Assembly: GCA_029762595.1 (NCBI GenBank)
Contig: JARVGJ010000016.1
Coordinates: 1-54,106 of the forward strand
Reading direction: 5' to 3'
From: Methanolobus sp.
Lineage (GTDB): Archaea > Halobacteriota > Methanosarcinia > Methanosarcinales > Methanosarcinaceae
DNA: 54,106 bases
Shown: one piece after another, positions 1 through 54,106 of the stretch
Layout of the letters: every line of letters begins with the position of its first letter
Numbering within the stretch: position 1 is the first letter of the stretch
The notes under the pieces: model-generated
What the model saw: only the letters and a program-made list of their open reading frames with translations
Told to the model about the DNA's origin: nothing
Database searches by the model: none
Program-made: the position numbers and the translations under genes

Positions 1-18
1 AGGAGGAGGGTGCAAACA

Positions 19-123
19 ATGGAAGAAATGACATCAAAGGAACGGTTCATAAATGCTCTTGAAATGAAAGAGGTAGATATTCTCTGGAAGTCAATGGTAT
101 CTTTTTTTGAACAGGGGGAGTAA
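19..123 (+). pseudogene. N-terminal remnant of a UroD/MtaA-family methyltransferase (34 codons)
   Basis: A 34-codon reading frame opens at an ATG preceded by a very strong Shine-Dalgarno (AGGAGGAGGG, positions 1-10) and stops at TAA one base before the ramA start codon. Its first half (EEMTSKERFINALEMKEVD) looks like the N-terminus of the uroporphyrinogen decarboxylase/methylcobamide:CoM methyltransferase family, and resembles the start of the complete family member at 9661 (DEMTPMERVLTSLDHEEPD). The similarity ends after about 22 codons. I infer a deletion remnant, possibly now acting as a translated leader coupled to ramA. The alternative, a genuine small protein, cannot be excluded. Confidence 0.5.
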
Positions 124-124
124 A

Positions 125-1744
125 ATGTACGGAATAGCATTAGATATGGGAACAAGTGGTTTCAGGGCTCAATTGATCGATTTAAAAACAAAAGAAGTTG
201 TTAAGACCTCAATGACAATGAAACATCCGTTGCCAGGTGGGAACGTAACCGATCATCTTGATTTTGCTATATCAATTGGAGAGGATGTGGCACACAGTAT
301 CATCATAGCTGCTGTCGAGGAAATAATAAGGGGATTTGATGTGGATCCGTCGCAGATATTAAAGATGGCTGTCTGTGGTAACCCGATACAACTTTCGCTT
401 TTCCAGAATACGGAGATACGCGATTTGGCCTATATAGGCAAAAACATGCAGAAAAGGCTGGGCATTGATAATGTACAACGCGATGCCCGGATATTCCAGG
501 CTGCGGATATATTTCATGGAACTTTAAAGCTTGCGAATTGTTTGATAATCATTCCGCCTGCAATTGAACATGAGATTGGTGCTGACGCTCTTGCCATGAT
601 GGTGGAGACGGATTTCCTAAAACAGGAAGAACCAACTCTTGTAACAGACTACGGAACGAACGCTGAGATGGCCATTAAGGTAGGCAACAGGATCATCACA
701 GGAAGTGCTGCAGCCGGACCTGCTATAGAAGGGCAGGGTATCAGTTGTGGTATGCTTGCAGCTCCGGGAGCGATCACAGATGTTAATCTGGAAAATGGTT
801 TCTGGAGAATATCTGTACTGGATGGGAACATGCAAACCGTAAAAGGACATTTGATAGACCCGATAACCGGAAAGATAATTGAAGGATCTGATATAGTACC
901 GTATGGTATCACAGGAACTGGTCTTGTCTCCATACTGTCCCTTGCAATCGAAACAGGGCTAATGACCCGCCTGCCTAAACTAAAGTACGGGAAGATTGAA
1001 CTTGGTGATGGTATCAAGGTATCAGAAAAGGATATAATAGAGGCTGGCAAAGCTATAGGTGCCATAAGGGCTTCTCAGTTGACCCTGATACACGAATCAG
1101 GGATCGCCTATGAAGACCTTAAAACAATGTATATGAGTGGTGCTTCCGGAACCTATGTTGATCCTCTCAAAGCAAGAAAAATAGGGTCATGTCCGGATTT
1201 TACAAAGAAAATAGTGCAATTTGGGAACACATCCCTGTCTCTTGCAAGGAATATAGTTATTGAAAAAGTAAAGCTTGATACGTTGATCGAATTAGCAGGC
1301 CATATAAAGGCCGATCATCTTATGATGGCAACAAGTGATACATTCAAGAAGCTTTATGCATGTGAACTGGGATACTGGACAGAAGGTATGTCCATGGAGA
1401 TGTACCATAAACTTTTAAAGATGTCTAAATTGCCTGAGCTACCAACTTCGATCGAAGACCCGGTAATTGAGAAAAGGATTCGGAAAGATCTAAGTGAAAA
1501 CAGTACAGGGCGAGTTGAAGTGATAGAGAACGTAGGAGTTACTCTTGAAGAACTTGCAGTTGGATGTGTAATGTGTCACAGATGTGAAAAAGAATGTCCT
1601 GAACAAGCAATATTCATAAAAGAAGCTGATAATCATTTTGCAGAGTACGATACTCTGAAATGTCTGGGGACGGCGTGCAAAAGATGTGTGAGTGTGTGTC
1701 CGGTACATGCAATTGACTTCCAGGAAATAAAGATCATGGACTAA
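125..1744 (+). CDS. ramA: RamA-type corrinoid protein reductive activase (methylamine methyltransferase activation)
   Basis: RamA family: ATP-dependent iron-sulfur protein that reduces the Co(II) corrinoid of methylamine methyltransferase systems back to Co(I), allowing methylamine-dependent methanogenesis. The protein has 539 residues, the family's usual size. The N-terminus carries an ASKHA-like DMGTSG phosphate loop (about residues 8-13). The C-terminus holds two Fe-S motifs, Cys481/484/487/491 (CxxCxxCxxxC) and Cys513/518/521/525, where the first spacing is four residues instead of two. I chose the ATG at 125 over an in-frame TTG at 107 because GGGGGAG lies just upstream at 114-120. The start abuts the stop of the 34-codon remnant. 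Its presence implies methylamine use and probably pyrrolysine coding elsewhere in the genome. Confidence 0.93.
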   Translation: MYGIALDMGTSGFRAQLIDLKTKEVVKTSMTMKHPLPGGNVTDHLDFAISIGEDVAHSIIIAAVEEIIRGFDVDPSQILKMAVCGNPIQLSLFQNTEIRDLAYIGKNMQKRLGIDNVQRDARIFQAADIFHGTLKLANCLIIIPPAIEHEIGADALAMMVETDFLKQEEPTLVTDYGTNAEMAIKVGNRIITGSAAAGPAIEGQGISCGMLAAPGAITDVNLENGFWRISVLDGNMQTVKGHLIDPITGKIIEGSDIVPYGITGTGLVSILSLAIETGLMTRLPKLKYGKIELGDGIKVSEKDIIEAGKAIGAIRASQLTLIHESGIAYEDLKTMYMSGASGTYVDPLKARKIGSCPDFTKKIVQFGNTSLSLARNIVIEKVKLDTLIELAGHIKADHLMMATSDTFKKLYACELGYWTEGMSMEMYHKLLKMSKLPELPTSIEDPVIEKRIRKDLSENSTGRVEVIENVGVTLEELAVGCVMCHRCEKECPEQAIFIKEADNHFAEYDTLKCLGTACKRCVSVCPVHAIDFQEIKIMD

Positions 1745-1862
1745 TGACCTTTATTTCTACCTTATTGCTTGAATAGTTGCGAATAACAACAAGTTGGTTT
1801 TTCTGTAGAGCAGGATTGTCATAAAAATGATCACTCTAACAGTCTATCAATAAAAAACGTGG

Positions 1863-1950
1863 CGGGCATGGCGCGAATCGAACACACGTCGATGGTTATT
1901 TCCACATAACGTACCGGAAACCATCAGGATATCCCCTACCCTACATGCCC
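1863..1950 (-). tRNA. tRNA-Arg(CCG) with a 16-nt intron at position 37/38
   Basis: On the minus strand a 7-bp acceptor stem (GGGCATG/CATGCCC) encloses a D arm (loop AGGGGATA), an anticodon stem ATGGT/ACCAT and a T arm (GTGTG, TTCGATT, CGCGC). Removing 1898-1913 gives the anticodon loop TTCCGGA, anticodon CCG. The intron junctions form an archaeal bulge-helix-bulge: a 4-bp TTCC/GGAA helix flanked by 3-nt bulges GGT and ATA, so splicing falls at the canonical 37/38 site. The discriminator is G, CCA is encoded (1860-1862), and a T-run (complement of 1852-1857) follows as terminator. Confidence 0.88.
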
Positions 1951-2120
1951 TTTGGGATGAAAGGTAAAACGCAGGAAAGATGTTAAATCTTTCCATAATC
2001 AAACTTTAACTTATTTATTTTATTTTTGAGTTCGGTGGAAGACAAGAACAGGTTTTTTCTATTCCGGACCTTTATGTTCTCATGTTCTCTCAGTATGCGT
2101 GCCATTATGGGACGTGCGAA

Positions 2121-2132
2121 ATATTTAAATAG
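2121..2132 (+). promoter_or_regulatory. TATA box for tRNA-Cys
   Basis: ATATTTAAATAG matches the archaeal box A. It predicts transcription starting about 25 nt downstream, near 2151-2153, roughly 23 nt before the mature 5' end of tRNA-Cys. Two copies of the regional palindrome lie directly downstream. Confidence 0.65.
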
Positions 2133-2168
2133 CACAATTGTGTATTATGGCTATTCACAATTGTGAAT
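2133..2168 (+). promoter_or_regulatory. Tandem palindromic operators upstream of tRNA-Cys
   Basis: The first site, CACAATTGTG (2133-2142), abuts the TATA box. The second, ATTCACAATTGTGAAT (2153-2168), is a perfect 16-bp palindrome covering the expected start of transcription. The centres are 23 bp apart, about two helical turns. The same sequence recurs at 5034-5049, 5119-5134, 5140-5155 and 8825-8840. A DNA-binding repressor here would block initiation. The cognate factor is inferred to be the HTH protein at 4671-4982. Confidence 0.7.
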
Positions 2169-2175
2169 GCATGTT

Positions 2176-2247
2176 GCCAGGGTGGCGGAGTGGCTACGCA
2201 ATCGCCTGCAGAGCGATTCCATCCCGGTTCGAATCCGGGCCCTGGCT
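2176..2247 (+). tRNA. tRNA-Cys(GCA)
   Basis: Full cloverleaf: acceptor GCCAGGG/CCCTGGC, anticodon stem ATCGC/GCGAT with loop CTGCAGA (anticodon GCA), T arm CCCGG TTCGAAT CCGGG, discriminator T. CCA is not encoded. In this organism the tRNA is expected to be charged with O-phosphoserine and converted to Cys-tRNA by SepCysS, whose gene lies 3 kb away under the same type of operator. Confidence 0.95.
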
Positions 2248-2264
2248 TGAGGTCTTACACCTCA
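2248..2264 (+). terminator. Hairpin just after tRNA-Cys
   Basis: TGAGGT and ACCTCA form a 6-bp stem with loop CTTAC immediately downstream of tRNA-Cys. It could be a terminator or a processing signal. No clear TATA box lies between it and the next gene, so partial read-through into the MoaD-like gene is possible. Confidence 0.4.
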
Positions 2265-2375
2265 TATCTTAGCTGTGCAGGGGTCTTCAATGGCTCCTGC
2301 TGAAAAACGTAATGTGGCAAAGGTAGGTTCCAGTTTAACTTATTGCTCTGTTTTTTACGCATCGCAGGTAGTACC

Positions 2376-2570
2376 ATGAAAGTAAAATTGCCATCAGGCA
2401 AAACCGAGGAAATGAAATCAGGCCGGCTTACGGTAGAGGAGCTGTTACTGATGCTGGGTATCAGCCAGGCAGAGGTGCTCGTCTCAAAGGATGGCCGCAT
2501 AATTCCTGAGGACACAGTACTGAAGGATGATGATGACATCCGAATAGTGCAGGTAGTGTTCGGTGGCTGA
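2376..2570 (+). CDS. MoaD/ThiS-like ubiquitin-fold sulfur carrier
   Basis: A 64-residue protein ending in Gly-Gly (VVQVVFGG), the signature of MoaD, ThiS and archaeal SAMP proteins, whose C-terminal glycine is adenylated by an E1-like enzyme and becomes a thiocarboxylate or a protein conjugate. A longer reading frame begins at 2343, but the ATG at 2376 has AGGT 6 nt upstream and starts at the beta-grasp fold (MKVKLPSGK). Likely partners in the window are the E1-like enzyme at 6659, MoaE at 7404 and the cysteine desulfurase at 3426. Whether it serves molybdopterin, thiamine or tRNA thiolation cannot be told from sequence. Confidence 0.82.
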   Translation: MKVKLPSGKTEEMKSGRLTVEELLLMLGISQAEVLVSKDGRIIPEDTVLKDDDDIRIVQVVFGG

Positions 2571-2609
2571 GCTACTTCCTTGTTCCCAGATTTATTATTG
2601 AAAGGCTTC

Positions 2610-3425
2610 TTACCCTCTCCCTTTTTCTACTTCTCCGTGCTCTTCACCGACAAGGGACCCTGAAACTGATAAAGGGATGTCCTTTATCCTGTATCCTCCT
2701 GAATACACATTCATTTTTTTGCTTCGTACAAAACCGACGATTGCTAGACCGCAAGCCTTTGCAATGTCGATTGCCAGCGTGGTACTTGCTCCTCTTGAGA
2801 TTATCACGGGGATGTTTGCTGCCAGGCACTTGCGCACCATTTCAGATGATATCCTGCCTGAGCAGATCACGTAGGTGGCAGACAGGTCAATCGCATTTTC
2901 AAGAGCATAGCCTATTATCTTGTCCAGCGCGTTATGTCTGCCTATATCCTCCACCACTTTAACCCTCCCTTTTGTGTCATACAGGCCCAGCACATGGATC
3001 CCGCCGGTAAGTACGTGCAATTGTGAATCCAGGGATTCTTTCACTGATCTGGTCACTGTCTCTGTGTCAAGGATCAAACCAGAATCTATCCGGGGAAGTT
3101 TTGCAATATCAAGGTATGAAATAGTGCCGCCACATCCACTAAGGACCGTTTTCTTTGACGTGAGTATCCTGAAGGGATTCTTTGTCAGCACACCGGCATT
3201 GCTTCCTTCTATCTTTATGGATTCTATCTCATCCTTATCTTTAATGATACCTTCAGTGAAAAGAAAACCAATGATGAATTCCCTGAGCATATCCGGACTT
3301 ATCATTGCAGTAAGTGCATGCCTGCCGTTAACAGTCACAGCAAGTGGCATTTCCTCTATCACCGGATGTTTTTGCAGTGCAAAGGAGTCGTTATCCCCTT
3401 TAATACAGTCCATTTCCCTGTACAT
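2610..3425 (-). CDS. fdhD: FdhD sulfurtransferase for molybdenum/tungsten enzymes
   Basis: FdhD family, 271 residues. It transfers sulfur from a cysteine desulfurase to the Mo/W-bis-pyranopterin cofactor of formate-dehydrogenase-type enzymes; in methanogens the likely client is formylmethanofuran dehydrogenase or a formate dehydrogenase. Conserved stretches are visible: GGIHVLGLYD, EDIGRHNALDK, CSGRISSEMV and SRGAST. The loop that carries CxxC in E. coli is GCGG here, leaving one cysteine (Cys98). The ATG directly follows the UAG stop of the upstream cysteine desulfurase gene with no gap and in the same frame; an AAGGAG sits 7 nt before the start. The adjacent desulfurase is the expected sulfur donor. 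Confidence 0.92.
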   Translation of the reverse strand: MYREMDCIKGDNDSFALQKHPVIEEMPLAVTVNGRHALTAMISPDMLREFIIGFLFTEGIIKDKDEIESIKIEGSNAGVLTKNPFRILTSKKTVLSGCGGTISYLDIAKLPRIDSGLILDTETVTRSVKESLDSQLHVLTGGIHVLGLYDTKGRVKVVEDIGRHNALDKIIGYALENAIDLSATYVICSGRISSEMVRKCLAANIPVIISRGASTTLAIDIAKACGLAIVGFVRSKKMNVYSGGYRIKDIPLSVSGSLVGEEHGEVEKGRG

Positions 3426-4619
3426 CTAGAGTCTCCTTGTCATTTCTCTCAGTGTTTCTATAAGCATGTCAACTTCTTCTTCTGTGTTGTAAAGGTAGAG
3501 GCTTGCCCGTACAGTGCCATGATCCAGTTTCAGGTGTTCCATTAGTGGCTGGCAGCAATGCTCGCCTGACCTGACCATGATCGCTGCTCCCTCGTCAATT
3601 ATGTGTGCCACTTCATGAGGGTGCATCCCTTCAACGTTGAAGGATATGACACCTATCCTATCACACCGGTCTTTGGGTCCGTAAACGTTCACTCCTCTGA
3701 TATTCTCAAGTCCTTGCAGCATTTTTTTTGTCAGGTATGCTTCATGTTTTTTTACATGTTTCATGCCAATGTCTTCAAGATACTCCACAGCCCTGCAAAG
3801 CCCTATTGCACCGGAGATATTGGGGGTTCCGGCCTCGTAACGCTGGTAGCTACCTGCTGCTGTGTGGCCATTAACAGAGACCTTTTCGATCATGCCTCCT
3901 CCCAGCAGCAGCGGTCGAAGTTCCTCCTCTTTCATCCAGAGGATACCTGTTCCGGTGGGACCGAGCATCTTATGTCCGGAAAAACATATGTAATCACAAT
4001 CCAGCTTTTTGACATCAACGGGCATATGTGGTATCGACTGTGCACCGTCAAGCAGTAGCTTTGCTCCGTTGTCATGGCACAGGCCAGCTATTTCTTTGAT
4101 CGTCCCTGCAGGTAGCAGGTTGCCAAGCACGTTTGAAGCATGTGTGATGGCAACTATCTTTGTATTATCGTTGATTGCAACTTCAAATTCTCCCATATCC
4201 AATGAACCTTCCAAGTCTGTCGTTATTACAGAAACATCCACTCCCTTTGTGCGCATGCGCATCCAGGGGAGCAGGTTTGAATGGTGTTCAAGGATAGTGG
4301 TAACCACATTGTCACCTTTATTCCAGTGAGTGCCACAGGCCACCATGTTGATAGCTTCGGTACAGTTCCTGGTCAGGACCGCTGTTCCCTTTTCTCCTCC
4401 GATGAACTCTGCTATTCTTTGGTGTGCATACCAGTATTTCTGTGTGGCTATGCTTGTAAGCCTGTGCACTCCTCTTCCAACGTTAGCACGGTAATGTCGT
4501 TCAAATTCATTTGTGGAGCAGATCACCTGTTCAGGAGAAAGACTGGTTGCGGCATTATCCATGTAGGAGAGGTCTTCAAGGATTGTAAAATCCTTTCTTA
4601 TCTGCTTTACGTTAAGCAT
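3426..4619 (-). CDS. SufS/Csd-type cysteine desulfurase
   Basis: PLP-dependent enzyme of 397 residues that converts cysteine to alanine and an enzyme-bound persulfide. The PLP lysine is Lys217 (CFSGHKMLGPTG), the PLP-contacting DGAQSIPH region lies near 191-198, and the persulfide cysteine is Cys355 in SGEHCCQPLM, the class II (SufS) arrangement. It is the middle gene of a regulator-csd-fdhD operon, 51 nt after the HTH gene. It stops at UAG immediately before and in frame with fdhD. Expression is probably controlled by the operator at 5034-5049. It may feed FdhD, the MoaD-like carrier and Fe-S assembly. Confidence 0.93.
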   Translation of the reverse strand: MLNVKQIRKDFTILEDLSYMDNAATSLSPEQVICSTNEFERHYRANVGRGVHRLTSIATQKYWYAHQRIAEFIGGEKGTAVLTRNCTEAINMVACGTHWNKGDNVVTTILEHHSNLLPWMRMRTKGVDVSVITTDLEGSLDMGEFEVAINDNTKIVAITHASNVLGNLLPAGTIKEIAGLCHDNGAKLLLDGAQSIPHMPVDVKKLDCDYICFSGHKMLGPTGTGILWMKEEELRPLLLGGGMIEKVSVNGHTAAGSYQRYEAGTPNISGAIGLCRAVEYLEDIGMKHVKKHEAYLTKKMLQGLENIRGVNVYGPKDRCDRIGVISFNVEGMHPHEVAHIIDEGAAIMVRSGEHCCQPLMEHLKLDHGTVRASLYLYNTEEEVDMLIETLREMTRRL

Positions 4620-4670
4620 TACAGGGCATCCGGAGATACATCATTTATCACTTTAAAGAGGACCAGGATG

Positions 4671-4982
4671 TCAGCCATCAATACACTGCTGTTCATCAGA
4701 GCGCAGTTGTTTGCATATCCTGCATATCCTTCCGGCAAGATCATCGACATTGTCTGCCTTAATATCTTCTGCAAGGACGCGTATGGACTGCTTAACATCT
4801 TCGTCAAACACTATACGATATCCTCTCTTCTTTGAAAGGTATTGTGAAACAGCAGATGGGGCCATGTCCAGTTCCCGGGCTATTTCCTGCTGCGAGAGCC
4901 CGTAGTTCACAAGCTCTTCTGCAATTGCAGCCCTGATCGCCGGCAGTACGTCCCATACTATCATCTGACAGGGTAGTTTCAT
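4671..4982 (-). CDS. HTH transcriptional regulator with four cysteines (COG2522-like)
   Basis: A 103-residue protein. The N-terminus (PCQMIVWDVLPAIR) and the helix-turn-helix (about residues 28-49, GLSQQEIARELDMAPSAVSQ) resemble the DNA-binding part of archaeal COG2522/ThiR regulators, but no ThiN domain follows. The tail carries Cys87-x2-Cys90-x9-Cys100, and Cys5 lies at the N-terminus: a plausible metal or Fe-S site. It is first in the operon with csd and fdhD and faces sepCysS. The palindrome at 5034-5049 lies in its own promoter, suggesting autoregulation. I infer a sensor of cysteine, sulfide or Fe-S status; the ligand is unknown. Confidence 0.8.
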   Translation of the reverse strand: MKLPCQMIVWDVLPAIRAAIAEELVNYGLSQQEIARELDMAPSAVSQYLSKKRGYRIVFDEDVKQSIRVLAEDIKADNVDDLAGRICRICKQLRSDEQQCIDG

Positions 4983-5033
4983 GATCTTGATTACCTCTTG
5001 TTTTTTGTTTGTTTGTTTTAAAATATGATTTTA

Positions 5034-5049
5034 TCTCACAATTGTGAAT
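5034..5049 (-). promoter_or_regulatory. Palindromic operator in the regulator-csd-fdhD promoter
   Basis: TCACAATTGTGA (5036-5047) extended to GAAT on one side. On the minus strand an A/T box (GATTTTTAA, complement of 5061-5069) lies about 25 nt upstream, so the palindrome centre (5041/5042) coincides with the expected transcription start. This is the geometry of a repressor site and implies autoregulation. Confidence 0.65.
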
Positions 5050-5110
5050 ACGGTCTAATCTTAAAAATCTTTTCTCTATCTTTTATGCTTTATCTCTGTC
5101 TGTACGATAG

Positions 5111-5120
5111 TTTTATATAT
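5111..5120 (+). promoter_or_regulatory. TATA box for sepCysS-moeB-moaE
   Basis: TTTTATATAT lies about 25 nt upstream of an expected start near 5142. It is overlapped at its 3' edge by the first of two palindromes. Confidence 0.6.
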
Positions 5121-5155
5121 TCACAATTGTTAATCCACAATTCACAATCGTGAAT
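5119..5155 (+). promoter_or_regulatory. Tandem palindromic operators upstream of sepCysS
   Basis: ATTCACAATTGTTAAT (5119-5134) and ATTCACAATCGTGAAT (5140-5155) each differ from the perfect palindrome at one base. Centres are 21 bp apart, two helical turns. The first overlaps the end of the TATA box, the second covers the expected transcription start, the same arrangement as at tRNA-Cys. Confidence 0.7.
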
Positions 5156-5251
5156 CAGTCTTGTATACACCTTGGACTCCATGACATAGATGTCATATTC
5201 GATCAGGGCACGTTCCATGAAAGGAAGCACGATGTGGTAAGAGGTATTCCT

Positions 5252-6625
5252 ATGGATATCAGAGTACAGAAAACATTTGAGGCATTATTTGCCCTGGAAG
5301 ACATCCGTGAGATGCTGCGCCAGTCCCTCCCGGGATCCACTGGTTTGGCGGATATGGATGGTTTTAACGGGCAGATACGGCATATAAGGTCAATAATAGA
5401 TGACCTGGAGGCTGGGACCGGTGTTCCTGAGATCAGCAGGATTGGGGGCACACTGGGTATTCGAAGCCGTGAGGAAGAATACATTAACATCCAGCCCATA
5501 CAGGCAGCAGGAAGACTAAGCCCCGAGGCCCGCAAGGCTCTCATTGCATACGGGGACGGATACTCTACCTGTGACAGTTGCCGCAAGCCTTTCAGGCTCG
5601 ATAAGATATCCAAGCCACCGATAGCTGATTTTCACCAGGAGCTTGCAGCCTTCCTCAACATGGATACCGCCCGCGTGGTTCCGGGTGCAAGGAGAGGATT
5701 CCAGGCAGTCACTTCAAGTCTTGTGAAACCCGGGGATCCTGTGCTAGTCTCTTCGCTGGCACATTACACTGAGTTCCTTGCAGTAGAGGCTGCAGGCGGT
5801 GTTGTAAAGGAAGTGCCATTAAATGAGAATAGTATAATTACCGCTGACGCAGTAGCTGAAAAGATAGAGGATGTGATGGTCCAGACAGGGAAAACCCCAA
5901 CTCTGATAATGATCGATCACTTTGATTACCAGCTTGCAAATGAACACGATATATATGGCATCGGCAAAGTTGCACACCAGTATGACATACCCTTCCTTTA
6001 TAATGGAGCCTACACAGTGGGTGTGATGCCGGTTGATGGTAAGCGTATAGGTGCCGATTTTGTTGTTGGCTCTGGTCATAAGAGCATGGCATCTCCTGCT
6101 CCGTCCGGTGTGCTCGCAACCACAGATGAGTGGGCTGATACGGTATTCAGGACCACACAGATGAAGGGTGACCTGACAGGACGCAAATTCGGAATTAAAG
6201 AGGTTCAGATGCTTGGTTGTACTCTCATGGGTTCGACCCTCATGGCAATGATCGCATCTTTCCCTGCTGTGAAGGAGCGCACTCATAAATGGGATGATGA
6301 AGTAAGGAAATCCAATTTCCTCATCGATAAATTACTTGAAATAGAAGGAAGTGCAGTATTATCAGAATATCCCAGAAAGCACGCTCTCTCAAAAGTGGAT
6401 ACCACAGGGAGCTTTGATATTGTAGCCGGGTCACATAAACGGAGAGGTTTCTTCTTCTCTGATGAACTCTCAAAGAAAGGAATTGTCGGGGAATTTGCCG
6501 GGGCAACCCGGGCCTGGAAGTTAAGCACCTACGGTCTTTCATGGGATAAGGTCCGCTATCTTGCTGAATCTCTCCAGGAGATTGCGGAAAAATATGAAAT
6601 AAAGGTCAACATTAATTATCCATGA
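5252..6625 (+). CDS. pscS: SepCysS: O-phosphoseryl-tRNA(Cys):Cys-tRNA synthase
   Basis: PLP enzyme that converts Sep-tRNA(Cys), made by SepRS, into Cys-tRNA(Cys) with a sulfur donor; the main cysteine route in many methanogens. The PLP lysine is Lys277 (GSGHKSMAS). The functional cysteines of the family appear as Cys107 and Cys110 (YSTCDSC) and Cys323 (MLGCTLMG). About 75 residues precede the catalytic fold (YINIQPIQAAGRL) as a helical extension, perhaps related to the SepCysE partner known in other methanogens. The frame is open from GTG 5150, but that codon lies inside the operator; I prefer ATG 5252, which has GAGGT 6 nt upstream. First gene of an operon with moeB and moaE. Confidence 0.93.
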   Translation: MDIRVQKTFEALFALEDIREMLRQSLPGSTGLADMDGFNGQIRHIRSIIDDLEAGTGVPEISRIGGTLGIRSREEEYINIQPIQAAGRLSPEARKALIAYGDGYSTCDSCRKPFRLDKISKPPIADFHQELAAFLNMDTARVVPGARRGFQAVTSSLVKPGDPVLVSSLAHYTEFLAVEAAGGVVKEVPLNENSIITADAVAEKIEDVMVQTGKTPTLIMIDHFDYQLANEHDIYGIGKVAHQYDIPFLYNGAYTVGVMPVDGKRIGADFVVGSGHKSMASPAPSGVLATTDEWADTVFRTTQMKGDLTGRKFGIKEVQMLGCTLMGSTLMAMIASFPAVKERTHKWDDEVRKSNFLIDKLLEIEGSAVLSEYPRKHALSKVDTTGSFDIVAGSHKRRGFFFSDELSKKGIVGEFAGATRAWKLSTYGLSWDKVRYLAESLQEIAEKYEIKVNINYP

Positions 6626-6658
6626 CCTTTATTTTCAATACACGTGGAAAGTGTGATC

Positions 6659-7390
6659 ATGTTGGATAACGCAGAGCTTGAACGGTACAGCAGACAAATT
6701 ATGCTGTTTGGTGAAAAGGGTCAGCAACGCCTCAAGGATGCCAGGGTTTTCATTGCAGGTGCAGGAGGTCTTGGATGTCCTGTTGCACTTTATCTTGCAG
6801 CAGCCGGGGTGGGGCACCTGAGGATCGCAGACCACGACGTTGTGGAGCGGACAAACCTCAATCGCCAGGTACTGCACTGGGAAAATGATATCGGCAGGGA
6901 AAAAGTATTATCAGTTAAGGAAAAGCTTGAGTCTGTAAACCCATGCATAGATGTGCAGACCTTTCACCTGACAATAGACGATTCAAATGCCCGTGAGCTG
7001 ATAGGGGATAGCCGGCTTATAGTCGATGCTATGGATAATTATGCTGTACGCTATCTTCTCAACCGTGTTGCACATGAAAAGGGCATTCCACTGATCCATG
7101 GTGCCATCCGTGGTTTTGACGGACAGGCAATGACTATCATTCCTGGTAAAAGCGCCTGCTTTAACTGTGTCTTCCCAACAGCCCCACCAACGGAGGTTTT
7201 CCCGGTCGTTGGTGTGACTCCTGGCATAATTGCCATGGTGCAGGCAAATGAGGTCATTAAATACCTGCTTGGTCACGGCAAACTTCTGACTGACAGATTA
7301 CTCATATGGAATGGCCTTTGCTCGGAAATGGAATATTTACAGGTTTCAAGAAGGCAGGATTGTCCGGTCTGCGGCAATAAGAACAAATGA
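6659..7390 (+). CDS. moeB: MoeB/ThiF-like E1 adenylyltransferase for sulfur carriers
   Basis: E1-like enzyme of 243 residues that adenylates the C-terminal glycine of a MoaD/ThiS/SAMP carrier. Visible are the ATP-binding GAGGLGCP loop (about residues 36-43), the NLNRQ motif, DAMDNY, and two zinc-binding pairs, CFNC (mid-protein) and CPVC near the C-terminus. The frame is open from a GTG at 6644; I chose ATG 6659, five codons in, where the family N-terminus (LERYSRQI) follows. It starts 33 nt after sepCysS. The likely substrate is the carrier at 2376-2570. Confidence 0.9.
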   Translation: MLDNAELERYSRQIMLFGEKGQQRLKDARVFIAGAGGLGCPVALYLAAAGVGHLRIADHDVVERTNLNRQVLHWENDIGREKVLSVKEKLESVNPCIDVQTFHLTIDDSNARELIGDSRLIVDAMDNYAVRYLLNRVAHEKGIPLIHGAIRGFDGQAMTIIPGKSACFNCVFPTAPPTEVFPVVGVTPGIIAMVQANEVIKYLLGHGKLLTDRLLIWNGLCSEMEYLQVSRRQDCPVCGNKNK

Positions 7391-7403
7391 TGGGAGTATT
7401 CTC

Positions 7404-7811
7404 ATGATAAGCATCACAACTGAAGATTTTGATATCAATGCAATGATCACCCGGTCAAAAAGCTCTGAAATGGGTGCAATGGTCACTTTCCTTGGGACTG
7501 TCCGGGATGATGGTATAGATCTGCTTCATTTTGAAGCGTATGAGGATGTGGCTGTCCGGGAGATGGAAAGCATAAGGGATGAAGCCTTCGGAAAATTCGA
7601 TATCCAAAGCGTTGATGTTATCCATCGTATAGGGGAGTTGCCCGTGGGTGAGAATATACTGCTTATTATCGTTGGTTCAGGCCATCGCAAGGAGGCCTTC
7701 ATGGCATGCGAATATATCCTTGAGCGCATAAAGGAAAGTGTCCCTATATGGAAAAAGGAAATAAGTGGCTCAGGGGAGCGCTGGATTCCCGGTGAAGCAT
7801 ACAGGCCCTGA
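7404..7811 (+). CDS. moaE: MoaE, large subunit of molybdopterin synthase
   Basis: MoaE (135 residues) pairs with a MoaD thiocarboxylate to insert the two dithiolene sulfurs into precursor Z, giving molybdopterin. Family features: the GAMVTFLGTVRD strand, EAYEDVAVREM, IGELPVGE, and the active-site basic residues in HRKEAF and VPIWKKE. A longer frame starts at 7311 inside moeB; ATG 7404, preceded by GGGAG at 7392-7396 and 13 nt after moeB, is the natural start. With moeB, the MoaD-like protein and FdhD it points to Mo/W cofactor maturation. Confidence 0.92.
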   Translation: MISITTEDFDINAMITRSKSSEMGAMVTFLGTVRDDGIDLLHFEAYEDVAVREMESIRDEAFGKFDIQSVDVIHRIGELPVGENILLIIVGSGHRKEAFMACEYILERIKESVPIWKKEISGSGERWIPGEAYRP

Positions 7812-7839
7812 TCCTGTATCTTTTAAAAGTTTAAAAATT

Positions 7840-8769
7840 TCAGACTTCAAGCATTCTTTGTATTGCCAGGCGTGCCCTGTCTGCTATGTCAGAAGGTACG
7901 GTTACTCTGGGAGTGAGATCCTGGAGTGAATTATACACTTTCATAAGGTCTGTCCTTTTCATATTTGTACATATGGCCTGTGGGGACAAGGGATAACATA
8001 CTTTGTCAGGACAGTCTTTTTTCATCCTGTGGAGTATACCCACTTCAGTGCCTATTATGAACTCTTTTTTCCCGCTCCTGCACACATACTCTATCATTTT
8101 TGAAGTTGAGGCTACATGGTCAGCCATATCAATTACTTCTGACCTGCATTCAGGATGTACCAGCAATTCTGCTTCAGGATGCAGCTTTTGCGCTTTCTTT
8201 ACGTCTTCAGGTTCTATCCGGTCATGTACAAAACAGAACCCTTCCCAGGGCATTATCTTCTTTTCAGTGAAGCGTGCCACATAGTTTCCCAGATTCCTGT
8301 CTGGTATGAAGATTATCTGGTCTGCATCAAGGGATTGTACAACCTTCAGGGCATTTGAGGATGTACAGCATATATCGCTCTCTGCTTTTACTTCTGCAGT
8401 CGTGTTGACATAACAGACGACCGCTGCCTCAGGGAATCTATCTTTAAGCACGCGCAGCTCTCCGGCAGTTATCATTTCCGCCATGGGACAGTTTGCTTCT
8501 TTAGCAGGCAGCAACACTGTTCTGTCAGGTGAAAGGATGGCTGCCGTTTCTGCCATGAAGTCAACTCCGCAGAATACTATCACATCTGCTTTTTGGTCAG
8601 CCGCTTTTCTTGCAAGTTCCAGGGAGTCTCCTGTGAAGTCGGCTATATCCTGCACTTCAGGGATCTGGTAATTATGGGCCAGTATCACTGCATTGCGTTC
8701 CTTTTTCAGCCTTGATATGTTCTCTTTAAGTTTTTCAATACCCAATATCGTTTTTTCATTACAGGTCAT
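7840..8769 (-). CDS. nadA: NadA, quinolinate synthase
   Basis: A 309-residue [4Fe-4S] enzyme that condenses iminoaspartate with dihydroxyacetone phosphate to quinolinate, the first committed step of NAD synthesis. Characteristic motifs: ILAHNYQ at the N-terminus, FCGVDFMAETA, YVNTTAEVKAESD followed by CC, HPECRSEV and the C-terminal cysteine region (KDCPDKVC, QAICTNM). It is convergent with moaE and stands alone, without nadB or nadC nearby. The promoter holds the regional palindrome at 8825-8840, linking an Fe-S enzyme to the cysteine/sulfur genes. Confidence 0.95.
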   Translation of the reverse strand: MTCNEKTILGIEKLKENISRLKKERNAVILAHNYQIPEVQDIADFTGDSLELARKAADQKADVIVFCGVDFMAETAAILSPDRTVLLPAKEANCPMAEMITAGELRVLKDRFPEAAVVCYVNTTAEVKAESDICCTSSNALKVVQSLDADQIIFIPDRNLGNYVARFTEKKIMPWEGFCFVHDRIEPEDVKKAQKLHPEAELLVHPECRSEVIDMADHVASTSKMIEYVCRSGKKEFIIGTEVGILHRMKKDCPDKVCYPLSPQAICTNMKRTDLMKVYNSLQDLTPRVTVPSDIADRARLAIQRMLEV

Positions 8770-8824
8770 ACAAGATACCTTTTCTGTTCTATCTTTTCAT
8801 TGTGAGTCACTATATGGGATATGA

Positions 8825-8840
8825 GTTCACAATTGAGAAT
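8825..8840 (-). promoter_or_regulatory. Palindromic operator in the nadA promoter
   Basis: GTTCACAATTGAGAAT departs from the perfect palindrome ATTCACAATTGTGAAT at two positions. On the minus strand an AAAATAAATAAC box (complement of 8851-8862) lies about 25 nt upstream, so the site again sits on the expected transcription start, 56 nt before the nadA start codon. Confidence 0.6.
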
Positions 8841-8968
8841 GGGTCTTATTGTTATTTATTTTTTCCTTCGTTCTGTGTGTACATCTTCTCTGTCCTTCAA
8901 TCCAGAATAGCGATCAATAAGACAGATACATTTTATAATGATAAATTTAAATCACCTGGAAGCTGATA

Positions 8969-8985
8969 ATATATTTATATAATAG
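8969..8985 (+). promoter_or_regulatory. TATA-like element for the corrinoid/methyltransferase/kinase cassette
   Basis: ATATATTTATATAATAG lies 38-54 nt before the first ATG of the cassette. A second A/T box (ATAAATTTAAAT, about 8940-8951) lies further upstream. A GGTTGGTG ribosome-binding sequence precedes the start codon at 9023. Confidence 0.5.
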
Positions 8986-9022
8986 TGATTATATTTCTAA
9001 TAAATGCTAGGTTGGTGTATAG

Positions 9023-9661
9023 ATGGATACTGAGGGATTTCCGGTCCACATATTTGAAAACGCACTACTGTCTTTGAACAGGGTTGCAGCAAAAAATATA
9101 ATCTCAGCAGAGTTCACCGGTGATAACGCCTTTGAGCTGATACGTGGGATTATTTCCCCTGCTCTTGAAAGGATTGGTGATATGTGGGCATGTGGGGAAA
9201 TTGCATTGTCACAGGAATATATGGCAGGTAAGATATGTGAGGAGATAGTAGAAAGCATACTTCCTGAGGAAAGCCCTGACAGAAAGAATATGCCTGTGAT
9301 TGGTATAAGCACTCTGGGAGATGAACACATGCTGGGAAAACGAATCGTTTGTTCCTTCCTAAAAGCCAGCGGATTCAACATATATGATTATGCTGATATG
9401 GGAGCTGAAGACGTTGCCAGAAGGGTCAAAGATGATGGTGTTGAAGTTCTTATGATATCGACATTAATGCTGAATCTTGCCGTTGGGGTTAAAAAGCTCC
9501 GGATGATCTTTAACAAAGAAGGCATCAGTACCAAAATAATAGTTGGGGGGGCTCCTTTTCTTTTTGACCGGGACCTGTGGAAGGAAGTAGGGGCCGATGC
9601 AATGGCAGTGGACGCCATGGATTCTGTCAGCAGGATAAACGATGTTCTGGGGGTGCCATAA
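9023..9661 (+). CDS. Corrinoid (B12-binding) methyltransferase-associated protein
   Basis: MtbC/MttC/MtaC-type corrinoid protein, 212 residues. An N-terminal helical cap (about residues 10-85) precedes a Rossmann-like B12 domain carrying DxHxxG as D100-E-H102-M-L-G105, His102 being the likely lower cobalt ligand; the GGAPF nucleotide-loop motif follows near 179. Such proteins carry methyl groups between two methyltransferases. No substrate methyltransferase (MtmB, MtbB, MttB, MtaB) is adjacent. Instead the next genes are a UroD-like methyltransferase (overlap 1 nt) and a histidine kinase, which suggests either a dedicated methyl-transfer route or a sensory role. Confidence 0.9.
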   Translation: MDTEGFPVHIFENALLSLNRVAAKNIISAEFTGDNAFELIRGIISPALERIGDMWACGEIALSQEYMAGKICEEIVESILPEESPDRKNMPVIGISTLGDEHMLGKRIVCSFLKASGFNIYDYADMGAEDVARRVKDDGVEVLMISTLMLNLAVGVKKLRMIFNKEGISTKIIVGGAPFLFDRDLWKEVGADAMAVDAMDSVSRINDVLGVP

Positions 9662-10698
9662 TGAACAGTGATGAAATGACCCCTATGGAAAGGGTTTTGA
9701 CCAGTCTTGACCATGAAGAACCGGACAGAGTTCCATTCTTCCTGTTACTGACGACTCAGGGTGCAAAAGAACTCAATATCCCAGTAAATGATTATTTCTC
9801 TAAACCCGATACTGTTGCCTCCACACAGATAAGAATGCAGCAGAAGTACGGTCATGATTGCCACTATAATTTTTACTATGCTTCTCTTGAAATCGAAGCG
9901 TGGGGTGGTGATTCTATTTTCTATCCGGATGCGGCTCCAAATTGCGGCAGGCCAATTATCCGCAACGTAGAGGATATAGCTTCACTGGAAGCTCCTGATG
10001 TATATGATTCGGTCCATCTGCAAAAGGTCCTGAAAACAACAGAGCTGATCAAGGCACATGCAGGGCAGGATATCCCTGTTATCGGGGTGGTTATGTCCCC
10101 TTCTTCCCTTGCCACCATGCAGCTGGGGATGGACCGTTATTTTGATCTTATGTATGCTAGTACTGAGATTTTAGATGAACTAATGTCTGTCAATGAAGAA
10201 TTCTGTGTCCAGTGGGCAAATGCTCAACTTGAGGCAGGAGCTACAGCTATCTGTTATTTTGATCCGGTATCCTCTTCAACTATAATTCCTCCTCATATCT
10301 ACAGGGAAACAGGATTTAAGATTGCAAGAAGATGCATCTCAAGGATAAACGGACCAGTTGCCACCCATATGGCCTCTGGAAGGTGCTTACCGATAATTGA
10401 TGATATTGCAGCGACCGGAACTGCGGTTGTCTGTACAAGTGCAATAGAGGACCTTGCAGAAATAAAAGCTGCATGCAATGGGAAAGTATCGGTTCTTGGT
10501 AACCTGAACGGTATAGGGATGAGGCACTGGACAGATAAGGAAACCGAAATGAATGTAAAGGAAGTAATCCAAAAGGCGGCCACAGGAGGTGGGTATATAC
10601 TTTCTGATAATCATGGTGAAATACCCTACACAGTCCCGTCTGATGTATTGATGTCCATCTCCCGATATGTAAAGAAATGGGGACAATATCCCAGGTAA
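9661..10698 (+). CDS. UroD/MtaA-family methyltransferase-like protein with altered zinc site
   Basis: A 345-residue protein of the uroporphyrinogen decarboxylase superfamily, which includes the methylcobamide:CoM methyltransferases MtaA and MtbA. Family marks: TPMERVLTSL and EPDRVPF at the N-terminus. In MtaA/MtbA zinc is held by an HxC motif and a distal Cys; here the matching places read His236-x5-Cys242 (THMASGRC) and SDNHG (Asn317-His318), so the canonical ligand set is missing. It overlaps the corrinoid protein gene by 1 nt (TAATG) and precedes the kinase by 6 nt. It may act on a methyl acceptor other than CoM or serve as a sensing partner. Substrate unknown. Confidence 0.85.
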   Translation: MNSDEMTPMERVLTSLDHEEPDRVPFFLLLTTQGAKELNIPVNDYFSKPDTVASTQIRMQQKYGHDCHYNFYYASLEIEAWGGDSIFYPDAAPNCGRPIIRNVEDIASLEAPDVYDSVHLQKVLKTTELIKAHAGQDIPVIGVVMSPSSLATMQLGMDRYFDLMYASTEILDELMSVNEEFCVQWANAQLEAGATAICYFDPVSSSTIIPPHIYRETGFKIARRCISRINGPVATHMASGRCLPIIDDIAATGTAVVCTSAIEDLAEIKAACNGKVSVLGNLNGIGMRHWTDKETEMNVKEVIQKAATGGGYILSDNHGEIPYTVPSDVLMSISRYVKKWGQYPR

Positions 10699-10704
10699 GA
10701 TTAT

Positions 10705-12390
10705 ATGTTTTACGACCATTACCTTGTTGTACCGGACTACATTCGAAATGAAGTGGAATATGCATTTTCTCATAATCCGATGTTCAAAGGGATAAAAAAT
10801 AAATATTTCTCAGCAACGCAGGAAGCTCAGCTCAATGAACAGGTTTTGAATGTCATCGGGAACTGCAAATATGATAATGATGTGTTACTTCTGTGCGATA
10901 TGTCCTGCCCCATGATCTCTGTCCAGGATGTGGAATATCCAGGTTATCTAAAAGTACATCGGATAGAGAGCATCCATTCTTTTTTTATAGGGGAGGAGGC
11001 TTTGCAGGAACACAAGAAAGCAGGTGCTTTTATCGCAGTTGCTGGCTGGCTGGAAAAGTGGCAATACAACCTTAAAGAAATCGACAGGAATGTCAATATC
11101 GAGCAATTCAAGGATGATCATTCATATGTTCTTATCCTGGATACAGGCATTCATTCTGACCTTGTTACCAGGGCAGAAGATCTTTCCAAATTTACGGGTA
11201 TTCCAGTTAAAGTCCTTGGTGTGGGAATGGAGCATTTCAATCTATCTCTTGAGAATATGATACTACGATGGGATCTGGATAAGAAAAAAGACCAATTAAA
11301 AAGATGCAACAGGAAAGTATCTTCATATGCAATGTCAATTGACTTTATAAAGGAAATGGCTGATTATACAGACGAATCCATTGCAATCGATTCAATATGT
11401 GGTTTGTTCACAACGATGTTCGCTCCGAAAAATGTGTTTTACCACTCTTTTTATGGAGGTGAGTTTTCACTCAAGAATGAAAATATCCAGGGCACTGACA
11501 GGGAATCAATAATAGGATTAAAGGATTCTGATGCAAACTACATCGTATTTGATTCCAAAGATGGTTTTGCCATAAAGATATCAAATTCAGAAGAAACCTT
11601 GGGTATAGTCGAGGTTCTTGGTGTTGCTTTTCCGGAGCATCTTAACGAGTATCTGAGTGTTGGTTATGATCTTGCGAAGGCTTCAGGACTTGCAATATCA
11701 AATATAAGGAGATATCATGAACTCTTCCGGTCCAGGGAGGAGGAAGCTAAGCTTGCCGAGATGCTCCGAACTACCAATCGTATTTTGCGACATGATATCG
11801 CCAATGACCTGCAGGTGATAACCGGGGCTCTGGGCCTGTTTGAAGAGACCAATGATGAGAAATTCATCTCTATGGTCATGAAAGCTGCGCAGAAAAGTGT
11901 ATCCCTTATTAAAAAAATGCGGGAGCTTGATATGCGTCCGTTCCATGAGAACAATTTTGAAATGGTTAATGTAAAAAGCATGGTTGAAGCTATTACATCT
12001 AAACATAATATAGAATTCAATGTAAATGGGGACTGCATGGCCATGGCTGACAAAGCTATGTCTTCAGTAATCGATAATATAATCAGTAATGCTATTGTTC
12101 ACGGGAGAGCGGGTAAGATGGATATAGGGATTAACATGCAGAATGATAAATGCACAATATCATTTGCAGACGACGGCATAGGCATTCCAGAAAGAATAAA
12201 ACCAAATATCTTTGATGAAGGTTTCAAATATGGTGCAACGGGAAATACTGGATTTGGTTTGTTCATTGTAAGAAAGATAGTTGAAGGATATAAAGGGTCC
12301 ATACATGTCAAGGACAATTTTCCTTCAGGTACTGTATTTGTAATTGAGTTACCATCTGCGGATATGGTACAAAAATCCGATCTTGTATGA
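10705..12390 (+). CDS. Sensor histidine kinase with N-terminal DUF1638-like domain
   Basis: A 561-residue soluble protein without membrane segments. Residues 1 to about 195 resemble DUF1638, a domain often found beside corrinoid methyltransferase genes (AVAGWLEKWQ, YVLILDTGIHSD). About 205-335 is GAF-like. A dimerisation/phosphoacceptor region around His363 (RILRHDIANDLQ) is followed by a HATPase domain with N box (DNIISNAIVHG), DDGIGIP and GNTGFGLFIV. No response regulator or DNA-binding domain is fused or adjacent. As third gene of the cassette it probably senses the state or substrate of the corrinoid/methyltransferase pair. The domain assignment of the N-terminus is by eye and tentative. 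Confidence 0.85.
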   Translation: MFYDHYLVVPDYIRNEVEYAFSHNPMFKGIKNKYFSATQEAQLNEQVLNVIGNCKYDNDVLLLCDMSCPMISVQDVEYPGYLKVHRIESIHSFFIGEEALQEHKKAGAFIAVAGWLEKWQYNLKEIDRNVNIEQFKDDHSYVLILDTGIHSDLVTRAEDLSKFTGIPVKVLGVGMEHFNLSLENMILRWDLDKKKDQLKRCNRKVSSYAMSIDFIKEMADYTDESIAIDSICGLFTTMFAPKNVFYHSFYGGEFSLKNENIQGTDRESIIGLKDSDANYIVFDSKDGFAIKISNSEETLGIVEVLGVAFPEHLNEYLSVGYDLAKASGLAISNIRRYHELFRSREEEAKLAEMLRTTNRILRHDIANDLQVITGALGLFEETNDEKFISMVMKAAQKSVSLIKKMRELDMRPFHENNFEMVNVKSMVEAITSKHNIEFNVNGDCMAMADKAMSSVIDNIISNAIVHGRAGKMDIGINMQNDKCTISFADDGIGIPERIKPNIFDEGFKYGATGNTGFGLFIVRKIVEGYKGSIHVKDNFPSGTVFVIELPSADMVQKSDLV

Positions 12391-12431
12391 AAGCAATTAG
12401 GGAAAATCAATAGTTTTTGTTAGTCTACAGA

Positions 12432-12528
12432 AGGCACTCAGGGTGCCTGCTGCAAGACGAGAAGTAGGAGGTTACAGATCTTATCTGTAACTGAAGATTA
12501 TAGTTATTGGTATCAATAACTATAGTTT

Positions 12529-12530
<2 letters not shown>
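12432..12530. terminator. Three consecutive hairpins between the convergent kinase and rps10 genes
   Basis: Stem-loops in order: AGGCAC/GTGCCT (12432-12448), GTTACAGAT/ATCTGTAAC with a 3-nt loop (12471-12491), and TATAGTTATTG/CAATAACTATA with loop GTAT (12499-12524) followed by GTTTTT on the plus strand. The last stem ends 4 nt past the rps10 stop codon on the minus strand, so it can serve both converging units. Confidence 0.6.
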
Positions 12531-12849
<319 letters not shown>

Positions 12850-12874
12850 CTAAAAAAGGAAAGTAAGGAGTGCC

Positions 12875-14143
12875 TTACTTCTGTTTGACACTCATGCACA
12901 TGCCGGCAGCAATGGTCATACCCATATCGCGGATAGCAAATCTACCGAGCTGTGGGATTTCCTTTACTGGTTCGATTACCATTGGCCTTGTTGGCTTGAT
13001 GGTTACGATAGCTGCATCCCCTGCCTTGATGAAGGTTGGGTTCTCTTCCTTGACCTGGCCTGACTTAGGATCAAGCTTCTTGTCGATAGACATAAGTGTA
13101 CATGCTGTCTGGGTTGTGTGGCAGTGGAACACAGGTGTGTAACCGACAGTGATTGCAGATGGGTGCTGGAGCACGACAATCTGTGCAGTGAATTCGTCCG
13201 CTACCGATGGTGGTTTGTCAGAAGGACCGCATACATCTCCTCTGCGGACATCGTTCTTACCGACACCTCTTACGTTCCATCCGATGTTGTCACCAGGTAT
13301 GGCCTGTGCAACTTCTTCGTGGTGCATTTCAATGGATTTTACTTCTCCGCTTACTCCGCTTGGATTGAAAGTGACAGTCTGTCCCTTCTTCATGACACCG
13401 GTTTCGACTCTTCCTACAGGCACGGTTCCAATACCAGAGATTGTGTATGCATCCTGGACTGGGATCCTGAGTGGGAGTGTGTCTGGCTTTTCTGGCATCT
13501 TAAGTTCATTGAGGCACTGAAGCAGTGTTGGACCATTGTACCATGGAGTATTCTCGCTTTGTTTTGTGATGTTGTCGCCCTCAAATGCTGATGTTGGGAC
13601 GAAAGGAATCTCGCTTGCCTTGAACCCTACCATTCCAAGGAGCTGACTGACATCTTTCTTTACTTGCTCGTATCTCTCCTGGCTGTAGTTAGCTGCATCC
13701 ATCTTGTTCACAGCTATGATGAGCTGGTTGATACCAAGGGTCCTTGAAAGGAAAACGTGTTCCTTTGTCTGGGCCATTACGCCGTCAGGTGCTGCAACTA
13801 CAAGGACTGCTGCATCTGCCTGGGAGGCACCGGTTATCATGTTCTTGACGAAGTCACGGTGACCTGGACAGTCCACCACTGTAAAGTAGTAAGTGTCTGT
13901 ATCGAATCTCTTGTGAGCGATGTCGATTGTAACACCTCTCTCACGCTCTTCTTTCAGTGAGTCCATGACCCATGCGAAAGCGAAAGATTCTTTACCCTTC
14001 TCTTTTGCTTCTGCCTTGTATTTCTCGATTAAGTGAGCAGGTACTGCCCCTGTCTCGAACATCAATCTTCCGACAAAGGTTGATTTGCCGTGGTCAACGT
14101 GACCTATAACTGCTAAATTCATGTGTGGTTTCTCAGTTGCCAT
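12875..14143 (-). CDS. tuf: Elongation factor 1-alpha (aEF1A)
   Basis: GTPase of 422 residues delivering aminoacyl-tRNA to the ribosome. G1 GHVDHGKST near the N-terminus, G3 DCPGH, G4 NKMD and the C-terminal beta-barrel domains are all present. A TATA-like GGTTTAAAAGTAG (complement of about 14203-14215) lies in the 118-nt gap after fusA, so tuf and rps10 can be transcribed separately. AAGGAG precedes the ATG. Confidence 0.98.
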
Positions 14144-14231
14144 GTTTAATTACTCCTTATTTAATGTTGATCTCAATATGATTTGACCTAATTGTTGTTT
14201 CTACTTTTAAACCTTTCTGACGAATGGGGTA

Positions 14232-14253
14232 TTTTGTAGCCAAGGCTACAAAA
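14232..14253 (-). terminator. Hairpin downstream of fusA
   Basis: TTTTGTAGCC and GGCTACAAAA form a near-perfect inverted repeat around AA, 8 nt past the fusA stop codon on the minus strand. It probably terminates or stabilises the fusA transcript before the separate tuf promoter. Confidence 0.55.
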
Positions 14254-14261
14254 CACTCTGT

Positions 14262-16454
14262 TCACATGCTGAGGAAATCGGATGCCTGTGGTAAATCCTT
14301 CTTCAGTCCCTTCCTTTCCCTTATAGATGATACAACTTCATTTGTCATGTTGGTTGGCAGTGTGTCAAAGCCAGCGAATTCCGTGCTCCACATCGCACGT
14401 CCTTCTGTAGCTGATCGTATGTCACCTGCAAATCCAAAGAGCTCTGAAACGGGGGCCTTTGACTCTATAATTGTCATGTCACCTTCAGCGGTCATGTTAG
14501 CAATGACTCCGCGACGTCCCTGTATCTCTTTTGTTGCACCGCCCATCTGATCCTGTGGTACCTGGATGAATACCTTCTGGTATGGTTCAAGAAGTGTATC
14601 ATCTGCCATGAGCATTGCTGCCTGGATGGCCTGTCTTGATGCAGGAATGACCTGTGCCGGTCCTCTGTGGACTGCGTCTTCGTGCAACTTTGCATCCATG
14701 AGCTTTACCTTGACACCCATGCAGGGTTCTCTTGAAAGGGGTCCTGCTTTCATTACCTCCACAAATCCTTCAAGTATGAGTTCCATGGTTTCATTGAGGT
14801 GCTGGATACCCTTTGTCATGTCAATATATATGTTGCTCTCGTAAATGTCAGCAATACCCTTTGCTTCGTCCTTTTCCATTCCAACTGCAATGAGTTTTTC
14901 CCTGCGCTCAAGTTCAGGCATCCTCATTGATATTTCACCGTTCCTTATAAGATCCCTTATTTCAGGTGCAAGGGGTTCTACCTCAACATAGAACCGGTTA
15001 TGCCTGTTTGGCGACTTACCTTCAACAGGGCCAGCCTTGTTGCGTATGGTTTCACGGTAAACTACCAGTGGTGGTGTGGTTGTGATCTCGACACCCTTGT
15101 CACGCTGTATCCTGTGAGCAATGACCTCAAGGTGAAGTTCGCCCATACCTGCCATCAGATGTTCGCCGGTCTCTTCATCGAGTGTAATACTGAGTGTGGG
15201 ATCTTCCTTTGCAACCTGTCTGAGAACATCAACGAGCTTTGGAAGGTCTTTCATGTGTTTTGCTTCCACGGCTACTGTGACCACAGGTTCACTGCCATGC
15301 TTTATGCTCTCAAATGGTGCCATGCCTTCAAGTGTAGTGACGGTTGAACCAACAATAGCATCCTTAAGGCCTGTAACTGCTGCGATGTTACCTGCAGGTA
15401 TCCTTTCCACTTCTATCCTTTCCGGACCCATGAAGATACCTACCTGCTGGATCCTGTTCTTCTTTGAAGCGCCTGTGACATATACTTCCAGGCCACGGCT
15501 AAGCGCCCCACTGAAAAGTCTTCCGGTTGCCACTTCTCCGGCATGTGGGTCCATGGAGATGTCAGTGACCATGAATGCAAGATCCCCTTCATCATCTGCC
15601 TCTGCCATTGACTTAGCGATCTCTGTGCTCTTGTCCCCGTGCCAGATCACAGATACCCTGTCGCTCTGGGCATCGATGGGGCTTGGGAGATATTTGATGA
15701 CCATATCGTTGACAGCTTCATGAAGCGGACATTTCTCTGCAAGTGATTTCATGTCTCCTTCACGGCAGAAATCGTATACCTGACCGAAAGTGACCCCTGT
15801 CTTTTGCATCATTGGCACGCTGATAGCCCAGTTGTAAAGAGCAGAACCGAATGCAACTGTACCGTTTGCAGCATCGACTCTCCATCCTGCCTTGTAACGC
15901 TCTTCGTTCATGCCCTTTATGAGCTTGTTAACGTGGTCTATAAGCTTGCCGAGCCTTATCTGCATTTCCTGCGCATCGACCTGAAGCTCATTGATAAGAC
16001 GATCAACTTTGTTGATGAAAAGCACTGGCTTGACGTGCTCTTTCAATGCCTGCCTGAGTACGGTCTCTGTCTGTGGCATTGTACCTTCAACAGCATCTAT
16101 TACCACGACTGCTCCGTCCACTGCACGCATTGCACGTGTGACGTCCCCGCCAAAGTCTACGTGGCCTGGTGTGTCAATGAGATTGATGAGGTAGCTTGTT
16201 CCTTCATACTCGTGAACCATTGAAACGTTAGATGCATCGATCGTGATACCTCTTGCCTGTTCTTCCTCATCAGAGTCCATGAATAGCTGGCGCCCTGCCA
16301 GCTCTTTAGAGATCATGCCTGCACCTGCAAGCAGGTTGTCTGACAAAGTGGTTTTTCCGTGGTCGATATGAGCAACAATGCCGATATTGCGTATCATCAC
16401 AGGGTCGTTCATAAGTGCGGTGACCTGCTCGACCATCTTTTTCCTTCTACCCAT
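14262..16454 (-). CDS. fusA: Elongation factor 2 (aEF2)
   Basis: Translocation GTPase of 730 residues. G domain with [17 protein letters not shown] and NKVDR; C-terminal domain IV carries the loop DAVHRGPAQ, in which the histidine of the related motif is converted to diphthamide in archaea and eukaryotes. It starts 45 nt after rps7. The order rps12-rps7-fusA-tuf-rps10 is the conserved archaeal str-like arrangement. Confidence 0.98.
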
Positions 16455-16498
16455 ATTAATTACCTTATTCCTGATTTAATTAATGATATACGTGATCT

Positions 16499-17059
16499 TT
16501 AACGTGCTGCCTTTGCAACTCTTTCCTTAGCATCTTTCCTGTTGATGGAGAAGCACTTAGCATCGCGGTTTGAAGCTGCGATTATCTCTGCTGCAAGGCA
16601 ATCTGCTGCACTCCTCTTGGACTTGAATGAAGCTTTGTTCGCTCCCATTGTTATGTACCTGAGTGCAGTGTCAACGCGTCTCTGGGGAGCGGTGTCTACA
16701 GCTTTTGGCACGGAGATACCACCGTACTTAAGCCTGACCACTTCTTCCCTTGGTCCGGCGTAAGAGATAGCCTCTACCAGTACCTGCACAGGGTTCTTCT
16801 TTGTCCTTGTATTAATAATATCAAAAGCTTCAGCAACAACTCTCATAGCGTTCTGTTTCTTGCCGGTATTGACTTCTGTGCGCATCACATTGTTTACAAG
16901 GCGTTCAACTATGCAGATATCTGACTTGTTGAACTGCTGTCTTGCATGTTTGCCATTTGTGTGGGGTATGATCACAGGGTCAAGATTGACATACCTTCTG
17001 ATTCCCTGGTCAGTAACCTCTACCTCAGCGAGATCCCATTTCCCGAATAACTTATACAT
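16499..17059 (-). CDS. rpsG: Ribosomal protein uS7
   Basis: Small-subunit head protein, 186 residues from the ATG at 17059 (MYKLFGKWD). A longer frame starts at 17104 inside rps12; the shorter start has an AAGGAG 8 nt upstream and matches the family N-terminus. Conserved parts: RMVNNVM-like [16 protein letters not shown] and [10 protein letters not shown]. It lies 4 nt after rps12, so translation is probably coupled. Confidence 0.96.
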
Positions 17060-17063
17060 ACGA

Positions 17064-17492
17064 TTATCTCCTTGGTTTCTCTTTACGGCCAATGACCATC
17101 TCATTTAAAGAGACATTGTTCACAGCGATGACCTTGAAACGTACTCCGGGGATATCACCCATTGCACCGCCCATGCGTCCTCCAATCCTTTCAACAGTGA
17201 CTTCATCGTGCTCGTCGATAAAGTTAATTGCACCATCGCCGGGACAGAATGCTGATACTTGACGTCCGTTCTTTATCAGCTGTATTCTGACACATTTCCT
17301 GATAGCTGAGTTTGGCTGCTTAGCCTCTACTCCAACCTTCTCAAGTACAATGCCTCTTCCCTGAGGTGCGCCACCGAGTGGATCTGCCTTTACGTCAAGT
17401 CCTAGTGTGCGTCTGTTATAGCCAGAGTCTTTCCACCGTGCATTCTTTCGAATGCGTTTAAGCGTGTGAGCTGCATATTTTCCATTTGGCAT
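17064..17492 (-). CDS. rpsL: Ribosomal protein uS12
   Basis: Decoding-centre protein, 142 residues, the usual archaeal length, from ATG 17492 ([11 protein letters not shown]). The open frame extends 41 codons upstream, but that part has no family similarity and overlaps nusA. Motifs [17 protein letters not shown] and RKCVRIQL are characteristic. Confidence 0.97.
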
Positions 17493-17541
17493 ATTATATT
17501 CTCCATTTATGTCTTTGATGAGTATGATATTATCTGAATTA

Positions 17542-17967
17542 TCACTGCAGGATGACATCATCAATATCGTGATGTCTCTTTGCGACAATTTTGACCTTTT
17601 CGATGTTTTTCCCATTCCTTCCTATGGCAAGGCCTTTGTCTTTATTGGATACTTCTACATAAGCCAATCGCTTATCATTCCTGTTTGTGATGTTCACTGA
17701 TTTGACAGTTATCGGACCGAATGCGTTCTTTATGAAAGCAACAGGTTCTTCCGAATATTCAACAAGATCTATCTGTTTATCCACTGTCTTTTTCATACGG
17801 TTGATATGGTCACCCTTTTTCCCAATGGCTGCACCCATATCTCCTTCCTTTATCACATATATGATCCTGCTGTCATCGACAATACAATCTTTGACCGCTG
17901 CACCTGTCATATTTTCAAATAATGCGATATGTCGGATACCTTCAGTGGATAACTTGATCTCGCCCAA
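17542..17967 (-). CDS. nusA: NusA-like transcription elongation factor (two KH domains)
   Basis: Archaeal NusA consists of only the two KH domains of bacterial NusA. Here 141 residues with KH loops [11 protein letters not shown] (first) and [11 protein letters not shown] (second). I chose the TTG at 17967 ([11 protein letters not shown]), which has GGAG 9 nt upstream; an in-frame TTG three codons earlier lies directly against the GGAG. It sits between rpl30e and rps12, its usual place in archaeal rpo operons. Confidence 0.93.
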
Positions 17968-17981
17968 ATATCGCAACTCCT

Positions 17982-18269
17982 TTAAGCGGCAGCCAGAATC
18001 TCGGATTCTCCGCTGTCAATGATTGCCATTGCAGCAATAATGAATGGTTTTCCGCAGGCAGGTCCAAGTTCTGTTCCTGTGCCGGGGTAGTTGAGTATCG
18101 GTACGTTGGTGCTTTCTATCTTGGCTCTTACGTCTGCAGGGCAATTTGCAGCGAGGACCACCATTTTTGCCTCATTGTTCATGGCAGCATCGATAGTCCT
18201 GTTAGATCCAATTATCACCTTTCCGGTTCTGATCACTTTGATCAATGCTTTGTCAATGTTAATATCCAT
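17982..18269 (-). CDS. rpl30e: Ribosomal protein eL30
   Basis: A 95-residue protein of the L30e/L7Ae fold ([22 protein letters not shown], given here only in part; [16 protein letters not shown]). Usual archaeal position after rpoA2. A CATATATAAATAAC box on the minus strand (complement of about 18346-18359) in the 104-nt gap upstream could be an internal promoter for rpl30e-nusA-rps12-rps7. Confidence 0.95.
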
Positions 18270-18338
18270 TTATATCAACTCATTTATAACGTCAATTTGA
18301 GATTTGTATTAATAAGTGATTCCGTATATTTACTTTCT

Positions 18339-18372
18339 GGTTGTTATTTATATATGCCTGTTTAACAACCAA
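18339..18372 (-). promoter_or_regulatory. Inverted repeat and internal TATA-like element between rpoA2 and rpl30e
   Basis: TGGTTGTT and AACAACCA form 8-bp arms around an A/T-rich loop that contains CATATATAAATAAC on the minus strand. The element could end part of the rpo transcript and start the ribosomal genes. Assignment is tentative. Confidence 0.35.
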
Positions 18373-18373
18373 T

Positions 18374-19516
18374 TTATTTCGCAATGAGATGTACGTCTCC
18401 TGTTCCAAGCTTAATAGGTTGTCCTACTATTATGTTTTCGGTCACACCGTTAAGCTCATCCCGGTCTCCGCGCATACCGGCGTCAAGAAGGTGACTAACT
18501 GTGACTTCAAAGGCTGCACGAGCGAACACACTGGCTTTCTCACCTGAAATTCCATGTCTGCCTATCTGTTTTACTTCCCCGTCACAGCACATTATGTCAG
18601 ATACGAGCATAATATGCCTGATATCAACGGTAAGCCCCTGCTCGGAAAGCGTGTTCGTCGCCTCTGTGATAATGGCATTCCTTGCGGCCTCGATGCCAAA
18701 GACATCGTATATCTCCCCGATATTGTTGGTGTATGTTCTTGTAACATCGACACCCTCTATCTGGAGTACTTCTTTAAGCTGTGAACCTTCGGTGTAGAGT
18801 GTGTATTCCTCCCCATCCTTCCTGATAACTACTCTTTTGATGCCCTCTATCCCTTTCAGTGTTATTGAATGGATATTCTTTGCAAGCTGGAGAAGCTCAC
18901 GGTAGGAGGGTGAGTTCGGGGTGACAATTATCTGGTTTGCAACACCGCCGGGCACATTCACCATTACGTCAAGCTCATCACGAAGTTTGTCTGCTATGTC
19001 GTCTGAATTGAGGGACCTCTGATTCAGGGTCTTTTCATGAAGGTCTATTATAAGGTGCATGTTAGCCAGGTCGGTAGTGATGTCTGCAAGATGCTCTATG
19101 TGGGTTGCTTCTATCTCCCACGCAAGCTTTCGTGCTTTGTCCCTGTCATTTGCATACTCTTTTTCCAATGCAATGGTCATCATTGGCGTGCTTGGCTGCT
19201 TCCTTGCATCGACAATCTCAATGAGACGTGGAAGACCAAGTGTAACGTTTATCTCTGCCACACCTGCGTAGTGGAAAGTACGCATTGTCATCTGTGTGCC
19301 CGGCTCACCAATAGACTGTGCCGAAACGACACCGACTGCCTCACAGGGCTCAACACATGCATATTTATAGCTTTCCTTTACACGCTCTATTATCTCTTCC
19401 AGCTCTTTTTTAGTTACTCCTGCCTTCATGACGTCATCTTTCAGAGTTTTCATAATGTTATTTGGCAGGTTAAGCCCTGAGATCATTGTATCAATAGTAA
19501 CTTCACTGATCGTCAT
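18374..19516 (-). CDS. rpoA2: RNA polymerase subunit A'' (Rpo1C)
   Basis: C-terminal part of the largest RNA polymerase subunit, 380 residues; archaea encode it separately. The trigger-loop region [16 protein letters not shown] and C-terminal cleft sequences [19 protein letters not shown] are intact. The ATG follows the TAA of rpoA1 without a gap. Confidence 0.97.
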
Positions 19517-22159
19517 TTAGTTCACCTCTTTGCCTGTGACCATCCTGACAATCCTGTGTATTGCCTCAGGCTTGCTGTAGTCACTCTTGGTGGAGTCTAT
19601 TCCGTCCTCTCCATACTTGAACTGGACGATCACTCCACGCGTTTCACGCACAGATCCATCATATTGTACCTCAAGGTCCTGTAAAGCATTAACAAGCCTC
19701 CTCTGCAGGTAACCTGACTGTGATGTACGGACCGCAGTGTCCACAAGACCTTCACGGCCACCGATGGCGTGGAAGAAATACTCAGTGGGGTTCAGTCCGC
19801 TCTTGTAACTGGCTTTGACAAACCCATGAGCATCAGCACCAAGGTCACCCTTGTCAAAGTGTGGAAGGGTTCTGCCTGCATAACCTCTCCTGATCCTCTC
19901 ACCACGAACGGCCTGCTGTCCAACACAGGCAGCCATTTGTGTAAGGTTCAGCATTGATCCTCTGGCACCGGACTTGGCCATTATAACTGCTGAGTTTTCA
20001 AGACCAAGCTGTTTTCCTGCAATATTACCGGTCTGATCCCTTGCCTTTCCGAGCTCTTGCATGATCTTCATTTCGATGGTTTCCTCAAGTGTACGACCTG
20101 GCAATGCTTCTAGTTCTTTTGCCTCGTAGGCCTCAATAAGTGTCTTGACCTTTTCCTCAGCTTCATTCAGCAGATTACTAATTTGTATCTTTGCGGTTTT
20201 TGGTATGTCCTCATCACTTATACCAAAACTAAGTCCGGTCTTCATTACACCACGGATAGCAAGTCTTGTAAAGTCATCAACGAACTTTGCACCGGCCTCA
20301 GTGCCGTATTCCTTTACAACCTTGTCAAGGATCTTGCCCTTGAACGCACCGATGGCCTGTTCGTCGATGGTTCCCTGGATCATCTCCCCATCTTCAATGA
20401 CTACGTATGCATCATACTCGCATTGTTTTTTCTTACAGGTGTCACACTTGAAACAGACCTGTGCAGGGAATTCAAGATAAAGCCCCTTTGGAAGTATCTG
20501 GCTGAAGATCTGCTTTCCGTTCCACAATGGCTGGCCATCTTCAGAAAAGCTTGAGGGTTCAGGCAGATTCCTCACATCGGATTTCCTGAGCAGTTCCAGT
20601 GCAGCGTTCTTTGTGATGCTGTTCTCGTTCCTTGTAAGCAGGAACAGGCCTGAAATATGGTCGTGTATACCACCGATGATCGGGCCTCCGAAACGAGGGG
20701 ACAGTATATTCTCCTGCACCTGCATGAGGATGCTGGCTTCAGCCCTGGACTCCTCAGTCTGGAGCACGTGCATGTTCATTTCGTCACCGTCAAAGTCAGC
20801 GTTATAGGGTGGGCACACGGCAGGGTTGAGCCTGAAAGTCTTGAATGGAAGTACTTTTACCTTGTGAGCCATGATGCTCATCTTGTGAAGTGAAGGCTGC
20901 CTGTTAAAGAGAACAATATCTCCCTCCATAAGCTGTCTTTCAACTGTCCATCCGGCCTCTATCTTTTCAGCAAGCTCCTCTTTATTGATCTCAGATACTC
21001 TGATACGCCTTCCATCATCGCGTATTGCGTAATTTGCACCAGGATGTACCTCGCTTCCACGCAGTACATACATACGGAGAAGTTCTATGTTCCTTGTTGT
21101 GACCTTTTCGGGTATGGTCATCTGCATTGCAATCGCATAAGGGACACCAACCTCATTGATACTCAGGTTGGGATCAGGCGATACGACAGTACGTGCCGAG
21201 AAGTTCACACGCTTTCCTGACAGGCTTCCTCTGAACCTCCCTTCCTTACCCTTAAGACGCTGGGTAAGTGTTTTCAGGGGTCTTCCTGATCTGTGCCTTG
21301 CCGGTGGAACACCTGAAACTTCATTATCAAAGAATGTTGTAACATGGTACTGGAGAAGTTCCCACAGATCCTCTATAATCAGCTGAGGAGCACCTGCATC
21401 CCTGTTCTCCTGGAACCTCTGGTTTATCCTGATGATGTCCACAAGTTTATGGGTCAGGTCATCTTCACTGCGCTGGCCGGATTCAAGGGTAATAGAAGGC
21501 CTGACAGTTACAGGCGGGACCGGCAGGACTGTGAGGACCATCCATTCAGGTCTGGCACTTGAGGAGTCCATTCCAAGTACTTTCACATCCTCATCGGGTA
21601 TGTTCTCAAAACGATCACGTATCTCTGTAGGAGTTAACTTGTGTCCGTTTTCTACATAGTCGCTTGGCTTTTCAAACTTGATCTCAAGCTGCTCGGTCGA
21701 GCAGTAAGGGCAGGACTTTGCCTTGCGCGCTTCCTTGAACACCTCATTGATTATATTGTCGGGGAGATGTCCCATTTCCTTAGAAGTAATAAGCTGCTCA
21801 AGGAAATCTCTCTTCTTTTCAGGTTCAAGAAGCAGCCTGCTGCAATTGCGGCAGATGGAGCGCAGTGTTTTGCGTATGGTCTTGTTAAAGCCCACGTGTA
21901 TGACCGGAGCGACAAGATCAATATGTCCGAAGTGTCCGGGGCATTCACCTGCACGGCTTCCACAGGTCTTGCATTTCAGACCAGGGTCGATAACCCCAAG
22001 TCGCAGGTCCATAAGTCCCATGTCAATGGGATATCCGTCATCGTCATAGGTGTCAGCGGTAATGATCGCGGTCACACTCATCTTGCGCACTTCGCGGGGG
22101 GAGAGAAGACCGAATTTTATGGCACCGACCCTTTTTGGAATAGATGGAATTTCATTCAT
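19517..22159 (-). CDS. rpoA1: RNA polymerase subunit A' (Rpo1N)
   Basis: N-terminal part of the largest subunit, 880 residues. Zinc site CKTCGSRAGECPGHFGH near residue 60, a second zinc-type cysteine cluster (CFKCDTCKKKQC) in the middle, and the catalytic Mg2+ loop NADFDGDEMNMHV. Starts 13 nt after rpoB1. Confidence 0.98.
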   Translation of the reverse strand: MNEIPSIPKRVGAIKFGLLSPREVRKMSVTAIITADTYDDDGYPIDMGLMDLRLGVIDPGLKCKTCGSRAGECPGHFGHIDLVAPVIHVGFNKTIRKTLRSICRNCSRLLLEPEKKRDFLEQLITSKEMGHLPDNIINEVFKEARKAKSCPYCSTEQLEIKFEKPSDYVENGHKLTPTEIRDRFENIPDEDVKVLGMDSSSARPEWMVLTVLPVPPVTVRPSITLESGQRSEDDLTHKLVDIIRINQRFQENRDAGAPQLIIEDLWELLQYHVTTFFDNEVSGVPPARHRSGRPLKTLTQRLKGKEGRFRGSLSGKRVNFSARTVVSPDPNLSINEVGVPYAIAMQMTIPEKVTTRNIELLRMYVLRGSEVHPGANYAIRDDGRRIRVSEINKEELAEKIEAGWTVERQLMEGDIVLFNRQPSLHKMSIMAHKVKVLPFKTFRLNPAVCPPYNADFDGDEMNMHVLQTEESRAEASILMQVQENILSPRFGGPIIGGIHDHISGLFLLTRNENSITKNAALELLRKSDVRNLPEPSSFSEDGQPLWNGKQIFSQILPKGLYLEFPAQVCFKCDTCKKKQCEYDAYVVIEDGEMIQGTIDEQAIGAFKGKILDKVVKEYGTEAGAKFVDDFTRLAIRGVMKTGLSFGISDEDIPKTAKIQISNLLNEAEEKVKTLIEAYEAKELEALPGRTLEETIEMKIMQELGKARDQTGNIAGKQLGLENSAVIMAKSGARGSMLNLTQMAACVGQQAVRGERIRRGYAGRTLPHFDKGDLGADAHGFVKASYKSGLNPTEYFFHAIGGREGLVDTAVRTSQSGYLQRRLVNALQDLEVQYDGSVRETRGVIVQFKYGEDGIDSTKSDYSKPEAIHRIVRMVTGKEVN

Positions 22160-22172
22160 TTTGATTCACCCC

Positions 22173-23987
22173 TTATACAGCATCCTCAAGTTGCAGTCTG
22201 GGAGCCACTCCAAGGGATTTGATTTCGTCAAGCAACAGTTTGAATGCGTAGCTCATCTCCACAGGGTGGATATCAGTCTCAGCACCACAGTTGGCACAGT
22301 ATCTTACATTTCTCTTCCTGTCAAAGGTGGCTATCATTCCGCAGTGTCCGCAGACCAGCTCCACGACTTTATCAGATTCGTCTAGCAGTCTTTCTTTCAG
22401 TGTCATTGCAGCACCATGGCCGATAAGTACATCACGCTCCATCTCTCCGAAACGCAGACCTCCTTCACGGGCACGACCTTCAGTTGGCTGTCTTGTAAGC
22501 ACCTGCACAGGTCCACGGGACCTTGCATGTATCTTGGATGCCACCATGTGGTGCAGCTTCTGGTAAAGGATAACTCCTACAAACACATCGGCCTGTATCT
22601 TCTTACCGGTAACTCCGTCAAAGAATACTTCTTTCCCAGTGTGTGCAAATCCATATTTTTTGAGCCCGGACCGCAGGTCTTCTTCATTCTCTCCTGCAAA
22701 TGCGGTTGCGTTGATCCTTCTGCCCTCCATGGAGCCTACTTTGCCACCTATCATTTCAAGCACATGACCCACAGTCATACGTGAAGGGATTGCATGTGGG
22801 TTGATCACAAGGTCCGGTACCATTCCTTTTTCAGTGAATGGCATGTCTGCAAAAGGTACTATAAGGCCGATAACTCCCTTCTGACCATGCCTTGATGCGA
22901 ACTTGTCTCCAATCTCCGGGATTCTCTGGTCCCTTATCTTTACCTTTGCAAGGCGGGTTCCGTTAATTGATTCAGTAAGTATGACAGTATCTACGACACC
23001 TTTCTCGTTGGATCGCATTGTTATGGCACTTTCTCTGCGTTGTTCCACAGTCAGTCCGAAATCAGACTGTTCTTCAAGGAAACGTGGGGGGCTTGTCTTT
23101 CCTATGAGGACATCATTTGGTCCGACCTGTGTTTCCGGATTTACAAGACCGTCCACATCAAGGTTTGCATATGCCTCAGGACTGCGTGCACCTCTGAATT
23201 CGGAGTCGGGTATCTCAAACTTATCTTCCTGTCCTCCGGGATAACGTCTCTCTTCACCTTCAAAAGTCCTGATGAAGTGACTCCTTCCAAGTCCTCTCTC
23301 AATGGAACCCTTGTTGAAGACCAGTGCATCTTCAATATTGTGTCCTTCATAGGACATGACAGCCACAACGAAGTTCTGTCCTGCAGGCCTATCATCAAAA
23401 TGTATGGCTTCACATGTCTGTGTTCTGACCATGGCCTTTTGTGGGTAGTGAAGTATATGTGCACGGGTGTCCGGTCTGAGCCTTATGTTGGATGTGGAGA
23501 CGCCTATACACTGTTTGACCATGGCAGCACCCATGGTATTACGCGGGGATGCATTGTGTTCCGGGTATGGTACCATTCCTGTACAGATGCCCAGCATAAG
23601 CCCTGGATTAATTTCCATGTGGGTGTGTTTAGGTGTTAGGTGACTTCTGTAAAGGCCGATAAATGCATTTTCCTCTTCTTCAGAGTCCAGGTATTCTATT
23701 TTTCCGTTCTTTATCACCTCATCATAGGATAGCTTGCCTTCAGCAAGCATTTTCTCCTCTTCTTCTGTTACCAGCGACTCTCCATCTTTTACGATGAACA
23801 GAGGTCTTCTTGCACGGCCCATGTCCGTATTGATGAGTACTTCATGTATGTCCTCATGATAAGTGACATTCACCTGGTCTGAAATAATGCCGTTCCTGCG
23901 CTGTTCCCTTACATTCTCTACCAGTTCGGCAGGATCAGTGTGTGATCCTATTAGTTCTCCGTTCAGGAAAACCTTGGCTTCATTCAT
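22173..23987 (-). CDS. rpoB1: RNA polymerase subunit B' (Rpo2C)
   Basis: C-terminal half of the second-largest subunit, 604 residues; B is split in this organism, as in many methanogens. The active-site region RHGQKGVIG and the zinc site [19 protein letters not shown] are present. I chose ATG 23987 ([10 protein letters not shown]) over ATG 24008: it overlaps the rpoB2 stop by 8 nt and has GGAGG at a good distance inside the end of rpoB2. Confidence 0.96.
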
Positions 23988-25623
23988 CGTGCAGTCCTCC
24001 GATGTCATCTATTGTATCTGAATAGTTCGTGTATCCTATTGGTTCTGATTTATCTTCTTCCGCCAGGTGTCTTACTTCCAGCTCGTCAACATAATTATCA
24101 AGCTCTTCATCATATTCCGGAAGTGCTTTTAGGGATGAATTAAGTACGGTCTTAACAACACCGAGCTCATAAAGAAGATTTTTTACTTTCTTGTTCTCAT
24201 CGCTGCCGGTTGAAAGTTCCACCATCTGTGCGAAGTTTTTCACAAGACCACAGTTCGGTCCTTCCGGGGTTTCCGAGGGACAAAGCCTTCCCCATTGTGT
24301 TGGGTGGAGGTCACGTGCTTCAAAGTGTGGCTGGGCCCTTGAAAGCGGGGATATGACACGCCTGAGGTGGGAAAGTGTTGATATGTAATCTGTCCTGTCA
24401 AGCAATTGGGAGACTCCGGTCCTTCCGCCAACCCAGTTACCGGTTGCAAGTGGGTGTTGCAGCCTGTCAGTCAGTACGTCAGCCCTTACCAGTGTAATGA
24501 CGTTAAGCTCACGGTTCCTCATGTTTGCTCTCTCAAGCTGGTATTTGATATCTCTTGAGAGCCTGTTGAACGCAACCCTGAAAAGGTCCTCCATAAGGTC
24601 TCCGGTAAGTTTGAGTCTCTTGTTGGAATAGTGGTCTTTATCATCCGGGTTACGCCTTCCAAGTGCAAGCTCGAAACAGGATTCTGCCATTCTTCCAAGG
24701 AAGTTTGCCTTTGCTGCCCTGTCAGTGGGTTCGTTCCCAAGGTGTGGTAAAAGATATCTGTCAATTACATAGTTGGCACGCTTTATCTGATAGTCCCTTG
24801 CCTGTCCGGAGGCAACCCTGGAGCCTATCTTCTCCATTGCATCCTCTATATTGTCAACCTCAGCTTCTTCCAGGTTCTCGAACATGAACTTCATTATTTC
24901 AGGGTCCATGGATACAGCTTTAACCAGCTCTTCATCTGTTTCGACACCAAGGGCTCTCATCATTGTGGTGAAATTGAGACGACCCGATATTGAAGGGAAC
25001 GACACCTCCAGGAGTGATTTCCTTCCTCTTTCAACGACTACCAGTGCACGGTATCCTCTTCTCTGTGAGAATACCTTGGATACTTCGATGGTGTCTCCAT
25101 ATCTTTCACCAAACTCGGTTAGGATCTTGTTGGGAGCGAGGTCTTCCAGGGTCATGATCACCCGCTCTGTCCCGTTGACTATAAAATATCCTCCGGGGTC
25201 CAGGGGGTCCTCTCCGTATTTTACCATCTCGTCCTCGCTAAGCTCCCTGAGGTTGCATATTTCGGATTTGATCATTACGGGAAGCTGTCCGATCTTTGCT
25301 TCTTGTGGTTCCTTTTCCTCGTCGTTTTCCACAACACTCATCTGCAGGTACAGGGGTGCGGAATATGAAAGGTTCCTGAGTCTGGCTTCGTTAGGATATA
25401 GGTTCTCAATGGCTCCGTCAGCCTCTTTGACTACCGGGTTCTCTACTCGGATGGCACCTAGCTTTATATAAGTGTCTTCAAGGTCTGTCTCGATGATCCT
25501 CTGTTCATCGATGATCTTTTGAAGCCCCGTCTCCAAAAATTTATTATATGAGTCTATATGATGCTGTACGATCTTCTCTTTCGTAAAAAACGAATGTGGG
25601 ATCTGTCCTTTAGTTAACGCTAT
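23980..25623 (-). CDS. rpoB2: RNA polymerase subunit B'' (Rpo2N), start codon unusual
   Basis: N-terminal half of the second-largest subunit. The first standard start codon in frame is a TTG at 25536, but conserved family sequence clearly continues upstream of it ([29 protein letters not shown]). In the 30-odd codons between there and the in-frame TAA (before 25650) there is no ATG, GTG or TTG. The best candidate is the ATA at 25623-25621, 5 nt after GGTG; ATC at 25626 is the alternative. A one-base error near 25621-25630 could instead hide a GTG start. The rest ([26 protein letters not shown]) is intact. Lies 86 nt after rpoH. Confidence 0.93.
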
Positions 25624-25708
25624 GATAGCACCTTCTTTATGTGATTTGTATTATTGCAAAAAAAGACATGTCAATCTGTCTTGGTTGAACATCGCTTCTT
25701 TAAGTCCT

Positions 25709-25945
25709 TTAAGCGATGACAAGTCGATAGTAAAAAGCCTCTCCGGCAGTCTGGCTGTTGCGGGTGATCCTTACAACTTCCCCCACCTGTGCCCCGATTT
25801 CCTGTATGACCGGATCAACGACCTTAATCTTTGGAAGTTGTTCCTTATCAATTGCATATTGCTTTAAAACAGATTTTAATTCCTCTTCCGACATAATCTC
25901 ATGTTTCGGGATTGATTGATGGTCAAGCAGGCTGAAATTTCTCAC
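25709..25945 (-). CDS. rpoH: RNA polymerase subunit H (Rpo5)
   Basis: Archaeal homologue of the C-terminal domain of eukaryotic RPB5, 78 residues (PKHEIMSEEELKSVLKQY, PKIKVVDPV, GEVVRITRNSQTAG). First protein gene of the RNA polymerase operon. tRNA-Lys lies 55 nt upstream on the same strand and may be co-transcribed. Confidence 0.95.
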   Translation of the reverse strand: MRNFSLLDHQSIPKHEIMSEEELKSVLKQYAIDKEQLPKIKVVDPVIQEIGAQVGEVVRITRNSQTAGEAFYYRLVIA

Positions 25946-26000
25946 TTTATTACTCCTCCCTCAAAAATGTGAACGTGAACACTCTCGTGCAAAATGATGG

Positions 26001-26074
26001 CGGGCTCGTAGGGATTTGAACCCTAGGCCGTCTGGTTAAAAGCCAGACGCTCTGCCTGACTGAGCTACGAGCCC
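26001..26074 (-). tRNA. tRNA-Lys(TTT)
   Basis: Cloverleaf on the minus strand: acceptor GGGCTCG/CGAGCCC, D arm GCTC/GAGC, anticodon stem TCTGG/CCAGA with loop CTTTTAA (anticodon TTT), T arm TAGGG TTCAAAT CCCTA, discriminator G, encoded CCA (25998-26000). No intron. Confidence 0.96.
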
Positions 26075-26404
26075 AATTTGTTGGGTGGGTTTGCTGGGAC
26101 TGCTTCACGTTCATCGGCTTCGGTGTAGCGGTGGATAAAAGCACTTATCTTATATATACTTTTTGTCCTCCTGCAACGTGTTCGAACTATCATTATTTAC
26201 GATGAATTACTATTAATTGTATGTCTATTTTTTTGGATATTTGTTCTGATAAAAAGCAGAATGTTTATATGCGATAAATTCTCCTTTTTACAAAGTAGCG
26301 GTTTTTCTCTCTGAGTAGGTTCACCTAACTGTCTATTTGTGGCCTTTCCAGGACTTTTCTTGGTATCACAGCTAGTAAAATGCTTATTTAAAAAATATTG
26401 GGAT
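26075..26404. other. 330-nt intergenic stretch upstream of tRNA-Lys
   Basis: It holds a TATA box for the tRNA-Lys/rpoH unit (AAGTATATATAAG on the minus strand, complement of 26149-26161). The remainder, up to the 3' end of the homocysteine hydrolase gene, is A/T-rich. It has a TATA-like GTTTATATG near 26256 on the plus strand and a small inverted repeat (TAGGT/ACCTA near 26319), but I see no convincing gene or structured RNA. Confidence 0.5.
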
Positions 26405-27640
26405 CTATGTGCCAGATTCCCAATCATCCATGTATGCTGCCTGTTTATCTGTAAGAATGTCAATACTGATGCCCATAGACATCAGTTTCATCTCTGCAAT
26501 TCCGATGTCCAGTTCACGGGGTACCGGATGTACTCCGTCTGGCAGTTTATTCTCTGCTATGTACTTTACACAAAGAGCCTGGTTAGCAAAACTCATATCC
26601 ATGACTTCTGCAGGGTGTCCGTCACCTGCTGCAAGGTTCACAAGCCTTCCGTCTGCAAGCACATACACGCGCCTGTCCCTTAGCAAGTACTCTTTGATAT
26701 TGTTCCTCACAGTCCTGATAGAACTTGCCATGGCCGTAAGATCCTCAAGATTTATCTCCACATTGAAGTGTCCTGCATTTGCAAGGATAGCACCGTCTTT
26801 GATCACTTCAAAATCCTCTCTTTTCAGTATATCCCTGTTGCCTGTTGTGGTGAGGAAAATGTCTCCTATCTTTGCAGCCTCTATCATAGGCATTACCTGA
26901 TTTCCGTCCATACGGGCTTCAAGAGCTCGAATAGGGTCTATCTCTGTAACGATCACATTTGCACCAAGGCCATTTGCACGCATTGCAGCACCCTTGCCAC
27001 ACCAGCCGTATCCTCCAATGACTACATTTTTGCCTGCTATGAGGAGGTTAGTGGTCCTCATAATTCCATCCCATGATGACTGCCCTGTGCCGTAGCGGTT
27101 GTCGAAAAGGAACTTTGTCATGGCATCATTTACTGCAATGACCGGCATCTTCAGTGCACCATCGCGTTCCATGGACTTTAGCCTGTGAATGCCTGTAGTG
27201 GTCTCTTCACATCCTCCCAGGATATGAGGTAAAAGGTCAGTGCGTTCTGTGTGGAGCTTGAAGATAAGATCAGCACCATCATCAATGGTAATGTCTGGTT
27301 TAAAGTCAAGTACCTTATCGATGGCCTCATAATATTCCTCATTGCAGCAATCGTATTTTGCAAAACAGCAGATATTTCCCTTGTTATGAAGTGCCATTGA
27401 AACATCGTCCTGTGTGCTCAGGGGATTGCAGCCTGTGATAGCCACCTGCGCTCCGCCGATGGCCATTGTCTCCACCAGTGCAGCAGTCTTTGCCTCCACA
27501 TGCAGGGCCATACCAACTCTATGGCCAGCAAGGGGTTTTTCTTTTTTGAACTGCTCTCTTATAATATTAAGAACAGGCATATGGTTTAGAACCCAGTCTA
27601 TCTTCATGTTGCCGGATTCTATCATCTCAGTATCATTCAT
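26405..27640 (-). CDS. ahcY: S-adenosyl/S-inosylhomocysteine hydrolase
   Basis: SAH hydrolase family, 411 residues, NAD-dependent. NAD-binding loop GGYGWCGKG, substrate region ETTTGIHRL, and FDNRYGTGQSSWDGI are clear. In Methanocaldococcus jannaschii the homologue prefers S-inosylhomocysteine, formed by the deaminase DadD. Here a DadD-like deaminase is the gene directly upstream (55-nt gap), which favours the inosyl substrate. Product: homocysteine plus nucleoside, regenerating methyl-cycle intermediates. GGAG precedes the ATG. Confidence 0.92.
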   Translation of the reverse strand: MNDTEMIESGNMKIDWVLNHMPVLNIIREQFKKEKPLAGHRVGMALHVEAKTAALVETMAIGGAQVAITGCNPLSTQDDVSMALHNKGNICCFAKYDCCNEEYYEAIDKVLDFKPDITIDDGADLIFKLHTERTDLLPHILGGCEETTTGIHRLKSMERDGALKMPVIAVNDAMTKFLFDNRYGTGQSSWDGIMRTTNLLIAGKNVVIGGYGWCGKGAAMRANGLGANVIVTEIDPIRALEARMDGNQVMPMIEAAKIGDIFLTTTGNRDILKREDFEVIKDGAILANAGHFNVEINLEDLTAMASSIRTVRNNIKEYLLRDRRVYVLADGRLVNLAAGDGHPAEVMDMSFANQALCVKYIAENKLPDGVHPVPRELDIGIAEMKLMSMGISIDILTDKQAAYMDDWESGT

Positions 27641-27695
27641 TACGATTCTCCATTTATATACTATGATCGTTGTAGTTATGTTGTAGTTATTGTTT

Positions 27696-28994
27696 TCAAT
27701 TATTGATCCTTGATATGAGGTCCTTTGATACTTCTACAGCACTATCTATCACTTGCTGCTCGTCCATTGAAAGGACCTTTCCATCTTCCATGAGCACTCT
27801 GCCACTTACTATGGTGGTCTTGACATCCTTGCCGCTAGCTGCATATACAAGATGTGATGCAATATCGTAGACCGGTGTCAGATGAGCCTTGTTCATATCA
27901 ATTATGATCATGTCAGCATTGTATCCTTCTTTAAGCATGCCACTTTTGATGCCAAGGGCTTTAGCTCCATTTGTAGTTGCCATCTCAAGCACCCGGCGCG
28001 CCGGAAGTACTGTCGGGTCCATTATGCTGACCTTCTGCAAAAGAGTTGCTGTCTTCATCTCCTCAAACATGTCCAGATCGTTGTTGGAAGCACATCCGTC
28101 TGTTCCCAGGCAAACATTGGCACCACTTTCAAGGAGTTTATAAACAGGGCATATACCTGATGCCAGTTTCATATTGCTCACAGGATTGTGTGAAATATTC
28201 ACGCCGTATTCTGCAAGTATCCTTATATCCCCATCTGAGAGCCATACACAATGTGCTGCGAGCACATCAGGGCCCCAGAAATCTATATCTTTGAGGAAAT
28301 GTATGGAACACATGCCAAATTTCTCTTTCATGTAATTGAGCTCTGCTTCTGTTTCAAGCACATGGATATGTATTCTGACATCATCTTTCACAGCCTGCTC
28401 TTTCACTTTTATCAGGAACTCCCTGGAACATGTATTAGGTGCATGGGGCCCGTACATAGCAGTAATCCTGCCGTTAGCTTTTCCATTCCACTCTCTTACG
28501 AATTCTCTGCCTTCTTTAAGCTCCTTTTCAGCTTTTTCCATGTCACCAAAGTCTATCATCCCATAGGAAAGTGCAGCACGCAGACCGGATTCATCAACAG
28601 CCCGGGCAACCATGTTCTCATGGATGTACATATCTGCAAAAGTGGTGGTCCCGGAGCGTATCATCTCCAGACACGCCAGTTTTGTACCTGCATAGATATC
28701 TTCATCCGTAAGCTTTGCTTCAGCCGGCCATATATGGTTCTCAAGCCATTCATGTAACTGCATGTCATCTGCATAGCCCCTGAAAATAGTCATGCCGGCA
28801 TGGCAGTGTGTGTTCACCAGTCCGGGCATAAGTACCGAACCTTTGGCATCGATAACCTTCTCTGCGCTGCAACCGGTCGATGTGCCAATCTCCTCAATTA
28901 TACCATTTTCAATCACAATGACCCCGTTCTCGATATCTCCTACTTCCGGGTCCATTGTGAGAATGTAGGCGTTCCTTATGATCATGTCAGCCAT
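27696..28994 (-). CDS. dadD: DadD/MtaD-like amidohydrolase (5'-deoxyadenosine / SAH / MTA deaminase)
   Basis: Metal-dependent amidohydrolase, 432 residues: VNTHCHAGMT metal motif, HIHVLETEAE, AAHCVWLSD, SHNPVSNMKLASG and GTDGCASNNDLDMF. In methanogens this family deaminates 5'-deoxyadenosine, SAH and methylthioadenosine to inosine derivatives. Location immediately upstream of the SAH/SIH hydrolase supports joint removal of SAH and 5'-deoxyadenosine. AAAGGAG precedes the ATG; the HD gene ends 19 nt upstream. Confidence 0.9.
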   Translation of the reverse strand: MADMIIRNAYILTMDPEVGDIENGVIVIENGIIEEIGTSTGCSAEKVIDAKGSVLMPGLVNTHCHAGMTIFRGYADDMQLHEWLENHIWPAEAKLTDEDIYAGTKLACLEMIRSGTTTFADMYIHENMVARAVDESGLRAALSYGMIDFGDMEKAEKELKEGREFVREWNGKANGRITAMYGPHAPNTCSREFLIKVKEQAVKDDVRIHIHVLETEAELNYMKEKFGMCSIHFLKDIDFWGPDVLAAHCVWLSDGDIRILAEYGVNISHNPVSNMKLASGICPVYKLLESGANVCLGTDGCASNNDLDMFEEMKTATLLQKVSIMDPTVLPARRVLEMATTNGAKALGIKSGMLKEGYNADMIIIDMNKAHLTPVYDIASHLVYAASGKDVKTTIVSGRVLMEDGKVLSMDEQQVIDSAVEVSKDLISRINN

Positions 28995-29013
28995 TATCTC
29001 TCTCCTTTGATCT

Positions 29014-29646
29014 TTATGATGTTTCTTCCTTCAATTGCTCCAGGTATGTACGCATAATAGCAAGCCTCTGTTCTGCTATTTCTTTTGCAGTCTTGGTGTT
29101 AAGCCTTTCCGGTATCCTGAATGGTTTTCTTTCCATATAATCGTAAAAGCCATCGAAAGGATCTTCCGTGTAAGCATTCATTGAAGTCTCTTTTACGGTC
29201 CCTATTGTCTGTTTAAGTGCCCTTAATGCCCCCATGGATACAAGGGAACGGAAGATACCCACAGCACCAAGTGCATCAATGCGGTCCGCATCCTGGAGTA
29301 TCTTAGCCTCTATGCTCTCTGCCTGGATACCTCTGCTGAAGCGATGGGAAAGTATGCATGAAACCACATGGTCTACAAGTTCCTGGTCTGCACCGTTCTG
29401 CTCAAGGAACTCTCGTGCAATCTCTGCGCTGTACTCTGCATGGTTCCCGCCTTCTTTGTGCTCCTTTACAATACCCACATCGTGAAGCAGGGCTGCAAGA
29501 CGCAGGGTATGAAGGTCACCACCTTCTTTTTCATATATCTTTATACATGTTCTCTCAACACGTTCTATATGAGACATATCGTGGGTACTGGGTTCACCTT
29601 CAAGCACTCCGGTGACAAAAAGGCGTGTCCTTTCTATCAGGTCCAT
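29014..29646 (-). CDS. HD-domain metal-dependent phosphohydrolase
   Basis: A 210-residue HD protein: first metal histidine in HDMSHIERVE, LLHDVG near residue 55, ILSHRFSRG and QDADRIDALGAVG, the pattern of the YedJ-like group. Substrates of this group are generally phosphate monoesters or nucleotides; none can be assigned. It overlaps phosphopantothenate synthetase by 10 nt and precedes dadD by 19 nt, so it sits between CoA synthesis and nucleoside salvage. Confidence 0.85.
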   Translation of the reverse strand: MDLIERTRLFVTGVLEGEPSTHDMSHIERVERTCIKIYEKEGGDLHTLRLAALLHDVGIVKEHKEGGNHAEYSAEIAREFLEQNGADQELVDHVVSCILSHRFSRGIQAESIEAKILQDADRIDALGAVGIFRSLVSMGALRALKQTIGTVKETSMNAYTEDPFDGFYDYMERKPFRIPERLNTKTAKEIAEQRLAIMRTYLEQLKEETS

Positions 29647-30407
29647 GTGATGCCTCTCTCTTCAGCCTTGTTTTTAAGATTCTCCTGCATGGAATACAGG
29701 GCATCTGATATGACCCTGTCATTGTCATAGGCATCAATGATTGCATGAAGTGAATCCCGGCTCTTTCCTTTCATATCCTTTGTGAACTGGACCATGTTGC
29801 TAAGTGCCCTTGTAACGTTGTCAATTATGGATACCGTTGCAGTTAGAGTTGTTCTTGACAGGGGGTTCAGGTCTATTGCAATGACAGTTTTTCCCATTTC
29901 CACAAGTTTGTGGCATCTGTCTCCATCTTCAAGTGGTACCAGCACCACATCTGCTTTAAATATTCCTTCCTCATCAACAATGCCCCTGTCATGTGAAAGG
30001 TCCAGTCTCTTATCACCCTTTCCTCCAAGGACTACCCTGGCACCATGGGCTTTGAGATGTTCGGATATCCTGTGAACCCTTGCATCACTCCTGTGGAAGA
30101 GATTCACCTCAAGTCTTGCACCACTTACATCGGCAAGTGAAACCATAAGGTCCGGTACAAGGGCTGCAGTGTTCCCGTTTACGGATATGATCGGATTTTC
30201 TGCAAGAAGCAGATGTGCAACAGCTGCTCTCTCTGCAATGGCTGCGGATTCAATGGTCTTCTCCCCAATAAAGTAATCAAAGGCCTCCCCCCTTCCCTGT
30301 GCAACCAGGCCTTGCTTACTGGTTATTCCTATGTCTACTCCTTGTACTATTTTTTCTCTTGTGATAAGGGATTCGTATCGGGGATGGTCCTTTGGAATTT
30401 CTGTCAT
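29637..30407 (-). CDS. 4-phosphopantoate--beta-alanine ligase (phosphopantothenate synthetase)
   Basis: Archaeal PPS family (COG1701), 256 residues. It joins 4-phosphopantoate and beta-alanine, replacing bacterial pantothenate synthetase plus kinase. Characteristic stretches: HPRYESLITREKIVQG, SVNGNTAALVP, NLFHRSDAR and DLNPLSRTT. It follows pantoate kinase, which makes its substrate, after 130 nt. Confidence 0.93.
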   Translation of the reverse strand: MTEIPKDHPRYESLITREKIVQGVDIGITSKQGLVAQGRGEAFDYFIGEKTIESAAIAERAAVAHLLLAENPIISVNGNTAALVPDLMVSLADVSGARLEVNLFHRSDARVHRISEHLKAHGARVVLGGKGDKRLDLSHDRGIVDEEGIFKADVVLVPLEDGDRCHKLVEMGKTVIAIDLNPLSRTTLTATVSIIDNVTRALSNMVQFTKDMKGKSRDSLHAIIDAYDNDRVISDALYSMQENLKNKAEERGITWT

Positions 30408-30537
30408 TGGATCCTTTATCTCCTGTTTTCTTCTGATATTTTAATTTGATGACTTCTCGGAAAACCATTGCTACTTTTCAGATCATTGCAATGGTTTTTG
30501 TGTCATCTATCAATGTAACTCATAAATATGTTATAAC

Positions 30538-31422
30538 TCATATTATCCTAATATTTCCAGCCCTTTTCTTAAACTTTAGGACTTTCCCGTATTTTGCGAA
30601 GATCCCTTCAAGTTCCTTCTCTGCAGATAACGGGGGGATTGAGAAAACGGTATTTCCAAGCATTGCCTGGGATGCCACTAAGCCAATGCTTTGTGCAGTT
30701 TCAATAGCTTCCTTCACCTTTTCGCTGCCAAGCCGGCTCCGGTAGGTAAATTCCCTGGAGCAGAGCATGAAATTATAAACCGATGGTCTTTTCATTAGTC
30801 TTTTCATGGCTATTTTTCCTGCTTCATTGATCCCATTTATTATTTCCGGGTCAGTGATCACTGACTTTGTTGATAATTCTCCCATAACCACACAGTAAAC
30901 ATCGTTTTCTGCGCATGGTATACTGTCAACAGCTGCTATGGAAGGTGCTCCGGGTGTTTTTCTGATGAGTATCCCTCCGCGAGCCTGTCCGGTAACATCT
31001 CCAAGGCCGCTGTGATTGCTTACCTCTGCCATATGTGCGATGTCATTTAGCTGGCTTGCAGTAAGGTCAAGTGATAGTGCATGATTCAGCGCATAGGCAG
31101 TTCCAAGTGCTCCGGCACCCGATGCCCCAAAACCAGATCCAACGGGTATCTCTGAAATACATTCCACTTTTACAGGGACCGTTGTCATCCATTCTACAAC
31201 GGATCGTATGGTATTCCCGGGTACTTCCCTGCCATTAAGGAACACCCTGGTATCCTTTATGCCTATCCCCGTCTTTACAGTGGTGTAAACTCCTCTGTCA
31301 AGCGCAATTCCACAACCAGTGGACCCATTTTTCATGGGGTCTATATGTTGGTGTATCTGAAAAAAGCCGGTAATATGGCCAGGTGCAAAAGCAGTTGCTG
31401 TTACAATATCTCCGGATGGCAT
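30538..31422 (-). CDS. Pantoate kinase (GHMP family)
   Basis: Archaeal pantoate kinase, 294 residues, phosphorylating pantoate for the following PPS step. N-terminal FAPGHITGFF and the GHMP phosphate loop PVGSGFGASGAGALG, with EVSNHSGLGDVTGQ as third motif. Its ATG directly follows the stop of coaBC, so the two are co-translated. Confidence 0.93.
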   Translation of the reverse strand: MPSGDIVTATAFAPGHITGFFQIHQHIDPMKNGSTGCGIALDRGVYTTVKTGIGIKDTRVFLNGREVPGNTIRSVVEWMTTVPVKVECISEIPVGSGFGASGAGALGTAYALNHALSLDLTASQLNDIAHMAEVSNHSGLGDVTGQARGGILIRKTPGAPSIAAVDSIPCAENDVYCVVMGELSTKSVITDPEIINGINEAGKIAMKRLMKRPSVYNFMLCSREFTYRSRLGSEKVKEAIETAQSIGLVASQAMLGNTVFSIPPLSAEKELEGIFAKYGKVLKFKKRAGNIRII

Positions 31423-32664
31423 CTATTCATCATCCTTTACAATAATTGAGTTTATCTCATCCATAAGGCTAGCTGCAATAAGGCTTTTTTTCCCTTCTAT
31501 ATGTATTTCCTCTTTTTCCGCAGCATATATCAGAGTGACGCAATTGCTGTTTGTTCCGATGCCACCTTTGCTGACCTCATTGGCAACTATCATATCCAGT
31601 TTGCAGTCTTCAAGTGTCTTTCTGGCTCTTTTGTGCAACTCTTCAGCGTCCACTCCGGCCTCTGCCTTAAACCCGACTATCTTTAATCCGGGATATGCTT
31701 TTCTGGCTTCTTTTATGAGTTTGCGGGTGGGCCGGAATGAAAGGTTAAGCTCTTCCCCTGATCTGATCTTCTGCCCGATAGCATCAAGGGTATAATCAGC
31801 AATTGCAGCAGAACTTATGAGCAAATCATATCCCTTGCCAAGTTCCTCAAGCACTGCATCGGTCATCTGTGCTGCTGTTTCGGCAAATATCTCGTTGATA
31901 CCGGAAAAGTCAAGTCCGTTCCTGTGCACAATAGTGACATCAGCACCCCTGCGATAGGCCTCCAGTGCCAGCTCGGTCCCGGTCTTTCCGGATGCCCTGT
32001 TGGTCATGATGCGTATGGGGTCTATGGGCTCTGCTGTGGATCCGCTTGTGATCAGTATCTTTCTGCCCAGAAGTGTTCTTTTTCCTGCTGCACGTTCTAC
32101 TTCAAGTATTATATCATCATTTGAAGCTATCTTGGCAATACCTTCTTCTAACCTGGGTCCTATAAAACCGATTCCCCATTTCTTTATCTTCCCGATGTTC
32201 TCCACAACGGCAGGATGATCATACATATCTTCATGCATTGCAGGCACTATCATTACAGTTTTGCCTGCACCGATGGCAGTTGTTGCGAAAGTCGTTACAG
32301 GTGTGTCATCTATGCCGCTTGCAATCTTTCCTATGGTATTGGCGGTTGCAGGTGCTATGAGCAAGAGGTCCGCTCTGCCCATGTTACCAAAGAACTCCAC
32401 ATGCTCGACCTTTCCTGTTATCGAGGTGATCACCTCGTTCCCGGTGGCATAATGCAGGGCCATGGGGTTGATTATCCACCTGGCAGCCTCGCTCATGACC
32501 GCATATACATCCGCTCCCCTGCGAATGAGTTCCCGCGCAAGTTCCACTGTCTTTACAGCTGCAATGCTGCCGGTGAGAGCAAGCACGATGGTCTTACCTT
32601 CCAATGATGCAGAACTGGTGGACTTAATCCACAGGGTTGGATGATCGTTTGAATCTGGTGTCAT
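31423..32664 (-). CDS. coaBC: CoaBC: phosphopantothenoylcysteine synthetase/decarboxylase
   Basis: Bifunctional enzyme of 413 residues. The N-terminal flavin-dependent decarboxylase (about 25-200; ALTGSIAAVKT, PATANTIGKIASG, PAMHEDM) is followed by the nucleotide-dependent ligase joining 4'-phosphopantothenate and cysteine (ILITSGSTAEPIDPIR, NRASGKTG). First gene of the CoA cluster, using cysteine as substrate. The 206-nt gap before the divergent GNAT gene holds promoters for both directions. Confidence 0.95.
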   Translation of the reverse strand: MTPDSNDHPTLWIKSTSSASLEGKTIVLALTGSIAAVKTVELARELIRRGADVYAVMSEAARWIINPMALHYATGNEVITSITGKVEHVEFFGNMGRADLLLIAPATANTIGKIASGIDDTPVTTFATTAIGAGKTVMIVPAMHEDMYDHPAVVENIGKIKKWGIGFIGPRLEEGIAKIASNDDIILEVERAAGKRTLLGRKILITSGSTAEPIDPIRIMTNRASGKTGTELALEAYRRGADVTIVHRNGLDFSGINEIFAETAAQMTDAVLEELGKGYDLLISSAAIADYTLDAIGQKIRSGEELNLSFRPTRKLIKEARKAYPGLKIVGFKAEAGVDAEELHKRARKTLEDCKLDMIVANEVSKGGIGTNSNCVTLIYAAEKEEIHIEGKKSLIAASLMDEINSIIVKDDE

Positions 32665-32870
32665 ATTGTAGCCTTTTTATTGAACAAGCCGATTTTAGTA
32701 TTTAAATAGGTGGCATTTTTTATATCAATTTAATTGCACGCATCTTTTCACTGTTACATATTTCCGGTGAGGGTCCTTATAAGGACTGGGTATATATGAT
32801 ATATATCACATACGTGACTTTTGATTGGAAGCAAAGCATCATTAACGAATAGGACTAAGGTGACATTATC

Positions 32871-33401
32871 CTGGCTGATATACCTTCTCCCCGGCCTGCA
32901 ACTCTGGCAGACAGATCCAAACTTCTAACTCTTTACCGTGAGGTAGCCTCGATAAGCGGTGGGATTATACGTGAATCACATGAGATTACAGAGGAATACA
33001 TAGACAAGTTCCTCATAAACAGCCTGGAAAATGGCATCATTCTTGTGGTTGATGATATTGAAAATGACCGTATTATCGCTGAGATCCATGCCTATAAGCC
33101 TTCTCTCTGTGTATTCTCTCATGTTCTTGAGCACCTGACTGTTGCTGTTCATCCTTTTTTCCAGAGAAAGGGGATTGGCAGGATGCTTTTCACCACCATG
33201 CTTGATAAGGTGATGTCAGACCATCCTGATATTATGCGGGTGGAGCTCATAACAAAGGAGAGCAATAATGTTGCCAGAAGCCTGTACATGTCTCTTGGTT
33301 TTGTCGAAGAGGGAAGGATGGAGAAGAAGATAAGGAGAAAGGACGGGGAATTTGAGGCCGATATCCCAATGGCGTGGTTCAATCCTTATTTTGTGGGATG
33401 A
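32871..33401 (+). CDS. GNAT-family N-acetyltransferase, probable CTG start
   Basis: A 176-residue acetyltransferase with the acetyl-CoA loop VHPFFQRKGIGRML and NNVARSLYMSLGF near the C-terminus. The first standard in-frame start is a GTG at 33045, which would delete the N-terminal strand and helix. GNAT-like sequence clearly extends upstream (RPATLADRSKLLTLYREV, SGGIIRESHEIT) to a TAA at 32856. The CTG at 32871 (then ADIPSPRPAT) has GGTGA 7 nt upstream and is my choice; ATT 32865 is possible. A frameshift in the assembly is the alternative. Acetyl acceptor unknown. Confidence 0.8.
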   Translation: MADIPSPRPATLADRSKLLTLYREVASISGGIIRESHEITEEYIDKFLINSLENGIILVVDDIENDRIIAEIHAYKPSLCVFSHVLEHLTVAVHPFFQRKGIGRMLFTTMLDKVMSDHPDIMRVELITKESNNVARSLYMSLGFVEEGRMEKKIRRKDGEFEADIPMAWFNPYFVG

Positions 33402-33578
33402 ATTGTCATGTACTTAAAATATCTCATTTAATGTCATCATAGTTGCAAGTTGTTTGTTCACTGCATTACTGGTGAATAAGTGCTGATGGAGTATCAACAG
33501 GAATTCTCGTTTAAATACCGGATACAAATAGATACCTATTAATATCATAATGTTTGAAAACTCCCACAGAGGGCTATT

Positions 33579-34382
33579 ATGAGGATAGGTACTAATAAAG
33601 TGATAACGATACTTTTGATTTTCTTGCTTGCTATATCTGTTACAGGATGTACTTCAGATGATGCGGGTAATGACAATGACAGAGGTGAAGAGTTCACCAA
33701 CTCTATAGGCATGGACTTCCAGCTTATCGAAGCGGGCAATTTTATCATGGGTACATCCAGGTATGCCTATTCACAGCCAACCCGTGAGATAAGGCTGGGT
33801 GATTCATTCTATATTGGCAAGTACGAAGTTACACAGGCACAGTGGGAAGCTGTCATGGGAAGCAATCCCTCGCAGACAAAAGGTGATGATCTGCCTGTAG
33901 AAAGTGTTTCGTGGAACGATGTCCAGGAATTTATCATCAGACTAAATGATATGGAAAGTACTACAAAGTACAGGCTTCCCACTGAAGCAGAATGGGAATA
34001 TGCTGCAAAGGCAGGCAATACCACCTCCTACTCCTTTGGTGAAATAGGTGGGAACGAAGGTCCCTTCCTGAAAGACTATGCATGGTATCAGGCAAATTCC
34101 GATGGAAGAACGCACAAAGTTGGCGAAAAGATTCCCAATCCATGGGGTATTTATGACATGCACGGTAACGTGGCAGAATTTGTGAAGGACAGCTGGGTAG
34201 ATAGTTACTCAGGTGCAAAGGAGGATGGCAGTGCAGTGGAAAAAGGTGAAAGCTCCCTGAGGGTTGTCAGAGGCGGTAGCTACTCAAGTAAAGAGAACGC
34301 ACTGGAATCTGCATACAGGGCCAGGGTTGATCCAAGGGACGGGAACCCAAACACTGGATTCAGATTGGTAATGGATGTATGA
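33579..34382 (+). CDS. SUMF1/FGE-like secreted lipoprotein
   Basis: A 267-residue protein with a lipoprotein signal (hydrophobic stretch 9-22, then SVTGC with Cys24) and a formylglycine-generating-enzyme-sulfatase domain: IEAGNFIMGT, YIGKYEVTQAQWEAVMG, LPVESVSWNDVQEF, RLPTEAEWEYAA, WGIYDMHGNVAEF, VVRGGSYSS and GFRLVM. The copper-binding cysteine pair of true formylglycine enzymes is not evident, so a binding or structural role outside the membrane is as likely as catalysis. Single gene, convergent with livF. Confidence 0.88.
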   Translation: MRIGTNKVITILLIFLLAISVTGCTSDDAGNDNDRGEEFTNSIGMDFQLIEAGNFIMGTSRYAYSQPTREIRLGDSFYIGKYEVTQAQWEAVMGSNPSQTKGDDLPVESVSWNDVQEFIIRLNDMESTTKYRLPTEAEWEYAAKAGNTTSYSFGEIGGNEGPFLKDYAWYQANSDGRTHKVGEKIPNPWGIYDMHGNVAEFVKDSWVDSYSGAKEDGSAVEKGESSLRVVRGGSYSSKENALESAYRARVDPRDGNPNTGFRLVMDV

Positions 34383-34420
34383 TACCCTTTTCAAAAGGAT
34401 ATATCATAATATGTTTTAAA

Positions 34421-34450
34421 GCAGATGCACGCTGATAACATTGCATCTGC
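34421..34450. terminator. Bidirectional terminator hairpin between the SUMF1 gene and livF
   Basis: GCAGATGCA and TGCATCTGC form a 9-bp stem with a 12-nt loop in the 110-nt gap between two convergent genes. A shorter CCTTTTCAAAAGG repeat lies just upstream at 34386-34398. Confidence 0.5.
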
Positions 34451-34492
34451 ATCATATCTTTTCAATTTGACATTAATTGCGGATTGCTACTT

Positions 34493-35200
34493 TCAATACC
34501 TGCCACCAAGATATACGTTCTTTATGGCTTCATTCTCAAGTATCTCTTTCCCGCCTTCAAGGACCACTTTGCCATCTTCAAGCAGGTAGGTCCTGTCGGC
34601 AAGCTCGATGGCTTTTTTCGCATTTTGCTCTACAATAAGCATCGAGATACCTTCAGACCTCAGACTGGAAATGGTTTCAAAAAGCTCCTTCTGCAATTTG
34701 GGACTCAGTCCCAGGGATGGTTCGTCCATCAGCAGTAATGCAGGCCGTTGCATGAGGCTGCGTCCAAGGGCCAGCATCTGCTGCTGTCCGCCGCTTAAAG
34801 TGTAAGCAAGCTCTTTTTCCTTGGCATGCAGGTCCGGGAATTTAGCATATACTTTTCCAAGTCCTTCCTCGGCCACATCCGGGGCAAATATCTGGTCTGC
34901 GCCTATCATCAGGTTCTCCCTGACTGTAAGATTGCTGAAATTTATCTTGCCCTGGTTAAGATAACTGATTCCCAGCTTTATTATTTCATGTGTCCTAAGG
35001 CCGGTGATGTCCTTGCCCCTGAAGAGCACCTCACCTGCACTGACATCGGATATATTGAATATCGATTTGATAACCGTGCTCTTTCCGGCACCGTTTGGAC
35101 CAATAAGTGCTACTATCTCGTTCTTGCCCACTGATATGTTCACACCTTTCAGTACCTTCAGTTCACCATATCCGGAATAAAGGTCATTTATTTCCAGCAT
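34493..35200 (-). CDS. livF: Branched-chain amino acid ABC transporter ATPase LivF
   Basis: Cytoplasmic ATPase of 235 residues: Walker A GPNGAGKST, signature LSGGQQQML, Walker B LLLMDEPS, switch EQN. Overlaps livG by 13 nt. Last gene of livK-H-M-G-F. Substrate could be leucine/isoleucine/valine or another small solute; HAAT transporters of this type also take urea or amides. Confidence 0.95.
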   Translation of the reverse strand: MLEINDLYSGYGELKVLKGVNISVGKNEIVALIGPNGAGKSTVIKSIFNISDVSAGEVLFRGKDITGLRTHEIIKLGISYLNQGKINFSNLTVRENLMIGADQIFAPDVAEEGLGKVYAKFPDLHAKEKELAYTLSGGQQQMLALGRSLMQRPALLLMDEPSLGLSPKLQKELFETISSLRSEGISMLIVEQNAKKAIELADRTYLLEDGKVVLEGGKEILENEAIKNVYLGGRY

Positions 35201-35946
35201 TCAGATTCCTCTTCACTTCCTCCCAGGTATGCTTCCAGCACACAGGGGTTGTTCTGTATCTCTTGCGGGGCACCTTCTGCTATGACCCTGCCTGCATCCA
35301 TAACGAAGATATGGTCCACAAGGTCCATCACAAAATTCATGTCATGCTCTATGAGCAGTATGCTTTCTCCCCGGCTGTTCAGTTCACGAAGTATTTCCTT
35401 TATGGAGCTCCTCAGTCTGGGATTGACGCCAGCCACAGGTTCGTCCAGCATCAGCAAAGAGTGAGGCTTTGCAATAGCAATTGCCAGATCAAGCAGTTTC
35501 CTCTGACCGTAACTGAGGTCTGTTGCGTAAGTGTCAAATGTTTTATCAAGCCCCACCAGGTCCATGACCTCCTGTATATTTTGACTGTCCCTGTTTTTTC
35601 CTTTTATAATACTGGAAAGTAATTTCTCATTGGAATCTGACATGGCAATTTGCAGGTGTTCCCTTATTGTCAGGTTCTGAAATAGCTTCACATCCTGGAA
35701 CGTTCTCGATATTCCAAGCCTTGCAAGTTCGTAGTCCTTTAGTCCTGTTACGTCCCGTCCATTGAAATCAATGGTGCCGCTATCAGGTTTGATGAGCTTG
35801 GATATGACATTGAACATCGTTGTCTTTCCTGAGCCGTTAGGTCCTATGATGGCAGTTATGCGTTTCTTTTCAACGGTAAAAGTGCATCCGTCGATGGCCC
35901 GGATCCCGCCAAAGCTCTTGTGGATATCTCTACATGACAGGATCAT
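35188..35946 (-). CDS. livG: Branched-chain amino acid ABC transporter ATPase LivG
   Basis: ATPase partner of LivF, 252 residues: GPNGSGKTT, LSYGQRKLL signature, LLMLDEPVAGVNP, and IEHDMNFVMDL as switch region, typical of LivG. Overlaps livM by 4 nt. Confidence 0.95.
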   Translation of the reverse strand: MILSCRDIHKSFGGIRAIDGCTFTVEKKRITAIIGPNGSGKTTMFNVISKLIKPDSGTIDFNGRDVTGLKDYELARLGISRTFQDVKLFQNLTIREHLQIAMSDSNEKLLSSIIKGKNRDSQNIQEVMDLVGLDKTFDTYATDLSYGQRKLLDLAIAIAKPHSLLMLDEPVAGVNPRLRSSIKEILRELNSRGESILLIEHDMNFVMDLVDHIFVMDAGRVIAEGAPQEIQNNPCVLEAYLGGSEEESECWK

Positions 35947-36818
35947 TCAAGGTCCACCTTCCCAAAGAGTCCTTTTGGCCTTATCATAAGTATGGTTATC
36001 AGGATTACTGCATAGATGGCTTGTCTTGCAGGCCCCAGGACAGAGCTTGGCAGGTCAAGCATTCTCAATACCTCTGGTATGTATATGATAAGTGCAGTTG
36101 CCACGATGCTACCTTTTATGGACCCCAGTCCTCCTACGATCACGATGGTCAGTACCAGTATAAGTTCGCTGATATAGAATGATGTAGGATCGATAAATGT
36201 GATGTAGTGTGCATACAGGCTTCCCGAGATGCCCGCAAAGAATGCAGATATCATCATTGCTTTGTACTTAAGGCTAAGTGTATTCTTCCCCAGTACCCTG
36301 AGGCATACTGCGTTATCCCTTGTTGCCTCAAGCAATTTACCAAAGGGAGAATTCACTATCCTGTACATGATGAACACCGAAATGGCACAGACAAGCAGTA
36401 CAAAGATAAGATACTGGTCATTGGTGCGTATGGTAAAGTCCAGGATGGTGGGTTTTGGTATTCCGGGTATCCCCATGGCACCCCTTGTGACATCACGAAG
36501 ATTGAGTAGCAGGGAATAGACGACAAAACTGAAACCCAGGGTTGCCATTGCCAGATAATCACCTCTTAGTCTGTCAGTGGCTATTACAAGCAGGTATCCG
36601 AATACCGATGCGAACAAGCCGGCTGCGATCATTGCTGCTATATATGTAAGTCCTTCCAGGGCAAGCAATGCTGAGGTATATGCTCCTATTCCGAAGAATG
36701 CTACATGTCCAAGGTTAAGTAGTCCGGTATATCCCAAGGCAAGGTTGAGGCTTACTACAAGTATTATATAGATGAATATCAGGATGAATATATGGGTTTG
36801 ATATGCTGAGAATATCAT
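35943..36818 (-). CDS. livM: Branched-chain amino acid ABC transporter permease LivM
   Basis: Membrane permease of 291 residues with about eight hydrophobic segments; family sequence LNLALGYTGLLNLGHVAFFGIGAY (seen near residues 26-49), DRLRGDYLAMATLGF and GGLGSIKGSIVA. Overlaps livH by 4 nt. Confidence 0.95.
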   Translation of the reverse strand: MIFSAYQTHIFILIFIYIILVVSLNLALGYTGLLNLGHVAFFGIGAYTSALLALEGLTYIAAMIAAGLFASVFGYLLVIATDRLRGDYLAMATLGFSFVVYSLLLNLRDVTRGAMGIPGIPKPTILDFTIRTNDQYLIFVLLVCAISVFIMYRIVNSPFGKLLEATRDNAVCLRVLGKNTLSLKYKAMMISAFFAGISGSLYAHYITFIDPTSFYISELILVLTIVIVGGLGSIKGSIVATALIIYIPEVLRMLDLPSSVLGPARQAIYAVILITILMIRPKGLFGKVDLE

Positions 36819-37702
36819 TTGTCAAACCTCCCTTCTTTTTTTCCGAGTATTCCATTGGGTTTGAATAGCAGGAACAGGAACAAAAGAGAAAATGCTATTG
36901 CATCCTTATATCCTGAAGGAAGTACAAGTATTCCCAGGTTCTCTGCCATACCCAGTACAAAGGAACCTATTATGGATCCAGGTACGTAGTTTATCCCTCC
37001 GATGACAGCTCCTGTGAATCCCTTTATCATAAGGTTCGTTCCCATGAGAGGTGACAGGTTCTGCTCCAGCGCCACAAGTATGCCGGCAACGCCTGCAAGG
37101 GCAGAGCCGATCAGGAATGAAAAGTCTGAGATCCTTATGTGATCTATTCCTACAATACTTGCAAGTTCCTTGTTATTGGAGACAGCACGCATGTTCCTGC
37201 CGAGTTTGGTTTTCTGCATGAACTGGTACAGCATAATGAAAATTATTCCGGATATTAAAAGTATGACTATCTGTAGCACGGTCATGGTGATGCCGCCGGG
37301 AAACGCGATACCTCTTGAAACCTCTATATATCCAATCAGCTTAACCCCGGAGCCGAATGCTATCTGGATGATGTTCTGAAAAAAGATAAGTATGCCTATG
37401 CTGGCTATGAGCAGAATTACATTCGATGAACCTCTCCTTTGCAGTGGCAGGTATATGAGCCTGTACATCGCCAGTCCGAATAAGGCCGAAAGAAGGATCG
37501 TTATAAGGCAGGTTGCATAAAAAGGGGTCCCTGCCAGGGTGAAAAGCCAGTAGACCATGTAGCCTGCGGCAACAACACTGATACCGTGGGCAAAGTGCAT
37601 GAAATTGTTTGTAGAATAGATAAGTGAGTAGCCAGCTGCAACAAGCGCATATATGGATCCTGTGATCAGTCCGTTAATAATGGATTGTGCCAGTAGTGAC
37701 AT
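36815..37702 (-). CDS. livH: Branched-chain amino acid ABC transporter permease LivH
   Basis: Permease of 295 residues beginning LAQSIINGLITGSIYALVA, with KTKLGRNMRAVSNNKELA as the cytoplasmic coupling loop and GGINYVPGSIIGSF near the end. Pairs with LivM. Starts 50 nt after livK. Confidence 0.95.
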   Translation of the reverse strand: MSLLAQSIINGLITGSIYALVAAGYSLIYSTNNFMHFAHGISVVAAGYMVYWLFTLAGTPFYATCLITILLSALFGLAMYRLIYLPLQRRGSSNVILLIASIGILIFFQNIIQIAFGSGVKLIGYIEVSRGIAFPGGITMTVLQIVILLISGIIFIMLYQFMQKTKLGRNMRAVSNNKELASIVGIDHIRISDFSFLIGSALAGVAGILVALEQNLSPLMGTNLMIKGFTGAVIGGINYVPGSIIGSFVLGMAENLGILVLPSGYKDAIAFSLLFLFLLFKPNGILGKKEGRFDK

Positions 37703-37752
37703 TTTTTACCCCCTTTATGCCTTTGTTTTTAATAAAAAGGTGTGGAGGATAT

Positions 37753-38850
37753 TCATTCCTCCAGTGTCACAAAAGCCCCGTCCCGGACTTCTACAAGTAC
37801 ATATCCTCCTTCAACATCTCCCATTTCATTGAACTTTATATGACCTGAGGCACCATCGAATTCCATCTCATACAGTGCGTTCTTTATTTCCTCACCAGTG
37901 GTCGCTCCCTGCTCGATGGCCATGATTATAGCTGTGGCGGCATCATATGCCTGGGCAGCAAATGCAGGTGCCTCCTCTGCGTATGCATCCATATATTTCT
38001 GCCTGAAGTCCTCTGATTCCGGACTCACCGATGTGATTACGATCCCTTCCACAGAGCTTCCAAGTTCAAGTATAGAAGCCACTTTCAGCCCTTCGGAACC
38101 ATATATGTTCGCATCTATCCCTATCTCTGTTATCTGGCGCAGAAGTGCAACACTGGAATCTGGTGTGTTGCTGACAATGTAGATAACTTCGGGATTGGAA
38201 TTCTTTATCTTGGCAAGTTGTGTCCTCATATCCGATGAACCTGCTTCGTAGGTCTCGTCTGCAACTATTTCCCCTCCCTTTGCTGTAAATTCCTCAGATA
38301 TTATACCTGCAAGGCCGTTACCATACTGATCGTTGGTGTAAAGTAGTGCGAGTTTTGTGTAACCTCTCTCATGCATAGTGTTCGCTGCAAAGATACCCTG
38401 TCCGTCATCTCCCGGTATAGTTCTGAATATGTAGTCTCCTGCATCTGATATATCAGTGCTTGTAGATGCAGGGGAGATCATAACTACCTGATTTTGTTCT
38501 GCAATAGGCGCAGCTGCCAGGGTTGCGGCTGATATAAGGTCACCAATGACTGCCTGGACATTGTTGACACTTACCATCTTGTTCATTGCTGTTGCAGCTT
38601 CCCTTGTTTCGGATTTAGTGTCCTCGACAACAATAATTACGTTTGGTAGGTCTGCTTCATCGAATGCCAGCATTGCACCATCCTTGGCAGCGTTGCCATA
38701 AACCGCCGCACCTCCTGTGTATGGTCCCATGATCCCTACTACAATCATCTCTTCTCCTGTCTCTCCAGGTGTCTCTGTGTCTGCACAGCCTGCTGTGAAC
38801 AGAATTCCCAGAACGACAAGGATAACAATAAATATCGTACCTGTTCTCAT
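37753..38850 (-). CDS. livK: LivK-type substrate-binding lipoprotein
   Basis: A 365-residue extracellular binding protein. Lipoprotein signal with lipobox FTAGC (Cys22), then the type I periplasmic fold: VVGIMGPYTGGAAVYG, ISPASTSTDISD, FRTIPGDDGQG, KLALLYTNDQYGNG. First gene of the transporter operon; the 159-nt gap to the divergent gene at 39010 contains both promoters. Confidence 0.93.
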   Translation of the reverse strand: MRTGTIFIVILVVLGILFTAGCADTETPGETGEEMIVVGIMGPYTGGAAVYGNAAKDGAMLAFDEADLPNVIIVVEDTKSETREAATAMNKMVSVNNVQAVIGDLISAATLAAAPIAEQNQVVMISPASTSTDISDAGDYIFRTIPGDDGQGIFAANTMHERGYTKLALLYTNDQYGNGLAGIISEEFTAKGGEIVADETYEAGSSDMRTQLAKIKNSNPEVIYIVSNTPDSSVALLRQITEIGIDANIYGSEGLKVASILELGSSVEGIVITSVSPESEDFRQKYMDAYAEEAPAFAAQAYDAATAIIMAIEQGATTGEEIKNALYEMEFDGASGHIKFNEMGDVEGGYVLVEVRDGAFVTLEE

Positions 38851-39009
38851 GTTTTACTTCTCCTTTTGCCAATAAATGACTATAAATGGTTTATTGTCGC
38901 TGTATATATCTTTTTTTGTTTTTCTGTTACTGAAAATTCACGTAACAATTTTATTTATTTTAAATTGAATAGACAGGTTATATATTCAGTAAGTTTCTAT
39001 CTCTGATAA

Positions 39010-40035
39010 ATGATAGAGAAGGAAAAGATAGTTGATAACATCAGTTCAATTTTCAACAGGTATTCTGGAAAAGAGGAACTGGAAAGGGAAATAAACAAGC
39101 TCAATTCACATATAGTTGAGCTTGAACTGGACGTAAGGACCGCAAATATAAGGTATGAAAAAAGTACAGTATCCGAAAAGAAAGCCATCGCTGCAAAGCA
39201 GGAAGCAGAAGAGAAGCTCAAAGCTGCAGAGGTAAGGCTTTGTACACTGGAGCACGAGCTGGAAAAAAGAGCCTCAGGTAGTCCGGGCAATATATCGTTC
39301 ACAAGGGTTGATCAGCTCAGCAAACAACAAGCTCATGAGTTCCTGCAATCCCTTTCATCTGTGAAGTATCCTCAAGGGTCATTGATCACTGTCCATATTG
39401 CTGCAGGGGAGCAACTTAAGAACCTCAAGGACTATGGAGTGCTTTCAGAGAGAATAGACAGCCAGACCATCGCACTGGTGGATAGGATTGATTCATCCAC
39501 AGGTTTTGTTCTTTTCCATTCTCCTGATCATCTGGTAAACGAGCTTATGGTTCCTCCGGTACCTCTCATAGGTTCTTACTGGAGTTCAGGTACTGCCTTT
39601 GATACTGCTTCTATGGCAGGGTCTTTGAATTCACAAAGGAGTATATGCGTTCTGGTGGCACACGCTGGTGAGTCTTTTGTGGGATATTCCCTTGACTCTG
39701 AGGAGTTTGATTCTTTCCAGGTGATAAAGAGCAGTGTCAAGGCCAAGCATGCAAAAGGAGGCTTCAGTCAGAGAAGGTTTGAACGCCTCAGGGATGAGGA
39801 TATCGATCATCACATAAAGAAGGTAAGCTCCTCTCTGCGTGAGCTGCTTGAAGAATTCAAAGGAAACATCGATCGCCTGTTCATAGCAGGTGATCTGCAG
39901 CTTGCAAGGCATATCATTGCTGATCTTCCGATAGATATCGAACAGGTATTATCTTCCTCAGAGCTTCGTATAGAAAAGCATAATATTTCCGATATGCTTA
40001 AACAACTGTTCACATTTCGCAGGTACAGGCTATAG
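39010..40035 (+). CDS. Vms1/VLRF1-like peptidyl-tRNA release factor, archaeal type
   Basis: A 341-residue protein with an N-terminal coiled coil (about residues 20-90) and a Vms1/eRF1-like (VLRF1) domain. The decisive motif is KGGFSQRRFERLR, with Gly250-Gly251 and Gln254, matching the GGxSQxR loop of Vms1/ANKZF1, which cleaves nascent chains from peptidyl-tRNA on stalled 60S subunits. The following unknown protein starts 14 nt downstream, then rlmE, consistent with a ribosome quality-control role. Starts at ATG 39010. Function in archaea is inferred from the family. Confidence 0.82.
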   Translation: MIEKEKIVDNISSIFNRYSGKEELEREINKLNSHIVELELDVRTANIRYEKSTVSEKKAIAAKQEAEEKLKAAEVRLCTLEHELEKRASGSPGNISFTRVDQLSKQQAHEFLQSLSSVKYPQGSLITVHIAAGEQLKNLKDYGVLSERIDSQTIALVDRIDSSTGFVLFHSPDHLVNELMVPPVPLIGSYWSSGTAFDTASMAGSLNSQRSICVLVAHAGESFVGYSLDSEEFDSFQVIKSSVKAKHAKGGFSQRRFERLRDEDIDHHIKKVSSSLRELLEEFKGNIDRLFIAGDLQLARHIIADLPIDIEQVLSSSELRIEKHNISDMLKQLFTFRRYRL

Positions 40036-40049
40036 GGGTGATCCGGAAT

Positions 40050-40616
40050 ATGGTAAGCAAGGAAGAGATTTGTGGCATGATAGATGCTCTTGGTGCCCTG
40101 ACAATTGAAGAGATCTATTCTGTTTCAAAGGAGATCTCACTGCTCAGGGGTGATGTGCCCATGACATTGCCATCAATAAAGGATATCTGTGCAGAGGCTG
40201 AAAAAGAGCATGTTGTGGTAGTCGTTTCATGTGAAGAGGTTGAAGGGGTTGAGGGAAGTGATCTCTCCTATTATATCTCAGGACCCGATGCTTTTCCGGA
40301 AGTTCCTTTCGAATTGAGCGAGGCCATTGACATACTTGAAATGGCAAAAAGGGAAGTTGAGCTTAGCAGTGTGGCTTCAAGACTTAGCAGGAACCTTCAT
40401 AGAAGGATAAAGAACCTTGAGAGCAGCATCGATTCTGTCAATAGGGGAAAGGTTCAACGGGAAGACCTTGAAAACCTGGAGCACAGGTATAGTGATATAC
40501 TGAACCAGTATTATGATTACAGTTTCTGGCTTCCGGATAGTATTTCCGGCCTTGAGGAAGAGATGCAGAAACTCAGCAGCAGGCTGGAACTTATCAGGTC
40601 GGCACAAGGTATTTGA
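40050..40616 (+). CDS. Conserved-looking protein of unknown function between VLRF1 and RlmE
   Basis: A 188-residue acidic, mostly helical, soluble protein. An N-terminal region (MVSKEEICGMIDALGALTIE) looks like a small helical domain; residues 110-188 are probably coiled coil. I do not recognise a family. ATG 40050 has GGGGTGAT 7 nt upstream; a GTG 12 nt earlier is less likely. Sandwiched between a release-factor-like protein and an rRNA methyltransferase on the same strand with short gaps (14 and 25 nt), it may take part in ribosome maintenance. Confidence 0.75.
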   Translation: MVSKEEICGMIDALGALTIEEIYSVSKEISLLRGDVPMTLPSIKDICAEAEKEHVVVVVSCEEVEGVEGSDLSYYISGPDAFPEVPFELSEAIDILEMAKREVELSSVASRLSRNLHRRIKNLESSIDSVNRGKVQREDLENLEHRYSDILNQYYDYSFWLPDSISGLEEEMQKLSSRLELIRSAQGI

Positions 40617-40641
40617 GTTTTAGGGATTATCTGGTATCCAT

Positions 40642-41415
40642 ATGGCAAGAGACAGGCGCGACAAGTATTACTGGAAAGCCAAGGATGAAGGTTTTCGTTC
40701 AAGGGCATCTTATAAGCTTTTCCAGATCAATGAAAAACATCACCTTATAAAAGAAGATGATACTGTGGTGGATCTGGGTGCAGCTCCGGGCGGGTGGCTG
40801 GAAGTTGCAAAGCAGATATCCGGCGGAAGGGTTGTTGGTGTTGATCTTAAAAAGATATCTCCTATAGAGGGTGTCGAGACGATAGTTGGCGATATCACGG
40901 CTGACAGGACAATTGAGAAAATCCTGGGACTTGTAGGCAAAGCAGGTGCAGATGTTGTTATTTGCGATGCGGCACCAAACCTCAGCGGCAACTGGAGTCT
41001 TGATCATGGAAGGTCTGTAGACCTTACAAGGTCAGCTCTTGGATGTGCGAAAAAGATCTTAAGACCTGGCGGGCATTTTGTTGTAAAGATCTTCCAGGGG
41101 GATATGTTCAAAGATGTACTCGAAGAGATAAGGGATAATTTCACCTTTACACGCTCCTATTCTCCAAGGGCTTCAAGGTCCCAGAGTGCTGAGATATATG
41201 TCATCGGCAAAAAGTTTTTGACATCGCCTGTCAGACGCGGTGATGAGTTTGATGTGGAGATAAAAGAAATGGGTTCAAGCGGCGATGGTGCAATTCTGAT
41301 AGATAATTTTGTTGTCTTTGTAAAAGGGGTCGGACCCGGTGACTGTGTGAGGATTAAGATCAGGGATGTAAAGCCCAATTTTGCATTTGCGGAAGTTATT
41401 GAAAGAAAAGATTGA
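40642..41415 (+). CDS. rlmE: RlmE/FtsJ 23S rRNA 2'-O-methyltransferase with C-terminal TRAM domain
   Basis: SAM-dependent enzyme of 257 residues that methylates the ribose of the A-loop uridine (E. coli U2552). Catalytic tetrad Lys25 (RASYKLF), Asp109 (CDAAPNLSG), Lys149 (VVKIFQG) and Glu184 (SAEIYV); SAM loop DLGAAPGGW. After about residue 195 comes an RNA-binding TRAM domain (GDEFDVEIKEMG, VKGVGPGD), the usual form in euryarchaea and longer than bacterial RlmE. Confidence 0.95.
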   Translation: MARDRRDKYYWKAKDEGFRSRASYKLFQINEKHHLIKEDDTVVDLGAAPGGWLEVAKQISGGRVVGVDLKKISPIEGVETIVGDITADRTIEKILGLVGKAGADVVICDAAPNLSGNWSLDHGRSVDLTRSALGCAKKILRPGGHFVVKIFQGDMFKDVLEEIRDNFTFTRSYSPRASRSQSAEIYVIGKKFLTSPVRRGDEFDVEIKEMGSSGDGAILIDNFVVFVKGVGPGDCVRIKIRDVKPNFAFAEVIERKD

Positions 41416-41616
41416 TAATTGCTTATTTCCTTTTTTGTTCTGCTTTCATTAAAAGATATTTGTTCATGACTTAATGACATTTACTATATACTTATTAATT
41501 TAAATAATATATTTCTTATAATAGATTAGCAATTGTACTATTGTTATATTACTATCACTTTCTTTATTGAGGACGTTTTTAAGAACAGTCCGGGGAAAAT
41601 CACAGAATGTGATCAT

Positions 41617-42633
41617 ATGAATGATGAAGTCCCTGCTCCCAAATCCGGTCGCAAGCATGTATATGTGACTTTTGCCATTATTATGGTCCTTGTAGCAGGT
41701 TATTTTGTCTTTGGGGACTATATACAAAAGCAAAAGACATTGTATGAAGTGGATTCTTTATGGGAGGAGGCATCATCCCTGCGGGAAGAAGGCAATTATG
41801 ATCAGGCAATGGATGTTTACAATTCTGTATTTGGCCTTATATCTTCACAGGAGTTTCCACGTGAGTATGGTATGAACCATTTTTATCGTGGCAGAACTTA
41901 TGAATATATGGCTTCTGCAAATAGTGCCAATGCTTCAAGTAACCTGCAGAATAGCATATATGCTTATGATTCCTCCCTGAAATCCATTACTGCGGACAAA
42001 TATCCGGCAGAACATGCCCGGCTACAGTATGGTCTGGGTGATACACATTTGAAGCTGTATGGTTTCCATGGCAATACCGACCTTATTTTAAGCTCCGCTA
42101 TTCATTATAACAAAGCTCTGGATTATTATTCGTTGGCTGTGGATCCGATGTATTTTGCAGCTACAAATAACAAACTGGGCAATGCCTGGCGTAAGAAAGG
42201 AAACGTGGAAGGCAATGCAACAGACCTGCAGAAAGCCCATGATGCATATGAACGTTCTTTAAAGGTTTTCAGCAAAGACATCTATCCCCTGGAATATGCA
42301 GGGGTTCAGAACAATCTTGGTAATCTCTATCTTGAAATGTCTGAACTTGGTGATAAAGAGGATAATATACATAATGCAATCGATGCTTTCAACAAAGCCC
42401 TTGAAGTCTATACCATCGAAAAACGTCCCGTTGAGTATGCAACTGTCCAGAACAATATTGGGAATGCTTATTTTTCCATGTCTGCCATCTCAGGGAGAAC
42501 GAACAAGGAGAACAATATAAAAATGGCGGTAGATGCTTATAATGAGGCATTGAAAGTCTTTACAGTGAGACTTTATCCGCAGGAACACGAGGGAGTCATC
42601 AATAACATTGCAAGGGCCTATAAAAGTCTTTAA
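41617..42633 (+). CDS. Membrane-anchored tetratricopeptide repeat protein
   Basis: A 338-residue protein with a single N-terminal membrane helix (about residues 15-36) and an extracellular tail of TPR-like units of about 45-50 residues containing recurring AxxNNLGNAYxxMS and AYxxALKVFTxxxYPxEYAxVQN patterns. The frame is open from TTG 41533, but ATG 41617 gives a normal signal-anchor; GTGATC upstream is a weak ribosome-binding site. No binding partner is suggested by neighbours. Confidence 0.8.
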   Translation: MNDEVPAPKSGRKHVYVTFAIIMVLVAGYFVFGDYIQKQKTLYEVDSLWEEASSLREEGNYDQAMDVYNSVFGLISSQEFPREYGMNHFYRGRTYEYMASANSANASSNLQNSIYAYDSSLKSITADKYPAEHARLQYGLGDTHLKLYGFHGNTDLILSSAIHYNKALDYYSLAVDPMYFAATNNKLGNAWRKKGNVEGNATDLQKAHDAYERSLKVFSKDIYPLEYAGVQNNLGNLYLEMSELGDKEDNIHNAIDAFNKALEVYTIEKRPVEYATVQNNIGNAYFSMSAISGRTNKENNIKMAVDAYNEALKVFTVRLYPQEHEGVINNIARAYKSL

Positions 42634-42792
42634 GCATGGTCATATGTCCTTTTTATATAACATAAGCTTGTTTTCAAAACCCTGCATTTCTTCTGGAATT
42701 TATGCTATTTTTCCCTTCAGATGAATGGCTTTATGTAATTTCAGGACATTTCAGGAACTATAAGATTTAAATATTTAAGGTAAGGGTTCTTT

Positions 42793-43431
42793 ATGATTGA
42801 TATGCACACTCACTCTATTTTCAGTGATGGTGAGCTCATACCCAGTGAACTTGTAAGAAGGGCCGTAGTTCACGGATACAGGGCAATAGGCATCACTGAT
42901 CACGTTGATTTTACAAATGTGGAACACGTCATCAAAAATGTAAGCAAGGCAAAATACCTTGAGGATGAGCTTGATATCCAGGTCAAGGTAGGTGTGGAGA
43001 TCACCCACGTGCCTCCACGCAAGATAGCTTCTCTTGCAAGGCTGTCAAAAGAACTGGGCGCAGAAGTGGTTGTGGTGCATGGTGAGACCATCAACGAACC
43101 TGTCATGCCGGGTACCAATGCAGCATCAGTAATGCTTGAAGAGGTGGATATACTTGCCCATCCAGGTTTTATTACGATCGAGGAAGCTGAGACTGCACGG
43201 GACAACGATGTGTGTCTTGAGATCACTGCCCGCAATGGCCATAACCGGACAAATGGTCATGTTGCAAGGATCGGGATGGAAGCCGGTGCCACCCTTGTCG
43301 TGGATACTGATGCTCATAGCCCAGGAAACCTTATAACAAAGGAATTTGCCCTTAAAGTAGCCATTGGTGCAGGATTGACTGATAATCAGGCACAGGATGT
43401 ACTTGACAATTCTCTACGTTTCCTGAGATGA
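42793..43431 (+). CDS. PHP-domain metal-dependent phosphoesterase
   Basis: PHP-fold protein, 212 residues, with metal ligands in MHTHSIFSDGE, GITDHVDF, GVEITHV, VVVHGE, LAHPGF and DTDAHSPG. This group includes histidinol phosphatases and other phosphoesterases; length and motifs fit an archaeal histidinol-phosphatase-like family, but no histidine genes are nearby. Its stop overlaps the start of the next gene by 4 nt (ATGA). Confidence 0.88.
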   Translation: MIDMHTHSIFSDGELIPSELVRRAVVHGYRAIGITDHVDFTNVEHVIKNVSKAKYLEDELDIQVKVGVEITHVPPRKIASLARLSKELGAEVVVVHGETINEPVMPGTNAASVMLEEVDILAHPGFITIEEAETARDNDVCLEITARNGHNRTNGHVARIGMEAGATLVVDTDAHSPGNLITKEFALKVAIGAGLTDNQAQDVLDNSLRFLR

Positions 43432-44105
43432 GACTTCCTACTTTTTCCACTCCTTGGATGTTCACAAAATTGATAGATATCAGCACTGGGATCTCCTCAT
43501 CCACTCCTGTGTATGAAGGTGACCCGGTACCTATTATTGAAAAGGTTTCAACCATCGAGAAAGATGGCTTTGTGCTTTCCAGGATAAGCGTTGGTACTCA
43601 CACAGGTACTCATGTTGATGCCCCTGCGCACATAACAGCAGATGGTAAATGCGTAGATGAAATGGATCTCTTGTCTTTTATAGGAAATGCTATTTTGCTG
43701 GACCTTTCTAAAGGCGAAGGTTGTATCACTGCGGATGAACTGGATGAATATTACAGAAAATATCCCGAAGAAGAGGATGTGGATATCCTCCTTCTCAAAA
43801 CCGATAATGGGCCTTCTTTTCACAGTATATTGAAATCTCAAAGATTGCTTGCGGCAAACGCAGGAAAATGGGTGCTTGAGCATGGGTTCCGCTTAGTGGG
43901 GGTAGATACACTGTCCGTTGATGCAGATTCCTCTCTGCCCAACCATCATCTTTTTCTGAGCAATGGTTTAAGTATTGTTGAACTTTTGAACTTTTCAGGT
44001 GTAGAAGCAGGTACATATGGCTTTATCTGTCTGCCTTTGAAGCTTATCGGTTGCGATGCTGCGCCTGCACGAGCTATTTTGATAGAAAGGTCATCTATAA
44101 TCTGA
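43428..44105 (+). CDS. Cyclase/kynurenine formamidase-family metal hydrolase
   Basis: A 225-residue protein of the cyclase family with the metal motif GTHTGTHVDAPAHI, LLLKTDNG and GVDTLSVD. Family members hydrolyse N-formylkynurenine or other amides/esters; the substrate here is unknown. ATG 43428 overlaps the PHP gene; ATG 43458 (MFTKLIDIS) is equally near the family N-terminus and possible. The overlap suggests co-expression with the PHP protein. Confidence 0.87.
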   Translation: MRLPTFSTPWMFTKLIDISTGISSSTPVYEGDPVPIIEKVSTIEKDGFVLSRISVGTHTGTHVDAPAHITADGKCVDEMDLLSFIGNAILLDLSKGEGCITADELDEYYRKYPEEEDVDILLLKTDNGPSFHSILKSQRLLAANAGKWVLEHGFRLVGVDTLSVDADSSLPNHHLFLSNGLSIVELLNFSGVEAGTYGFICLPLKLIGCDAAPARAILIERSSII

Positions 44106-44356
44106 TTATAATCGGAGTCTATGGGTGTACTATTTAAAGTTTATTTAAATGCCATTCTTGATATATGCACACGCACACATATATTTATATATACGTGGAT
44201 ATATAATATTCTTGCATTATATTTGTATCATCCGTTTATCAATTCAAAACTATTATATAACATAATTAATATAGTATATCTAGCAATATAATACTGTTAC
44301 ACGATTGCTAAAACGTTTCATGAGGGAATCGCACGAAAGCAAATCAGAAGCACTTA

Positions 44357-45235
44357 ATGCACAGTGACAACCGTGCACAGGTAGGTATAGGTACACTTAT
44401 CATCTTCATATCAATGGTACTTGTAGCAGCAGTAGCTTCCGCTCTTTTGATAAAGACATCCGGTGTGCTGCAGCAGAAAGCCTCCCAGACCGGTCAGGAA
44501 ACAACACGAGAGGTCGCCTCCAACATGCGTATTGATCGTGTAGAAGGTGAACGTGCATCATATACTACGGTGACTTTTACAGATGGTGTGCTCTCTGAAA
44601 CGGACTTAAATTGCCCAAAAGGTGGAATGATAGAATGGATTTCCTTATCGGGTGCATTCAATATTTCCATAGATGGCGAGACACCCATCTCTGTAGAGGA
44701 CGGTTCTTACCATGAACATCGTTTCTCCCGTTCAGGCTCTCACAATTACACTATTACGTCTTCTTGGGGCAGTAGCACCGGTTCTATAACAGTAAGTGAT
44801 TCGGTAGATTATGGAGAGATTACAAAGTTGCATATCTCAGTATCTCTTGGTCCAGGGAGCGAGGATGTTGATCTTTCGCAACTTATCATCTATCTATCAG
44901 ACGGGTCACATGTTGCCAATGTGAGGTACGACACATTTGATACAAGCGTTCACATACGTAAACCAACATCTGACTATTTCTCTGTAAGTCCTATAAGGAT
45001 ACGTGACCAGAGTACTTTCAAAGCCACACAACCTGTACTGAGGACCGGGGACATCATGGAGATCGTGGTGGATATAAGAAAGGTTTTCCAGGAAGATGAC
45101 GAGGATTATCGGGGTCTCAAACCACGAACCAGTGTCTCTTTCCAGGTGAGGCCGGAAGCAGGTGCCCTGGTGGTTTTTGATTTCACTACACCGGGTGCTT
45201 ACTTTGATGAGAAGTACATCCTGCTGAGATACTGA
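44357..45235 (+). CDS. Archaellin (archaeal flagellin) with enlarged outer domain
   Basis: Class III signal peptide and assembly helix at the N-terminus ([20 protein letters not shown]), cleaved by an FlaK-type peptidase probably before QVGIG. At 292 residues it is longer than many archaellins; after the helix (about residue 60) an inserted beta-rich region (about 70-150, including [11 protein letters not shown] and TSSWGSSTG) precedes the usual archaellin core ([23 protein letters not shown]). No fla/arl motor or chaperone genes lie in the window. The 251-nt upstream gap is very A/T-rich with several TATA-like sequences (for example near 44188-44215). The ribosome-binding site is weak. Confidence 0.9.
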
Positions 45236-45239
45236 CCCT

Positions 45240-45863
45240 TCAAAAGCGGGACATAGTATATTTTTTATCTTCAAGGACCAGTTCAAACTCGAATGTTCCT
45301 GCAACTGGTCCTTCAATTACAACTCCTGTGATCTGGTCAGTTGGCTGTATTCTATCGGGTACCCATCTTCCTTCTTCATCCAATGTCCCTTTGATGAAAT
45401 CTATAAGGTCACCATCAATTATGTACCTGCTCCTGGCGCCGTTTTTATATTGGCAGATAATAGTATTGTTTTCCCGTATCCATTGAGTATCGCTAAGGTT
45501 GCCATTCATATCCGGATCCGGGTCAACGCCGAATGCCAGATAGCTTACATCAGGCAGGTAAAGCTCAAGAATGCATATGGACCCTGCTGCTGGTGCATTC
45601 GGCTCATAAAGGCTCCTTGCATATCCATTCTGAATACCCATCAGTCCGATGGTAGCATCATTTATCTGTTTGCTATCCTTTGCACCCGAATACAGAGGAG
45701 ATACATTGTTCCAGGAAAATGCAACCAGAAGTATAATAGCACCGGTTATTGAAAGGTAGAATACCATTTTAAGAGGGATTGTGTCAGCAGCCTGGGTATC
45801 TGCCAAAAATGATCTTCTTTTAGAGCCCATTCCCCTCCTTTTACTGCTGTCCTTTTTATTCAT
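45240..45863 (-). CDS. Membrane-anchored secreted protein, archaeal pilin-accessory type
   Basis: A 207-residue protein with a basic N-terminus, one hydrophobic helix (about residues 32-51) and an extracellular beta-rich domain. It is convergent with the archaellin, only 4 nt between stops. The form resembles short archaeal membrane proteins found near pilin/archaellin genes, but I do not recognise a named family and assign no function. Confidence 0.7.
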   Translation of the reverse strand: MNKKDSSKRRGMGSKRRSFLADTQAADTIPLKMVFYLSITGAIILLVAFSWNNVSPLYSGAKDSKQINDATIGLMGIQNGYARSLYEPNAPAAGSICILELYLPDVSYLAFGVDPDPDMNGNLSDTQWIRENNTIICQYKNGARSRYIIDGDLIDFIKGTLDEEGRWVPDRIQPTDQITGVVIEGPVAGTFEFELVLEDKKYTMSRF

Positions 45864-45869
45864 CCTTAA

Positions 45870-46445
45870 TTAGTTCTCATTATCAAGCCATTCAAGGAAC
45901 TTATCAAGCGCCCTTCTGCGATGGGATACTTTGTTCTTTTCCACATCTCCCAGTTCCCCAAAGGTCATTCCGTCGTAATCAAATATGGGGTCATACCCGA
46001 ATCCTCCGGCCCCCCGTTCTTCAAAAGCGATTTTTCCTTCCACGGTACCTGTGAATGTCAGCGGCTCCGCCCCCGGTTCACAATAACCGATAACAGACTT
46101 GAAAACTGCTGACCTGTCATTTTCATCTTCCATTATCTTAAGGACCCTCTTGTTCCCCAGGTTCTTCTCCACAAAAGCAGAATAAGGACCTGGAAATCCA
46201 TTCAGGGCATTGATGAAAAGCCCGGAGTCATCAACGATCACAGTCATTCCAAGCTTTTCAGCTGCCCATCTGGCACCATATGCTGCAATCGGTTCCAGGT
46301 CCTCTTCCTGAAGTTCGGGATAACCGTTGGTGTTCTGTATAACCTCATATCCCATGGTTGCAAGTATTTCCCTGACTTCCCTGAACTTGTCCTCATTGCC
46401 GGTGACAAATACTATTTCAAGTGCATTTTTCTCATTTTTATGCAT
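45870..46445 (-). CDS. rdgB: RdgB/HAM1 non-canonical purine NTP pyrophosphatase
   Basis: Hydrolyses ITP, dITP and XTP to monophosphates, 191 residues. Family motifs: VFVTGNEDKFREVREIL, DDSGLFINALNGFPGPYSAF and FGYDPIFDYDGMTFGEL, ending in KNKVSHRRRALDKF. Overlaps kae1-bud32 by 8 nt, as often in euryarchaea. Confidence 0.96.
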   Translation of the reverse strand: MHKNEKNALEIVFVTGNEDKFREVREILATMGYEVIQNTNGYPELQEEDLEPIAAYGARWAAEKLGMTVIVDDSGLFINALNGFPGPYSAFVEKNLGNKRVLKIMEDENDRSAVFKSVIGYCEPGAEPLTFTGTVEGKIAFEERGAGGFGYDPIFDYDGMTFGELGDVEKNKVSHRRRALDKFLEWLDNEN

Positions 46446-48027
46446 ATCTTCCCCTCTTCTCTATCTCTTTAACTCTCTCCAGCACTTCATCTGCCTGTTC
46501 GAACTCTTTCCTGTAACCCCTGCAGAATGCAGTTGTTAATTGCTCATGGTCCCGGTGTGTGCTCTCAAATGTCTGGAACAGGACGTGTACATCCACTCCT
46601 CTTGCCTCGGTACTGCTGTCAGAGAAGGACAGGCCGAAATCTATCATGTATATCATGTCATTGAAAAGTATCAGGTTGGATGTTGTGAGGTCCCCGTGGA
46701 TGATGCCTGCTTTGTGCAGTTTTGCTACAAGGACGCCTGTCTGCTCACTGAGCATTTCGTCGATAACATGTTTCAGTGCAATCCCATCGATATATTGCAT
46801 CTTTATCATGGAGTTTTCTACATCATGTATAATGGGTGTTGGCACACCATTCCTTCTGGCTTCTGATAAGAGCCTGGCCTCAGCTCTTGTTCTCTCCTTT
46901 CTGATCCTTTCGTCAAGCTCCTTATGGCGGTAGTTCTTGGGTACTCTTTCCTTGCTAAGTACCCCGTTCTCCACTTTCACGATAGCTTCAGCACCACTTG
47001 TAATACTTTTTGTTTGTTCCCTGCCTTCAAGATCTTCCGGCAGCCAGGTGACCTCCACCTGATCGGGCCTGAAATTCGGGTCCACATGGGATCTTTCTAT
47101 TTCAATTACATTACCGGCCTCATACATCAGCAGCCCAAGATAAGCGATCATAGCTCCGTTGTCCCCCATAAACCTCTTCTCAGGAACGTGGAATGAGGCT
47201 CCGCGCTCGGTACACATCACATCCAGCATTTCCCGAAGCCGCATATTTGCCCCGACGCCACCAGCCAGCAGCACTTCATCCTTGCCGGTATGTGCAAGAG
47301 CACGTTCTGTGACCTCGACAACCATTGCAAAGGCAGTTTCCTGGAAAGAGTAACATACATCTTCCATCGAATGGGTCTTAAGGGCCTCAGTTGCTGCTGT
47401 GGAAAGACCCGAGAAAGAAAGGTCCATGCCCTTAACAACATATGGGAGCGGGATGTATTCTGAAGCTTTCTTTGCATATTGTTCTATCTGCGGCCCGCCC
47501 GGATGTCCAAGTCCGGCACTCCTTGCGAATTTATCAAAGGCATTTCCAAGTCCTATATCCAGGGTTTCCCCGAATACCCGGTATTTTCCCATTCTATAGG
47601 CAAGGACCTGTGAGTTGGCACCACTTACGTAGAGTGTGACAGGGTCTGTTGCGGGGGTCTTCCAGCGCCCCACCTCCACATGTGCAAGACAGTGGTTTAC
47701 GCCTACAAGCGGTACATCAAGGGTAATGGCCAGCATCCTGGCTGCAGTTGCCACGGTACGCAGACAGGCACCAAGTCCTGGACCCTGGGAAAAAGAGATC
47801 GCATCTATCTGTGAAGCATCTATACCTTGTTTTTTTGCCTCCTCCAGAACACCTCTTATCACAGTAGAGGCATATTTAGCATGATGCTGGGCTGCTTCCC
47901 GGGGGTGTATCCCGCCGGTTGGGGGGCGGTACATGTCAGATACCTCTGCTATGACATCCTTCTCATTAACGATTGCAGCACTAAGGTTCCATGCGGTCCC
48001 TTCTATGCCAAGGACTGTTCCTTTCAA
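46438..48027 (-). CDS. kae1: Kae1-Bud32 fusion, KEOPS tRNA threonylcarbamoyltransferase and kinase
   Basis: Fusion of 529 residues. Residues 1 to about 325 are Kae1 (TsaD family): metal-binding HCLAHVEVGRW, AGGVGANMRLREML and MGDNGAMIAYLG; it adds threonylcarbamoyl to A37 of ANN-decoding tRNAs. Residues about 335-529 are the atypical kinase/ATPase Bud32: KNYRHKELDERI, GIIHGDLTTSN and MIDFGLSF. The fusion is known in Methanocaldococcus and Methanosarcina. Confidence 0.97.
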   Translation of the reverse strand: MKGTVLGIEGTAWNLSAAIVNEKDVIAEVSDMYRPPTGGIHPREAAQHHAKYASTVIRGVLEEAKKQGIDASQIDAISFSQGPGLGACLRTVATAARMLAITLDVPLVGVNHCLAHVEVGRWKTPATDPVTLYVSGANSQVLAYRMGKYRVFGETLDIGLGNAFDKFARSAGLGHPGGPQIEQYAKKASEYIPLPYVVKGMDLSFSGLSTAATEALKTHSMEDVCYSFQETAFAMVVEVTERALAHTGKDEVLLAGGVGANMRLREMLDVMCTERGASFHVPEKRFMGDNGAMIAYLGLLMYEAGNVIEIERSHVDPNFRPDQVEVTWLPEDLEGREQTKSITSGAEAIVKVENGVLSKERVPKNYRHKELDERIRKERTRAEARLLSEARRNGVPTPIIHDVENSMIKMQYIDGIALKHVIDEMLSEQTGVLVAKLHKAGIIHGDLTTSNLILFNDMIYMIDFGLSFSDSSTEARGVDVHVLFQTFESTHRDHEQLTTAFCRGYRKEFEQADEVLERVKEIEKRGRYA

Positions 48028-48065
48028 TTTAATATCTCCAGCCCTTAAAGGTTAGCAGTTGAATA

Positions 48066-51000
48066 TTAATTTTGCTGTTTTCTCACGATCACAACGCCTA
48101 TAATAATTATCAGCACTGCAATCAATCCTGAAATTGCAGGAATTCTTCCCACAACTACGTCTTCCATGTCTTCGTCGGAATCTATGCATATGTCAATGGT
48201 ATCTTCTTCAGATGCTGGTTCTGTCAGCTCCGTGGAGGTAGTTGCGTTTTTCTCTTCCTTTTGCTTTGTAAACGTTTGCTTTGTAAATTTTTCATCTGCA
48301 GTGATCGCAAAGGGTGAGAATCCGGGAGTTTCCGCTTCAAAATACAGGTATTTCTCATAATTCAGGTATTTCTCATCAGTCAACGTCTGTTTAGTCTGGA
48401 GTTCTTTCCAGTTCCCGTCACTGTACCTCTTCAGGGATATGCCAGCAGGATCTATATCATTTCTTAGTATCCATTCTTTACTGACCCTGAAACCAATAAC
48501 TGGATATCTGATGTTCTCCTCAGTGGCATAACCGGCCTTACCCACCCATATATTGATATTCCTGTATGTTATCCCGGGAGCAGGGCTGTCCGCAAAATAA
48601 GAAGTATTTTTCAATATTTCGATTGAAGTACTGATCCTTCCTGAATTCTTCAGGGATTGGTACCGGATATATTCGATGTCATTCTTCTCATTGTTAAAGT
48701 CAAAGTCCGCCATGTCATCAGCGCTGACATGGATGGAAATAACATCCTTAAAGGCTATATTCTCTGCAGCTTCACCTGTGGAGCCTCCTCCACCACCGCC
48801 TCCGCCGGAGGAAGCAGGGGTGGATGTGACAGTAAGCTGTTTGGAAGTTATTATGGTAATATTTGACCAGTTACCCATATTACCTGCAAGATCCACGGCC
48901 CTGAGACTATAATCATAGCTTGTGTTTGCTGAAAGACCTGCATCGTTCGCCTGTGACCCGGAGTAGTTCCCAAGTATGTTCCCGTTTCTCCATATCTCTA
49001 CGTAATCTGTGTCACCGGAAGCTTCCCATGAGAGGGTTACAGATGAGGAACTGCTAGAGTTTGTCAGGTTGCTGATCACAGGGGGGGTGTTATCCACAAA
49101 TGGTGCATAAATGCTCAGATGCGTGATGTTTGCAGAGACGGCCTTCAAGGAAACATTAACTGCACTCCTGAACGGGTGCCATGTCTTGTCATCAGGGTTG
49201 TACCATGCAAGTACGAGCCTTTCAGTATTGTTGACAAGAGAGGGGTCATATCCAAGGGAGAGAGTTACGTTCCTGCCAAAAGGATGTGAATGATCAGGGT
49301 CAGATGCATTCAATGCCCGAATATCAAGTGCAGGTCCCCCGAGATAGGACCCTCCACATGGTCCATGTGCCCTTACAATAGCGGCAGAAAGATTGCCGGG
49401 GTTGGCTGATGTGCCACTGACATTGAAATTGAATGCAGGATAATTGAAAGTGTTTCCAAGTCCGGGAACTTCTATTGTGATCTCATCGGAACCGGAAACA
49501 TTGAACACAGCTCCAAGACTAAGGTATATGCTGGTGTTGGAGCTGAAATGATCATCTGCGGAATTATTGAATATTGAAGTAACATTTACAATGTTTGTCC
49601 CGTTGAAAAGCGGGATGCTGCTGATATTAAATACACCATCTGAAACGGGCCAGGAATCGTTGGTCATCATTCCGTTCACGTAAACCGATACATTTGTTGC
49701 AATACCTGCAGTCCCGTTAAGATCAATACTGTTTTTTGGCAGGTAGTAGATAGTTCCTGAATCAGGAGATTCTATTATTGGCTGGCCTGTGAATACAGTG
49801 AAGTTCACAGTGCTTGAATTAATGTGCCCGGTGATGTCTTCTGCAAAAACCGTAATGCTGTGTCGTCCTTCGCTCAGGTTGAGGGTCCTGTTAAGTGAAA
49901 AAGCATTTTCCTTAGTAGAATTTGTCCCGTTGTTAACATTGTACCAGATATCACTTAGTTTGCTGGTACTGATATTCAAATAAGGAACATTGTCCTGAAT
50001 GACAGCATTCTCTGCAGGTGTGTGGATGGTCAGTCTATTCTCCTGGCTACTAACGTAGAATCTCCATCCATAGCTAAGCTGTTCGTTCTGGCCTGTCATT
50101 GCACTGACAGATACATTATGATAGCCTTCTGAATATGGTTGCATTGTGAGGTTCTCTACCCTGTATCCATTATCGATGTTCTCCAAAGAGTGGACAACCT
50201 GAGAACCATCAATTGTCATGTTTATACTGCCCTGCTCAATGCCGTCAGCATGTGTTAGATTGATGAAGACGGCTGTCATGCTGTTATTTGTGTATGAATT
50301 GTGCTCAGGATAGATATCTATTTCAGGATCACCATAGGAAAGTACAAGTGAAAAGTTCTGCGGTCCCTCAGGAACATTTGTGCCAGTGACCGTAAATGTA
50401 TATGTTCCACTGACCGGTTCTCTCAGCTCAACAACCTCTACATTGTTTACAGTATCCGGTCCGTTGTTCCCGTAGTATGTGCCATCTGGCGCACGGACTA
50501 TGAGGTCAAGGTTATTGACAAGTCCCTTGTCATAGTCACCTCCACCGGGGAAATCTGTCCAGACAAGTGTTACTCTGATTGGTTCTGATGTGTAAAGGAT
50601 ATCATAGCTTACGTTCCATGAATCTGTGAGGTTCAATGATTCCGGATCGTCAAAATATCTGATTACCTCAGGATGCTGCGGAAATATGGACTTTTCAACA
50701 TCAAGACGTCCCCAACCCTGGTACATATCCGGTCTTTTGTTCTCATCATGGCCAGATACATCATAAGCTCCATTTATTAATGTGGCCTTTATAAGTGAAG
50801 CACTGGGATTGCTAACATTTTCAATATCTTGGTAGTATTGTCTTACAATTGCAGCAGCTCCTGCAACAATTGGTGCGGACATGCTTGTACCACCCATATA
50901 AAGATAATTATCATCTATAATTCCCCATCCTGTGCCGCTAGACACACTTGATCTCGTTGACGCAATATATGTTCCTGGAGCAACAATATCTGGTTTGATC

Positions 51001-52325
51001 CTCCCGTCCTCGGTTGGTCCACGACTACTGAAATCAGCAATATCAGATATATTATCGGCTGAAATACCTTTTTCTGGTCTTTCATTCTCAGAAGCACCAA
51101 CTGTCAATGCGTTCTTTGCAGTTCCAGGGGAACCAATTGTCATGTTGGCAGGACCACTGTTCCCTGCTGAAAAAATAACAAGCATGTCAGGATTTTCCCA
51201 CATGAAATGGTCTATTTGTTGTGAATATGTGGTATATGCTCCGTTAGAGCAACTGCCCCAACTGTTAGTGTGTATCCTCGCCCCAATATCGTAGGCAGGT
51301 TGAAAAATCTGACTGAGATTTTCGGGCAGACTTAGATAATCACTACCATTACCTACAGCTTGGAACACCAGTTCAGCCTCAGGTGCCATTCCTGCATACT
51401 GACCACCGGAAAGCGAACCATTCCCAAGAACCGAACCTGCAACATGTGTACCATGTCCATTCTGGTCGGCAACACTTCCGTCATTTGCCACATCTGTAAT
51501 GTTGAGCAATCTTCCCCGAAGGTCGGCATGTATCGTACTTTTGTTCCCGGTGTCAAGTCCGCTGTCACACACCGCCACAATCTGGTTTTTGCCTTTAAGC
51601 CCGTAGGTCTCATGCACAGTGCTCACGGAGATGATGTCTGCGGCAATGTCATTGTTTATGCTTATCTGGCTGTACTCCTCGATCCACCTGACCTCATTCA
51701 TAGACGCAATTTGATGCAGCTTTTCCGGGGTGCTTTGTATCTTTAAAATATTTCCTGAACCGGAAAGAACATTGGCACCAATAGCTTTTATTCCGTGCTC
51801 TACCATTTCATTGTAGGATGCTGAAAAAAGCAGTACATTATAGGTTCTGGAAGTATTTTCGGTTTGTGATCCTGATATTCGTATATTCCCGCTGTCTGTC
51901 AATGCCGGATCGTATTTGTAGGATGGTGAATACTCACCTACCCACTTGACAGATCCAAGTGCCTGAACCTGGTCTTTGACGTCTTCACTCATTCTGAATA
52001 CAAAGGCATTGTTGGGTACATAATTGTATATGGAAGCACCTTTTGATGTTACATTCTGTTTCCATTCATTATGTACGGGACCTGTGAATTGCACGATGTA
52101 GTATTTTTCCTCATCTATTGCAGAAGATGTTGTAAAAGCCATGGTTTGTGAATTGTTTGTTCTCTTTAAAGGCTCAGGGGTATTATCTGTGTTTATGTGT
52201 CCTGCCTTAAGTAGCAGAAGGCTACTATCATCAATATTGTTGTTATCTGCGTTTCCCGAAGCGTTAAGAGTACTGAATAAAAGTAACAATAGGATTGTGA
52301 TAAGAACTTTGTTTTTAGTTTGCAT
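48066..52325 (-). CDS. Secreted, membrane-anchored subtilisin-like (S8) protease with PGF-pre-PGF-type module
   Basis: A 1419-residue surface protein. Signal peptide (1-25); two tandem inhibitor-I9-like prodomain units (about 74-140 and 160-228); S8 domain with Asp254 (CDSGLDTG), His291 (NGHGTHVAG), oxyanion Asn389 (SAGNSG) and Ser481 (GTSMSAP); a P-domain-like region (about 560-680); Ig-like domains; a fibronectin-III-like domain (PPVISNLTNSSS); an eight-glycine linker; a module ending in ETPGFSPFAIT (PGF-pre-PGF type); and a C-terminal helix (SGLIAVLIIIIGVVIV) with basic tail. Many N-x-S/T sequons suggest glycosylation. The usual PGF-CTERM sorting signal is absent, so anchoring is by the helix. 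Confidence 0.93.
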   Translation of the reverse strand: MQTKNKVLITILLLLLFSTLNASGNADNNNIDDSSLLLLKAGHINTDNTPEPLKRTNNSQTMAFTTSSAIDEEKYYIVQFTGPVHNEWKQNVTSKGASIYNYVPNNAFVFRMSEDVKDQVQALGSVKWVGEYSPSYKYDPALTDSGNIRISGSQTENTSRTYNVLLFSASYNEMVEHGIKAIGANVLSGSGNILKIQSTPEKLHQIASMNEVRWIEEYSQISINNDIAADIISVSTVHETYGLKGKNQIVAVCDSGLDTGNKSTIHADLRGRLLNITDVANDGSVADQNGHGTHVAGSVLGNGSLSGGQYAGMAPEAELVFQAVGNGSDYLSLPENLSQIFQPAYDIGARIHTNSWGSCSNGAYTTYSQQIDHFMWENPDMLVIFSAGNSGPANMTIGSPGTAKNALTVGASENERPEKGISADNISDIADFSSRGPTEDGRIKPDIVAPGTYIASTRSSVSSGTGWGIIDDNYLYMGGTSMSAPIVAGAAAIVRQYYQDIENVSNPSASLIKATLINGAYDVSGHDENKRPDMYQGWGRLDVEKSIFPQHPEVIRYFDDPESLNLTDSWNVSYDILYTSEPIRVTLVWTDFPGGGDYDKGLVNNLDLIVRAPDGTYYGNNGPDTVNNVEVVELREPVSGTYTFTVTGTNVPEGPQNFSLVLSYGDPEIDIYPEHNSYTNNSMTAVFINLTHADGIEQGSINMTIDGSQVVHSLENIDNGYRVENLTMQPYSEGYHNVSVSAMTGQNEQLSYGWRFYVSSQENRLTIHTPAENAVIQDNVPYLNISTSKLSDIWYNVNNGTNSTKENAFSLNRTLNLSEGRHSITVFAEDITGHINSSTVNFTVFTGQPIIESPDSGTIYYLPKNSIDLNGTAGIATNVSVYVNGMMTNDSWPVSDGVFNISSIPLFNGTNIVNVTSIFNNSADDHFSSNTSIYLSLGAVFNVSGSDEITIEVPGLGNTFNYPAFNFNVSGTSANPGNLSAAIVRAHGPCGGSYLGGPALDIRALNASDPDHSHPFGRNVTLSLGYDPSLVNNTERLVLAWYNPDDKTWHPFRSAVNVSLKAVSANITHLSIYAPFVDNTPPVISNLTNSSSSSSVTLSWEASGDTDYVEIWRNGNILGNYSGSQANDAGLSANTSYDYSLRAVDLAGNMGNWSNITIITSKQLTVTSTPASSGGGGGGGGSTGEAAENIAFKDVISIHVSADDMADFDFNNEKNDIEYIRYQSLKNSGRISTSIEILKNTSYFADSPAPGITYRNINIWVGKAGYATEENIRYPVIGFRVSKEWILRNDIDPAGISLKRYSDGNWKELQTKQTLTDEKYLNYEKYLYFEAETPGFSPFAITADEKFTKQTFTKQKEEKNATTSTELTEPASEEDTIDICIDSDEDMEDVVVGRIPAISGLIAVLIIIIGVVIVRKQQN

Positions 52326-52448
52326 GATTGATACGGCACCAGTTTGAATATATTTATAATTGATATATTATATCAGATATATTAATACATACTGTCCACT
52401 AAAAAACAGAAAGTTCATGCTCGAAAAGGCATGGTTTTTAACTAAAAG

Positions 52449-54106
52449 TTAATGCTTCCTTCTCAGGAAGCAAGTAATAAACAAAATTAAGATACAGGCA
52501 AGACCTGAGATCGAGTTGAGCGTTTTATCAGGCGTTGTATTATCTAATATGGAAGTATTGATCTGGGGTTCTATTTCATCTACCGGAGAGTTCAGGATGT
52601 CAGGGGCACTTTCCAATCTTATGTTTTCATCAAGGGATTCACCTGTGATGGCAAAAGGTGAGAATCCTGGCGTACTGGCTTCAAAGTAGAGGTAACTATC
52701 GTCGGAACCTGTCTGTAAAGTTGGAAGCCTGCTCCACCTGCCATCATACCTGTTGACCACAATGCTGTCCACATCGATGTCATTGGCATCTATCCAGCTT
52801 CCGGGTACCCGGAACCCAATAACAGGACCTTCTATGTTCTCCGGGATTGCATATCCTGTCTTTCCTACCCATATATTGATGTTCCTGTAAACTATCCCCT
52901 CAGGCAAGGTGTCAGCAAAGCTTGATCTGCCTTTGAGGACCTCTATTGTTGCAGAGATAGTTCCTGCATTTTTTAATGAATCATAGGCTATGTAACGGAT
53001 GTCGCTGTCATCATTCCTGAATTCAAACCTGACGGACATGTCCCTTCCTACAAAGATGGAACTGACATCCTTAAATTCAATGTTCTCGAATTCCTCGCCG
53101 GTGGCACCCCCGCCGCCGCCACCTCCATTGGTTGTGGATGTTGAGGTTGTTGCGGTACTTGAACCTGAGACTCTAACAGTTACTACGTACTCCTGTGTAG
53201 TTGCATCTATGGCTGTTAAGATATAAGTTATAGGGTTAGTGAAGTTCTGTGCAACTCCAGTATTTGGAGATATAGTTTCTCCAGTATGTGCAATGGTTGG
53301 TACAAGTGCTGTAACATTCGTTCCATAAGGCACTGTCATATTGACAGTCTTTGCAGTTTCATTGATTACACCATCTACAGCAGGGTCTGTGAATTTGAAG
53401 CTTGTAATCTCTTTAGCTGTATTCGGAGCAACATTCACTGTAACTGTATAATGCTGAATGGTTGAGTCAGCTGCAGTTACAGTGTAGGTAACAGGGTTGC
53501 TGAAGTCCTTATCTACTCCACTATCAGGTGAAATACTTGCTCCTGTATGAACAATTGTTGGAGTCAATGATGTTACATCAGTCCCGTAAGGCACTGTAAT
53601 ACTTACAGTCCTTGCAGCTTCGTTTATGTCACCAGTAACTGCAGGATCCGTAAAGCTGAAACCGGTTATTGATTTTCCCGGGTTCAGCGTTGAGGTCACT
53701 GTTACCGTATAACTCCTGGTTGTCCCGTCCTCTGCGGTTACTGTGTAAATTACCGGATTAGTGAAGTCCTGTGTTATTCCGCTTCCTGGAGTTATGCTTG
53801 CTCCCGTATGAACAATTGTTGGAGTCAGGCTTGATACATCAGTCCCGTAAGGCACTGTAATACTTATGGTCCTTGCAGCTTCGTTTATGTCACCAGTAAC
53901 TGCAGGATCTGTAAAGCTGAAACCGGTTATTGATTTTGCCGGGTTCAGCGTTGAGGTCACTGTTACCGTATAACTCCTGGTTGTCCCATCCTCTGCGGTT
54001 ACTGTGTAAATTACCGGGTTAGTGAAGTCCTGTGCAACTCCATTCTCGGGAATTATGCTTGCTCCCGTATGGACAATGGTTGGGGTCAGGCTTGTTACAT
54101 CAGTCC
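52449..54106 (-). CDS. Surface repeat protein, partial (5' end outside the window)
   Basis: The frame is open to the window edge, at least 552 codons. It consists of 87-residue beta repeats (SFTDPAVTGDINEAARTI, VPYGTDV, YTVTAEDGTTRSYTVTV), resembling DUF5018/cadherin-like adhesion repeats, followed by a seven-glycine linker, a module (FKDVSSIFVGRDMS to STPGFSPFAIT) homologous to the C-terminus of the neighbouring protease, and a C-terminal membrane helix with RRKH. No PGF-CTERM motif. Likely an S-layer-associated or adhesin-like protein. Any apparent internal start is not the true start. Confidence 0.88.
   Translation of the reverse strand, partial: TDVTSLTPTIVHTGASIIPENGVAQDFTNPVIYTVTAEDGTTRSYTVTVTSTLNPAKSITGFSFTDPAVTGDINEAARTISITVPYGTDVSSLTPTIVHTGASITPGSGITQDFTNPVIYTVTAEDGTTRSYTVTVTSTLNPGKSITGFSFTDPAVTGDINEAARTVSITVPYGTDVTSLTPTIVHTGASISPDSGVDKDFSNPVTYTVTAADSTIQHYTVTVNVAPNTAKEITSFKFTDPAVDGVINETAKTVNMTVPYGTNVTALVPTIAHTGETISPNTGVAQNFTNPITYILTAIDATTQEYVVTVRVSGSSTATTSTSTTNGGGGGGGATGEEFENIEFKDVSSIFVGRDMSVRFEFRNDDSDIRYIAYDSLKNAGTISATIEVLKGRSSFADTLPEGIVYRNINIWVGKTGYAIPENIEGPVIGFRVPGSWIDANDIDVDSIVVNRYDGRWSRLPTLQTGSDDSYLYFEASTPGFSPFAITGESLDENIRLESAPDILNSPVDEIEPQINTSILDNTTPDKTLNSISGLACILILFITCFLRRKH
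53160..54106 (-). repeat. Tandem 261-bp coding repeats
   Basis: Units of exactly 261 bp (87 codons): a partial unit 53949-54106, full units 53688-53948 and 53427-53687, and a diverged unit about 53160-53426. For example GGGTTCAGCGTTGAGGTCAC occurs at 53680 and 53941. The outer units are nearly identical in DNA while the one next to the glycine linker has diverged, indicating recent expansion from the upstream side. Confidence 0.9.

Follow-up and report, generated by a model that had tools for sequence, protein, structure and literature searches.

A 103-residue helix-turn-helix protein appears to repress the sulfur uptake and transfer genes of methanogens

A 54,106-nucleotide stretch of Methanolobus DNA (the window) holds a gene for a small helix-turn-helix (HTH) protein beside genes for Fe-S assembly and sulfur transfer, which raises two questions: what does this protein control, and what does it sense? 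Methanogens need very large amounts of iron and sulfur, and little is known of how both elements are acquired, deployed, and trafficked (PMC8516115, PMC8351635); a survey of methanogen iron and sulfur pathways makes no mention of IscR, SufR, a regulon, or a repressor (PMC8351635). No description of a sulfur regulator resembling this protein in methanogens was found in the open-licence literature, which is weak evidence of novelty. An initial annotation of the window had proposed a four-cysteine protein with a ThiR-type HTH and no ThiN domain, encoded with csd and fdhD behind a palindromic promoter element, as the best candidate for the repressor of a regulon. The genes concerned are the following:

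4671 to 4982, minus strand: regulator gene (REG), 103-residue HTH protein with Cys5, Cys87-x2-Cys90, and Cys100
3426 to 4619, minus strand: csd, SufS/Csd-type cysteine desulfurase, in the apparent REG operon
2610 to 3425, minus strand: fdhD, formate dehydrogenase accessory sulfurtransferase, in the apparent REG operon
2176 to 2247, plus strand: tRNA-Cys gene (anticodon GCA), a second copy; its counterpart at G000:C33:158352 lacks an operator
2376 to 2570, plus strand: ThiS/SAMP2-like sulfur carrier ending in GG, directly 3' of the tRNA-Cys gene
5252 to 6625, plus strand: sepCysS2, Sep-tRNA:Cys-tRNA synthase, second copy, sharing 42% identity with its housekeeping counterpart (G000:C11:149182)
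6662 to 7390, plus strand: moeB/thiF-type E1-like sulfur-carrier adenylyltransferase
7404 to 7811, plus strand: moaE, molybdopterin synthase large subunit
7840 to 8769, minus strand: nadA2, quinolinate synthase, second copy, sharing 60% identity with G000:C33:31565, a gene that lacks an operator

Reading the open reading frame from 4982 to 4671 on the minus strand yielded a protein that begins MKLPC, ends RICRICKQLRSDEQQCIDG, and has cysteines at positions 5, 87, 90, and 100 and nowhere else in its 103 residues, as annotated. The genes csd and then fdhD follow on the same strand after gaps of 51 and 0 bases, which bears out the proposed grouping; the three genes are apparently cotranscribed. 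Next to these loci, at 107 to 1744, is a gene for a corrinoid reductive activase of the RamA type whose C terminus carries a two-cluster ferredoxin domain; this gene has no operator.

The only Pfam domain above its cut-off in REG was a marginal HTH_3 (24.0 bits, cut-off 23), with weak matches to other HTH families, and Pfam detected neither ThiN nor any other ligand domain in the protein. A PDB sequence search found no match below E 0.4, and Foldseek comparison of the REG model returned generic HTH matches only (best E, 0.5). The AlphaFold model is of modest confidence (mean pLDDT 78, pTM 0.69, last residues below 50) and has helices at residues 4 to 26, 31 to 37, 42 to 49, 61 to 75, and 82 to 93. 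Cys5 stands where the first helix begins; Cys87 and Cys90 are in the last one, outside the HTH, and Cys100 is in the tail. The closest named relatives of REG are all from Methanolobus, within the order Methanosarcinales, and a protein search recovered REG or a paralogue in 128 of the 186 genomes of that order. The sequences form two groups: one is the family that includes the window gene, and the other is a paralogue, 35 to 45% identical to it, that is located after iscS-iscU. A scan of a species-genome collection gave 552 relatives, the best 80 of which come mostly from Methanolobus, Methanosalsum, Methanohalophilus, Methanococcoides, Methanomethylovorans, Methanothrix, Methanoregula, Methanocalculus, Methanospirillaceae, and Methanocorpusculum, and the family profile matched in 225 of 295 genomes of the phylum. 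Its most distant matches (E 5e-13 to 5e-7) are proteins of about 300 residues, and all four of those scanned with Pfam carry a C-terminal ThiN domain (E 3e-44 or better). Because the family profile, with the HTH pattern P(C/S)E/Q..V..xLP.IR...SQ..A..L.....AVSQY, picks up HTH-ThiN proteins, the HTH of REG is, by sequence, homologous to that of ThiR-type regulators, with ThiN missing; together with the Pfam result, these profile matches agree with the annotated domain structure.

The palindrome TTCACAATTGTGAA recurs in the promoters of this cluster. The predicted operators are as follows:

5035 to 5048: CTCACAATTGTGAA, REG promoter, 53 bp upstream of REG and about 25 bp downstream of the TATA-like TTTTTAAGAT
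5120 to 5133: TTCACAATTGTTAA, sepCysS2 promoter, operator 1, directly downstream of the TATA-like TTTTATATA
5141 to 5154: TTCACAATCGTGAA, sepCysS2 promoter, operator 2, 21 bp centre to centre from operator 1
2154 to 2167: perfect TTCACAATTGTGAA, tRNA-Cys promoter
2133 to 2142: CACAATTGTG core, tRNA-Cys promoter, a second but partial operator whose centre is 23 bp from that of the first
8826 to 8839: TTCACAATTGAGAA, nadA2 promoter

Five sites of the window (starting at 2154, 5035, 5120, 5141, and 8826) have at most one mismatch to TTCACAATTGTGAA, against a chance expectation of 0.43 sites even when two mismatches are allowed, and five sites did not occur in any of 100 shuffles; the palindrome reported before REG is thus real. 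By eye, the palindromes at REG, sepCysS2, tRNA-Cys, and nadA2 lie downstream of the TATA box and over the expected start, and several promoters have two sites 18 to 23 bp apart.

Among the best 80 of the 552 relatives, 61 loci have a palindrome that matches at 12 or more of the 14 positions at −110 to −25 of the REG start, mostly at −52 to −65 from the start codon. It recurs across Methanosarcinales, Methanothrix, and Methanomicrobiales, in the Methanolobus group, Methanocalculus, and Methanoregula alike, and many Methanoregula and related genomes have a perfect TTCACAATTGTGAA before REG; in about a quarter of the 80 orthologues, no clear site was found in the gene's own promoter. Alignment of the 61 promoters on the palindrome revealed an A/T-rich, TATA-like peak 15 to 21 bp before it, about 25 bp before its centre. 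Archaeal TATA boxes lie about 25 bp upstream of the transcription start, so the palindrome probably covers that start. Presence of the gene and abundance of the palindrome were then compared within the family, counting sites with no more than one mismatch to TTMACAATTGTKAA, using the reversed pattern as control, and scoring REG from the protein search of the order (E below 1e-20 for the main family). The 79 genomes with REG have a mean of 9.10 sites (control, 3.75), and the 33 without it have 2.97 (control, 3.21). The difference gives a P of 8e-10, a value that is too small given that the genomes are related, and the contrast holds within genera too (for example, between genome G140 and its congeners).

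REG thus very probably binds the palindrome, as judged from these genome comparisons. Comparative evidence strongly supports its assignment as repressor of the palindrome regulon, because the site in its own promoter is conserved across orders, the excess of sites occurs only with the gene, and the sites fall over the expected start; on these same grounds the candidate singled out in the initial annotation has gained weight. Repression is the likely mode of control, given where the operators sit. Archaeal regulators can also activate, and two sites about 20 bp apart in some promoters would suit an activator or dual regulator of the same genes. We nevertheless regard such a role as improbable, since sites downstream of the TATA box and over the start (at REG, sepCysS2, tRNA-Cys, and nadA, and in the 61 aligned REG promoters) would block initiation. 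The genome also encodes the paralogue with the same type of HTH, so that another regulator might bind the palindrome and the co-localization of REG be incidental. This is very improbable: the palindrome occurs in REG's own promoter across three orders, and its excess vanishes in genomes that lack REG, most of which keep the paralogue.

The paralogue (loci L079 to L084; G000:C11:245303-245647) has five cysteines, namely, Cys5, a C-x2-C pair, and a C-terminal C-x2-C, and lies near iscS-iscU in most of the Methanosarcinaceae examined, without a TTCACAATTGTGAA operator. It is possibly an Isc-specific regulator. As owner of the palindrome it was considered and rejected, for no site at its loci reaches 12 of 14 matches, and sites are not in excess in the genomes that lack REG, most of which retain the paralogue.

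What REG would control can be read from the genes behind the operators. In the genome of the window, all seven sites with at most one mismatch precede sulfur genes or members of sulfur operons: tRNA-Cys with the ThiS/SAMP2-like carrier, REG-csd-fdhD, sepCysS2-moeB-moaE, and nadA2, as well as a gene for a DsrE-like protein with an IscS-type desulfurase (locus L006) and thiM-thiE (L007). The L006 site, more than 300 bp before the first gene, is the least certain. A more distant genome (G319) has four of five sites at REG with iscS-iscU, at nadA and cysK (two sites), and at an fdhD-like gene; in another genome of the window's family (G095), ten one-mismatch sites include one at REG, one at a tRNA-Cys that lies with thi4 and iscS, and one at a TusA-like gene, and seven lie elsewhere. 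With only three of ten such sites at sulfur genes in this Methanococcoides genome, single weak sites are not reliable. Across orders, the neighbourhoods of REG take the form REG-larE-(csd)-fdhD, with a divergent iscS-iscU-moeB-moaD-moaE and ttuA/ncsA with a ThiS-like carrier, and further include cysK-cysE, metY-metX, sepCysS with tRNA-Cys, thi4, thiM/thiE, and nadA; in many genera an operator lies between REG and iscS-iscU. Operators and neighbours together span genes for cysteine, homocysteine, Fe-S clusters, Moco, tRNA thiolation, and thiamine. Neighbours in one family include the YcaO-TfuA genes of McrA thioamidation: in loci L066 to L070 (family f4 of the order), REG is divergent from the YcaO and TfuA genes for McrA glycine thioamidation and has a TTAACAATTGTTAA-type site about 40 bp before it.

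The sepCysS, nadA, and tRNA-Cys genes of the window are second copies; the genome has housekeeping versions of each at other positions. Each of the five nadA2 promoters examined has 12 to 13 of 14 matches, and no other nadA carries a site. Both tRNA-Cys genes of the window type have a perfect site, the other listed copies reaching at most 11 matches, and six of nine sepCysS2 genes have 13 to 14 matches within the scanned region, with just one housekeeping copy reaching 12. By this count, the operator marks second copies rather than housekeeping ones, and the regulon looks like an inducible set of sulfur enzymes. A dedicated tRNA-Cys (GCA) accompanies sepCysS2, thi4, or REG in several genera, and one genome (G114) has four tRNA-Cys genes around REG and sepCysS2. 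The dedicated loci are as follows:

Window, 2176 to 2247 (with 5252 to 6625)
L064, 1133 to 6099
L048, 3797
L195, 4529
L213, 3703
L254, 4410
L310, 1527

This arrangement suggests that the dedicated tRNA-Cys is used mainly as a substrate for cysteine synthesis.

The second question, that of the signal, turns on the cysteines. The whole set (Cys5, C-x2-C, and a later Cys) is kept in 115 of the 118 distinct main-family orthologues; loss of the cysteines in orthologues that share the operator was looked for, and this conservation speaks against it. Two truncated Methanosarcina copies (L058 and L063) are exceptions, and so is L243, in which the fourth cysteine alone is missing although the palindrome is perfect. 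The truncated copies (genomes G150 and G177, respectively) end before the C-x2-C with the HTH intact and are natural tail-loss variants. An alignment of 128 sequences that takes in the paralogue too shows no variation at Cys5, Cys87, or Cys90 and a conservation of 90% or more at Cys100. Some more distant relatives of the short type (L285 and L286) have three cysteines only. Because L243, L285, and L286 have no fourth cysteine, the core site is, on this alignment evidence, the trio Cys5 and Cys87-x2-Cys90, the fourth being nearly always present at variable spacing; the four-cysteine set first proposed therefore stands as a conserved feature but not as the core. Nor do the cysteines track the operator specifically: they are conserved in the orthologues, but the paralogue has the trio without the palindrome. 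Since this is so, the sequences make them a family trait, not proof of sensing for the palindrome regulon.

REG most likely senses through a bound cofactor, because the protein is small, has an invariant cysteine site drawn from both ends of the chain, and is encoded beside Fe-S and sulfur-transfer genes; an Fe-S cluster is the first choice, zinc or thiol/persulfide chemistry being possible. One alternative keeps the repressor and regulon and has the cysteines act as thiols that sense sulfide, persulfide, or the thiol/disulfide state, by a persulfide or disulfide between Cys87, Cys90, and Cys5 or Cys100. The regulon concerns sulfur supply rather than iron, with no iron-uptake gene seen among the REG neighbours or operator sites, and C-x2-C pairs are common redox switches (as in SurR and MsvR). 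We nonetheless consider this reading unlikely, though worth keeping in view, since a simple two-thiol switch could do without Cys5, a residue no less invariant than the C-x2-C pair, and the Fe-S machinery iscS-iscU is within the regulon. Somewhat more doubtful is a structural zinc on the cysteines, with cysteine, O-phosphoserine, O-acetylserine, or a partner protein as the signal for the same repressor and regulon. Three or four cysteines with a C-x2-C would fit zinc as well, and the cysteine synthesis genes sepCysS2 and cysK-cysE are prominent among the targets; against a small-molecule signal, 103 residues leave little room for a ligand domain, and Pfam, PDB sequence, and fold comparisons found none.

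We therefore favour, as somewhat likelier right than wrong, an autoregulated repressor of a sulfur regulon that senses through a cysteine-bound Fe-S cluster. REG would bind, presumably as a dimer, to TTCACAATTGTGAA-type palindromes, which often come in pairs about 20 bp apart. Bound there, over the start, with the TATA box on one side and the gene on the other, it would block the polymerase. The sensor would be the cysteine set at both ends of the chain rather than a ligand domain, and these residues would most likely ligate the cluster. With ample sulfide and iron, cluster-loaded REG would repress, a direction taken by analogy to IscR; when the supply of sulfur or clusters falls, the cluster would be lost and the DNA released. 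The cell would then produce its second set of tRNA-dependent cysteine pathway components, along with second copies of cysteine desulfurases, sulfur carriers, and further sulfur enzymes.

Several known systems resemble this arrangement in part. ThiR-type regulators, which are archaeal proteins with a COG2522-like HTH, share a homologous HTH but have a C-terminal ThiN domain that REG lacks (the sole ThiN of the window genome, G000:C58:21769, belongs to a separate 450-residue frame). The HTH-ThiN relatives seen lack Cys5; some keep three linker cysteines (C106, C121, and C124 in L292), and several have none of these cysteines. ThiR regulates thiamine genes, whereas the predicted REG regulon covers general sulfur metabolism, with thiM-thiE just one part. 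IscR, a bacterial [2Fe-2S] sensor of the Rrf2 family, binds its cluster by three cysteines. REG is likewise a small DNA-binding protein encoded beside iscS-iscU, with three conserved cysteines and a likely cofactor-dependent mode of repression; its autoregulation and control of iscS-iscU are read from operator positions. REG had no Rrf2 match in Pfam or NCBIfam (hits to E 0.1) and is, by Pfam, not homologous to IscR. It differs also in the placement of its cysteines, at both chain ends with a C-x2-C, and in a predicted regulon that centres on cysteine and sulfur transfer and includes a tRNA gene. Regulators of the CymR and CysB types are the bacterial masters of cysteine metabolism and, as proposed for REG, combine cysteine, methionine, and sulfur transfer genes under one protein, but they belong to other protein families, whereas REG is archaeal and no effector-binding domain was found in it. 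SurR and MsvR are redox-sensitive archaeal regulators with cysteine switches, the C-x2-C lying inside an ArsR-type HTH in SurR and in the V4R domain in MsvR. Like them, REG is a small archaeal regulator that would use cysteines as sensors, but it has neither architecture: its C-x2-C is outside the HTH, V4R is absent, and HTH_5 stays below the cut-off.

Collectively, REG appears, from its genomic associations, to be the master repressor of methanogen sulfur uptake and transfer genes, and its cysteines suggest direct sensing of sulfur supply, probably via an Fe-S cluster; the evidence is good for the regulon and moderate for the sensor. We tentatively propose, at a little under an even chance, that REG is an undescribed global sulfur regulator of methanogens, from a branch of the ThiR HTH in which a cysteine site from the N and C termini would hold an oxygen-sensitive Fe-S cluster in place of a vitamin-binding domain, not homologous to IscR, and controlling duplicated sulfur genes, among them a dedicated tRNA-Cys that would be a cysteine-synthesis substrate regulated like a metabolic gene. 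Since relatives from Methanosarcina, Methanothrix, and Methanoregula share this conserved regulator and its operator is defined, these proposals are directly testable in the genetically tractable Methanosarcina. They predict that the control of a metabolic pathway extends to a tRNA gene and offer testable functions for the second copies of SepCysS, NadA, and tRNA-Cys.
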